A DNA stretch of 35,838 nucleotides from Bacteroidia bacterium (GTDB lineage: Bacteria; Bacteroidota; Bacteroidia; UKL13-3): the NCBI GenBank assembly GCA_018058135.1, contig JAGPCK010000006.1, forward strand, positions 1 to 35,838, in the 5' to 3' direction. Shown in pieces: positions 1 to 35,838 of this stretch (its first letter is position 1; the number at the start of each line of letters is the position of its first letter). The position numbers and the translations under genes are program-made. The notes beneath the pieces were generated by a model. The model made no database searches and was not told the origin of the DNA. It worked only from the letters and a program-made list of their open reading frames with translations.

Positions 1-3000
1 AGATTGATTATTACTTCAACGATTTCAGGCTGTAAGGATTCTATTGAAAAATTTGTTGTTGTAAAGCCGTTACCTAGGCCAAACTTATCTTTCAGCGATT
101 CAGCGTATTGTTTTCCAATACCAATTTCAGTTCAAAACACATCAACGGCACCACCAACATTAAATCCCGCAGGTTATAATTGGTCAATTTCAGGCTTTGG
201 AATAACACAGATTATAAATGATACTACATCTGGAGGTACTAATATTTTATATCCCGATAACCAAAGCGGTATAACCCGCACTTACTTAGTTAAATTAAAA
301 GCAACATCATCATTTGGCTGTATAGATAGTATTATAAAACCAATACTCATACCAACCCGTCCAAGAGCACTATTCAACTTGTCAAACGATTCAATTTGCA
401 GCTATCTGAGCATAAATACCAACAACATTTCGCAGTATGCAACAGGTTATGAATGGAAATCAACATCAAGTGTAATATTCGGAACTAAAGACAGTATCAA
501 CACATCGCTCAGGTATCCTTTACTGCGCGGTTTGGTTGATTCAATTTATAACATTCGTTTAATAGCTGTAAATAGCTTTGGTTGTAAGGACTCTATTAAT
601 AAGCCTCTGAAGACGTTGCCCAAGCCAATTGCTTTATTTACTCCTGATACAAATGCAGGATGTTCTCCATTGACTGTGAGGTTTAATAATTCATCTATTA
701 GTAAACCTGTATCCGCCTATTTATGGAGGTTAGAGAACGCTGTAAATGATACAAACATTTCACCCATACATACATTTAATGGAAGTCCTTTTACAGATAC
801 AACGTATCATATACGGTTAATTGCCACGAGTAAAGATGGATGTAAGGATACTATATTATCCAACGTCTTAGTTAAGGCAAGGGCAACAGCCAAGATAAGT
901 GTACCTGATAGTGTTTATTGTATGAATTCATTCAATGCAGGTGTTGTTCCTATCTCAAACTTATCTTTTGGCGAGGTTGATACATTTTACTATGATTTTG
1001 GAGATAATACATCATTAATAACCACTTCAGACACTACCGTTTCTCATTATTTTACAAGTGAAGGGTACTTTAAAATAAGGGTAACGGCTAAGAATATTTG
1101 CCGTACTTCAACCGATAGTGTAGTTGTAAAAATATTAAGAACACCCTTAACATCCTTTACATTATCTGATACAGCAGGTTGCGGGCCATTAGTGGTTAAA
1201 TTCAATAATACCACTCCAAGTTTTGAAGCAACATATAATTGGAGTTTAGGGAATGGGCAATCTTCAACTAAAAAACATCCTGATTCAGTTATCTATACTC
1301 AGAGCAAGTTTGCCGATACCACATATGTAATCAGACTGACAGCATCAAATTTATGTGGTACAAGAACTATGTATGATACCATAAGGGTACTTCCAACACC
1401 GGTTGCATCATTTTTACTAAGTCCTGATTCTGGTTGTGCACCATTATCAGTAAGCTTTTTAAACACTACAACGGGATGGCCAGCCTCTGTGAGGTGGGTA
1501 TTTGGAAATGGTGACTCAAGTACTAGATTTAATCCATATATGGAAGTATTTAATACTGAAGATACAGCAACTCTTTATAAGATAAGATTGGTGGCATCAA
1601 ATCAATGTGGACATGATACTACTTACAGAAATCTCAAAGTATTTCCGAATTCAGTACGTTCGTTTTTTACAACATCAGGCAATAGCGGATGTGCACCATT
1701 TACAGTAAAATTCTTTAATAAATCGGTTGGTGGAAAGAATGTAAGTTGGAATTTCGGAAATGGCAATACATCTACATTAGATTCACCTGAGGTTGTATTT
1801 TCAACACCGGGCATTTACAATGTTAAACTGTTTGTGAATAATGGCTGTAGTTATGACACATCATTCGTAAATATTAGCGTCTTTAAGTCGCCAGACTTTA
1901 GTATTTCAAAAAATAAACCAGTTGAATGTAGCGGCCAGCCTATTCAATTTAACTCACAAATATTAGATAGTGGCGCCATTGTATGGTACTTTGGAAATGG
2001 TGACAGTTCAACCTTGTTTAACCCCGTATATACGTACAGTACACCAGGCCTAAAACCAATAACCGTTAGATTAAGTTCCTTTGTAAATAATTGCCCTACG
2101 ATTAAACATGATACAGTAAGAATTAATCCCATTCCAAATATTACATTAACTGTTAATGACAGTTCAGCTTGTGTATATGAAACATTCAGATTTAATGCTT
2201 TAGGCTCAACTGCACAATTCTACACATGGAATTTCGGAGATAATAATTCTAACAGCGGTATTCAGGTAAATCATACCTATGCATCAGATGGTAATTATAC
2301 TGTAAAACTTATTGCAGAAACTCCATTGGGATGTAAAGATTCTACTGAAATAGGCATACTTGTTTACCCTAAACCTAATGCATTATTCAATTATTCTCCC
2401 ATAGATACTTGTAACGGCCCCGTTAAAGTTAATTTTACCAATAATAGCACAGGTGCTAATACATACAATTGGACTTTTGGAAATGGTGACAACTCAAATT
2501 TATTGAATCCGAGTACAACATATAATACAGTTGGAGCTTACCCAGTGCGCCTTATAGTCTCAAATCAGTATAGTTGTTTTGATACTGCCACTAAGATTTA
2601 TCATGTTTATCATATTCCACAAGCTGATTTTTCAGCATCAGTTTATAATGGTTGTGAGCCTTTAAATGTGCAGTTTAATAACACCAGCATAAATGCTTCC
2701 ACTTATTTGTGGGACTTTGGCGATGGGTCATTTTCTATGGATAAGCAGCCTAGTCACTTTTATTCTACACCAGGAAAATACTTTGTAAAAATGATTGCTA
2801 CAGAAGGAGGGATGTGCACAGATACTGCTTATATCATTGACTCCATTGTGGTATATCCTCTTCCAACCGCAGATTTTGATTGGTATGTAGATACATTACA
2901 GGCTTTCAAGCCATTTTTAACTGTTAATTTCATAAACCAGTCAGTTGATGCCAATAATTACTTCTGGTACTTTGGTGATGGAAGTAACATAAACCCAAAT

Positions 3001-3450
3001 GAAAATCCTGTTCACAGGTTTCCTTTCAGTGGTGATTATAGAACTACTTTAATTGTTAAATCTATTGATGGCTGTTTAGATACAATAACAAAACAGATTT
3101 CAATACCAGAGTATAAGAAAGGTTTATATGTGCCAAATGCATTTACACCTGATTATGGTCAGGAAGATGTGAGAACCTTTAAACCCTCAGGAATTGAACT
3201 CAGAACATACTATCTCAAAATTTATAATAAGTGGGGAGAATTAATATGGGAAACAGACGAGTTAACTGAGAAAGGTGAACCAAAAATTGGTTGGAATGGA
3301 ATTGACAACAGGGGTAGAGTTTGTCCGCAAGGTTCATATGTATGGGTAATTGAGGCAACATTTACAGATGGAACTAACTGGACAGGTATGGTTTATCCTA
3401 AAGGAAATCAAAAGCCTGTCACAGCTGGTAATGTAACTTTGATAAGATAA
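1..3450 (+). CDS. Giant PKD-repeat T9SS cargo, type B sorting domain (5' end missing)
   Basis: Reading frame is open from the first base of the window, so the true start and signal peptide lie upstream; 1149 codons are visible. The visible part is about twelve tandem PKD-type modules of 80-95 residues. Each has a Cys near its start, a core like WxFGNGDSS, and an end like a cysteine followed by a DT or DS pair. The last ~95 residues form the gliding-motility-associated C-terminal domain (T9SS type B sorting domain), recognisable by VPNAFTPD, KIYNKWGELIWE and the final TLIR. By family knowledge such proteins are exported by the type IX system and displayed or released at the cell surface as adhesin- or SprB-like filaments. 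The PorP/SprF-like gene starts 1 bp after the stop, the classic pairing for type B cargo. No enzymatic domain is visible. Confidence 0.93.
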   Translation, partial: RLIITSTISGCKDSIEKFVVVKPLPRPNLSFSDSAYCFPIPISVQNTSTAPPTLNPAGYNWSISGFGITQIINDTTSGGTNILYPDNQSGITRTYLVKLKATSSFGCIDSIIKPILIPTRPRALFNLSNDSICSYLSINTNNISQYATGYEWKSTSSVIFGTKDSINTSLRYPLLRGLVDSIYNIRLIAVNSFGCKDSINKPLKTLPKPIALFTPDTNAGCSPLTVRFNNSSISKPVSAYLWRLENAVNDTNISPIHTFNGSPFTDTTYHIRLIATSKDGCKDTILSNVLVKARATAKISVPDSVYCMNSFNAGVVPISNLSFGEVDTFYYDFGDNTSLITTSDTTVSHYFTSEGYFKIRVTAKNICRTSTDSVVVKILRTPLTSFTLSDTAGCGPLVVKFNNTTPSFEATYNWSLGNGQSSTKKHPDSVIYTQSKFADTTYVIRLTASNLCGTRTMYDTIRVLPTPVASFLLSPDSGCAPLSVSFLNTTTGWPASVRWVFGNGDSSTRFNPYMEVFNTEDTATLYKIRLVASNQCGHDTTYRNLKVFPNSVRSFFTTSGNSGCAPFTVKFFNKSVGGKNVSWNFGNGNTSTLDSPEVVFSTPGIYNVKLFVNNGCSYDTSFVNISVFKSPDFSISKNKPVECSGQPIQFNSQILDSGAIVWYFGNGDSSTLFNPVYTYSTPGLKPITVRLSSFVNNCPTIKHDTVRINPIPNITLTVNDSSACVYETFRFNALGSTAQFYTWNFGDNNSNSGIQVNHTYASDGNYTVKLIAETPLGCKDSTEIGILVYPKPNALFNYSPIDTCNGPVKVNFTNNSTGANTYNWTFGNGDNSNLLNPSTTYNTVGAYPVRLIVSNQYSCFDTATKIYHVYHIPQADFSASVYNGCEPLNVQFNNTSINASTYLWDFGDGSFSMDKQPSHFYSTPGKYFVKMIATEGGMCTDTAYIIDSIVVYPLPTADFDWYVDTLQAFKPFLTVNFINQSVDANNYFWYFGDGSNINPNENPVHRFPFSGDYRTTLIVKSIDGCLDTITKQISIPEYKKGLYVPNAFTPDYGQEDVRTFKPSGIELRTYYLKIYNKWGELIWETDELTEKGEPKIGWNGIDNRGRVCPQGSYVWVIEATFTDGTNWTGMVYPKGNQKPVTAGNVTLIR

Positions 3451-3451
3451 A

Positions 3452-4582
3452 ATGAGATATTTAATTTTATACATTATTTTCTTATTAGGCATTTCTGCTT
3501 ATGGTCAGGATTTTATATATGATCAAACCTATGCTAATAGGTTACTTATGAATCCTGCATTTTGTGGTCATTCCGGTTCAGGTAAATACACAGTTTCATT
3601 ATTTAAACACAACCAATTTGCTGCCAATCGTGGCCCTTTTAATTATTCCAGTTTTTCTGCTGATTATGGAATTTGTCGTTCTATTTTCTCGCTTGGTTTA
3701 ATCGGCCAAACATATACACAAGGTGACGGGTTATTAAAAACAAGCTCAATTTCCTTATTATCAGGCGCAGCCATACGATTAAATAGCAGAGCATATATGA
3801 GTGTTGGTTCTCAATTTAGTTACATCAGCACTTCGGTTGATTGGGATAGGTACGTATTTTCTGACCAGTTGGACCCTATTTATGGAATAATAAATCAATC
3901 TTCAAATGCTAATGCCAATCTGTTTAACCAAAATAACTATGGCGTATCAATAGGTACTAAGTTGATGACTATGAATCGAAGTAAAATGCTGTTTTTTAAT
4001 CCGGGAATAGCATATTATCATATAGTACGCCCAAACAATGCTTTGTTAAGTAATTCTGTACAGTTGCCTGCCAGATTAACTTGCCATTTAGGGGTACTTA
4101 TCAAACGAAATCAGAATTACCTTGATAATTCATTTGAGTTGCATTTCAGATATGATAATCAAGATCAATTTCAAACGTTAATCAGTAGAGTGGGATTTTA
4201 CACCAAAGCTAATATTGTAACTGGCATTTCATGGAGAAACAATTTATATAAAAATAGAGGTCAATTTGACGCTCATAAACTCTTAGTTGATTTTAGGTAT
4301 GTTGCGAATAATGGACTTAAATACATCGTTTCAGGAGGTATTGATGTGGCAAATAAACGAACCAATGTAAACGGGTTAGGTTTAGGGTTTGAATTAGGTA
4401 TTGTATTTACACCTAAGCCACGTTATTGCAAACCACTAGAAATATTTAAAAAGGGAGGAGGTTCAATTGATGCAGGGCACGACTCCCGTTCCAATTCTAA
4501 ATCAAAGCGTGGTCGTATGGAATGCCCTAGCTTTATAAATGATGCCAGTAAGATTAGAGGCTATGAAAGTGATATGTTTTGA
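3452..4582 (+). CDS. PorP/SprF family T9SS outer-membrane protein
   Basis: 376 aa. Signal peptide at residues 1-18 ending in SAYGQ, then the family hallmark: a DFIYDQTYANRLLMNPAF-like opening in which 'NPAFCG' is the usual PorP/SprF N-terminal motif. The rest has alternating hydrophobic beta-strand character expected of an outer-membrane barrel of about 14 strands. In Flavobacterium, SprF is needed for secretion and surface attachment of the type B cargo SprB. The position here, 1 bp after the PKD cargo gene, suggests the same cargo-specific role and translational coupling. The C-terminal tail (about residues 335-376) is basic and polar, without the barrel pattern. Family is clear; the partner assignment is inferred from adjacency. 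Confidence 0.92.
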   Translation: MRYLILYIIFLLGISAYGQDFIYDQTYANRLLMNPAFCGHSGSGKYTVSLFKHNQFAANRGPFNYSSFSADYGICRSIFSLGLIGQTYTQGDGLLKTSSISLLSGAAIRLNSRAYMSVGSQFSYISTSVDWDRYVFSDQLDPIYGIINQSSNANANLFNQNNYGVSIGTKLMTMNRSKMLFFNPGIAYYHIVRPNNALLSNSVQLPARLTCHLGVLIKRNQNYLDNSFELHFRYDNQDQFQTLISRVGFYTKANIVTGISWRNNLYKNRGQFDAHKLLVDFRYVANNGLKYIVSGGIDVANKRTNVNGLGLGFELGIVFTPKPRYCKPLEIFKKGGGSIDAGHDSRSNSKSKRGRMECPSFINDASKIRGYESDMF

Positions 4583-4601
4583 TGAATTCTACCAATTCAT
4601 C
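4581..4601 (+). terminator. Weak hairpin after porP/sprF-like gene
   Basis: Perfect 8-bp inverted repeat GATGAATT-ctacc-AATTCATC, overlapping the stop codon of the PorP-like gene and followed by TTCTTAAAA. The stem is AT-rich and the T-tract short, so termination is plausible but weak. The rest of the gap, 4602-4781, shows no gene or clear site. Confidence 0.35.
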
Positions 4602-4781
4602 TTCTTAAAATTCTATCCTTGTTCAGATATCTCCACATTCATAAAACTATCTATTATCACTGAAAATTTTTACGAAGTTCAATGAGTTTTAGATGCACAC
4701 ACTGCGCAGTAAAAGCGTAGTAGGTGGAAATAATGTCTAAAATGAATGCAAAAATGCCCCCAATTTTGCCCCTAAAATAGA

Positions 4782-4806
4782 AAAGCCGCTGAAAATCAGC
4801 GGCTTT
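4782..4806 (-). terminator. Intrinsic terminator of the tRNA operon
   Basis: Eleven-bp perfect stem AAAGCCGCTGA / TCAGCGGCTTT with a 3-nt loop. Read on the minus strand it is followed by TCTATTTT and lies 3 nt beyond the 3' end of tRNA-Leu. Confidence 0.85.
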
Positions 4807-4809
4807 CTG

Positions 4810-4893
4810 TGCCCAAGAGGAGACTCGAACTCCTAAGCCCATACGAGCACCACCCCCTCAAGATGGCGTGTCTACCAATTTCACCACTTGGGC
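4810..4893 (-). tRNA. tRNA-Leu (anticodon GAG)
   Basis: 84 nt on the minus strand. Acceptor stem GCCCAAG pairs with CTTGGGC, discriminator A. The anticodon arm is CCATC-TTGAGGG-GGTGG, giving anticodon GAG for CUU/CUC leucine codons. A long variable arm (TGCTCGTATGGGCTTA) marks a class II tRNA, and the T-arm has GTTCGAGTC. CCA is not encoded. It is the second gene of a two-tRNA transcript, 6 nt downstream of tRNA-Cys. Confidence 0.96.
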
Positions 4894-4899
4894 CTTTAG

Positions 4900-4970
4900 A
4901 GGTACCGAGCAGATTCGAACTGCTGTAGGAGCTTTTGCAGAGCTCTGCCTAGCCTCTCGGCCACGGTACC
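4900..4970 (-). tRNA. tRNA-Cys (anticodon GCA)
   Basis: 71 nt on the minus strand. Acceptor GGTACCG pairs with CGGTACC, and the discriminator is U, the identity base of tRNA-Cys. The anticodon arm is GAGCT-CTGCAAA-AGCTC (anticodon GCA) and the T-arm has GTTCGAATC. CCA is not encoded. First gene of the tRNA pair, just downstream of a good Bacteroidota promoter. Confidence 0.96.
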
Positions 4971-4983
4971 TTGTAAAGTGGTG

Positions 4984-5016
4984 CAAAGATATAAAAATTG
5001 TATTCCCATGCACAAA
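4984..5016 (-). promoter_or_regulatory. Promoter of the tRNA-Cys/tRNA-Leu operon
   Basis: On the minus strand: TTTG (5016-5013), 21-nt spacer, TATCTTTG (4991-4984). The -7 box is a perfect TAnnTTTG; the spacer is 1-2 nt longer than usual. The tRNA begins 13 nt further on. Confidence 0.7.
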
Positions 5017-5045
5017 TAGTTTTTCTGTAAACACAGATATTGTGC

Positions 5046-6695
5046 TTATCGGGTGATAACCAGTTTGCCTTTATACAGCAACTCCTGACGTTCGTTGAAT
5101 AATTCAGCGTAATACATTCCGGCTGTTATTCCGGCAACATCCACATCAATTTTTTTCTCTTGATAATCGGTAATAAGCGGGAAGGTTTTTTCCAGTGTAG
5201 CTTGCCCATGTACAGAGGTGAGCAAAAGTTTTATCTGTGTAAACCGGTACCTGTTTTCTATTACAATGCGCAACTTATCCTGAACCGGGTTAGGCATCAA
5301 CTCTATACCAATGGGTTCCAACAGCGCTGAGTCAACCGGTTCGCGCAGGTAATATCCATGCAGCAAATAAAAAGCCTTACGCGCATCAGGTATTCCGTAA
5401 CCCAAAGCTGTATCGGGTGCAGAGTATTGATGGGCACTTTGTATTAACGCCTCCCGTATTTGCCAGGCGGTAGCTTGTGGCTTGCTGCTCCACAAAGAAG
5501 CGGCAAGAGCACTCATTAACGGACAACTGAATGAGGTTCCGTTTACCCTATAGATGTTTCCGTCAGTACCCACAACAGTACTTCTGCTGCCCAGTGTAAC
5601 TACCTCGGGTTTTAATCGTCCGTCAGCCGTTGGCCCGAAACTACTAAAGCTTGATCTTACGCCTATGCTGTCCACCGCACCAACCGTAAGTACACTGTCA
5701 CCATCAGCAGGAGCGGAGATGTATTTCCATGCACTGTTACCTTCATTTCCGGCACTGTTAATCACCAGAATTCCTTTGGTAGCAGCTAAATCAGCAGCAC
5801 GGGTTATGATGGTGGTATTACCGTCCATTTCTGAATAAACATAGTTCTCTAAACTATCCGTCATGCCTTTGGAATACCCCAATGAGGTGCTGAAAATATC
5901 CGCTCCGATACTATCCGCCCACTCAGCAGCCATGGCCCAGTTATCTTCTTCTCTTCTTGATTCAGAAGAAATGTCTTCTGTACGTGTAAGTAAAAACTGC
6001 GCATCATAAGCGCCTCCATATAGTTTTTGCGGATAGATGGCCGCGATATTGGAAAGCACCATAGTACCATGTCCGCCAGCATCAAACACATGAGGGTCGT
6101 TATCTACAAAATCATATGTGCCCAGTATTTTGTTTTCCATAAACAAATGTCTGAATGCCGGTATTTGGTGAATATTTAAATACCCATCATCCATCAGGCA
6201 AATGAGTTTGCCTTGCCCGCGGTAATCGTGTGCATTTAAAACATCATTAAACGTTATGCGAAGTTGTTGCCTGTAAATGGAAATTCGGCTGTAATCTACT
6301 TCAAAATCAAGGGTGGAATTACTTCTTACCACTGCCGAATGATACGGTTTAACTACTGGACTAATATTCCTTACAAAGAATAATTCTTTAGTTTGTTTTA
6401 ACTGCTGTTCATCCATTTCAGCCAGCACATAATTGAGCCACTTAGAACTGGCAACAATTTTAATTTGCTGTTTTTTTAGTTCATTAAGGTAGACGGAACA
6501 GATAGGATAATCGGTAAAATCAATCGCTATTCCCTGATTTTTTCTTCGGTCAATTGATTTAGCAGAAAGAAATTGTTGCGGTTTAATCCGGCTGATGTCG
6601 CCCTTATCTTTAAAGTAGATTCTGTATAGGGGAGTCTGAGCAAAACAAGCAGTTGAAATGCCCCATAGAAATAAAAACAATACTTTTTTATGCAC
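5046..6695 (-). CDS. Secreted S8 (subtilisin-like) serine protease, T9SS type A
   Basis: 549 aa from a GTG at 6695-6693. This start is preferred because it gives a clean signal peptide (MHKKVLFLF...STACFAQ). The frame opens further upstream at 6785, but that would put 30 unlikely residues before the signal peptide and run over the promoter of the divergent gene. The catalytic triad is visible: Asp169 in LMDDGY, His209 in GGHGTMV, Ser388 in NGTSFSCP, with oxyanion Asn317 in SAGNEG. An N-terminal prodomain-like region covers about residues 21-150. The last ~85 residues are a T9SS type A sorting domain (ELMPNPVQDKL ... GMYYAEL ... KLVITR). It should be exported through the outer membrane and cleaved or anchored at the surface. 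Substrate is unknown. It is a monocistronic unit, back to back with the cytochrome gene. Confidence 0.92.
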   Translation of the reverse strand: MHKKVLFLFLWGISTACFAQTPLYRIYFKDKGDISRIKPQQFLSAKSIDRRKNQGIAIDFTDYPICSVYLNELKKQQIKIVASSKWLNYVLAEMDEQQLKQTKELFFVRNISPVVKPYHSAVVRSNSTLDFEVDYSRISIYRQQLRITFNDVLNAHDYRGQGKLICLMDDGYLNIHQIPAFRHLFMENKILGTYDFVDNDPHVFDAGGHGTMVLSNIAAIYPQKLYGGAYDAQFLLTRTEDISSESRREEDNWAMAAEWADSIGADIFSTSLGYSKGMTDSLENYVYSEMDGNTTIITRAADLAATKGILVINSAGNEGNSAWKYISAPADGDSVLTVGAVDSIGVRSSFSSFGPTADGRLKPEVVTLGSRSTVVGTDGNIYRVNGTSFSCPLMSALAASLWSSKPQATAWQIREALIQSAHQYSAPDTALGYGIPDARKAFYLLHGYYLREPVDSALLEPIGIELMPNPVQDKLRIVIENRYRFTQIKLLLTSVHGQATLEKTFPLITDYQEKKIDVDVAGITAGMYYAELFNERQELLYKGKLVITR

Positions 6696-6735
6696 CCCGC
6701 AATTTAGGGTTAGCTGCAGGTAGTTAAAAATAAAA

Positions 6736-6766
6736 TTTGTGAGATTGATTTCAGTTTGTAGTTTTA
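6736..6766 (+). promoter_or_regulatory. Promoter of the dihaem cytochrome c gene
   Basis: TTTG (6736-6739), 19-nt spacer, TAGTTTTA (6759-6766). The spacing is exactly as in the Bacteroidota consensus; the -7 box differs from TAnnTTTG only in its last base. The ATG follows 25 nt downstream. Confidence 0.65.
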
Positions 6767-6791
6767 GCATCAGAACAAAAACCAACCTTCA

Positions 6792-7736
6792 ATGAAAAAA
6801 GTATTAAAGTGGATTGGAATAATTGCCTTGCTGTTTGTAGTAATTATAACTCTGGGGGCCTTGTACATTGGCTTGAGTGATATTCCGACTTATGCACCGG
6901 TAACCTCAGATTTTAAAGCAGATATAACTCCTGAACGGGTAATGAACGGGCAACGCATTGCTTCGATGCTTTGTGTGCAATGCCATGCAGGAGAAGATGG
7001 GAAACTAACAGGTAAATTAATTAAAGATATTCCTGCCGAATTTGGTAAAGTGTATTCAAAAAACATAACTCATCATCATGAAGCAGGAATTGGGAAATGG
7101 ACAGACGGGGAGTTGTACGTGCTGTTAAGAACCGGATTGAAGCCAGATGGAAAATACCTTCCTCCATACATGCCCAAGTTCCCGTTGGTAGCTGATGAAG
7201 ACTTAAAGGACATTATTGCCTGGTTGCGCTCTGATGGTGATATGCTTCAGGCGGCAGAAAATGAGGCTCCTGATTCTGAACCCTCTTTTGTAACAAAACT
7301 ACTCTGTCGTGTTGCATTTAAACCTTTGCCTATGCCGGAGCAGGAAATTAAACGTCCGGATACGAACGATTTAGTGGCTTTGGGCAAGTACATTGTTGAT
7401 GGTCAGATTGCTTGTTTTGCCTGTCATTCCAAAGATTTTAAAACCATGAATGTATTGGAGCCCACCAAATCAGAGGGCTATTGCGGTGGGGGTAATCCGC
7501 TTTTAAATTTAAGCGGAGAAATTGTACCTTCAAGCAACATTACAATGGACAAAGAAACAGGAATTGGTAATTATACCGAGGAACAGTTTATCAATGCCGT
7601 TAAGTACAACAAAAAAACAGACGGGACTTTACTTCGTTACCCCATGGTGCCTCACTCCGCATTAACCGACCACGAAGTAAGAGCCATTTTTGCCTATTTA
7701 AAAACTGTACCGGTAATATCCAATAAAGTGCAGTAA
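6792..7736 (+). CDS. Membrane-anchored dihaem cytochrome c
   Basis: 314 aa. One N-terminal transmembrane anchor (about residues 6-27), then two cytochrome c domains facing the periplasm. Haem-binding motifs are CVQCH (61-65) and CFACH (208-212). Likely axial methionines are Met127 in PPYMPKF and Met285 in RYPMVPH. Both domains end with the usual helix (LKDIIAWLRS and VRAIFAYLKT). Family knowledge: such proteins pass electrons between periplasmic dehydrogenases or quinol oxidising complexes and terminal oxidases; the actual partner cannot be read here because no oxidase or dehydrogenase gene is next to it. Own promoter upstream; no clear terminator before the suf region. Confidence 0.9.
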   Translation: MKKVLKWIGIIALLFVVIITLGALYIGLSDIPTYAPVTSDFKADITPERVMNGQRIASMLCVQCHAGEDGKLTGKLIKDIPAEFGKVYSKNITHHHEAGIGKWTDGELYVLLRTGLKPDGKYLPPYMPKFPLVADEDLKDIIAWLRSDGDMLQAAENEAPDSEPSFVTKLLCRVAFKPLPMPEQEIKRPDTNDLVALGKYIVDGQIACFACHSKDFKTMNVLEPTKSEGYCGGGNPLLNLSGEIVPSSNITMDKETGIGNYTEEQFINAVKYNKKTDGTLLRYPMVPHSALTDHEVRAIFAYLKTVPVISNKVQ

Positions 7737-7882
7737 AAGTTCTGTAGTGAATCATGACACAAAGTTTACTCATAGGAAAGTGCTATCATTAGCGAAATTC
7801 TGTACTTATTGACCCGACACCCTTGCTCCGTATAAGGCATATTTTTCACAGCTTTTAAAACAATTTTCGTTCACAATTGTAT

Positions 7883-7907
7883 CTTATTTAGAATTATTCA
7901 AAATAAG
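7883..7907. promoter_or_regulatory. 25-bp palindrome, candidate operator of the suf operon
   Basis: Half-sites CTTATTTAGAAT and ATTCAAAATAAG flank a single central T at 7895. Twelve of twelve positions pair except one (12-1-12 dyad). The size and 1-nt centre resemble dyads bound by dimeric metal or redox regulators of the Fur type, and the site lies 75 bp before sufB. A partial third half-site (CTTATTTTTG) occurs at 7931-7940. The identity of the regulator is inference. Confidence 0.55.
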
Positions 7908-7936
7908 TCTTTTCTATTATGCTGCATTGACTTATT

Positions 7937-7968
7937 TTTGCTCGCTTAATGTTATTTAATTAGTCTAA
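7937..7968 (+). promoter_or_regulatory. Possible suf promoter
   Basis: TTTG at 7937-7940, 20-nt spacer, then TAGTCTAA at 7961-7968. The -33 box is good, but the -7 box matches TAnnTTTG only partly. If used, the leader before sufB would be only about 10 nt. The remainder of the 245-bp gap (7737-7981) holds the palindrome and a short inverted repeat ACAATT/AATTGT at 7860-7880. Confidence 0.3.
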
Positions 7969-7981
7969 ATACAAAATTTAA

Positions 7982-9427
7982 ATGCCTGAGAATGTTGACA
8001 TATTAGAGGAATTAACGAATAGTGAATACAAATACGGTTTTGTAACTGATATAGAAATGGAAACGGCCGCCAAGGGCCTTACTGAAGACACTGTTCGTTT
8101 TATCTCTGCCAAAAAAAATGAGCCTGAGTTTATGTTAGAATGGCGTTTAAAAGCATTCAGACACTGGAAAAAGTTAGAAGAACCAACCTGGCAGAATGTT
8201 ACTTTTCCTAAGATTAACTACCAGGACATTATTTATTACGCTGCCCCAAAAGAAAAAAAGAAGTACGATAGTCTGGATCAGGTAGACCCGGAATTACTCA
8301 AAACTTTTGAAAAACTAGGTATCTCCTTAGGCGAACAAAAACGTTTAACCGGAGTGGCTGTTGATGCAGTGTTTGATTCCGTTTCTATTGCCACCACGTT
8401 TAAAGATAAACTCCATGAGGTAGGCGTTATATTTTGCTCTGTGAGTGAAGCTGTTCAAAATCATCCTGAGTTAGTAAAAAAATACCTGGGTTCAGTTGTC
8501 CCTTATACAGATAATTATTTTGCAGCACTTAATGCTGCAGTATTCAGTGACGGTTCATTTGTATACATCCCCAAAGGTGTTCGTTGTCCGATGGAACTTT
8601 CCACGTATTTCCGCATCAATGCTGAGAATACAGGACAGTTTGAACGTACCTTGATTATTGCTGATGAAGGAGCACACGTAAGTTATCTGGAAGGTTGCAC
8701 AGCTCCTATGCGCGATGAAAACCAACTGCATGCAGCAGTGGTAGAATTAATTACCATGGACAACGCAGAGATTAAATACTCTACTGTACAAAACTGGTAC
8801 CCCGGAGATAAAGAGGGCAAAGGCGGTATATTTAACTTTGTTACCAAACGTGGTACATGTCTGGGCAAAAACTCGAAAATCAGCTGGACACAGGTAGAAA
8901 CAGGTTCAGCCGTTACGTGGAAATACCCCAGTTGTATTTTGAAAGGAGACAACTCAGTAGGTGAGTTTTATTCCGTTGCTGTAACCAATAATATGCAGCA
9001 AGCTGATACCGGCACCAAAATGATTCACTTGGGCAAAAACACCCGTAGTCGTATTGTGTCCAAAGGTATATCGGCAGGTAAGTCGCATAACACTTACAGG
9101 GGTTTAGTAAAGGTTAGTAAAAAGGCTGATAAGGCCCGCAATTATACGCAGTGTGATAGTATGCTCATTGGCGACAGATGCGGAGCACATACTTTTCCAT
9201 ATATTGAGATTAACAACAAATCAGCGGTTGTAGAACATGAGGCCAGCACCAGTAAAATTGGTGAAGACCAGATTTTCTATTGCAACCAGCGTGGTATAGG
9301 AACAGAAGAAGCCATAGGTTTAATTGTAAATGGATTTTGCCGCGAAGTACTTAACCAGCTACCTATGGAATTTGCTGTAGAAGCACAAAAATTGTTAGCA
9401 GTTAGCCTGGAAGGAAGCGTAGGATAA
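7982..9427 (+). CDS. sufB: Fe-S cluster assembly scaffold SufB
   Basis: 481 aa, the usual length for SufB. The protein forms the SufBC2D complex, on which iron-sulfur clusters are built in the cytoplasm. Visible family motifs: [13 protein letters not shown] (188-200), LEGCTAPM (236-243), the [20 protein letters not shown] stretch (390-409) with Cys391 and Cys400, and [17 protein letters not shown] (424-440). The QCDS cysteine is in the position of the catalytic cysteine studied in E. coli SufB. It is the first gene of the operon; 68 bp separate it from sufC. Confidence 0.98.
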
Positions 9428-9495
9428 TTATTGAAAGCCAAATTAGATGAGTACAGTAATAATCTGTGCAATCTGTGGCATACTAAAGAATACAT

Positions 9496-10254
9496 ATGTT
9501 AGAGATTAAAAATTTACAAGCAGAAATTGATGGAAAGAAGATTCTGAATGGAATCAATTTGGTCGTAAATCCCGGAGAAGTTCACGCCATTATGGGCCCT
9601 AACGGTGCCGGCAAAAGCACACTATCTGCGGTATTGGCCGGTCGTGCTGATTATGAAGTAACCGGAGGTTCTGTTTCCTTTAACGGGAAAGATTTGCTTG
9701 AAATGGCTCCTGAAGACAGAGCACGTGAAGGCGTTTTTCTGGCTTTCCAATATCCTGTTGAAATACCTGGTGTAAGCACCGTTAATTTTTTGAAAACAGC
9801 CATCAATGAAAAGCGTAAATACTTAGGTTTAGATCCTATGGAGGCCACCGACTTTCTCAAGTTTATGAGGGAGAAAATGGAGCTGATGGAAATGGATAAA
9901 GCACTTACAAGCCGCAGCCTGAACGAAGGTTTTAGCGGAGGAGAGAAAAAGCGTAATGAAGTCTTTCAAATGGCTATGTTGGAACCTAAGTTATCCATCA
10001 TGGATGAAACAGATTCAGGTTTGGACATTGATGCCTTGCGATTGGTTTCAGCAGGTGTAAACAAGTTGAAAGACGGTGAACGCTCATTTGTAGTTATCAC
10101 ACACTACCAGCGTTTGTTGGATTATATCGTTCCCGATTTTGTACATGTGCTTTACAAAGGCCGCATTGTAAAAAGCGGAGATGCCGGTTTGGCCAAGGAG
10201 TTGGAAGTAAAAGGATACGATTGGATTAAAAACGAAGTTGAAGCTGCTGTATAA
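9496..10254 (+). CDS. sufC: Fe-S assembly ATPase SufC
   Basis: 252 aa ABC-type ATPase without membrane domain; two copies power the SufBC2D scaffold. Walker A GPNGAGKST (34-42), Q-loop Gln85 in AFQYP, signature FSGGEKKR (146-153), Walker B LSIMDE (166-171) followed by TDSGLD, and switch His203. These features separate SufC from transporter ATPases (the ETDSGLD string is typical). The ATG at 9496 places the start 68 bp after sufB. The stop is 3 bp before the sufD start, so the two are probably translationally coupled. Confidence 0.98.
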   Translation: MLEIKNLQAEIDGKKILNGINLVVNPGEVHAIMGPNGAGKSTLSAVLAGRADYEVTGGSVSFNGKDLLEMAPEDRAREGVFLAFQYPVEIPGVSTVNFLKTAINEKRKYLGLDPMEATDFLKFMREKMELMEMDKALTSRSLNEGFSGGEKKRNEVFQMAMLEPKLSIMDETDSGLDIDALRLVSAGVNKLKDGERSFVVITHYQRLLDYIVPDFVHVLYKGRIVKSGDAGLAKELEVKGYDWIKNEVEAAV

Positions 10255-10257
10255 ACT

Positions 10258-11547
10258 ATGCTAACAGAAAAAGTAAAACAGGATTTTCAGCAATATATAC
10301 TGCAGGCAGAAAAAGAAAATGCATTAACGCAGATAAGGGAACATGCGTTTGCCGAGTTTGAGAAGCTGGGATTTCCAACCATAAAACAAGAAGAGTGGAA
10401 ATACACCAATCTGAAACCCGTTACTGAAAAAGAGTTTCAGTCAACCTGTGAAATCAATTCACACATTAAAGAATTGGTGAAACAATCCATATTCGCGCAG
10501 CTTAAGGCCAACTTACTTGTTTTTGTAAACGGCACTTTTGTGAGTGAGCTTTCCTGCATTTTGGAAACCGATAGTGCCGTGGTTATCGGCAGTTTGGCTA
10601 CAGAGCGTAAAAATCACGAAGCTGTTTTTACCCGTCATTTCGGGAAATATGCTAAGGTGGAAGGAGAAGCAATGAACGCCCTCAACACTGCTTTATTGAG
10701 TGATGGTGCATTTGTACACGTTGCTGCAGGTAAAACTGTGCAGTTTCCTATTGTTATTTACAATCTGGTTGATGGTTCAGATATGAACGTTTTGAATCAG
10801 CCACGTAACCTGATAGTGTTGGAAAAAAGTGCTTCAGCCACCGTTGTTGAAGCCTATTTCGCCACGGGAAAAAATGCTTCTTTTACTAACGTGGTAACAG
10901 AAGTGTATGCAGATGAAAATGCACACTTGGAGCAATACAAAATTCAACAACAGGAGGGGGAGTGTTACCAGAATAATTTCACTCAGGTGTTTCAGGAGAG
11001 TAATACCAACATCAACCACGTTACCCTTACACTTGACGGCACATTTGTTCGCAACAACCTGCATTTTTACATGAATGGTAAAAACTGCAACAGTTTGCTT
11101 TACGGTTTGTATGTAACTGGTGCTAAAAACTTTGTAGATAACCATACTCGCGTTGATCACGCCCAGCCCAACGGTTTCAGTGATGAGAAATATAAAGGTA
11201 TTCTGAAAGATCAGTCAACGGCAGTATTTAACGGCAAAATTGTGGTGCATTTAGATGCACAAAAGACTAATGCATATCAACGCAATCAGAACATTTTATT
11301 AAGTGATGAGGCCACAGTAAACACCAAACCTCAATTGGAAATTTTTGCCGATGACGTAAAATGCACGCACGGTGCCACCATCGGACAATTAGATGAAGAA
11401 CCAATGTTCTACTTGCGTAGCAGAGGTATTCCGGAAAGTGAAGCACGTAAAATGTTACTGAATGCATTTGCTGATGACATTGCTGAGAAGATAAAAATAC
11501 CTGAACTGGTAGCATTACTGGAAGAGCAAATAGATAAAAAACTGTAG
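10258..11547 (+). CDS. sufD: Fe-S cluster assembly protein SufD
   Basis: 429 aa. Paralogue of SufB that completes the SufBC2D complex and is linked to iron acquisition. Recognisable motifs: the N-terminal EEWKYTNLKP (residues ~43-52), ALLSDGAFVHVAAG in the beta-helix core, DNHTRVDHAQPNG, and the C-terminal CTHGATIGQLDEEPMFYLRSRGI with its conserved Cys-Thr-His-Gly. The SufB-type QCDS motif is absent, as expected for SufD. Starts 3 bp after sufC. Confidence 0.97.
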   Translation: MLTEKVKQDFQQYILQAEKENALTQIREHAFAEFEKLGFPTIKQEEWKYTNLKPVTEKEFQSTCEINSHIKELVKQSIFAQLKANLLVFVNGTFVSELSCILETDSAVVIGSLATERKNHEAVFTRHFGKYAKVEGEAMNALNTALLSDGAFVHVAAGKTVQFPIVIYNLVDGSDMNVLNQPRNLIVLEKSASATVVEAYFATGKNASFTNVVTEVYADENAHLEQYKIQQQEGECYQNNFTQVFQESNTNINHVTLTLDGTFVRNNLHFYMNGKNCNSLLYGLYVTGAKNFVDNHTRVDHAQPNGFSDEKYKGILKDQSTAVFNGKIVVHLDAQKTNAYQRNQNILLSDEATVNTKPQLEIFADDVKCTHGATIGQLDEEPMFYLRSRGIPESEARKMLLNAFADDIAEKIKIPELVALLEEQIDKKL

Positions 11548-11574
11548 TCAGAGAAAATGTAATCTGTGTAAACG

Positions 11575-12807
11575 GTGGCAAAATTAGACTTAGAGTCAAT
11601 CAGAAATCAGTTTCCTGTTCTTCATCAGGAAGTCAATGGTAAGCCATTGATTTACTTTGACAATGCAGCCACTACACAAAAACCTAAACGAGTTATTGAT
11701 GCTTTGGTAAAATACTATGAGCACGATAATGCCAATATTCACCGCGCAGCCCACACTTTGGCCTCACGCTCTACAGAATATTTTGAAAAAACGAGGCAGA
11801 CAGTTCAGCAATTTATAAATGCCCGTGAAGCCGAAGAGTGCATATTCACCAAAGGAGTTACAGAAAGTATCAACTTAGTAGCTCAAACCTGGGGACGAAA
11901 ATTTCTGAAAGCGGGTGATGAGATTATCATCACTACCATGGAGCACCATAGCAATATAGTTCCCTGGCAAATGATTTGTGAAGAGACAGGCTCAGTTCTT
12001 AAGGTAATTCCTATCAATGACGCAGGTGAACTTGTGATGCCGGAGTACGACAAACTTTTGTCGAACCGCACAAAAATGGTTGCCTGTGTTTGGGTGAGTA
12101 ACGCTTTGGGTACGGTTAATCCTGTAAAAGAAATTATAACCAAAGCGCATGCTGTTGGAGCTAAGGTGCTGTTGGACGGAGCACAAGCCTGCTCACATCT
12201 GGATGTTGATGTACAAGATTTAGATTGTGATTTTCTGGCAGTTTCTTCACACAAACTTTATGGACCTACGGGCGTTGGAGTATTATATGGTAAACGGGAA
12301 ATTCTGGAGTCTATGCCACCTTATCAGGGGGGAGGGGAAATGATAAAGGAAGTAACCTTTGCCAAAACTACGTACAATGAAATACCCTATAAATTTGAAG
12401 CAGGTACACCTAATATTGCAGATGTAATTGCCTTTCAGTATGCACTTGAATTTGTTCAGGAAATAGGAAAGCCAAGTATCGCATCACATGAAAATGAGTT
12501 GCTCAAACACTTTACTGAAGGAGTGAATTCTATCAATCAATCAGCTCATTCACCAATTAACTTAATTGGTACAGCGCAGCAGAAAGTCTCAGTTCAGTCC
12601 TTTACTTTCAATACGTTACATCATTTTGATGCAGGCATGATGCTCGATGCAAAAGGCATTGCTGTGCGTACCGGCCATCATTGCACTCAACCTTTAATGC
12701 ACCGATTCGGGTTGGAAGGAACAGTGAGAGCATCCTTTGCCGTATACAATACAAGGAATGAAATTGACGTGTTGTTAGATGCATTGGAACGACTAAATAA
12801 GTTATAG
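11575..12807 (+). CDS. sufS: Cysteine desulfurase SufS
   Basis: 410 aa PLP enzyme, group II (SufS/CsdA) desulfurase that removes sulfur from L-cysteine for cluster assembly. Schiff-base lysine Lys227 in SSHKLYGPTG, PLP-stacking His124 in MEHHSN, Asp201 in LLDGAQ, and the persulfide cysteine Cys370 in RTGHHCTQP, with the short active-site loop typical of SufS rather than IscS. The start is a GTG at 11575; the nearest upstream in-region ATG runs straight into a stop. Twenty-seven bp after sufD. It should hand sulfur to SufE encoded next. Confidence 0.97.
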   Translation: MAKLDLESIRNQFPVLHQEVNGKPLIYFDNAATTQKPKRVIDALVKYYEHDNANIHRAAHTLASRSTEYFEKTRQTVQQFINAREAEECIFTKGVTESINLVAQTWGRKFLKAGDEIIITTMEHHSNIVPWQMICEETGSVLKVIPINDAGELVMPEYDKLLSNRTKMVACVWVSNALGTVNPVKEIITKAHAVGAKVLLDGAQACSHLDVDVQDLDCDFLAVSSHKLYGPTGVGVLYGKREILESMPPYQGGGEMIKEVTFAKTTYNEIPYKFEAGTPNIADVIAFQYALEFVQEIGKPSIASHENELLKHFTEGVNSINQSAHSPINLIGTAQQKVSVQSFTFNTLHHFDAGMMLDAKGIAVRTGHHCTQPLMHRFGLEGTVRASFAVYNTRNEIDVLLDALERLNKL

Positions 12808-12824
12808 GCATAATCAGATTAAAA

Positions 12825-13259
12825 GTGGCGAATACAACCGATATACAAAACGAAATTATTGACAACTTTTCTCTGTTTGACGGAGATATGGAAAGTACGC
12901 TGTTTTATCTGATGGATTTAGGTAAAAAATTACCCGCTATGCCACAGGAGCATAAAACGGAAGATTACATCATCAAAGGTTGCCAGAGTAAGGTTTGGGT
13001 GTATCCTACATTTGTAAATGGAAAAATACTTTTTGAGGCAGACAGTAATACTGAAATAACCAAAGGATTGGTATACCTTTTATGGAGTATTTGGAATAAC
13101 CGCACACCTGAGGAAATATTAAGCGCTGAGCTATTTTTCATAAACAAAATAGGAATGAGCAACATGATAGGTTCCCAACGCAGCAACGGCTTTGCCAATA
13201 TGATTAAACAAATGAAGATGTATGCTTTGGCTTATAGTGGTGCACCTGAGCAAAATTAA
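12825..13259 (+). CDS. sufE: Sulfur acceptor SufE
   Basis: 144 aa, normal SufE length. Accepts persulfide sulfur from SufS and transfers it to SufB. The receiving cysteine is Cys53 in IIKGCQSKVWV, the family signature; LPAMPQEHKTEDYI precedes it. The start is a GTG at 12825, 17 bp after the sufS stop, and no in-frame ATG occurs before the conserved core. Like sufS it uses a non-ATG start, so the sulfur-donor pair may be translated at a lower rate than the scaffold genes (inference). Confidence 0.96.
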   Translation: MANTTDIQNEIIDNFSLFDGDMESTLFYLMDLGKKLPAMPQEHKTEDYIIKGCQSKVWVYPTFVNGKILFEADSNTEITKGLVYLLWSIWNNRTPEEILSAELFFINKIGMSNMIGSQRSNGFANMIKQMKMYALAYSGAPEQN

Positions 13260-13269
13260 TTGAACAACT

Positions 13270-13620
13270 ATGACAGAACACAATACTGAAAATACACACA
13301 AGCCAAGCAGAACTTTTGCTGATGTACAAAATGAAGCTATAGAGGTTATTCAAACCGTTTTTGACCCTGAAATTCCGGTTAACATATACGAATTGGGACT
13401 TATATATGAAGTAAAAGTTTCCAATGATTTAGACATTGAGGTGATTATGTCACTTACCTCTCCGTTTTGTCCGGCTGCTCAAAGTATGCCGGCAGAAATA
13501 AAAGAAAAGCTCGAAAAAATTGAAGGAGTGAGGGGGGTAGAGGTAAATGTGGTGTTTGAACCGCCATGGACACAAGACATGATGAGCGAAGCGGCCAAGC
13601 TTCAGCTTGGGTTCATGTAA
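13270..13620 (+). CDS. sufT: SufT-like DUF59/MIP18 Fe-S assembly factor
   Basis: 116 aa, a stand-alone MIP18 (DUF59) domain. Motifs: DPEIPVNIYELGLIYEV (residues 32-48), the conserved cysteine Cys67 in SLTSPFCPAA, and the C-terminal VNVVFEPPWTQDMMSE. Proteins of this family at the end of suf operons assist maturation of Fe-S proteins, probably at the carrier or transfer stage; the exact step is not settled. Ten bp after sufE and the last gene of the operon. A short dyad CCAAGC-TTCA-GCTTGG at 13595-13610 overlaps its end and may act as a weak terminator before the TTTTT at 13621. Confidence 0.9.
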   Translation: MTEHNTENTHKPSRTFADVQNEAIEVIQTVFDPEIPVNIYELGLIYEVKVSNDLDIEVIMSLTSPFCPAAQSMPAEIKEKLEKIEGVRGVEVNVVFEPPWTQDMMSEAAKLQLGFM

Positions 13621-13661
13621 TTTTTGATTCAGGTATTTTAATCCATTTGATTTTCATTATA

Positions 13662-13678
13662 TTGCATTCGCAATGCAA
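13662..13678. other. Perfect 7-bp dyad upstream of the type B cargo gene
   Basis: TTGCATT-cgc-AATGCAA in the 104-bp gap between sufT and the next gene. No T-tract follows on the plus strand, so an operator or a leader hairpin is as likely as a terminator. No convincing -7 box was found in this gap. Confidence 0.3.
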
Positions 13679-13724
13679 CATATTGGCATGTTAAAGTGTC
13701 AATAGGTACATAAACCCGATTAGA

Positions 13725-16700
13725 ATGAGAATACAAGCCTGCGGCCGAATTATTTTATCACTGCTTTTAATATGCTTTTTGCCAACTATTTCTTTGGCAA
13801 AACACTTGGTTGGCGGCAGCATGGAGTATACTTACATTGGTCAGTTTAATGGATTACAGCGGTACAATATCAAATTAACACTTTACAGAGATTGTCAGAT
13901 AACCCCATCTAATCCAAATCCAACACCTTTTGATCCTGATATCACTATAGGTATTTTTAATGCTAATGCTACACGAACATTACAAACGTCATTAAACATT
14001 CTAAAAGGTACTGAGGTTGCAGTAAATCCCCCAACTGGTGGAAGTAATTGTTCTTTTTTACCTAATGTATGTTTAAGGGAGGCTGTTTATCAAAAGAATG
14101 TTGATTTACCCTCAAGCACGGTGGGTTACCATTTGGTATGGCTGCGTTGTTGCAGAACTGACATCATTACCAATCTAAATCAGAATGCAGGACAAGGGTA
14201 TTATGCATTCATACCCCCTACAGCAAATAATAACAGTTCTCCCTACTTTGTTGGGGTGCCGGCACCTTTTATCTGCGCCAATGATTTAGCTCAGGTTATC
14301 AATACAGCCACCGACCCCAACGGTGATAGTTTAGCCTACTCTTTGGTTCATCCATTTGCCGGGGGAACAGCTGCTCAACCTACACCTTATGACCCCAACC
14401 CGCCTTCAACATTGTCGTTACCTTTGCCTTTGGTAACATACACAACGGGTTTCAATACTAATCAACCATTTGGAGCCGGAGGTACTGCTACAGTTAATAC
14501 GGCATCTGGTTTATGTGATTTTAAAGCGCTTAATGCAGGAGCATATGCCGTTGCAGTTGAAGTGAGAGAATATAGAAATGGTGTGTTTTTGGGTTCAGTT
14601 CGAAGAGACGTATTGTTAATGGTATTAAATTGCCCGCCTAACCCACCTGCCAACTTAGCTGCAACCGGTGGAAGTGGAAATACATCGCCTACAATTATAG
14701 CGGGAGAAACCACCTGTTTTCCTATAAAATTTGTTGATTCGCAAGACAGCATCTACATCACCAGCTTCGGAGATATTCTGGATGGTACAGGCGGTTATAC
14801 AGGTACTTTAGCCACTTTACCTGATGTTGTTGATAGTGGTGAAGCTACCGCCACATTTTGTTGGACACCTAATTGTAATGCAGTAAGAACCGCTCCCTAT
14901 ATTTTTAGTGTACAAGCCAGAGACAATGGTTGTCCGCCTAAAATAACTACTATTAATTATTCCATTAAGGTTGATCCGTTTAGAGGAGTAAACACCATTG
15001 TGGGAGATACTTTTATATGCACACCGTTTAATGGAAAAACATATGCTGTTTCCGGAAGGGCGGGTTCAACGTATACATGGGCTGTAAACGGAGGTTCGTT
15101 AATTTCAGGGCAGGGGACATCGAGTGTGGTAGTTAATTGGCCCAATACAACAGGTACAGGTAGTATTACTGTAGTAGAAACTAATTCTAAAGGCTGTGTG
15201 GGAATAAATAATACCCGAACAGTGATTATGCAATCAAAGCCATTGAGTAACGCCATAACCGGTGACGGCATTCCTTGTGAAGGTGATAAATCAGTAACCT
15301 ATACTGTTAATAATAACTCAGGGAATACCTACATCTGGGGAGCCACAGGAGGCACAATTGTAAGCGGAGGAACATCCAATCAGGTAACAATCAACTGGGG
15401 CAGCTCAGGTTCAGGTTATATTTGGGTACGTGAATATACATCAGGTGGCTGTCCTGGTGATTCCAATACACTAAGCGTAACTGTACGCCCTAAACCTATT
15501 ATGGATGCAGGTCCTGATAAAAGTATTTGTGATCCCGGAGCTCCGGTTCAGCTTAATGCATCAGGTGCACAGATTTTCCAGTGGAACAGCAGCCCTACTT
15601 TATCCAACACGTCAATCAATAATCCTATTGCTACACCAACTGTAACTACAGATTATGTTGTTTCAGGGAAATTTACTGCAACAGGATGCATAGGTTATGA
15701 TACAGTCAGAGTTAACGTTTACAGCCGTCCTGTCCCTATAAATATTTCAGGTGACATACAACCCTGTGAATTCACATTAAATGTGGGTTACAGCGTTTCT
15801 CCAAAATCAGGTTCCACATATAGTTGGTTGGTAAATGGCGGAAACATTATCGGGGGCTCAACAGGAAGCAGCATTTTTGTGAATTGGGGTGGAAAGGGTA
15901 GCGGCAAAGTGATGGTAATTGAAACCAATCAAAACAACTGTACAGGTGACACCATGTTCCTACCTATTAACATCAGAGAAATACCGGTAATTGATGCAGG
16001 AATTGACTCATTAATTTGTGAAGGTGAAACTGTTCAACTAAATGCTACAGGGGCCAATCTTTTTGTGTGGACTCCTAATTCATCTTTAAGTAGTACATCT
16101 ATTCCTAATCCGATTGCCAATCCGGTAAACACAACAAAATATTTTGTTAAAGGTTATTTGGTTGCGGGTGGTTGTGAGGCAAACGACTCGCTGCTCATTA
16201 CGGTTTTAAACAAACCTGTTCTTAATATTGGCGTTGGAGATACTGTGTGCAGGGGTACAACAGTTGAATTAAAAGTACTGGTAGGAACTGATTTCAAATG
16301 GAACACAGGAGCTACTTCGCAAAGTATTTTTGTAACTCCCAATACTACATCAGCCTATTGGGTATTGGTACAGAATCAGAAATGTATTTTCGATACACTT
16401 AAAGCTTTTGTGGTGGTTAATCCTACGCCTGTTGTTGTAGTAACACCAAGTGCTACCAGCGGAATGGAACCTTTGAAAGTTGATTTTGCCAACTTTACTA
16501 CTGATGCGGATACTTACGACTGGCGCATGGGAGATGGTGTTGGCCGGTTCTCTTCCGTTAATGTCTCCTACCTGTATGAAATACCTGGTAAGTACACCAT
16601 GCGCATGTATGCCAGTAACGTTTACGGCTGTAAAGACAGTGTTTTCATTGATATTGATGTGCAGGAAATGCAATACTTTATCTTAATCCCGAATGTAATA

Positions 16701-16943
16701 ACACCTGACGGAGATGCTTTAAATGACATTTTCGAAATTACCTATTCCGGATATCTGGATGTGAAAGGAATGGTGATTAACCGTTGGGGCCAAACTGTTT
16801 ACGAATGGGGTAACGACAAATGGTGGAATGGCCGCATCAATGGCAATGAGCCGGCTGACGGACAGTATTTTTATATTATTGAATGTAAAGGGCTGCGTGG
16901 CAGAGTAGATACTTACAAAGGCCCGTTAACAGTAATTCGCTAA
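13725..16943 (+). CDS. Multi-domain T9SS cargo, type B sorting domain
   Basis: 1072 aa. Signal peptide 1-26 ending SLA before KHLVGGSMEY. The N-terminal ~400 residues form a cysteine-containing region (MEYTYIGQFNGLQRYNIKLTLYRDC...) that I recognise as common at the start of large Bacteroidota surface proteins but cannot assign a function. After that come PKD-like/Ig-like modules with repeated cores: STYTWAVNGG, NTYIWGATGG and STYSWLVNGG. Between and after them are two 'DAG.D..IC' modules ending in PTVTTDYVVSG and PVNTTKYFVKG. A final PKD domain (YDWRMGDGVG) is followed by the type B sorting domain (PNVITPDGDALNDIF, VINRWGQTVYEW, final LTVIR). Predicted surface adhesin or filament protein. No PorP/SprF gene is adjacent, unlike the cargo at the start of the window. 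Confidence 0.9.
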   Translation: MRIQACGRIILSLLLICFLPTISLAKHLVGGSMEYTYIGQFNGLQRYNIKLTLYRDCQITPSNPNPTPFDPDITIGIFNANATRTLQTSLNILKGTEVAVNPPTGGSNCSFLPNVCLREAVYQKNVDLPSSTVGYHLVWLRCCRTDIITNLNQNAGQGYYAFIPPTANNNSSPYFVGVPAPFICANDLAQVINTATDPNGDSLAYSLVHPFAGGTAAQPTPYDPNPPSTLSLPLPLVTYTTGFNTNQPFGAGGTATVNTASGLCDFKALNAGAYAVAVEVREYRNGVFLGSVRRDVLLMVLNCPPNPPANLAATGGSGNTSPTIIAGETTCFPIKFVDSQDSIYITSFGDILDGTGGYTGTLATLPDVVDSGEATATFCWTPNCNAVRTAPYIFSVQARDNGCPPKITTINYSIKVDPFRGVNTIVGDTFICTPFNGKTYAVSGRAGSTYTWAVNGGSLISGQGTSSVVVNWPNTTGTGSITVVETNSKGCVGINNTRTVIMQSKPLSNAITGDGIPCEGDKSVTYTVNNNSGNTYIWGATGGTIVSGGTSNQVTINWGSSGSGYIWVREYTSGGCPGDSNTLSVTVRPKPIMDAGPDKSICDPGAPVQLNASGAQIFQWNSSPTLSNTSINNPIATPTVTTDYVVSGKFTATGCIGYDTVRVNVYSRPVPINISGDIQPCEFTLNVGYSVSPKSGSTYSWLVNGGNIIGGSTGSSIFVNWGGKGSGKVMVIETNQNNCTGDTMFLPINIREIPVIDAGIDSLICEGETVQLNATGANLFVWTPNSSLSSTSIPNPIANPVNTTKYFVKGYLVAGGCEANDSLLITVLNKPVLNIGVGDTVCRGTTVELKVLVGTDFKWNTGATSQSIFVTPNTTSAYWVLVQNQKCIFDTLKAFVVVNPTPVVVVTPSATSGMEPLKVDFANFTTDADTYDWRMGDGVGRFSSVNVSYLYEIPGKYTMRMYASNVYGCKDSVFIDIDVQEMQYFILIPNVITPDGDALNDIFEITYSGYLDVKGMVINRWGQTVYEWGNDKWWNGRINGNEPADGQYFYIIECKGLRGRVDTYKGPLTVIR

Positions 16944-16947
16944 ACCT

Positions 16948-16978
16948 TTTGGTTAGCATTCAGCTTTTCCTATTTTTG
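16948..16978 (+). promoter_or_regulatory. Consensus promoter of efp
   Basis: TTTG (16948-16951), exactly 19 nt, TATTTTTG (16971-16978): a perfect match to the Bacteroidota housekeeping promoter, beginning 5 nt after the previous stop codon. The efp ATG is 19 nt downstream of the -7 box. Confidence 0.88.
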
Positions 16979-16997
16979 CTGCTCAAATTAGAAACTT

Positions 16998-17558
16998 ATG
17001 GCCAGTACATCAGATTTATCAAACGGAGCATTTATCAAACATAACGGAGAGTTGTGTCAGGTGTTGGAGTATATTCACCGTACCCCCGGAAACCTTCGTG
17101 CATTTTACCAGGTGAAATTAAGAAACGTAAAGACGGGTAAGCAAATGGAACACCGCTATCGCGCTGGTGAAGGCATTGAATTTGTTCGTGTGGAGTTTAA
17201 AGAAATGCAGTACCTGTACAAAGATGGCTCAAGTTTGGTGATGATGGATCCTGAAACATTTGATCAGGTGTATGTGGATGAAATCCTGTTGGGAGATGCA
17301 GCTGGTTTTATGAAAGAAGAAATGATGGTTAAAATTGCCTTTGAAGGCGACACCCCCATATCTGCTGAGCCACAAACATTCGTTGTAATGGAGATTACTT
17401 ATACTGAACCTGGTGTAAAAGGTGACACAGCTACTAATACACTAAAGCCGGCTACTATTGAAACAGGAGCACAAATAATGGTTCCTTTGTTTGTGAATGT
17501 AGGTGAAAAAGTGAAAATTGATACGCGTACTCGTGAGTACGTGGAGCGGGTAAAATAA
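16998..17558 (+). CDS. efp: Translation elongation factor P
   Basis: 186 aa, standard three-domain EF-P length. EF-P enters ribosomes stalled at consecutive prolines and promotes peptide bond formation. The KOW-like N-terminal domain has the tip loop HRTPGNLRAFYQVKLRN (27-43). The tip residue, normally a modified Lys or Arg, is Asn32 here. C-terminal signature: TNTLKPATIETGAQIMVPLFVNVGEKVKIDTRT. The gene has its own strong promoter and a strong terminator, consistent with a highly expressed single gene. No EpmA, EarP or YmfI-type modification gene is nearby. Identity is certain; the Asn tip implies no lysine- or arginine-type modification. Confidence 0.97.
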   Translation: MASTSDLSNGAFIKHNGELCQVLEYIHRTPGNLRAFYQVKLRNVKTGKQMEHRYRAGEGIEFVRVEFKEMQYLYKDGSSLVMMDPETFDQVYVDEILLGDAAGFMKEEMMVKIAFEGDTPISAEPQTFVVMEITYTEPGVKGDTATNTLKPATIETGAQIMVPLFVNVGEKVKIDTRTREYVERVK

Positions 17559-17572
17559 ATTTACCTGAATAT

Positions 17573-17610
17573 AAAAAAAGACCGTGGCCAGTTGGTTCCG
17601 GTCTTTTTTT
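17573..17610. terminator. Bidirectional terminator between efp and a convergent gene
   Basis: A7-GACCG ... CGGTC-T7 hairpin with a 14-nt loop region that can pair further (GG/CC). It has an A-tract on one side and a T-tract on the other, so it can serve efp on the plus strand and the small membrane gene on the minus strand, whose stop codon lies within it. Confidence 0.85.
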
Positions 17611-17905
17611 ATGCCCGCATGAGCCATTGGAGCAAGAAGATAAATCCGATAACAGAACACACCCCTAGCGGGAGACCCAGCAAAACAGAAAGTGCCACCC
17701 GCATTTGAGTTGACAGCTTTTTGAAAAACAACTGGTCTGCAATAATCTGTAGAAGGAAAATTCCTCCGGTATACACCACAAACATCAGCCAATTACCAAC
17801 GTTGGTCATCCATTTGAAGTTGTAGTACCCTTCATCAATAAAAAAAAGTATCAAAGTAAGACTCACTGATGTGAGCAGATAAGTGGTGGTGGGTTTATTA
17901 TTCAT
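17609..17905 (-). CDS. Small three-helix membrane protein of unknown function
   Basis: 98 aa, not recognised. Three hydrophobic segments at about residues 8-22, 37-57 and 70-95, separated by short charged loops (DEGYYNFKW; FFKKLSTQMR). No signal peptide cleavage site, cysteine motif or known signature was seen. ATG at 17905; the stop overlaps the T-tract of the terminator shared with efp. It is a real gene candidate because its length, hydrophobic pattern and position between two terminators are coherent and no other frame here is better. Could be an inner-membrane accessory protein; no function is claimed. Confidence 0.65.
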   Translation of the reverse strand: MNNKPTTTYLLTSVSLTLILFFIDEGYYNFKWMTNVGNWLMFVVYTGGIFLLQIIADQLFFKKLSTQMRVALSVLLGLPLGVCSVIGFIFLLQWLMRA

Positions 17906-17939
17906 GTTGCATAAACGATTGCATCGTCAGGTTTAGTAT

Positions 17940-17975
17940 AAAAAAGAGAAAGCCGCCATAATTGGCGGCCTCTCA
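17940..17975 (-). terminator. Terminator of the LamG cargo gene
   Basis: GCCGCC-AATTAT-GGCGGC stem extended by GAG/CTC, followed on the minus strand by TTTCTCTTTTTT. Lies about 45 nt after the stop of the gene ending at 18019. Confidence 0.85.
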
Positions 17976-18018
17976 GAAAAAATCAGCAATTCTTATTGAT
18001 AAGATTAAATAACAATTA

Positions 18019-19644
18019 TTATTCTTTAATCAACTTACTGCGCTGAATCAGTTCACCTTTAGCGTTCGTAAGGGTAATGAAATAGATTCCGGCTGGCTGG
18101 TTCGTAAGGTTTATGCTGTTGGTGTTTTGTGCTTCTATCACCAACTTACCTGTTATATCCATGATGCTGATGTTGCAATTGTCGGACAGGGTAATATGAC
18201 TACGGGTAGGGTTGGGGTAAAAACTCACAGCCTTAGCAGTTGCACTTTCTTTTATTCCTACAGATACAGGATTGGCTTCTTTAAATAAACTATCAATTTC
18301 CAGTGTACTCAATGCTCTACTATAAATCCGAATATCATCCAAATCACCTTTATAGTAGTAATCTGTTCCCAACACGTTGGTAAAACCTGCAACTAAATTA
18401 GCTCCGGTAATGTTGAAATCTCCGGTGGTAAAAGAGGTGCTGCTGCTACCCACGAATTGACCGTCAATAAACAGAGAGGTGGAACCACTGAAAGTACTAA
18501 CAACTGTAACATTATGCCATAAAGCATCCATCGTATTTCCTGAAAACACTCTTACAGGACCTCCAACACCACCGGGTGATGGTTTGTAAAAGAATCCTAA
18601 CGTATTATCTGCGGTACCAAATTGCCCTACGTTGATGCAATATTGATCAAAGGAAGGACTGTCTTTGCGTTTATTTAGTAGGGGGGCAAATTGAGTGGTA
18701 TTAAACTTAGCCCAGACTGAGATAGTAAAATTATTGTTTCCCATACGGAAAGCAGGAGCATCTCCAAAATCTATTTTGTCATTGATGCCATCGAATGCGT
18801 ATGCTTTATTTGTGTTTCCAAACCGGTCTGTGGTAAGTGATGCACCAGTTACTGTTCCATTATTGCTGCCTATTTCATCGTTGGCGTTACCAGCATTAAA
18901 GGAGTATTTGGCAACAAGTCCTGAATTCAAATCTACAACTGGGTTGGGCTCATTAAATAAACTAATAACCTCCGTTTCATTTAAAACCCTGTTGTATACC
19001 TTAATGTCGTCAACAGAGCCATTCAAATTTCCCGGGTACGTGTTGTTACCAGATTGTCCGATATAAATTGAATCACTGGTGTAGTTGAGTGCAAAACCTT
19101 TGTAAATACTCCATTCTTTTTGTCCCCCTATGTACATTCTCATGGAGTCGTGGTCAATCGCTATAACATAATGTTGCCAGCCTGTAGGTGCTGCATTGGC
19201 TGAAAATCCTAAAGTGCTTTCTGTGGGACCATTTTGACTTACACTAAGGTATTTACTATTGGAGGTGTATACACTTAAACACAAAGTAGCGAAATATGCA
19301 TTGGTTGTGCTGTTAACAATGGAATAAATGTAATTGGTACCAACATTAGAAACGCAAAAGCTGTCAACTTTGACCCAAAGGGAAACAGTCATGTTAGCTG
19401 ATTTTAATACTGCAGCATTGGGTAAGGTAATGTTATCACCATTGATAAAATTGTAGGCCTTGTTGGCATTTCCGAATCTATCGGTAGTTAAATTAGCCCC
19501 GTTTACAGTACCGTGATTTGTTCCTACTTCATCATTGGCATTTCCGCTGTTGAATGAATATTTGGCAACAAGTCCGTTGGTTACCTGTCCATGTGCAATT
19601 CCTGTTATTAACACGGTTATTGCAATAAGTAATGTTTTTTTCAT
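18019..19644 (-). CDS. Double-LamG surface protein, T9SS type A
   Basis: 541 aa from the ATG at 19644, which gives a signal peptide MKKTLLIAITVLITGIAHGQ. The frame extends upstream to an ATG at 19680, but the -7 promoter box (19669-19676) lies inside that stretch, so the inner ATG is preferred. Two laminin-G-like jelly-roll domains (about residues 25-238 and 243-458) start almost identically: GLVAKYSFNSGNANDE and GLVAKYSFNAGNANDE, then TTDRFGN. Each ends with a GSVDDIKVYNRVL or GDLDDIRIYSRAL strand. The C-terminus (from ~475) is a type A T9SS sorting domain (SFYPNPTRSHITLS ... GIYFITLTNAKGELIQRSKLIKE). LamG domains usually bind glycans or proteins; the ligand is unknown. Single-gene unit with its own promoter and terminator. 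Confidence 0.9.
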   Translation of the reverse strand: MKKTLLIAITVLITGIAHGQVTNGLVAKYSFNSGNANDEVGTNHGTVNGANLTTDRFGNANKAYNFINGDNITLPNAAVLKSANMTVSLWVKVDSFCVSNVGTNYIYSIVNSTTNAYFATLCLSVYTSNSKYLSVSQNGPTESTLGFSANAAPTGWQHYVIAIDHDSMRMYIGGQKEWSIYKGFALNYTSDSIYIGQSGNNTYPGNLNGSVDDIKVYNRVLNETEVISLFNEPNPVVDLNSGLVAKYSFNAGNANDEIGSNNGTVTGASLTTDRFGNTNKAYAFDGINDKIDFGDAPAFRMGNNNFTISVWAKFNTTQFAPLLNKRKDSPSFDQYCINVGQFGTADNTLGFFYKPSPGGVGGPVRVFSGNTMDALWHNVTVVSTFSGSTSLFIDGQFVGSSSTSFTTGDFNITGANLVAGFTNVLGTDYYYKGDLDDIRIYSRALSTLEIDSLFKEANPVSVGIKESATAKAVSFYPNPTRSHITLSDNCNISIMDITGKLVIEAQNTNSINLTNQPAGIYFITLTNAKGELIQRSKLIKE

Positions 19645-19668
19645 ACCTGATTTTTTAATTTGTTGATT

Positions 19669-19700
19669 CAAACCTACCATTTAGTGGTTGTGGTAACTAA
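19669..19700 (-). promoter_or_regulatory. Promoter of the LamG cargo gene
   Basis: Minus strand: TTAG (19700-19697), 20-nt spacer, TAGGTTTG (19676-19669). The -7 box is perfect and the -33 box is one base off TTTG. It lies 24 nt before the chosen ATG. Confidence 0.7.
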
Positions 19701-19743
19701 GGGCGACCCACTACCTGTTCATTTGGATACATTCCCTGTAATA

Positions 19744-19777
19744 AATAAGGCCGCTCTCTTTCGGAAGCGGCCTTATT
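19744..19777 (-). terminator. Terminator of the beta-helix cargo gene
   Basis: Perfect 12-bp stem AATAAGGCCGCT / AGCGGCCTTATT with a 10-nt loop, 17 nt after the stop of the gene ending at 19795. On the minus strand it is followed by TATTAC. Confidence 0.85.
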
Positions 19778-19794
19778 AGGGTCTGTAAATTACT

Positions 19795-21918
19795 TTACTG
19801 AAGTACTATTTTGCTTACGGCTTTTTTATTTGTTTCACATATGAAGTAAATACCTTTAGGTAAATGTTGCAGATTTAATATGGATTTATCAGTTACAGCT
19901 TCACTTATCAATACTTTGCCCAGCAAGTTCATAATAACGATAGTGGAGGGTTCAGAGACTTCTACCGTTAGCAAACCTTTGGTTGGGTTTGGATAAAATG
20001 TCACACCGGTTAACAGGTTAAATTCTTCCAAACCCACAAAACCAACAGAATAATCTGCTGATGTATTATTACAAGAGATGCTGTTGGCTGATTTAGATAC
20101 ACTAACGCTATATGTACCATTAGAAACAGGAGTATGGGTTGCAGAATTAGCCCCGGTGATATTATTTCCGTTAAGTTTCCATTGGTAAGAATCAAACGGG
20201 CCGCCAGTAACTTCCAATTGATTCCCAATTCGTACAATGTTAGGCTGAGGTTTATTATTTACAGTTAGATTTATGGTTTTTATCGAATCACAACCATAAA
20301 TATTGGTGAAATTGCCCGAATAAAATCCGGTTTGTTTGTAGTAAATGTTATTGAATTTGAAAGAATCCCCTTCGCAAATAACAAATGATAGGGTGTCGTT
20401 GGTGTTCGGTTTTAAGGTAAGAGTTAAAGTTACAACTGAGTCACATCCTCCTGCATTATTCAGGGTGTCGCGATAAATACCCGGTGTTGTTAGATTTTGT
20501 CCCTTAAAACTATAAGAGCTACCTGGACAAATTGATGCACTTACAGCTGCCGAAGAAGGCCCGCTCAGTGTACCAAAGAACTCATATGCTCCCAAATCAA
20601 CAGTGCCGTGCTGGATACGTGTATTATCTTCCACATCTTTGGATGAATTACTTGCACTAAAGCTTCCTCCCGATCCATCAGGAATCATATCGTTACCGGC
20701 ATTAATGGCTTTTGAACAAGGAGATAATCGGAAATTGTTTCCAGCTGCATTTACAAATTCAGGGTCGCTCAAGGTATTTAATAAAATTGAAGGAGTGGAG
20801 AGGAAAGAATCAGCAACTTCTGCCATGTTGTATACAATATAAGAGTTTGCACTAAAGTTTCTAGCACCTGCGCGTCTGTTAAAAGCTTTTGCAGGAGCAT
20901 TACCCCAGAAAATATTATTTGTGGCTATCATTTGAGAGAAATTGGAAGGACTTATTCCCTGTGTTCCTTCAGCACATACCACCCCACCATTGTTTCCCTG
21001 AGTATTGTAAGCAAACGTATTCCAATTTATTTTGTAATTAAAAGACGATCCTGAAGAAGTATTGTTACGGCAAACTGCTCCTAATATTGCACCATCATTG
21101 TTCAACGAAATATTTCTATACACTGCATTTGAATAAAAACTCCAAGCATATCCTGTAGTGCCGTTAGTTCCTGGAGTATGTAAACCCATCACAGCCCATT
21201 CATCAGCTACATTGTTATAGAATTTATTTTGTTGAATAACTAAATTGACTGCCCCATTATCTACATAAAACAAGTAGGTTCCAATAGCAGCACTTGAAAC
21301 AGCTGTATTGTTCCGAAATACACAGTTTTTTACCGAAATAGTGTGACTGGAACTACCATTTGCATTTCTACTGTAATGAATGCCGGCACCCCACTTACCA
21401 TTACCATCAGATCCACTATTCGCATTGCCATCTTGTATAGTGAATCCATCAATTATTACAGTTCCGGGTACCAATCCATTGAGACTAATACGAATAACAT
21501 TGTAAGCATTGTCTTGTCTGTTGGCGTCATCTTTTCTTACGGATGAAGAAAATGTGGGGTCATTTTTACTGATATCTCCGCTTAAAATAGTGTGATAAAC
21601 AGATGGTGCCCTATTACCAATAGTAGGGTTTCCGGTGTTTGGGAAACCACCATACACAGTAAGCGATTTGTTAGTTATTTCAAAAGCAGTGTTTCTGCCT
21701 TGAGCAGAAGTAAGATAAAATGTATCTGCAGCTACCCATACTTGAGCACCTGATGCAGCATTGGTCAAAGCTGTACGTAAATCAGTGTAAGCATTAGTCC
21801 AGCTGGTTCCATTGTTGCTTCCTGTTGCTGTTTTTTTAACATAAACAACGTTTTGTCCATACCCTGCTAAACCAAGCAGAATAAGACCTGAAATCAATAA
21901 GTACTTTTTCGTTTTCAT
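19795..21918 (-). CDS. Right-handed beta-helix surface protein (choice-of-anchor Q type), T9SS type A
   Basis: 707 aa. Signal peptide 1-22 ending AGYGQ. The mature N-terminus, VVYVKKTATGSNNGTSWTNAYTDL, with the following AALxxA-like stretch, GAQVWVAADTFYLT and the Asn-rich repeats, is typical of a parallel beta-helix of the choice-of-anchor Q kind, reaching about residue 445 (VDLGAYEFFG). Two short Cys-containing repeats follow (SICPGSSYSF...GCDSVVTLTLT and FVICEGDSFKF...GCDSIKTINLT), then an Ig-like segment. The C-terminus is a type A T9SS sorting domain (VTFYPNPTKGLLTVEV ... KGIYFICETNKKAVSKIVLQ). Such helices often bind or cleave polysaccharide, but I see no catalytic residue set, so adhesin versus lyase is open. 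Confidence 0.88.
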   Translation of the reverse strand: MKTKKYLLISGLILLGLAGYGQNVVYVKKTATGSNNGTSWTNAYTDLRTALTNAASGAQVWVAADTFYLTSAQGRNTAFEITNKSLTVYGGFPNTGNPTIGNRAPSVYHTILSGDISKNDPTFSSSVRKDDANRQDNAYNVIRISLNGLVPGTVIIDGFTIQDGNANSGSDGNGKWGAGIHYSRNANGSSSHTISVKNCVFRNNTAVSSAAIGTYLFYVDNGAVNLVIQQNKFYNNVADEWAVMGLHTPGTNGTTGYAWSFYSNAVYRNISLNNDGAILGAVCRNNTSSGSSFNYKINWNTFAYNTQGNNGGVVCAEGTQGISPSNFSQMIATNNIFWGNAPAKAFNRRAGARNFSANSYIVYNMAEVADSFLSTPSILLNTLSDPEFVNAAGNNFRLSPCSKAINAGNDMIPDGSGGSFSASNSSKDVEDNTRIQHGTVDLGAYEFFGTLSGPSSAAVSASICPGSSYSFKGQNLTTPGIYRDTLNNAGGCDSVVTLTLTLKPNTNDTLSFVICEGDSFKFNNIYYKQTGFYSGNFTNIYGCDSIKTINLTVNNKPQPNIVRIGNQLEVTGGPFDSYQWKLNGNNITGANSATHTPVSNGTYSVSVSKSANSISCNNTSADYSVGFVGLEEFNLLTGVTFYPNPTKGLLTVEVSEPSTIVIMNLLGKVLISEAVTDKSILNLQHLPKGIYFICETNKKAVSKIVLQ

Positions 21919-21940
21919 ATGTGTTGATTAATTACAGATA

Positions 21941-21973
21941 CAAAACTATTTGCTGAAACAATCAGGAACTAAA
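21941..21973 (-). promoter_or_regulatory. Promoter of the beta-helix cargo gene
   Basis: Minus strand: TTTAG (21973-21969), 20-nt spacer, TAGTTTTG (21948-21941). The -7 box is perfect and lies 22 nt before the ATG. Confidence 0.7.
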
Positions 21974-22023
21974 GCCAACCCATATCCTGTGCAATCGGAT
22001 TCACTTGCCGGGTATGACAGGTT

Positions 22024-22056
22024 AAAAAAAAAGCCCTGTTTCTATTAAAACAGGGC
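22024..22056 (-). terminator. Terminator of the LytTR regulator gene
   Basis: Nine-bp stem GCCCTGTTT / AAACAGGGC with a 6-nt loop, followed on the minus strand by nine T. Lies 23 nt past the stop of the gene ending at 22079. Confidence 0.9.
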
Positions 22057-22078
22057 CGTTAGTGAAGTATGGTGAAAT

Positions 22079-22849
22079 TTAACCTACAGTAAGTTTATTG
22101 TCTTTCAGTTGTTGTTCAAAATCTGATTTGCGCTCGCGGGCCACATGAACAGAAGAACCATTTTCAAGTATCAACGTACTGTCGCCCCGACTATATTTTT
22201 TGATAAAGTTGATGTTAACAATATACGATTTGTGTGAGCGAAAAAAGTTAACTCTCCCGGCTAATACCTCTTCAAAGAATTTAATTTTTTTACTTACCAA
22301 CAAAGGCGAACCTGTTTTGAAATGTACGTTGGTATAGGAGCCGTCTGCTTCCATATACATTATATCATTTACTTCCACAAATAATAATCCATCCATAACA
22401 GGTAAGGCAATTTTGCTGAACTGGTCATTGTGAAAAGCATCTTTCAGCAAATCGAGCCGCTGTTGCATGTTTTGTTTACTCAGCTTGTGCCTGGCTTTTT
22501 CAACGGCTGCTTTTAGTTTATCAATATCAACAGGCTTTAAAAGGTAATCAACTGCTGAAACTTCAAAAGCTTTGAGCGTATACTCATGGTAAGCGGTTAC
22601 AAATATAATTTCGAAGTCAACATCTCTGAAGAAATTGAGTAATTCAAAACCGTTGTACTCCGGCATTTCAATATCAAGAAAAACCAACTGAGGACGGTGT
22701 TGGTTGATAGCAATAACTCCCGCAGGCACACTGGCTGCAGCAGAAATCAGTTCAACATCCGGGCAAAACTGTTTGATAAAACTGCTCAGGGTGTTCCGAG
22801 CACGTTCCTCATCGTCAATTATTATGGCTTTGATAGTAGAAGTAGTCAT
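22079..22849 (-). CDS. LytTR-family response regulator (orphan)
   Basis: 256 aa. Receiver domain (1-120) with acidic pair Asp12-Asp13 (IIDDEERAR), phosphoacceptor Asp59 (VFLDIEMPEYNGFELL), Thr85 and Lys105 (YLLKPVD). The C-terminal LytTR DNA-binding domain (about 150-250) includes VNDIMYMEADGSYTNVHF, FFRSHKSYIVNINFIKKY and the basic end. In Bacteroidota such regulators are usually beside a LytS/YehU-type histidine kinase; none is adjacent here, so the sensor is probably elsewhere. It has its own promoter and terminator. Target genes cannot be read from this window. Confidence 0.93.
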   Translation of the reverse strand: MTTSTIKAIIIDDEERARNTLSSFIKQFCPDVELISAAASVPAGVIAINQHRPQLVFLDIEMPEYNGFELLNFFRDVDFEIIFVTAYHEYTLKAFEVSAVDYLLKPVDIDKLKAAVEKARHKLSKQNMQQRLDLLKDAFHNDQFSKIALPVMDGLLFVEVNDIMYMEADGSYTNVHFKTGSPLLVSKKIKFFEEVLAGRVNFFRSHKSYIVNINFIKKYSRGDSTLILENGSSVHVARERKSDFEQQLKDNKLTVG

Positions 22850-22857
22850 GTATTAAA

Positions 22858-22865
22858 CAAAGATA
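22858..22865 (-). promoter_or_regulatory. -7 box of the LytTR regulator gene
   Basis: Perfect TATCTTTG on the minus strand, ending only 8 nt before the ATG, so the transcript would be almost leaderless. No good TTTG was found 19-20 nt upstream, which might mean an activator is required. Confidence 0.5.
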
Positions 22866-22951
22866 CCTTGAACAGATATCCGTGTTATGGTCAATTCATA
22901 TTCGGTCACATTGAATTCATCAATACCAGATTACTTCTACCTAATAGCAGC

Positions 22952-23605
22952 TTATTGTACAATGTAGCCGTATTCTTTTTTAATCTGTGATTTAGTTTTG
23001 TTTAACACTTTCACCGTCATGGGTATATTAGTAAGCGGACGGTTATTGCCTGACGAACGAGGTTGCATTACTATTGAATCTGCCACTTCAATGCCTTTCA
23101 TCACAATGCCGAAAACTGTATAGTTACCGTTTAATTGTTGAGTGCCATTCTCATCAACAGCAATGTAAAACTGAGAACCACTGGAAGCTTTAAGCGGATT
23201 TACACTATCACCCATACGAGCTGCAGCAACTGCGCCTCTTACATGTTTAAGTGTGTCTACAAATTCAGCAGGTATGGTATAACCGGGGCCACCTTGCCCG
23301 TCATTATTCGGGTCGCTGTCTTTTGAATTGGGATCGCCTCCCTGAATCATAAAGTTAGGTATTACGCGGTGAAAGGTAGTGCCGTTATAAAAACCACTAT
23401 CAGCCAACTTCAGGAAATTGTCGCGATGCATGGGTGTTTGCTTGTACAACCAAATGTACATTTTACCGAAGGATGTAGTTACTTCAATTATTTTCTCTTT
23501 TGCCTCCGGAGCTGGACTAACCGTGTTTTCATCTTTGTCTTTACTTGAACAGGCTAATAAAACAACCAGTGCGAGGATGGGAATCCAAAATGCTTTTTTA
23601 ATCAT
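22952..23605 (-). CDS. Lipoprotein cyclophilin-type peptidyl-prolyl isomerase
   Basis: 217 aa. Lipoprotein signal peptide with lipobox LLAC at Cys19, then a charged linker (SSKDKDEN...). The cyclophilin domain starts near residue 40 (IEVTTSFGKMYIWLYKQTPMHRDNFLKLADSGFYNGTTFHRVIPNFMIQGGDP), with the catalytic FHRVI Arg and MIQGGDP. GSQFYIAVDE and NGNYTVFGIVMKG follow. It should catalyse proline isomerisation of envelope proteins, anchored in the inner or outer membrane. ATG at 23605 overlaps the stop of the upstream epimerase gene by 4 nt (ATGA), so the two are co-translated. The acidic residues after the Cys are a weak match to surface-export signals. Confidence 0.93.
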   Translation of the reverse strand: MIKKAFWIPILALVVLLACSSKDKDENTVSPAPEAKEKIIEVTTSFGKMYIWLYKQTPMHRDNFLKLADSGFYNGTTFHRVIPNFMIQGGDPNSKDSDPNNDGQGGPGYTIPAEFVDTLKHVRGAVAAARMGDSVNPLKASSGSQFYIAVDENGTQQLNGNYTVFGIVMKGIEVADSIVMQPRSSGNNRPLTNIPMTVKVLNKTKSQIKKEYGYIVQ

Positions 23606-24609
23606 GTTATAAATGGTTTTGTTAATGTTAATACTCCGTTTTGCTCGCTAAGGTAATTGAACTCTTCATTTTTTACAATCATGTAACCGTCTAAATCGGC
23701 AAAATCTACACCTGCACACAAATGCCAGGCACTCGCTATGCCCAAAGAACTTTCAATCATGCAGCCTATCATTGTTTTTAATCCGGCATTACGGGCATTA
23801 CTTAAAATTTCTACCCCTTTTTTGTAACCGCCTGCTTTCATCAACTTCATATTTACCCCGTGAAATTGCTCTGATATACTTCGCATGTCGGTAGAGTCGG
23901 TAACCGATTCATCTGCCATAAGCAAAAACGGACTACGGGCCTTGGCATATTTATAATCCGCTGTACAATAGCTGGGCATAGGTTGTTCTACAAATGAAAT
24001 GCGCAGGTGACGCACTTTTTCAAGAAACTGTAAGAGCTCATCTGCATTTTCAAAAGCTTCATTAGGGTCTAAGTAAATGTTACCTTGAAAGTGTTTTGAT
24101 AGCTCTTGTAAAGAATCGAATCCACTGTCTTTATTGACCTTTATTTTAAGAGAATCGAACCGACTTAAATTATTTAGTGATAAAAATTCTCCAATTTGTT
24201 TAGGCTCCATTATTGGAATGGAATAACAGGTTTTTACTTGAGCAGGTAAAGTAATGCCCAAAATATCTGTAAGCTTTTTACCGGTACTCAAACATAAAAA
24301 ATGCACAAAGGCTGATTCAATACCAAACCTGAGCGAATGGGGGAGTGGCAGGGCGTCTAAAAACTCATTTAAAGTATCAAGTGAAGTGAAGTTTTTGCCG
24401 CTTATCAATTGACTGAATTCCTTGAAAAAACGTTCAATAATCTCGGGTGTTTCACCATAACGGATGTTAGGTGCCACCTCACCAAATACTTGATTGCCAA
24501 TATTGTTAGTGATGGTAACCAGATAGTTCTGTTTATATTCAGAACTGTTGCGGGATATGGCCCAGGTATATTTCAACTCAAGCCGAATGGGAGTAAGTGA
24601 CCACTGCAT
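23602..24609 (-). CDS. Dipeptide (L-Ala-D/L-Glu type) epimerase, enolase superfamily
   Basis: 335 aa from the ATG at 24609; a TTG eight codons upstream (24633) is a less likely start. Muconate-lactonising subgroup of the enolase superfamily. Catalytic KxK Lys155-Lys157 (LKIKVNK), metal ligands Asp181 (YLDPNEA), Glu208 (FVEQPMP) and Asp233 (MADESV), and second base Lys258 (MKLMKAGG). The DLD pair near the end (305-307, ADLDGY) matches the substrate-binding DxD of L-Ala-D/L-Glu epimerases, favouring that activity (recycling of murein dipeptides) over o-succinylbenzoate synthase. The preferred dipeptide may differ. First gene of a two-gene unit with the cyclophilin. Confidence 0.87.
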   Translation of the reverse strand: MQWSLTPIRLELKYTWAISRNSSEYKQNYLVTITNNIGNQVFGEVAPNIRYGETPEIIERFFKEFSQLISGKNFTSLDTLNEFLDALPLPHSLRFGIESAFVHFLCLSTGKKLTDILGITLPAQVKTCYSIPIMEPKQIGEFLSLNNLSRFDSLKIKVNKDSGFDSLQELSKHFQGNIYLDPNEAFENADELLQFLEKVRHLRISFVEQPMPSYCTADYKYAKARSPFLLMADESVTDSTDMRSISEQFHGVNMKLMKAGGYKKGVEILSNARNAGLKTMIGCMIESSLGIASAWHLCAGVDFADLDGYMIVKNEEFNYLSEQNGVLTLTKPFIT

Positions 24610-24641
24610 AAGGTGTTTTGTAAGGTGCAGCAAATTTGTAC

Positions 24642-24671
24642 TTTATTTTGAGAATTGAAACAGTATATTTG
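24642..24671 (+). promoter_or_regulatory. Promoter of the hemerythrin gene
   Basis: Perfect -7 box TATATTTG at 24664-24671, 10 nt before the ATG. The nearest -33-like element is TTTA at 24642-24645 with an 18-nt spacer. It lies in the 72-bp region shared with the divergent epimerase gene. Confidence 0.55.
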
Positions 24672-24681
24672 CTAATCAATT

Positions 24682-25425
24682 ATGTCTGATCATAAAAAAG
24701 TAGTTAGTCAGTTGTTGGAAGAGGATTACCGCTATGCAGCTGTTTTGCATCAGTTTGGTATTGACTTTTTCGACTACCTTAACCACACTTTAGCCGAAGC
24801 TTGCCGCATTTCTAAAGTTGAACCGGTTCGTATTCAGGACCAGTTGGAAGAAAATAGTCTTTGGGCTGCTGAGTTAAGTAAAGACTACCGTTACTATGCA
24901 CCGGGGCGCCTGGTTACTCACCTGCAAAAAAGTCATCACAATTATGCGCAGGTTATGCTACCTATCATTCAGCACCACATTGAACGCAGCGCTCAGCAAT
25001 TGGGTAAAGAATACCCGCACCTGCATTTGCTCAACAATATTTTTGATTCTTTCAGAAAAGATTTTCTGGCCCATATACACTACGAGAACACTGTTGTATT
25101 TCCCTACATCAAAAAACTGGAAAGAAACAGTATGAGCTTCAGCAATAACTTTCTGCTGGAAGTAAAGAGTTTCTCCTTAGATCACTTCATTATGAAACAC
25201 GCACATGATGATGATGATATGCTGGTGCTGCGCAAACTCACTCATAATTTCAAGAGTGATTCAAGTGATCATATAGCCTATCGCATTCTTATGAGAGAAC
25301 TACACGATTTTGAACAGGATTTACAGGTACACAGCTTAGTTGAAGAGCAAGTATTACTTCCCAAAGTTCAAAAATTAGAAAAAGCACTAATGAACAAAGT
25401 AAAAGAATTACTCAAGTCCAATTGA
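24682..25425 (+). CDS. RIC/ScdA-like hemerythrin-domain protein without the N-terminal Cys pair
   Basis: 247 aa, cytoplasmic. The N-terminal ~60 residues resemble the ScdA_N domain of YtfE/ScdA iron-sulfur repair proteins (RYAAVLHQFGIDFF...NHTLAEAC). The usual Cys-Cys after GIDF is replaced by Phe30-Asp31. A hemerythrin HHE four-helix domain follows, with iron-ligand candidates His80, His85/86, the HIHYENTVVFPYI motif (131-143, with Glu135) and a second HSLVEEQVLLPKV motif near the end. A di-iron centre sensing or repairing oxidative or nitrosative damage is the family role. With the Cys pair gone, the N-terminal function (likely release or redox handling) may be altered. Own promoter; followed by a strong terminator. 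Confidence 0.85.
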   Translation: MSDHKKVVSQLLEEDYRYAAVLHQFGIDFFDYLNHTLAEACRISKVEPVRIQDQLEENSLWAAELSKDYRYYAPGRLVTHLQKSHHNYAQVMLPIIQHHIERSAQQLGKEYPHLHLLNNIFDSFRKDFLAHIHYENTVVFPYIKKLERNSMSFSNNFLLEVKSFSLDHFIMKHAHDDDDMLVLRKLTHNFKSDSSDHIAYRILMRELHDFEQDLQVHSLVEEQVLLPKVQKLEKALMNKVKELLKSN

Positions 25426-25445
25426 TTTTAGCTATTTGTTTTACA

Positions 25446-25475
25446 TAAAAAAATCCCGCTTTTGGCGGGATTTTT
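25446..25475. terminator. Bidirectional terminator between convergent genes
   Basis: AAAATCCCGC-ttttg-GCGGGATTTT hairpin with A- and T-tracts on both sides, 20-25 nt from the ends of the hemerythrin gene and the DUF6580-like gene. Confidence 0.9.
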
Positions 25476-25495
25476 CTTTATACCGAAATTTGTTA

Positions 25496-26029
25496 TTAAA
25501 GTTTAATAGGCTGTAATCGGCTGCGCTGAATAAAGTAATAACTACCGAATAAAGTTATAGAGTAACAAAGGTCACCCAGCAACGACCATTTGTAGAAAGG
25601 AATAGCGTTGGTATAACTAAGCACTAAACCCGATGCATTCATTGGGTAAAGTAAACCGGAATACCAATATGCAAAGTTGGTAATGAGGAAAAACACGAGA
25701 GATGATGCTACCGCACCGGTTAATACACTACTCACAGTAACTTTTTTACCTATATACATGCCAATAAATGAACTTATTATCATACTCAGATAAACAGTTG
25801 CAAACTGCCCTGAAGTAAGGTATTCCATATACAGCGCATCCTGACTACCCATAATTAAATCGCCAATCAATAAACTGATTAACGGAATAAAAATCCCCAA
25901 TGAACGTCCAAGGAAAGCACCGCTGAACAGAGCAATAGCTGCAACAGGAGAGAAGTTATCAGGGTGAGGCAACAATCTGCTGAATGCTGCAATAAGTACA
26001 ATAGCAATTATAATATGTGTGCGTTTCAT
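25496..26029 (-). CDS. DUF6580-like polytopic membrane protein
   Basis: 177 aa. Five to six hydrophobic segments (about 5-20, 30-55, 75-95, 100-125, 145-165). The opening, IIAIVLIAAFSRLLPHPDNFSPVAAIALFSGAFLG, is the recognisable start of the DUF6580 family, described as putative transporters and resembling the substrate-binding subunits of ECF-type vitamin transporters. No ECF ATPase or cobalamin riboswitch was found next to it. ATG at 26029. Substrate is unknown. Confidence 0.82.
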   Translation of the reverse strand: MKRTHIIIAIVLIAAFSRLLPHPDNFSPVAAIALFSGAFLGRSLGIFIPLISLLIGDLIMGSQDALYMEYLTSGQFATVYLSMIISSFIGMYIGKKVTVSSVLTGAVASSLVFFLITNFAYWYSGLLYPMNASGLVLSYTNAIPFYKWSLLGDLCYSITLFGSYYFIQRSRLQPIKL

Positions 26030-26049
26030 GTGTAATAATTAGTTACCTG

Positions 26050-26057
26050 CGAAAGTA
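26050..26057 (-). promoter_or_regulatory. -7 box of the DUF6580-like gene
   Basis: TACTTTCG on the minus strand, one base off TAnnTTTG, with a TTG about 20 nt upstream (26080-26078). It is 20 nt before the ATG. Confidence 0.4.
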
Positions 26058-26190
26058 ATGGAGAACTTGCTAATGTGCAATACCGTTTACACACAATGTG
26101 CGGGTATTCCGTTTTTCGTCTGAATTTGAGTGATATTGGTCGGCACTTTTACTGCTTTAGCAAAAATGCCCTTTTAATACCGGGTTGTTT

Positions 26191-26222
26191 TTTGGTAAAC
26201 GGGGTGCAATGGTTTATTTTCG
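26191..26222 (+). promoter_or_regulatory. Promoter of the M16 protease gene
   Basis: TTTG (26191-26194), 20-nt spacer, TATTTTCG (26215-26222), followed after 23 nt by the ATG at 26246. It shows that upstream in-frame start codons, back to 26075, are not used. Confidence 0.65.
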
Positions 26223-26245
26223 TCCTTCAAAAATTCTACACATTT

Positions 26246-29143
26246 ATGAATAAAACGAACAGATTCAGCATAGTAACCTTAGCCGTTTGTATGGCGTTCG
26301 GGGTATCTTATGCACAACCGGGTAAATCAAAACCTGCCGCAAAACCGGCAGCTACCCCAATGCCAACGGTATCTGCTCCGGCAACAACAGAGCCGGTAAC
26401 TTCAGCTGTACTTATTGAAAAAATCGAAAAAAAGGAGGGAGAAGTAATTATCCCTTACGAAAAATGGAAACTGCCCAATGGTTTGGTAATTATATTGCAT
26501 GAAGACCACTCTGATCCTATTGTACACGTAAACGTTACCTACCGCGTAGGTTCTAACCGTGAAGTGGCCGGCCGTACTGGTTTTGCTCACTTTTTTGAAC
26601 ACATGATGTTTCAGGGGTCAGAGCACATTGCTGATGAAGAACACATAAAAATAGTGGAAAGTGCCGGAGGAGAAATGAACGGAACCACCGACCGCGACCG
26701 CACCAACTATTTTGAAACCATGCCCAGCAATTATTTGGAAACCGCATTGTGGTTGGAAAGTGACCGTATGGGCTTTTTGATTGATGCCGTAACTCAAAAG
26801 AAATTTGAAGTACAGCGCAACGCAGTGAAAAATGAAAAAGGTGAAGGTATGAACCGTCCGTATGGTCGTTTACAGGAAATGGTAGCACAAAACCTTTACC
26901 CTGCCGGTCACCCGTATAGCTGGAGTACCATCGGATATCTGAAAGATTTAGATGCTGCCAATGTGCAGGATTTGAAGAACTTTTTCTTACGCTGGTATGG
27001 ACCTAACAATGCTATTTTAACTGTTACTGGTGATATCAATCCCAAAGAGACACTTAAACTGATTGAGAAATACTTTGGTACCATTAACCGTGGTCCTGAG
27101 GTAAAGAAAATGCGTACAGAACCCTTTTATCTCCCTACCGATAAATTTGCCCGTTATCAGGATAAAGTGGGTTTGCCTTTATATCAGTTCATATATCCTT
27201 CAGTTAAAAATTACGATGCTGATGAGGCTCCGCTTGATTTGTTAGCAAGCATTTTAGGTGACGGTGCCAACTCATTATTCTACCAACATTTTGTAAAAAA
27301 GGAACGTGCTGTTCAAGCTAATGTAAATAACCCTTGCGGAGAATTATCAGGCGAGTTTACCCTTACCGTTGTTCCTTATCCCTATTATACTGAAGATAGT
27401 GTAACCAGATGGGTAGCTGAAGCATTTGCTGAGTTTGAAAAAAAGGGTATTACTGATGAACAGTTAGCAGTAGCCAAAGCCAAAATGGAAGCACAAATGA
27501 TCGGTGCTTTTGAAACCATTGATGGTAAAGCAGCGCAGTTAGCCTCATGGGAGTATTTGCTCGGAAGAACCTGGAACGTAAATGATGACATTAAACGTTA
27601 CAACCGCGTTACCAAAGAAGACATTATGCGTGTGTACACCCGCTACATTAAAAATAAGAATAAACTGTTAGCAGCAGTATTGCCTTTGGCTCCGGGTCAA
27701 AATGCTCAGGACTATGTTGAGCCTGAAACCGGAACCTCAGCCAACTCAGCCAAAGAATACGATGGTTTAGTATACAAAAAAGCCACAGATAATTTTGACA
27801 GAAGTGTACGCCCCGCTGTGGGAGCGGCTAAATCTCCGGTAATACCTGTTTATTACACTAAGAAATTCGACAACGGATTACGTATTATTGGCACCCAAAG
27901 CAACGAAGTACCTGTAGTTACCATGATATTGAATATAGATGGTGGTCACCTGCTTGACCCTAACGGTAAATACGGTACGGCTTCTTTAACAGCCGATATG
28001 ATGAATGAAGCTACTAAAAACTATACTTCGGAAGCCATCAGCAATGAACTCGAAAAATTAGGCAGCAGCATTTCATTCTCTGCAAGCGATAATGTAACTA
28101 CAGTAGTGGTTCGTTGTCTGCGTAAAAACTACGATGCTACCATGAAAATTCTTCAGGAGAAACTTCTGAATCCAAAATTTGATGCAGCTGATTTCAAACG
28201 TTTGAAAAAAGAAATGATTGAAGGATTGAATTTCCAGAAAACCAATGCCGCTTTAGTTGCCGGAAATGCGTTTAGAAAACTAATAGTGGGAGATAATATT
28301 TTCGGAGCTTCAGCTACTGGTACAGAAAAATCTGTTAAAGCAATTGAGCTTAAAGATGTACAGGATTATTACAACAACTACTATTCTGCTGCATCAGCAC
28401 GTTTAACCATTGTAGGTGACATTACTGAAGCTGATGCTATAGCTAAGTTAGATTTCCTTAAAACATGGGCCAACAAAACCATCACACTACCAACTGTTCC
28501 TGCTGCTCCTCAGTATGACGCCACACAGGTATTTATCGTTGATAAGCCCGGTGCTCCCCAATCACAAATACGCATCGGTTGTGCAGCTATGCCTTATGAT
28601 TATAATGGTGACTATTACCGTTCACGTTTAACCAATTATATGTTGGGTGGTGCATTCAACAGCCGCATTAACCTCAACCTGCGTGAAGAAAAAGGTTACT
28701 CTTACGGATGTTACTCTTACTTCTCAGGCAACAAATACTTCGGTGTGTTTACTGCCGGTGGTAGTATACGAACCAATGCTACGGATAGTGCACTTACTGA
28801 GTTCTTCAAAGAAATCAAAAACTACCGTGATGGTGGAATTACCAATGATGACGTAATCAATACCCGCAACTCCATTCTGTTGAGCGAAGCATTGAGCTAC
28901 GAATCTTCTTTCCAGAAAGCCGGTTTCTTAGGTCAGATTCTTACGTACAACCTTCCTGCTGATTTTACACAGAAACAGGAAAAAGTACTTAACACCATTA
29001 CACGTGATGAGATGCTGAGCATTGCCAAACAATACATGCCATTAGAAAAAATGATTATTGTAATTGTTGGTGATAAAGATAAAATCAAGAAAAAAGTAGC
29101 TGCACTTAACTTAGGTAAAGTAAACGACTACAAACTTGACTAA
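26246..29143 (+). CDS. Two-domain M16 (pitrilysin-type) zinc protease
   Basis: 965 aa from ATG 26246, which gives a signal peptide (MNKTNRFSIVTLAVCMAFGVSYAQ) and sits just after a good promoter. A Pro/Ala-rich linker leads to the first M16 domain with the inverted zinc motif HFFEH (His115, Glu118, His119) and the third ligand probably Glu197 in AVKNEKGEG. The second M16 half starts near YYTKKFDNGLRIIGTQ; its equivalent site (ASLTADMMNEAT) lacks the zinc residues, so it is the inactive partner that closes the chamber, as in other fused M16 enzymes. It is exported to the periplasm and should degrade short peptides. Single-gene unit with terminator at 29166. Confidence 0.94.
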   Translation: MNKTNRFSIVTLAVCMAFGVSYAQPGKSKPAAKPAATPMPTVSAPATTEPVTSAVLIEKIEKKEGEVIIPYEKWKLPNGLVIILHEDHSDPIVHVNVTYRVGSNREVAGRTGFAHFFEHMMFQGSEHIADEEHIKIVESAGGEMNGTTDRDRTNYFETMPSNYLETALWLESDRMGFLIDAVTQKKFEVQRNAVKNEKGEGMNRPYGRLQEMVAQNLYPAGHPYSWSTIGYLKDLDAANVQDLKNFFLRWYGPNNAILTVTGDINPKETLKLIEKYFGTINRGPEVKKMRTEPFYLPTDKFARYQDKVGLPLYQFIYPSVKNYDADEAPLDLLASILGDGANSLFYQHFVKKERAVQANVNNPCGELSGEFTLTVVPYPYYTEDSVTRWVAEAFAEFEKKGITDEQLAVAKAKMEAQMIGAFETIDGKAAQLASWEYLLGRTWNVNDDIKRYNRVTKEDIMRVYTRYIKNKNKLLAAVLPLAPGQNAQDYVEPETGTSANSAKEYDGLVYKKATDNFDRSVRPAVGAAKSPVIPVYYTKKFDNGLRIIGTQSNEVPVVTMILNIDGGHLLDPNGKYGTASLTADMMNEATKNYTSEAISNELEKLGSSISFSASDNVTTVVVRCLRKNYDATMKILQEKLLNPKFDAADFKRLKKEMIEGLNFQKTNAALVAGNAFRKLIVGDNIFGASATGTEKSVKAIELKDVQDYYNNYYSAASARLTIVGDITEADAIAKLDFLKTWANKTITLPTVPAAPQYDATQVFIVDKPGAPQSQIRIGCAAMPYDYNGDYYRSRLTNYMLGGAFNSRINLNLREEKGYSYGCYSYFSGNKYFGVFTAGGSIRTNATDSALTEFFKEIKNYRDGGITNDDVINTRNSILLSEALSYESSFQKAGFLGQILTYNLPADFTQKQEKVLNTITRDEMLSIAKQYMPLEKMIIVIVGDKDKIKKKVAALNLGKVNDYKLD

Positions 29144-29165
29144 CTGATTTTAAAACAAATAGCAG

Positions 29166-29200
29166 CCGCCTCCTTGGGAAACCGGGGAGGCGGTTTTGTT
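29166..29200 (+). terminator. Terminator of the M16 protease gene
   Basis: Stem CCGCCTCC / GGAGGCGG with a 12-nt loop, followed by TTTTGTTTTG. Lies 22 nt after the stop codon. Confidence 0.9.
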
Positions 29201-29266
29201 TTGCACAGAACAGGTAATAAAAGAATCATTTGAAATGTGCATATTTGTGCAAATACACGGTACAAG

Positions 29267-29923
29267 ATGACCGAACTTTGGGACTTATTACAAAAGCTGG
29301 TTAATCCGGAATCCATCATTCACTATGGCGGTCTGGTGCTATTGTTTATCATAGTGTTTGCTGAAAACGGTGTATTTTTCGGCTTTTTTTTGCCGGGTGA
29401 TTCTTTGTTGTTTACAGCAGGTTTACTTACCGCAACCGGAATTATTAAAGAGCCTATTGAATTAGTGTTATTGTTGGTGGGCATAGCAGGAGTGCTGGGA
29501 TACGCGTTCGGGTACTACTTCGGGCATAAAACAGGGCAAGCTTTACTTAACCGCCCCGATTCCTTTTTCTTCAAGAAAAAACACATCGAAATTGCACGTG
29601 GTTATTACCAGAAATATGGCGGCAAAACACTTATCATAGGCCGTTTTCTACCTATTGTGCGCACCTTTGCACCCATTGTTGCAGGTATCATCAACATGGA
29701 TTTGAAAAAGTTTATGTTGTTCAATATTTCAGGCTCAGCCATGTGGGTTTTAGTTGTTATAAATGCCGGATACTTTATGGGAAAAACCATACCCAATGCG
29801 AGTGACTACCTTGGTTATATTGTAATCGGAATGGTATTAGTTACTGCAATCCCAGTATTTAATGCCTACAGAGCCAAAGTACGCAATAAAAGAGCGGCTC
29901 ACTTCCCTGAATCAAAGAATTAA
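29267..29923 (+). CDS. DedA/VTT family membrane protein
   Basis: 218 aa from the ATG at 29267; a GTG at 29237 is an alternative but adds a poor leader. Family motifs: ENGVFFGFFLPGDSLLFTAG with the re-entrant-loop PGD, the glycine-rich GYAFGYYFGHKTG, and GRFLPIVRTFAPIVAGI carrying the conserved Arg residues, followed by membrane helices. DedA proteins act as flippases or membrane-potential-dependent transporters of lipid carriers, including undecaprenyl phosphate. Its 3' end overlaps the convergent acyltransferase gene by 4 bp. A lipid-related neighbour fits but does not prove a joint role. Confidence 0.93.
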   Translation: MTELWDLLQKLVNPESIIHYGGLVLLFIIVFAENGVFFGFFLPGDSLLFTAGLLTATGIIKEPIELVLLLVGIAGVLGYAFGYYFGHKTGQALLNRPDSFFFKKKHIEIARGYYQKYGGKTLIIGRFLPIVRTFAPIVAGIINMDLKKFMLFNISGSAMWVLVVINAGYFMGKTIPNASDYLGYIVIGMVLVTAIPVFNAYRAKVRNKRAAHFPESKN

Positions 29924-30807
29924 TCAGGCTTTTTGTGTTTCCATCTCCGGTGGCTCCATAACCATGATGCCGGATCAGCATTAATCACCTCTTCCAACTT
30001 GCGGGTGTGCAGTTCTGTTAACTCGTCAGCTTTCATTTCCGATACATCTTTGGTAAGTAACTCCTGGTAAACTTCATACCTTCCGCGTCCTACTTTTTTG
30101 ATGGTACCAAAGATTACCGCCATTTTAAGTTTTAAGGCTACCTGCTCGGTACCTCTAAACACAGGTGTATCCTGATTCAGAAATGTTGTCCAATACGCAT
30201 TTTTAACATCAGAAGGTGTTTGGTCTCCTACAAAAGCAGTTACAGTAAAATGGCTTTTGCTATTGCGTAACATTTCCCGAAAAGTATTTTCTACCGGAAT
30301 CATGTTGGTGCCGAAACGTATCCGCATGTTGTAAATGAATCTTTCGAAATAGGGGTTAGACAGTTTCTTGTATAATCCCTGAATGGTTAAACCGGGCAAA
30401 TGAAGCGAGGTGGAGGGATTGGACCACTCCCAGTTAAACTGGTGCGACATAATCACAACAATACCCTTACAACCCTCTTCTTTTAATTGGTAGTAAATTC
30501 CGGTATCAACAAAACGAATGCGCTTTTTAAGATGCTCGCCTGATATGGTAAGCATCTTAAACGTTTCCAGTAACATGTCACTCAGGTTGTGGTAAAAATC
30601 TTTAGCCACCCGGTCAATCTCCTCTGCACTTTTTTGCGGAAATGCGTTGCGCAAATTTTCGTACACTACTTTTTTCCTGTAACCGGTAACATAAAACAAT
30701 ATCACGTACACCACATCAGCCAAAAGGTACAGTATGGGAAAGGGGAGTATGGAAATCAAATAAATAAGCGGAAGAGTAAGATAAAAACCAATTGCTTTCA
30801 TGTGCAT
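29920..30807 (-). CDS. LpxL/HtrB-like lipid A acyltransferase
   Basis: 295 aa. N-terminal membrane anchor (about 5-42). The catalytic HxxxxE motif is SHQFNWEW (His122, Glu127), the version of the H(x)4E site in lipid A late acyltransferases (usually HxxNWE). DQTP (about 196-199) and a C-terminal WLWSHRRWK signature follow, both typical of the family. It should add a secondary acyl chain to lipid A or, in Bacteroidota, possibly to an aminolipid on the inner face of the cytoplasmic membrane. Start ATG 30807 (an ATG two codons later is equal). Twelve bp downstream of the CLC gene, so likely co-transcribed with it. Confidence 0.92.
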   Translation of the reverse strand: MHMKAIGFYLTLPLIYLISILPFPILYLLADVVYVILFYVTGYRKKVVYENLRNAFPQKSAEEIDRVAKDFYHNLSDMLLETFKMLTISGEHLKKRIRFVDTGIYYQLKEEGCKGIVVIMSHQFNWEWSNPSTSLHLPGLTIQGLYKKLSNPYFERFIYNMRIRFGTNMIPVENTFREMLRNSKSHFTVTAFVGDQTPSDVKNAYWTTFLNQDTPVFRGTEQVALKLKMAVIFGTIKKVGRGRYEVYQELLTKDVSEMKADELTELHTRKLEEVINADPASWLWSHRRWKHKKPD

Positions 30808-30819
30808 CCAAAAATACGG

Positions 30820-32619
30820 TTAAATCTGAATTTCTTTAGTCTTACCGTTTTTTATGAGCAGCTTGCGGTATTCATTAAAAATATGCGATTTGGAAACAAA
30901 CCCTATATAATGTCCGTTTTGCAAAACCGGAAGATTCCACACCTTTGATTTTTCAAACGTATGCATTACTTCCGACATAGGGCTGTTGATATCAATGTAA
31001 GCAGTGAGGGGTAAATAAAAATCTTTGACCAGTGTGTTTTCATAATGCGAAGTGTTGAACATAATTTCACGGATATTGTCCAGATACACCACGCCTAAAA
31101 GTTGTTGTTGCTCGTTCAACACAGGGAAAATGTTTCTTTTACAGCTGGCAATCACTTCAATCAATTCGCCCAGTGTAGTGTTCATAGTAACGGGTTTAAA
31201 ATCTGTTTCCAGTAAATTGTGAATGCGCATCATGTCCAGCAGGTTTTCATCCTTGTCTTTGGTTGATAAATGCCCGCGTGCAGCCAGCTTTTTGGTATAG
31301 ATGGAAAACGGTTCAAAATACCTGGTTATAAAAAACGACATGGCCGATACAATCATGAGCGGTACAAACAACTTGTAACCCGCTGTAGCTTCAGCAATCA
31401 AAAATATAGCTGTAAGCGGAGCGTGTACCACACCGCTTAAAATACCTGCCATACCGGCTACAGTAAAGTTGGACAGGTTTAACTCATGCACACCGGTCAG
31501 GTTCACACCAAAAGCAAAAATAAATCCGGTAAAAGCACCGGTAAATAAAGAAGGGGCAAAAATACCTCCGTTACCCCCTGAACCAATGGTTAGAGCCGTA
31601 GCAATAACCTTTAAACCAATAATGGCCACACCCAATACAAGTACTGCACCTTCTATATCTCTGAAAGGATACAGAAAGGTATTGTTAAACATAAGCAGGT
31701 ATTTGCCATTGAGTAAATTATTGACTGAGCTGTAACCTTCACCATACAATACCGGCACAAAGAATATCATGACACTTAAACCTATGCCACCCACAATGGC
31801 CTTGCGGTATTTGAAAGGAAGGCCTCTCAGGTACCCTTCAAAGGACAAGGACAAACGAATCATGTATACTGAAATGAGCCCGCAACACACGGCCAGCAAA
31901 AGGTAGTAGGGCACAGCAGCAGCTTCCCAACCTTCCGTAACTAAAAAGAACAACTGCCCGCTGTTAAAAATATTGGATACAACAGCTGCAGTTGCTGATG
32001 CAATAAGCAAGGGAATAAAAGCCGGAATAGTAAACTCAGGCAACAATACCTCCAACGCAAAAATAACACCACCTAAAGGGGCATTAAATACCGCAGAAAT
32101 TCCGGCAGCAGCACCTGATGCCAATAACAAGGTACGTTCTTTTACGCTAAACCGCAAAGCTTTAGCCACATTGGAACCAATGGCCGAACCGGTAACCACA
32201 ATGGGAGCTTCCAACCCGCAGGAGCCACCGCAGCCCACCGTAATGGCACTGGTAATTACATGCGAGTACATTTTATCTTTTTCTACATCTCCGCTTTTGC
32301 GGTTCACTGCATAAATAATGTTGCTGATACCCCGCCCCAGTTTGCCCTTGCGAAAACGCTGCACATAAAACACCGTTAACAAAATACCCATTAGCGGAAA
32401 GAACAGGTACAGCCAGTTGAACTGCTCAGCAGCAGTGCTGTGAAACAAGCGGTCTTCAATAAAACGCACCAGTGTTTTGAGCAATATAGCCGTTACACCT
32501 GCCACCAAACCAATAACCCCGCTCACTATAAGCAAGAAGTTTTTGTTGTTGATGTACCTCAACCGCCACACCCATAGCTTGGTACCCGCTTTTTGAAGAA
32601 TAGATGATGCCGCTCTCAT
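30820..32619 (-). CDS. CLC-family chloride channel/transporter with two CBS domains
   Basis: 599 aa. Ten or more membrane helices. CLC filter motifs: GRGIS (95-99), GSCGLEAP (132-139, with gating Glu137), GGIFAPS (351-357). Strand FNAPLGGVIFALEVLLPEF (178-196) aligns without gaps to E. coli ClC. At the position of the internal proton glutamate (Glu203 there) this protein has Val191, the residue found in animal CLC channels. C-terminal CBS pair about 460-590 (IFPVLNEQQQLLGVV; LPVLQNGHYIGFVSK) likely senses nucleotides. Whether it works as a channel or exchanger cannot be decided. First of a probable two-gene unit with the acyltransferase. Confidence 0.93.
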   Translation of the reverse strand: MRAASSILQKAGTKLWVWRLRYINNKNFLLIVSGVIGLVAGVTAILLKTLVRFIEDRLFHSTAAEQFNWLYLFFPLMGILLTVFYVQRFRKGKLGRGISNIIYAVNRKSGDVEKDKMYSHVITSAITVGCGGSCGLEAPIVVTGSAIGSNVAKALRFSVKERTLLLASGAAAGISAVFNAPLGGVIFALEVLLPEFTIPAFIPLLIASATAAVVSNIFNSGQLFFLVTEGWEAAAVPYYLLLAVCCGLISVYMIRLSLSFEGYLRGLPFKYRKAIVGGIGLSVMIFFVPVLYGEGYSSVNNLLNGKYLLMFNNTFLYPFRDIEGAVLVLGVAIIGLKVIATALTIGSGGNGGIFAPSLFTGAFTGFIFAFGVNLTGVHELNLSNFTVAGMAGILSGVVHAPLTAIFLIAEATAGYKLFVPLMIVSAMSFFITRYFEPFSIYTKKLAARGHLSTKDKDENLLDMMRIHNLLETDFKPVTMNTTLGELIEVIASCKRNIFPVLNEQQQLLGVVYLDNIREIMFNTSHYENTLVKDFYLPLTAYIDINSPMSEVMHTFEKSKVWNLPVLQNGHYIGFVSKSHIFNEYRKLLIKNGKTKEIQI

Positions 32620-32704
32620 ATCGATGACGCAAGGTAGGAATTTTACCTTTTGTAATCCTTAAAAAATGCGGTGATTCACCATCAGAATAATTAGATTAAA
32701 CATC

Positions 32705-32744
32705 CATTTTTTTGCTTTACTTTGAATAACCAAAACCACTGTTC
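32705..32744 (+). repeat. 40-bp upstream leader repeat, copy 1 (before lipoprotein A1)
   Basis: Forty bases directly before the ATG of A1, identical to those before B1 (33333-33372) and B3 (35079-35118). It contains TTTACTTTGAAT, close to a TAnnTTTG -7 box, so it may carry a promoter for each ATG-starting gene. Confidence 0.8.
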
Positions 32745-33320
32745 ATGAAAAACAGATTTGCACTTGTATTGATAATGGCCGCTTTTAGCAGCTTGAGCAT
32801 TCAATGCAAAGAAGATGAAAAAGGCCCCGTACTTGCTGAAGAACTAGCCAAGCTACCCAAAGCCACAACAGAAGGTTATGAGACATTTGGTTGCTTGCTT
32901 AACGGTTGGGCATGGCCGGGTGGAAGAAAAATATATGACTATACCCTACATATTGCCTACTATAATTATAATGGTGGAAAGCGCTTTAATGTAATGTGTT
33001 ATACACAGGAAGTAAGTGGTATTATCCCACCCCCTACAAAAGACATCGTAAACATTGTTACCGATGACATTATAACCGGACCGGGGGAGTATATTATTTC
33101 ACTCGAAGATATTAACACTGATTTTGTAGCAATAAAGTACAAAGAAATAAGATATAATTCAGGTTTTCTAGCAAGTTTTGGCCAAAAATTACACTTAAAT
33201 ATAACCCGTTTAGATAGCATCAATAGGATAATATCGGGCAATTTTAGAATATCACTTTTGGATTATACCGGCACAAAAGCCATGCACTTGGAATATGGCC
33301 GTTTTGATAGTTATTATTAA
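32745..33320 (+). CDS. Array lipoprotein A1 (type A)
   Basis: 191 aa, not recognised as a named family with certainty. Signal peptide with N-type leader (MKNRF...), ending SSLSIQ before Cys21. The cysteine is followed by KEDEK, which fits the acidic Bacteroidota signal for surface export of lipoproteins; the -1 Gln is unusual for a lipobox. The mature part opens with a short spacer, then FGCLLNGWAWPGG, a Cys-x-x-Asn-Gly-x-x-Trp motif shared by all array members and by various Bacteroidota lipoproteins of unknown function. About 100 residues of beta-rich sequence follow, with TGPGEYIISL, ending LEYGRFDSYY. Type A mature sequence, nearly identical to A2 except for a short loop near residues 87-97. 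Confidence 0.85.
   Translation: MKNRFALVLIMAAFSSLSIQCKEDEKGPVLAEELAKLPKATTEGYETFGCLLNGWAWPGGRKIYDYTLHIAYYNYNGGKRFNVMCYTQEVSGIIPPPTKDIVNIVTDDIITGPGEYIISLEDINTDFVAIKYKEIRYNSGFLASFGQKLHLNITRLDSINRIISGNFRISLLDYTGTKAMHLEYGRFDSYY
32781..32822 (+). repeat. 42-nt anchor block, copy 1 (A1)
   Basis: Encodes the end of the signal peptide and CKEDEK (AFSSLSIQCKEDEK). The same 42 nt recur at 33409-33450 and 33971-34012, and at 35155-35196; copies at 34533-34574 and 35723-35764 each differ by one base. This is the most conserved segment of the array and the border between leader and body modules. Confidence 0.9.
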
Positions 33321-33332
33321 GTGTTCAACATT

Positions 33333-33372
33333 CATTTTTTTGCTTTACTTTGAATAACCAAAACCACTGTTC
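33333..33372 (+). repeat. 40-bp upstream leader repeat, copy 2 (before B1)
   Basis: Identical to the 40 bases before A1, here filling most of the 52-bp gap between A1 and B1. Confidence 0.85.
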
Positions 33373-33921
33373 ATGAAAAACAGATTTGTACTTTTATTGA
33401 TAATGGCCGCTTTTAGCAGCTTGAGCATTCAATGCAAAGAAGATGAAAAAGTTCTCCCACAGCCGCAGGCAACCTTGCCCGCCATAACCAGTGATGGGTA
33501 CAACACTTTTGGTTGCAAACTCAATGGCACGGTATGGCCCACTTTACCTGAAAAGGAGTATGAAGAGTTTTGGATGGACTACTGGGATGGCCAATGGGCT
33601 CTTCACTTGTATATTGATTATAACGATTTAGATGGTACTCCAGATGCTGTTATGACTCTTGCTACCAACGACATTCATGATACCGGGTATTATATAATAC
33701 CTTTCGATAACTTTAATTATAATCATTTTGCATTTGCTAATAATAGAGTTGGTTTTTATTCCTATGACAAAATTAACCGAAGCGATTCAGCGTATCTTCA
33801 CATTTTGAGATTCGATACACAAAAAAGAATTATAGCGGGTACATTTAAGTTCTCTCTTTTTAATAAACAGGGAACCCAGCGTTTACATGTAACCGATGGT
33901 CGTTTCGATTGGCACTATTAA
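33373..33921 (+). CDS. Array lipoprotein B1 (type B)
   Basis: 182 aa. N-type leader (MKNRFVLLL...) and the same CKEDEK boundary as A1. The body is type B: VLPQPQATLPAITSDGYNTFGCKLNGTVWPTLPEKEYE, then FWMDYWDG, a beta-rich middle and the ending RLHVTDGRFDWHY. Shares the FGC-x-LNG-xx-W motif and the general layout with type A (both end in 'GRFD.-Y'), so A and B are ancient paralogues, whereas the B copies are very close to each other. Function unknown. Confidence 0.85.
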   Translation: MKNRFVLLLIMAAFSSLSIQCKEDEKVLPQPQATLPAITSDGYNTFGCKLNGTVWPTLPEKEYEEFWMDYWDGQWALHLYIDYNDLDGTPDAVMTLATNDIHDTGYYIIPFDNFNYNHFAFANNRVGFYSYDKINRSDSAYLHILRFDTQKRIIAGTFKFSLFNKQGTQRLHVTDGRFDWHY

Positions 33922-33934
33922 AAGTTTGAAAATT

Positions 33935-34483
33935 GTGAAAACCAACTACGTTATACTACTTCTTTTTGTTGCTTTTAGCAGCTTGAGCATTCAATGCAAA
34001 GAAGATGAAAAAGTTCTCCCACAGCCGCAGGCAACCTTGCCCGCCATAACCAGTGATGGGTACAACACTTTTGGTTGCAAACTCAATGGCACGGTATGGC
34101 CCACTTTACCTGAAAAGGAGTATGAGATTTTTTGGATGGACTACTGGGATGGAATTTGGGCAATAAATTTCCATATTGATTATAACGATTTAGATGGAGT
34201 TACCGATGCTACCATGACTTTAAAAACCAACGACATTCATGATACGGGGTATTATATAATACCATTCGATAACTTTAATTATAATCATTTTTCATTTTCT
34301 AATAATAGACTTGGGTTTTATTCCTATGACAAAATTAACCGAAGCGATTCAGCCTATCTTCACATTTTGAGGTTCGATACACAAAAAAGAATTATTGCCG
34401 GCACGTTTAAGTTCTCTCTTTTTAATAAACAGGGTACGCAGCGTTTACATGTAACCGATGGTCGTTTTGACTGGCACTATTAA
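33935..34483 (+). CDS. Array lipoprotein B2 (type B, mosaic)
   Basis: 182 aa from a GTG at 33935, 13 bp after the B1 stop; this gives a T-type leader (MKTNYVILLLFVAFSSLSIQ-C). An ATG 13 codons upstream, inside the B1 coding end, would give an unlikely N-terminus. The body is type B. The middle segment (EIFWMDYWDGIWAINFHIDY ... MTLKTNDIHDTG) is like B3, whereas from about residue 115 on (FDNFNYNHF ... GFYSYDKINRSDSAY) it is like B1. The switch in similarity falls around 34200-34260, which looks like a gene-conversion or crossover point. Confidence 0.82.
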   Translation: MKTNYVILLLFVAFSSLSIQCKEDEKVLPQPQATLPAITSDGYNTFGCKLNGTVWPTLPEKEYEIFWMDYWDGIWAINFHIDYNDLDGVTDATMTLKTNDIHDTGYYIIPFDNFNYNHFSFSNNRLGFYSYDKINRSDSAYLHILRFDTQKRIIAGTFKFSLFNKQGTQRLHVTDGRFDWHY

Positions 34484-34496
34484 AAGTTTGAAAATT

Positions 34497-35066
34497 GTGA
34501 AAACCAACTACCTTATATTACTTCTTTTTGTCGCTTTTAGCAGCTTGAACATTCAATGCAAAGAAGATGAAAAAGGCCCCGTACTTGCTGAAGAACTGGC
34601 TAAACTACCCAAAGCAACATCAAACGGAAATGAAACATTTGGCTGCTTACTTAACGGATATGCATGGCCGGGTGGAAGAAAAATATATGACTATACCCTA
34701 CATATTGCCTACTATAATTACAATGGTGGAAAGCGCTTTAATGTAATGTGCTATACCTCCCATAGCGGCTCGTTCCCTATGAAAAAAGACATTGTAAATA
34801 TTGTTACCGATGACATTATAACCGGACCGGGGGAATATATTATTTCACTCGATGATAATAACACTGATTTTGTAGCAATAAAGTACAAAGAAATAAGATA
34901 TAATTCAGGTTTTCCAGCAAGTTTTGGCCAAAAATTACACTTAAATATAACCCGTTTAGATAGCATCAATAGGATAATATCGGGTAATTTTAGAATATCA
35001 CTTTTGGATTATACCGGCACAAAAGCCATGCACTTGGAATATGGCCGTTTTGATAGTTATTATTAA
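34497..35066 (+). CDS. Array lipoprotein A2 (type A)
   Basis: 189 aa from a GTG at 34497, 13 bp after the B2 stop, giving a T-type leader (MKTNYLILLLFVAFSSLNIQ-C). The body is type A and nearly identical to A1 from GPVLAEELAKLP to the end LEYGRFDSYY. The main difference is a short loop: A1 has TQEVSGIIPPPTKD where A2 has TSHSGSFPMKKD. Because the leader differs from A1's while the body is the same, leader and body have been recombined as separate pieces. Confidence 0.83.
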   Translation: MKTNYLILLLFVAFSSLNIQCKEDEKGPVLAEELAKLPKATSNGNETFGCLLNGYAWPGGRKIYDYTLHIAYYNYNGGKRFNVMCYTSHSGSFPMKKDIVNIVTDDIITGPGEYIISLDDNNTDFVAIKYKEIRYNSGFPASFGQKLHLNITRLDSINRIISGNFRISLLDYTGTKAMHLEYGRFDSYY

Positions 35067-35078
35067 GTGTTCAACATT

Positions 35079-35118
35079 CATTTTTTTGCTTTACTTTGAA
35101 TAACCAAAACCACTGTTC
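35079..35118 (+). repeat. 40-bp upstream leader repeat, copy 3 (before B3)
   Basis: Identical to the blocks before A1 and B1; lies in the 52-bp gap after A2, just as copy 2 lies after A1. Confidence 0.85.
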
Positions 35119-35673
35119 ATGAAAAACAGATTTGTACTTGTATTGATAATGGCCGCTTTTAGCAGCTTGAGCATTCAATGCAAAGAAGATGAAAAAGTTC
35201 TCCCACAGCCGCAGGCAACCTTGCCCGCCATAACCAGTGATGGGTACAACACATTTGGCTGCAAACTCAATGGGGTGGTATGGCCTACTTTGCCTGAAAA
35301 GGAGTATGAGATTTTTTGGATGGACTACTGGGATGGTATTTGGGCAATAAATTTTCATATTGATTATAACGATTTAGATGGAGTTACCGATGCTACCATG
35401 ACTTTAAAAACCAACGACATTCATGATACGGGGTATTATGTGATACCGTATGGAGATATTCAGTATGAACAATTTTCTATTTCCAACAACCGGCTTGATT
35501 TTTTCTCAGGCTCAAAAAAAAATCGTTATGGAAAAGACTCTGCTTATATCCATATTCTACGCTTCGATACTCAAAAAAGAATAATTGCGGGTACATTTAA
35601 GTTCTCTTTGTTAAACGATAGAGGCACCCAGCGTTTGCATGTAACCGATGGTCGTTTCGATTGGCACTATTAA
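35119..35673 (+). CDS. Array lipoprotein B3 (type B)
   Basis: 184 aa, N-type leader (MKNRFVLVL...), CKEDEK boundary, type B body. The first half matches B2 (EIFWMDYWDGIWAINFHIDYNDLDGVTDATMTLKTNDIH). The segment after HDTGYY is its own (VIPYGDIQYEQFSISNNRLDFFSGSKKNRYGKDSAY), and the end returns to the common RLHVTDGRFDWHY. Function unknown. Confidence 0.85.
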   Translation: MKNRFVLVLIMAAFSSLSIQCKEDEKVLPQPQATLPAITSDGYNTFGCKLNGVVWPTLPEKEYEIFWMDYWDGIWAINFHIDYNDLDGVTDATMTLKTNDIHDTGYYVIPYGDIQYEQFSISNNRLDFFSGSKKNRYGKDSAYIHILRFDTQKRIIAGTFKFSLLNDRGTQRLHVTDGRFDWHY

Positions 35674-35686
35674 AACTTTGAATATT

Positions 35687-35838
35687 GTGAAAACTAACCA
35701 CCATATATTACTTCTTTTTGCCGCTTTTAGCAGCTTGAGCACTCAATGCAAAGAAGATGAAAAAGTTCTCCCACAGCCGCAGGCTTCCCTGCCCGCCATA
35801 ACGAGTGATGGTTACAACACTTTTGGCTGCAAACTCAA
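35687..35838 (+). CDS. Array lipoprotein B4 (type B, cut by window end)
   Basis: Partial. GTG at 35687, 13 bp after the B3 stop, followed by a T-type leader (MKTNHHILLLFAAFSSLSTQ-C), KEDEKVLPQPQASLPAITSDGYNTFGCKLN, where the window ends. The frame is intact for all 50 visible codons. It shows that the array continues beyond the window and repeats the A-B-B order with the same leader pattern. Confidence 0.8.
   Translation, partial: MKTNHHILLLFAAFSSLSTQCKEDEKVLPQPQASLPAITSDGYNTFGCKL

Follow-up and report, generated by a model that had tools for sequence, protein, structure and literature searches.

Cassette exchange among paralogous lipoprotein genes of a Bacteroidia array, and their putative role in immunity to a secreted lipase-like protein

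The lipoprotein gene B2 (33935-34483) of the Bacteroidia contig JAGPCK010000006.1 is a mosaic of segments that match different members of its own tandem array, and recombination between the paralogues of this array is nearly certain, as supported by the runs of diagnostic sites, by the conflicting trees of its blocks and by the simulation of a single duplication tree. Paralogue recombination of such a kind is already known. The whole account that we propose, and towards which we lean slightly, is that these genes code for exported lipoproteins that swap two variable cassettes, V1 and V2, and that may confer immunity to the lipase-like head of a large protein, C0, encoded next to other members of the family. 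The window is the whole stretch of 35,838 nt that was analysed; positions are those of the window unless a contig is named, and all features described in it lie on the forward strand.

The order of the array, read across a scaffold gap of 100 N, is A1 B1 B2 A2 B3 B4 B5 B6 A3, the order past the gap being less certain. The first copy, the A-type gene A1 (32745-33320), is followed by a spacer, S1 (33321-33372), which probably holds a promoter and 5' leader; it lies within a family of 128-nt repeats found at 32696-32823, 33324-33451 and 35070-35197. The B-type gene B1 (33373-33921) is 94% identical to B2 in the V2 block and 78% in the V1 block. Only the 13-nt spacer S2 (33922-33934) separates the two genes, which may form one transcription unit; B2 starts with GTG 13 nt past the stop of B1, and an in-frame ATG is found at 33896. 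Spacers of equal length come after B2 (34484-34496) and after B3 (35674-35686). Between these copies lie the A-type gene A2 (34497-35066), which matches A1 at 96-100% (60-column windows) in its rear cassette and 3' end, a second S1 spacer of the 128-nt repeat family (35067-35118) and the B-type gene B3 (35119-35673), with V2 and 3' blocks identical to those of B5. B4 is cut by the gap: its 5' part occupies 35687-35838, and its remainder, then B5, B6 and A3, are found beyond the window at 35939-38211 of the scaffold, C76. A1, B1, B2, A2 and B3 were each read from an open reading frame.

Longer promoter-like spacers precede A1, B1 and B3 (32696-32744, 33321-33372 and 35067-35118) and 13-nt spacers precede B2, A2 and B4, so that the array resembles a set of separate transcription units with an A-type gene last in each. 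An exact repeat of 456 nt (35383-35838 = 36758-37213) contains the 3' part of B3 (or B5) with the start of B4 (or B6), its unit spanning two adjacent genes.

Along B2, relatedness changes from segment to segment. The leader (33935-33970) holds 18 sites private to B2 with respect to B1 and B3; among the copies other than B4, A2 is the closest here (93.3% over 60 nt). The following block, C1 (33971-34125), has 0/155 differences to B1 and 7/155 to B3; it forms an exact 155-nt repeat with B1 (33409-33563 = 33971-34125) that ends at the first junction. Cassette V1 (34126-34246) is B3-like, with 2/121 differences to B3 and 29/121 to B1. The switch point falls in a conserved joint, J (34247-34255), since there is no site diagnostic of B1 or B3 between 34246 and 34256. 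Cassette V2 (34256-34373) is B1-like, and over 34247-34373 B2 differs from B1 at 7 of 127 positions and from B3 at 49. In the last block, C2 (34374-34480), the differences over 107 positions are 4 to B6, 6 to B4, 8 to B1 and 19 to B3. The preliminary description had reported B2 following B3 over 34117-34250, then following B1 where B3 differs, as a mosaic of two halves; the coordinates were right and the mosaic holds, with at least five segments in place of the two halves.

A codon alignment of B1, B2 and B3 gave 95 ungapped two-way sites at which B2 equals exactly one of the other two copies. These are B1-type at 7/7 positions up to 34125, B3-type at 27/27 positions in 34126-34246, and B1-type again at 57/61 thereafter. 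They fall into 11 runs; 20,000 permutations gave 42.8 runs on average and never fewer than 23. The longest stretch with B2 equal to B3 covers 25 of the 164 polymorphic sites and was equalled in 0/50,000 permutations; the longest stretch with B1 equal to B2, of 27 sites, was equalled in 42/50,000. A phylogeny of the two blocks had been named beforehand as the check by which the mosaic could fall, and the trees conflict: over the seven B-type copies, the V1-block data reject the V2-block tree with an AU value of 2e-6, and the reverse comparison gives 6e-10. B2 is not the sole recombinant in the array, as B1 to B6 with a further copy on contig C67 show V1 and V2 types in six combinations (our own grouping), and with so many combinations the donor and the recipient copy are not fixable.

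Discordant copies occur elsewhere in the family as well. In the source genome (G000; 127 contigs, 84% complete), 21 matches to B2 were found, and 20 copies were aligned, B4 lacking its first bases. Of the resulting 190 pairs, a single one, B3/B5, reaches 88% identity in V1 as well as in V2; a further 11 are discordant (at least 88% in one cassette, at most 72% in the other). The A-type copies are the clearest case. A2 and A3 differ from each other in V1 and in V2; on contig C91, A7 combines the V1 of A2 (98%) with the V2 of A3 (98%), and its neighbour A6 combines the V1 of A3 (99%) with the V2 of A2 (97%), unlike A types being 49-53% identical in V1 and 65-68% in V2. A1 has the V2 of A2 and shares its V1 for most of the length, not all. 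Over eight A-type copies the V1 and V2 trees reject each other (AU 9e-6 and 4e-73). The copies on C91 are reciprocal to the combinations of A2 and A3, which argues for ectopic exchange reaching beyond the tandem; of the gene conversion or unequal crossing over suggested at first, recombination between paralogues therefore stands, and unequal crossing over within the tandem alone does not.

A similar pattern was seen in another genome of the genus, G002, where a boundary-free scan returned a three-contig mosaic: a single copy matches a copy on another contig along 208 nt at 97.6% identity, and a copy on yet another along 342 nt at 98.0%; with the strict cut-off, 43 extracted copies of this genome gave 1 discordant and 3 concordant pairs. 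In the further genome of the genus, G001, lipoprotein copies lie less than 1 kb from the first base of contigs C1, C4, C7, C22, C61 and C74, suggesting that arrays probably break this MAG and that copy number is likely underestimated. Two other sources of variation were considered and rejected, a diversity-generating retroelement (0 RVT_1 matches in the source MAG, at 84% completeness) and switching by inversion (inverted repeats are absent from the array stretch).

The product of B2 belongs over its full length to NCBIfam NF052634, the Riean_0653 family (122.1 bits, and 97.2 for A1, with a cut-off of 57). Its match to Pfam PF19765 (DUF6252) reaches 25.1 bits, under the gathering score of 27.2, and DUF6252 is matched at E 0.001 or better by 27 of 40 aligned proteins; neither entry gives a function for its family. 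The N-terminus is signal peptide-like and ends in ...IQC-KEDEK, which we take to be a lipobox, its cysteine and the residues C-K-E-D-E-K being encoded at 33995-34012. This motif is similar to the Bacteroidetes lipoprotein export signal (LES), for which the part of PMC5080379 drawn on here gives, in C. canimorsus, K-(D/E)2 or Q-A-(D/E)2 as the minimum and C-X-K-(D/E)2 as the optimum; in B2 (C-K-E-D-E) the K stands at +2, not at +3, a spacing that the same source describes as less efficient for export in that organism.

The structural model of B2 (mean pLDDT 83.8) is beta past the signal helix except for one short turn. Foldseek returned no match to it at E 0.001 or better, and the three top entries of a VIA alignment were all LpqH (best Z 8.8, 104 residues aligned, rmsd 2.9; next 5.9), a middling similarity that says nothing on function. 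Six weak matches by sequence in the PDB (E 0.025-0.79), to Sal-like zinc-finger proteins and one microtubule protein, were taken as chance, and PADLOC gave no match for two lipoproteins and two C0 proteins.

What points to a function is the neighbourhood of the relatives of B2. We scanned 25 loci of G000, G001 and G002, and the largest cluster of non-lipoprotein ORFs was c0 (21 ORFs, 12 of full length), present at 14 of the 25 loci. Starts of c0 were searched with two 250-residue queries and every candidate was scored, the adjacency counts resting on these queries. A query with residues 1-250 of one C0 protein found 32 pieces in the three genomes, 29 of them with a 5' end. A lipoprotein gene of the same strand precedes 27 of these 29 at a distance of 21-119 nt (match coordinates); the two exceptions, on contigs C83 and C56 of G001, end 149 and 85 nt short of a contig end. 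Thus all 27 testable c0 starts in the genus follow a co-directional lipoprotein gene, and judged by this spacing the two genes are probably co-transcribed. Adjacency to a co-directional secreted-enzyme gene, as looked for in effector-immunity pairs, was found at all of these starts and not at the window array, where tblastn with 12 C0 proteins gave a best E of 0.069 over the array stretch. Over the whole window, among the matches listed, the best (E 0.001, 18028-18252) was rejected as a c0 remnant, being the C-terminal end of another ORF.

Of these 29 starts, 14 lie in open frames longer than 1300 aa and the others are remnants or run off a contig; small start pieces are found between lipoprotein genes on contig C30 of G001 and on C18, C26, C37 and C81 of G002. 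On C26 of G002 (10806-17146), a c0 start stands behind each of three lipoprotein genes in a row; the last belongs to a complete c0 gene and the other two are short remnants, which would be the picture left by duplication of lipoprotein-c0 units with subsequent loss of the enzyme. Lipoprotein genes outnumber c0 genes by 22 matches to 3 in G000 and by 51 to 14 in G002. In a wider set of 50 loci, 44 lie outside the SSF48 genome; in 13 of these 44 a c0-like ORF follows downstream at 400 nt or less, in 17 one occurs somewhere in the stretch, and the stretches of the other 27, many from Hymenobacter and some cut by contig ends, hold none. Outside the genus, the lipoprotein-c0 order was found again in G023 and G013, and the c0 homologue of G027 is not preceded by a lipoprotein gene. 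In the same-family genomes G006, G007 and G018 the c0 homologues are preceded by other, unrelated lipoprotein-like ORFs, some with a start of the 'GKVID..TKQPL' type, and could be alternative partners.

C0 itself is predicted to be a large T9SS-secreted protein with an alpha/beta-hydrolase head of lipase or esterase type. A Por_Secre_tail (T9SS sorting) domain exceeds the cut-off in 7/7 proteins, PGAP1 is matched in 6/7 (one over the cut-off), one DUF676 match is over the cut-off, and the motif G-x-S-x-G-G is invariant in 14/14 rows. By its sequence C0 has the marks of a T9SS cargo, namely a sorting domain at its C-terminus and the secretion system itself in the same genome, SprA being present in G000 (SprA_N match, 4.9e-169). 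In the model of the head (mean pLDDT 65.8), all 50 Foldseek matches listed are alpha/beta-hydrolases (best E 7.8e-7), with a query TM of 0.14-0.19, one domain being matched, and the best VIA alignment has Z 11.7 over 200 residues with an rmsd of 4.2.

The three full-length C0 genes of G000 (L125, L126 and L127) are mosaic as well, with swapped heads and shared tails. Between the hydrolase motif and the middle, 7/8 windows of the proteins of contigs C91 and C4 show 80-95% identity; their tails show 27-58%, apart from the last window (80%). For the proteins of C91 and C67, identity is 23-60% over the head and 76-97% over the tail. In G000 the type of the lipoprotein (A, A and B for C91, C4 and C67) tracks the head and not the tail, for which linkage alone could suffice. 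Over 11 pairs, lipoprotein distances correlate with those of C0 windows by up to 0.70. Over eight loci the correlation with C0 is 0.82 for the proximal lipoprotein and 0.72 for the next one, so that specific pairing is not supported.

We propose that the lipoprotein, in the envelope of the producer, would bind and neutralise the lipase head of C0, in the manner of TilA against TslA. The genes of the family share a plan (conserved 5' block, variable V1, short conserved joint, variable V2, conserved 3' block), and homologous recombination via the conserved blocks, within the array and between loci, swaps V1 and V2, which would create new specificities; extra copies with no partner, such as those of the window array, would guard against the C0 variants of competitors. 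For the immunity function itself, suggested by analogy, we see about an even chance. Points against it are the c0 homologue of G027, the 27 of 44 loci and the window array that are without c0, the +2 position of K in the LES-like motif, with its poorer export spacing in C. canimorsus (PMC5080379), the mean pLDDT of the C0 head model (65.8) and the nearly equal correlation of the next lipoprotein with C0.

The lipoprotein might equally be an anchor or a chaperone, and it may more generally help C0, acting as its dedicated chaperone or co-lipase or anchoring it at the surface, a possibility that we consider unlikely. The close same-strand linkage upstream of c0 suits such a helper as well as it suits an immunity protein. 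However, the excess of lipoprotein genes over c0 genes, an array in the window without any c0 and the c0 remnants lying beside open lipoprotein genes all suit immunity better, and a helper would have no clear need of combinatorial cassettes.

Comparably unlikely is that the lipoproteins are surface antigens or receptors (for phage, predator or ligand) diversified by recombination, the lipase-like gene being merely linked cargo. Variable cassettes within a conserved frame, the LES-like motif and a predicted fold that best matches the LpqH lipoprotein would all be in line with this, but it leaves the position of all 27 testable c0 starts behind a lipoprotein gene unexplained. Moreover, neither a reverse transcriptase nor, in the array stretch, an inverted repeat was found, and silent cassettes are lacking, 21 matches in the genome having no internal stop (B4 is split by the gap).

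The mosaic could also have been produced by short-read metagenome assembly or by mixed strains, and this deserved attention as the array holds exact repeats of at least 127 nt, among them the B1=B2 repeat that ends at the first junction of B2, and the source is an incomplete MAG in many contigs. The window ends at an assembly break inside a repeat, the sequences on either side of the gap (C76:35839-35938) sharing exactly 127 nt, as expected for contig ends of a k=127 de Bruijn graph. However, none of the array's exact repeats that reach 127 nt spans the V1/V2 junction of B2, and the 127-mer across this second junction holds 17 B3-type and 21 B1-type sites; a join made there by the assembler is therefore unlikely. 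The 127-mer across the first junction is also rich in sites of both parents (7+13), B2 carries private sites, and copies of other contigs and of a second MAG show the pattern too, so that we regard an artefact as very improbable. Finally, a single duplication tree without recombination, shaped by region-specific rates or selection, is practically excluded, since simulations of 15 copies gave on average 0.03 discordant pairs (maximum 1) with region-scaled branch lengths and, even with branch lengths left free per region, 7.1 (maximum 10), the observed 11 being attained in 0/200 simulations under either scheme, and since the reciprocal V1/V2 combinations of A2, A3, A6 and A7 and the AU tests of both A-type and B-type blocks also reject it.

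Returning to immunity, the broader reading would be that Bacteroidota use a T9SS lipase against other bacteria or for kin discrimination, protecting themselves by the lipoprotein encoded just upstream, and that in some lineages orphan arrays act as a combinatorial immunity library shuffling two cassettes between loci; this we put forward tentatively, with slightly less than even confidence. If true, the adjacency of head and immunity gene means that a single crossover in the shared tail would carry both together. An uncharacterised lipoprotein family would gain a testable function and a partner, and type IX secretion would be a candidate pathway by which lipase effectors pass between bacteria. 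The reciprocal A-type recombinants are natural chimeras for asking which cassette determines specificity. A search of the open-access literature found no paper on the pair of T9SS lipase-like protein and Riean_0653 lipoprotein or on such a combinatorial array.

Two known systems come close to this arrangement, that is, a lipoprotein gene with an enzyme that has an N-terminal catalytic head, an excess of lipoprotein genes, decayed enzyme copies, an orphan array and recombination at conserved blocks. In TslA/TilA, a T7SS phospholipase is encoded with a lipoprotein of the DUF576 (Lpl/Csa) family (PMC10730906). In the part of that source used here, TslA, like C0 as predicted, is a lipase with an N-terminal catalytic domain and a C-terminal secretion signal, and, as at c0, its gene is accompanied by that of a lipoprotein belonging to a multi-gene family. 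The two differ in that C0 would use type IX secretion, has in our reading of its sequence a beta-helix-like tail and is paired with Riean_0653 lipoproteins; B2 and A1 were compared through scans against Pfam and NCBIfam, which listed no DUF576/TilA family. The esaG genes of S. aureus and tipC of streptococci form T7SS immunity gene arrays (PMC9484751), and the esaG arrays, as far as the consulted part of this source describes them, are like the window array strings of non-identical tandem paralogues, with conserved blocks, one of them across the gene end and spacer, and with variable regions that yield conflicting trees. Protein, phylum and secretion system differ from those of esaG, the family described here also exchanges between contigs, and its immunity role is drawn by analogy. 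It is for this resemblance to TslA/TilA and EsaD/esaG that the window array is proposed as an orphan array of immunity lipoproteins. The recombination logic of T7SS immunity arrays, with conserved joints, swappable segments and exchange between loci, is seen here outside the Bacillota.
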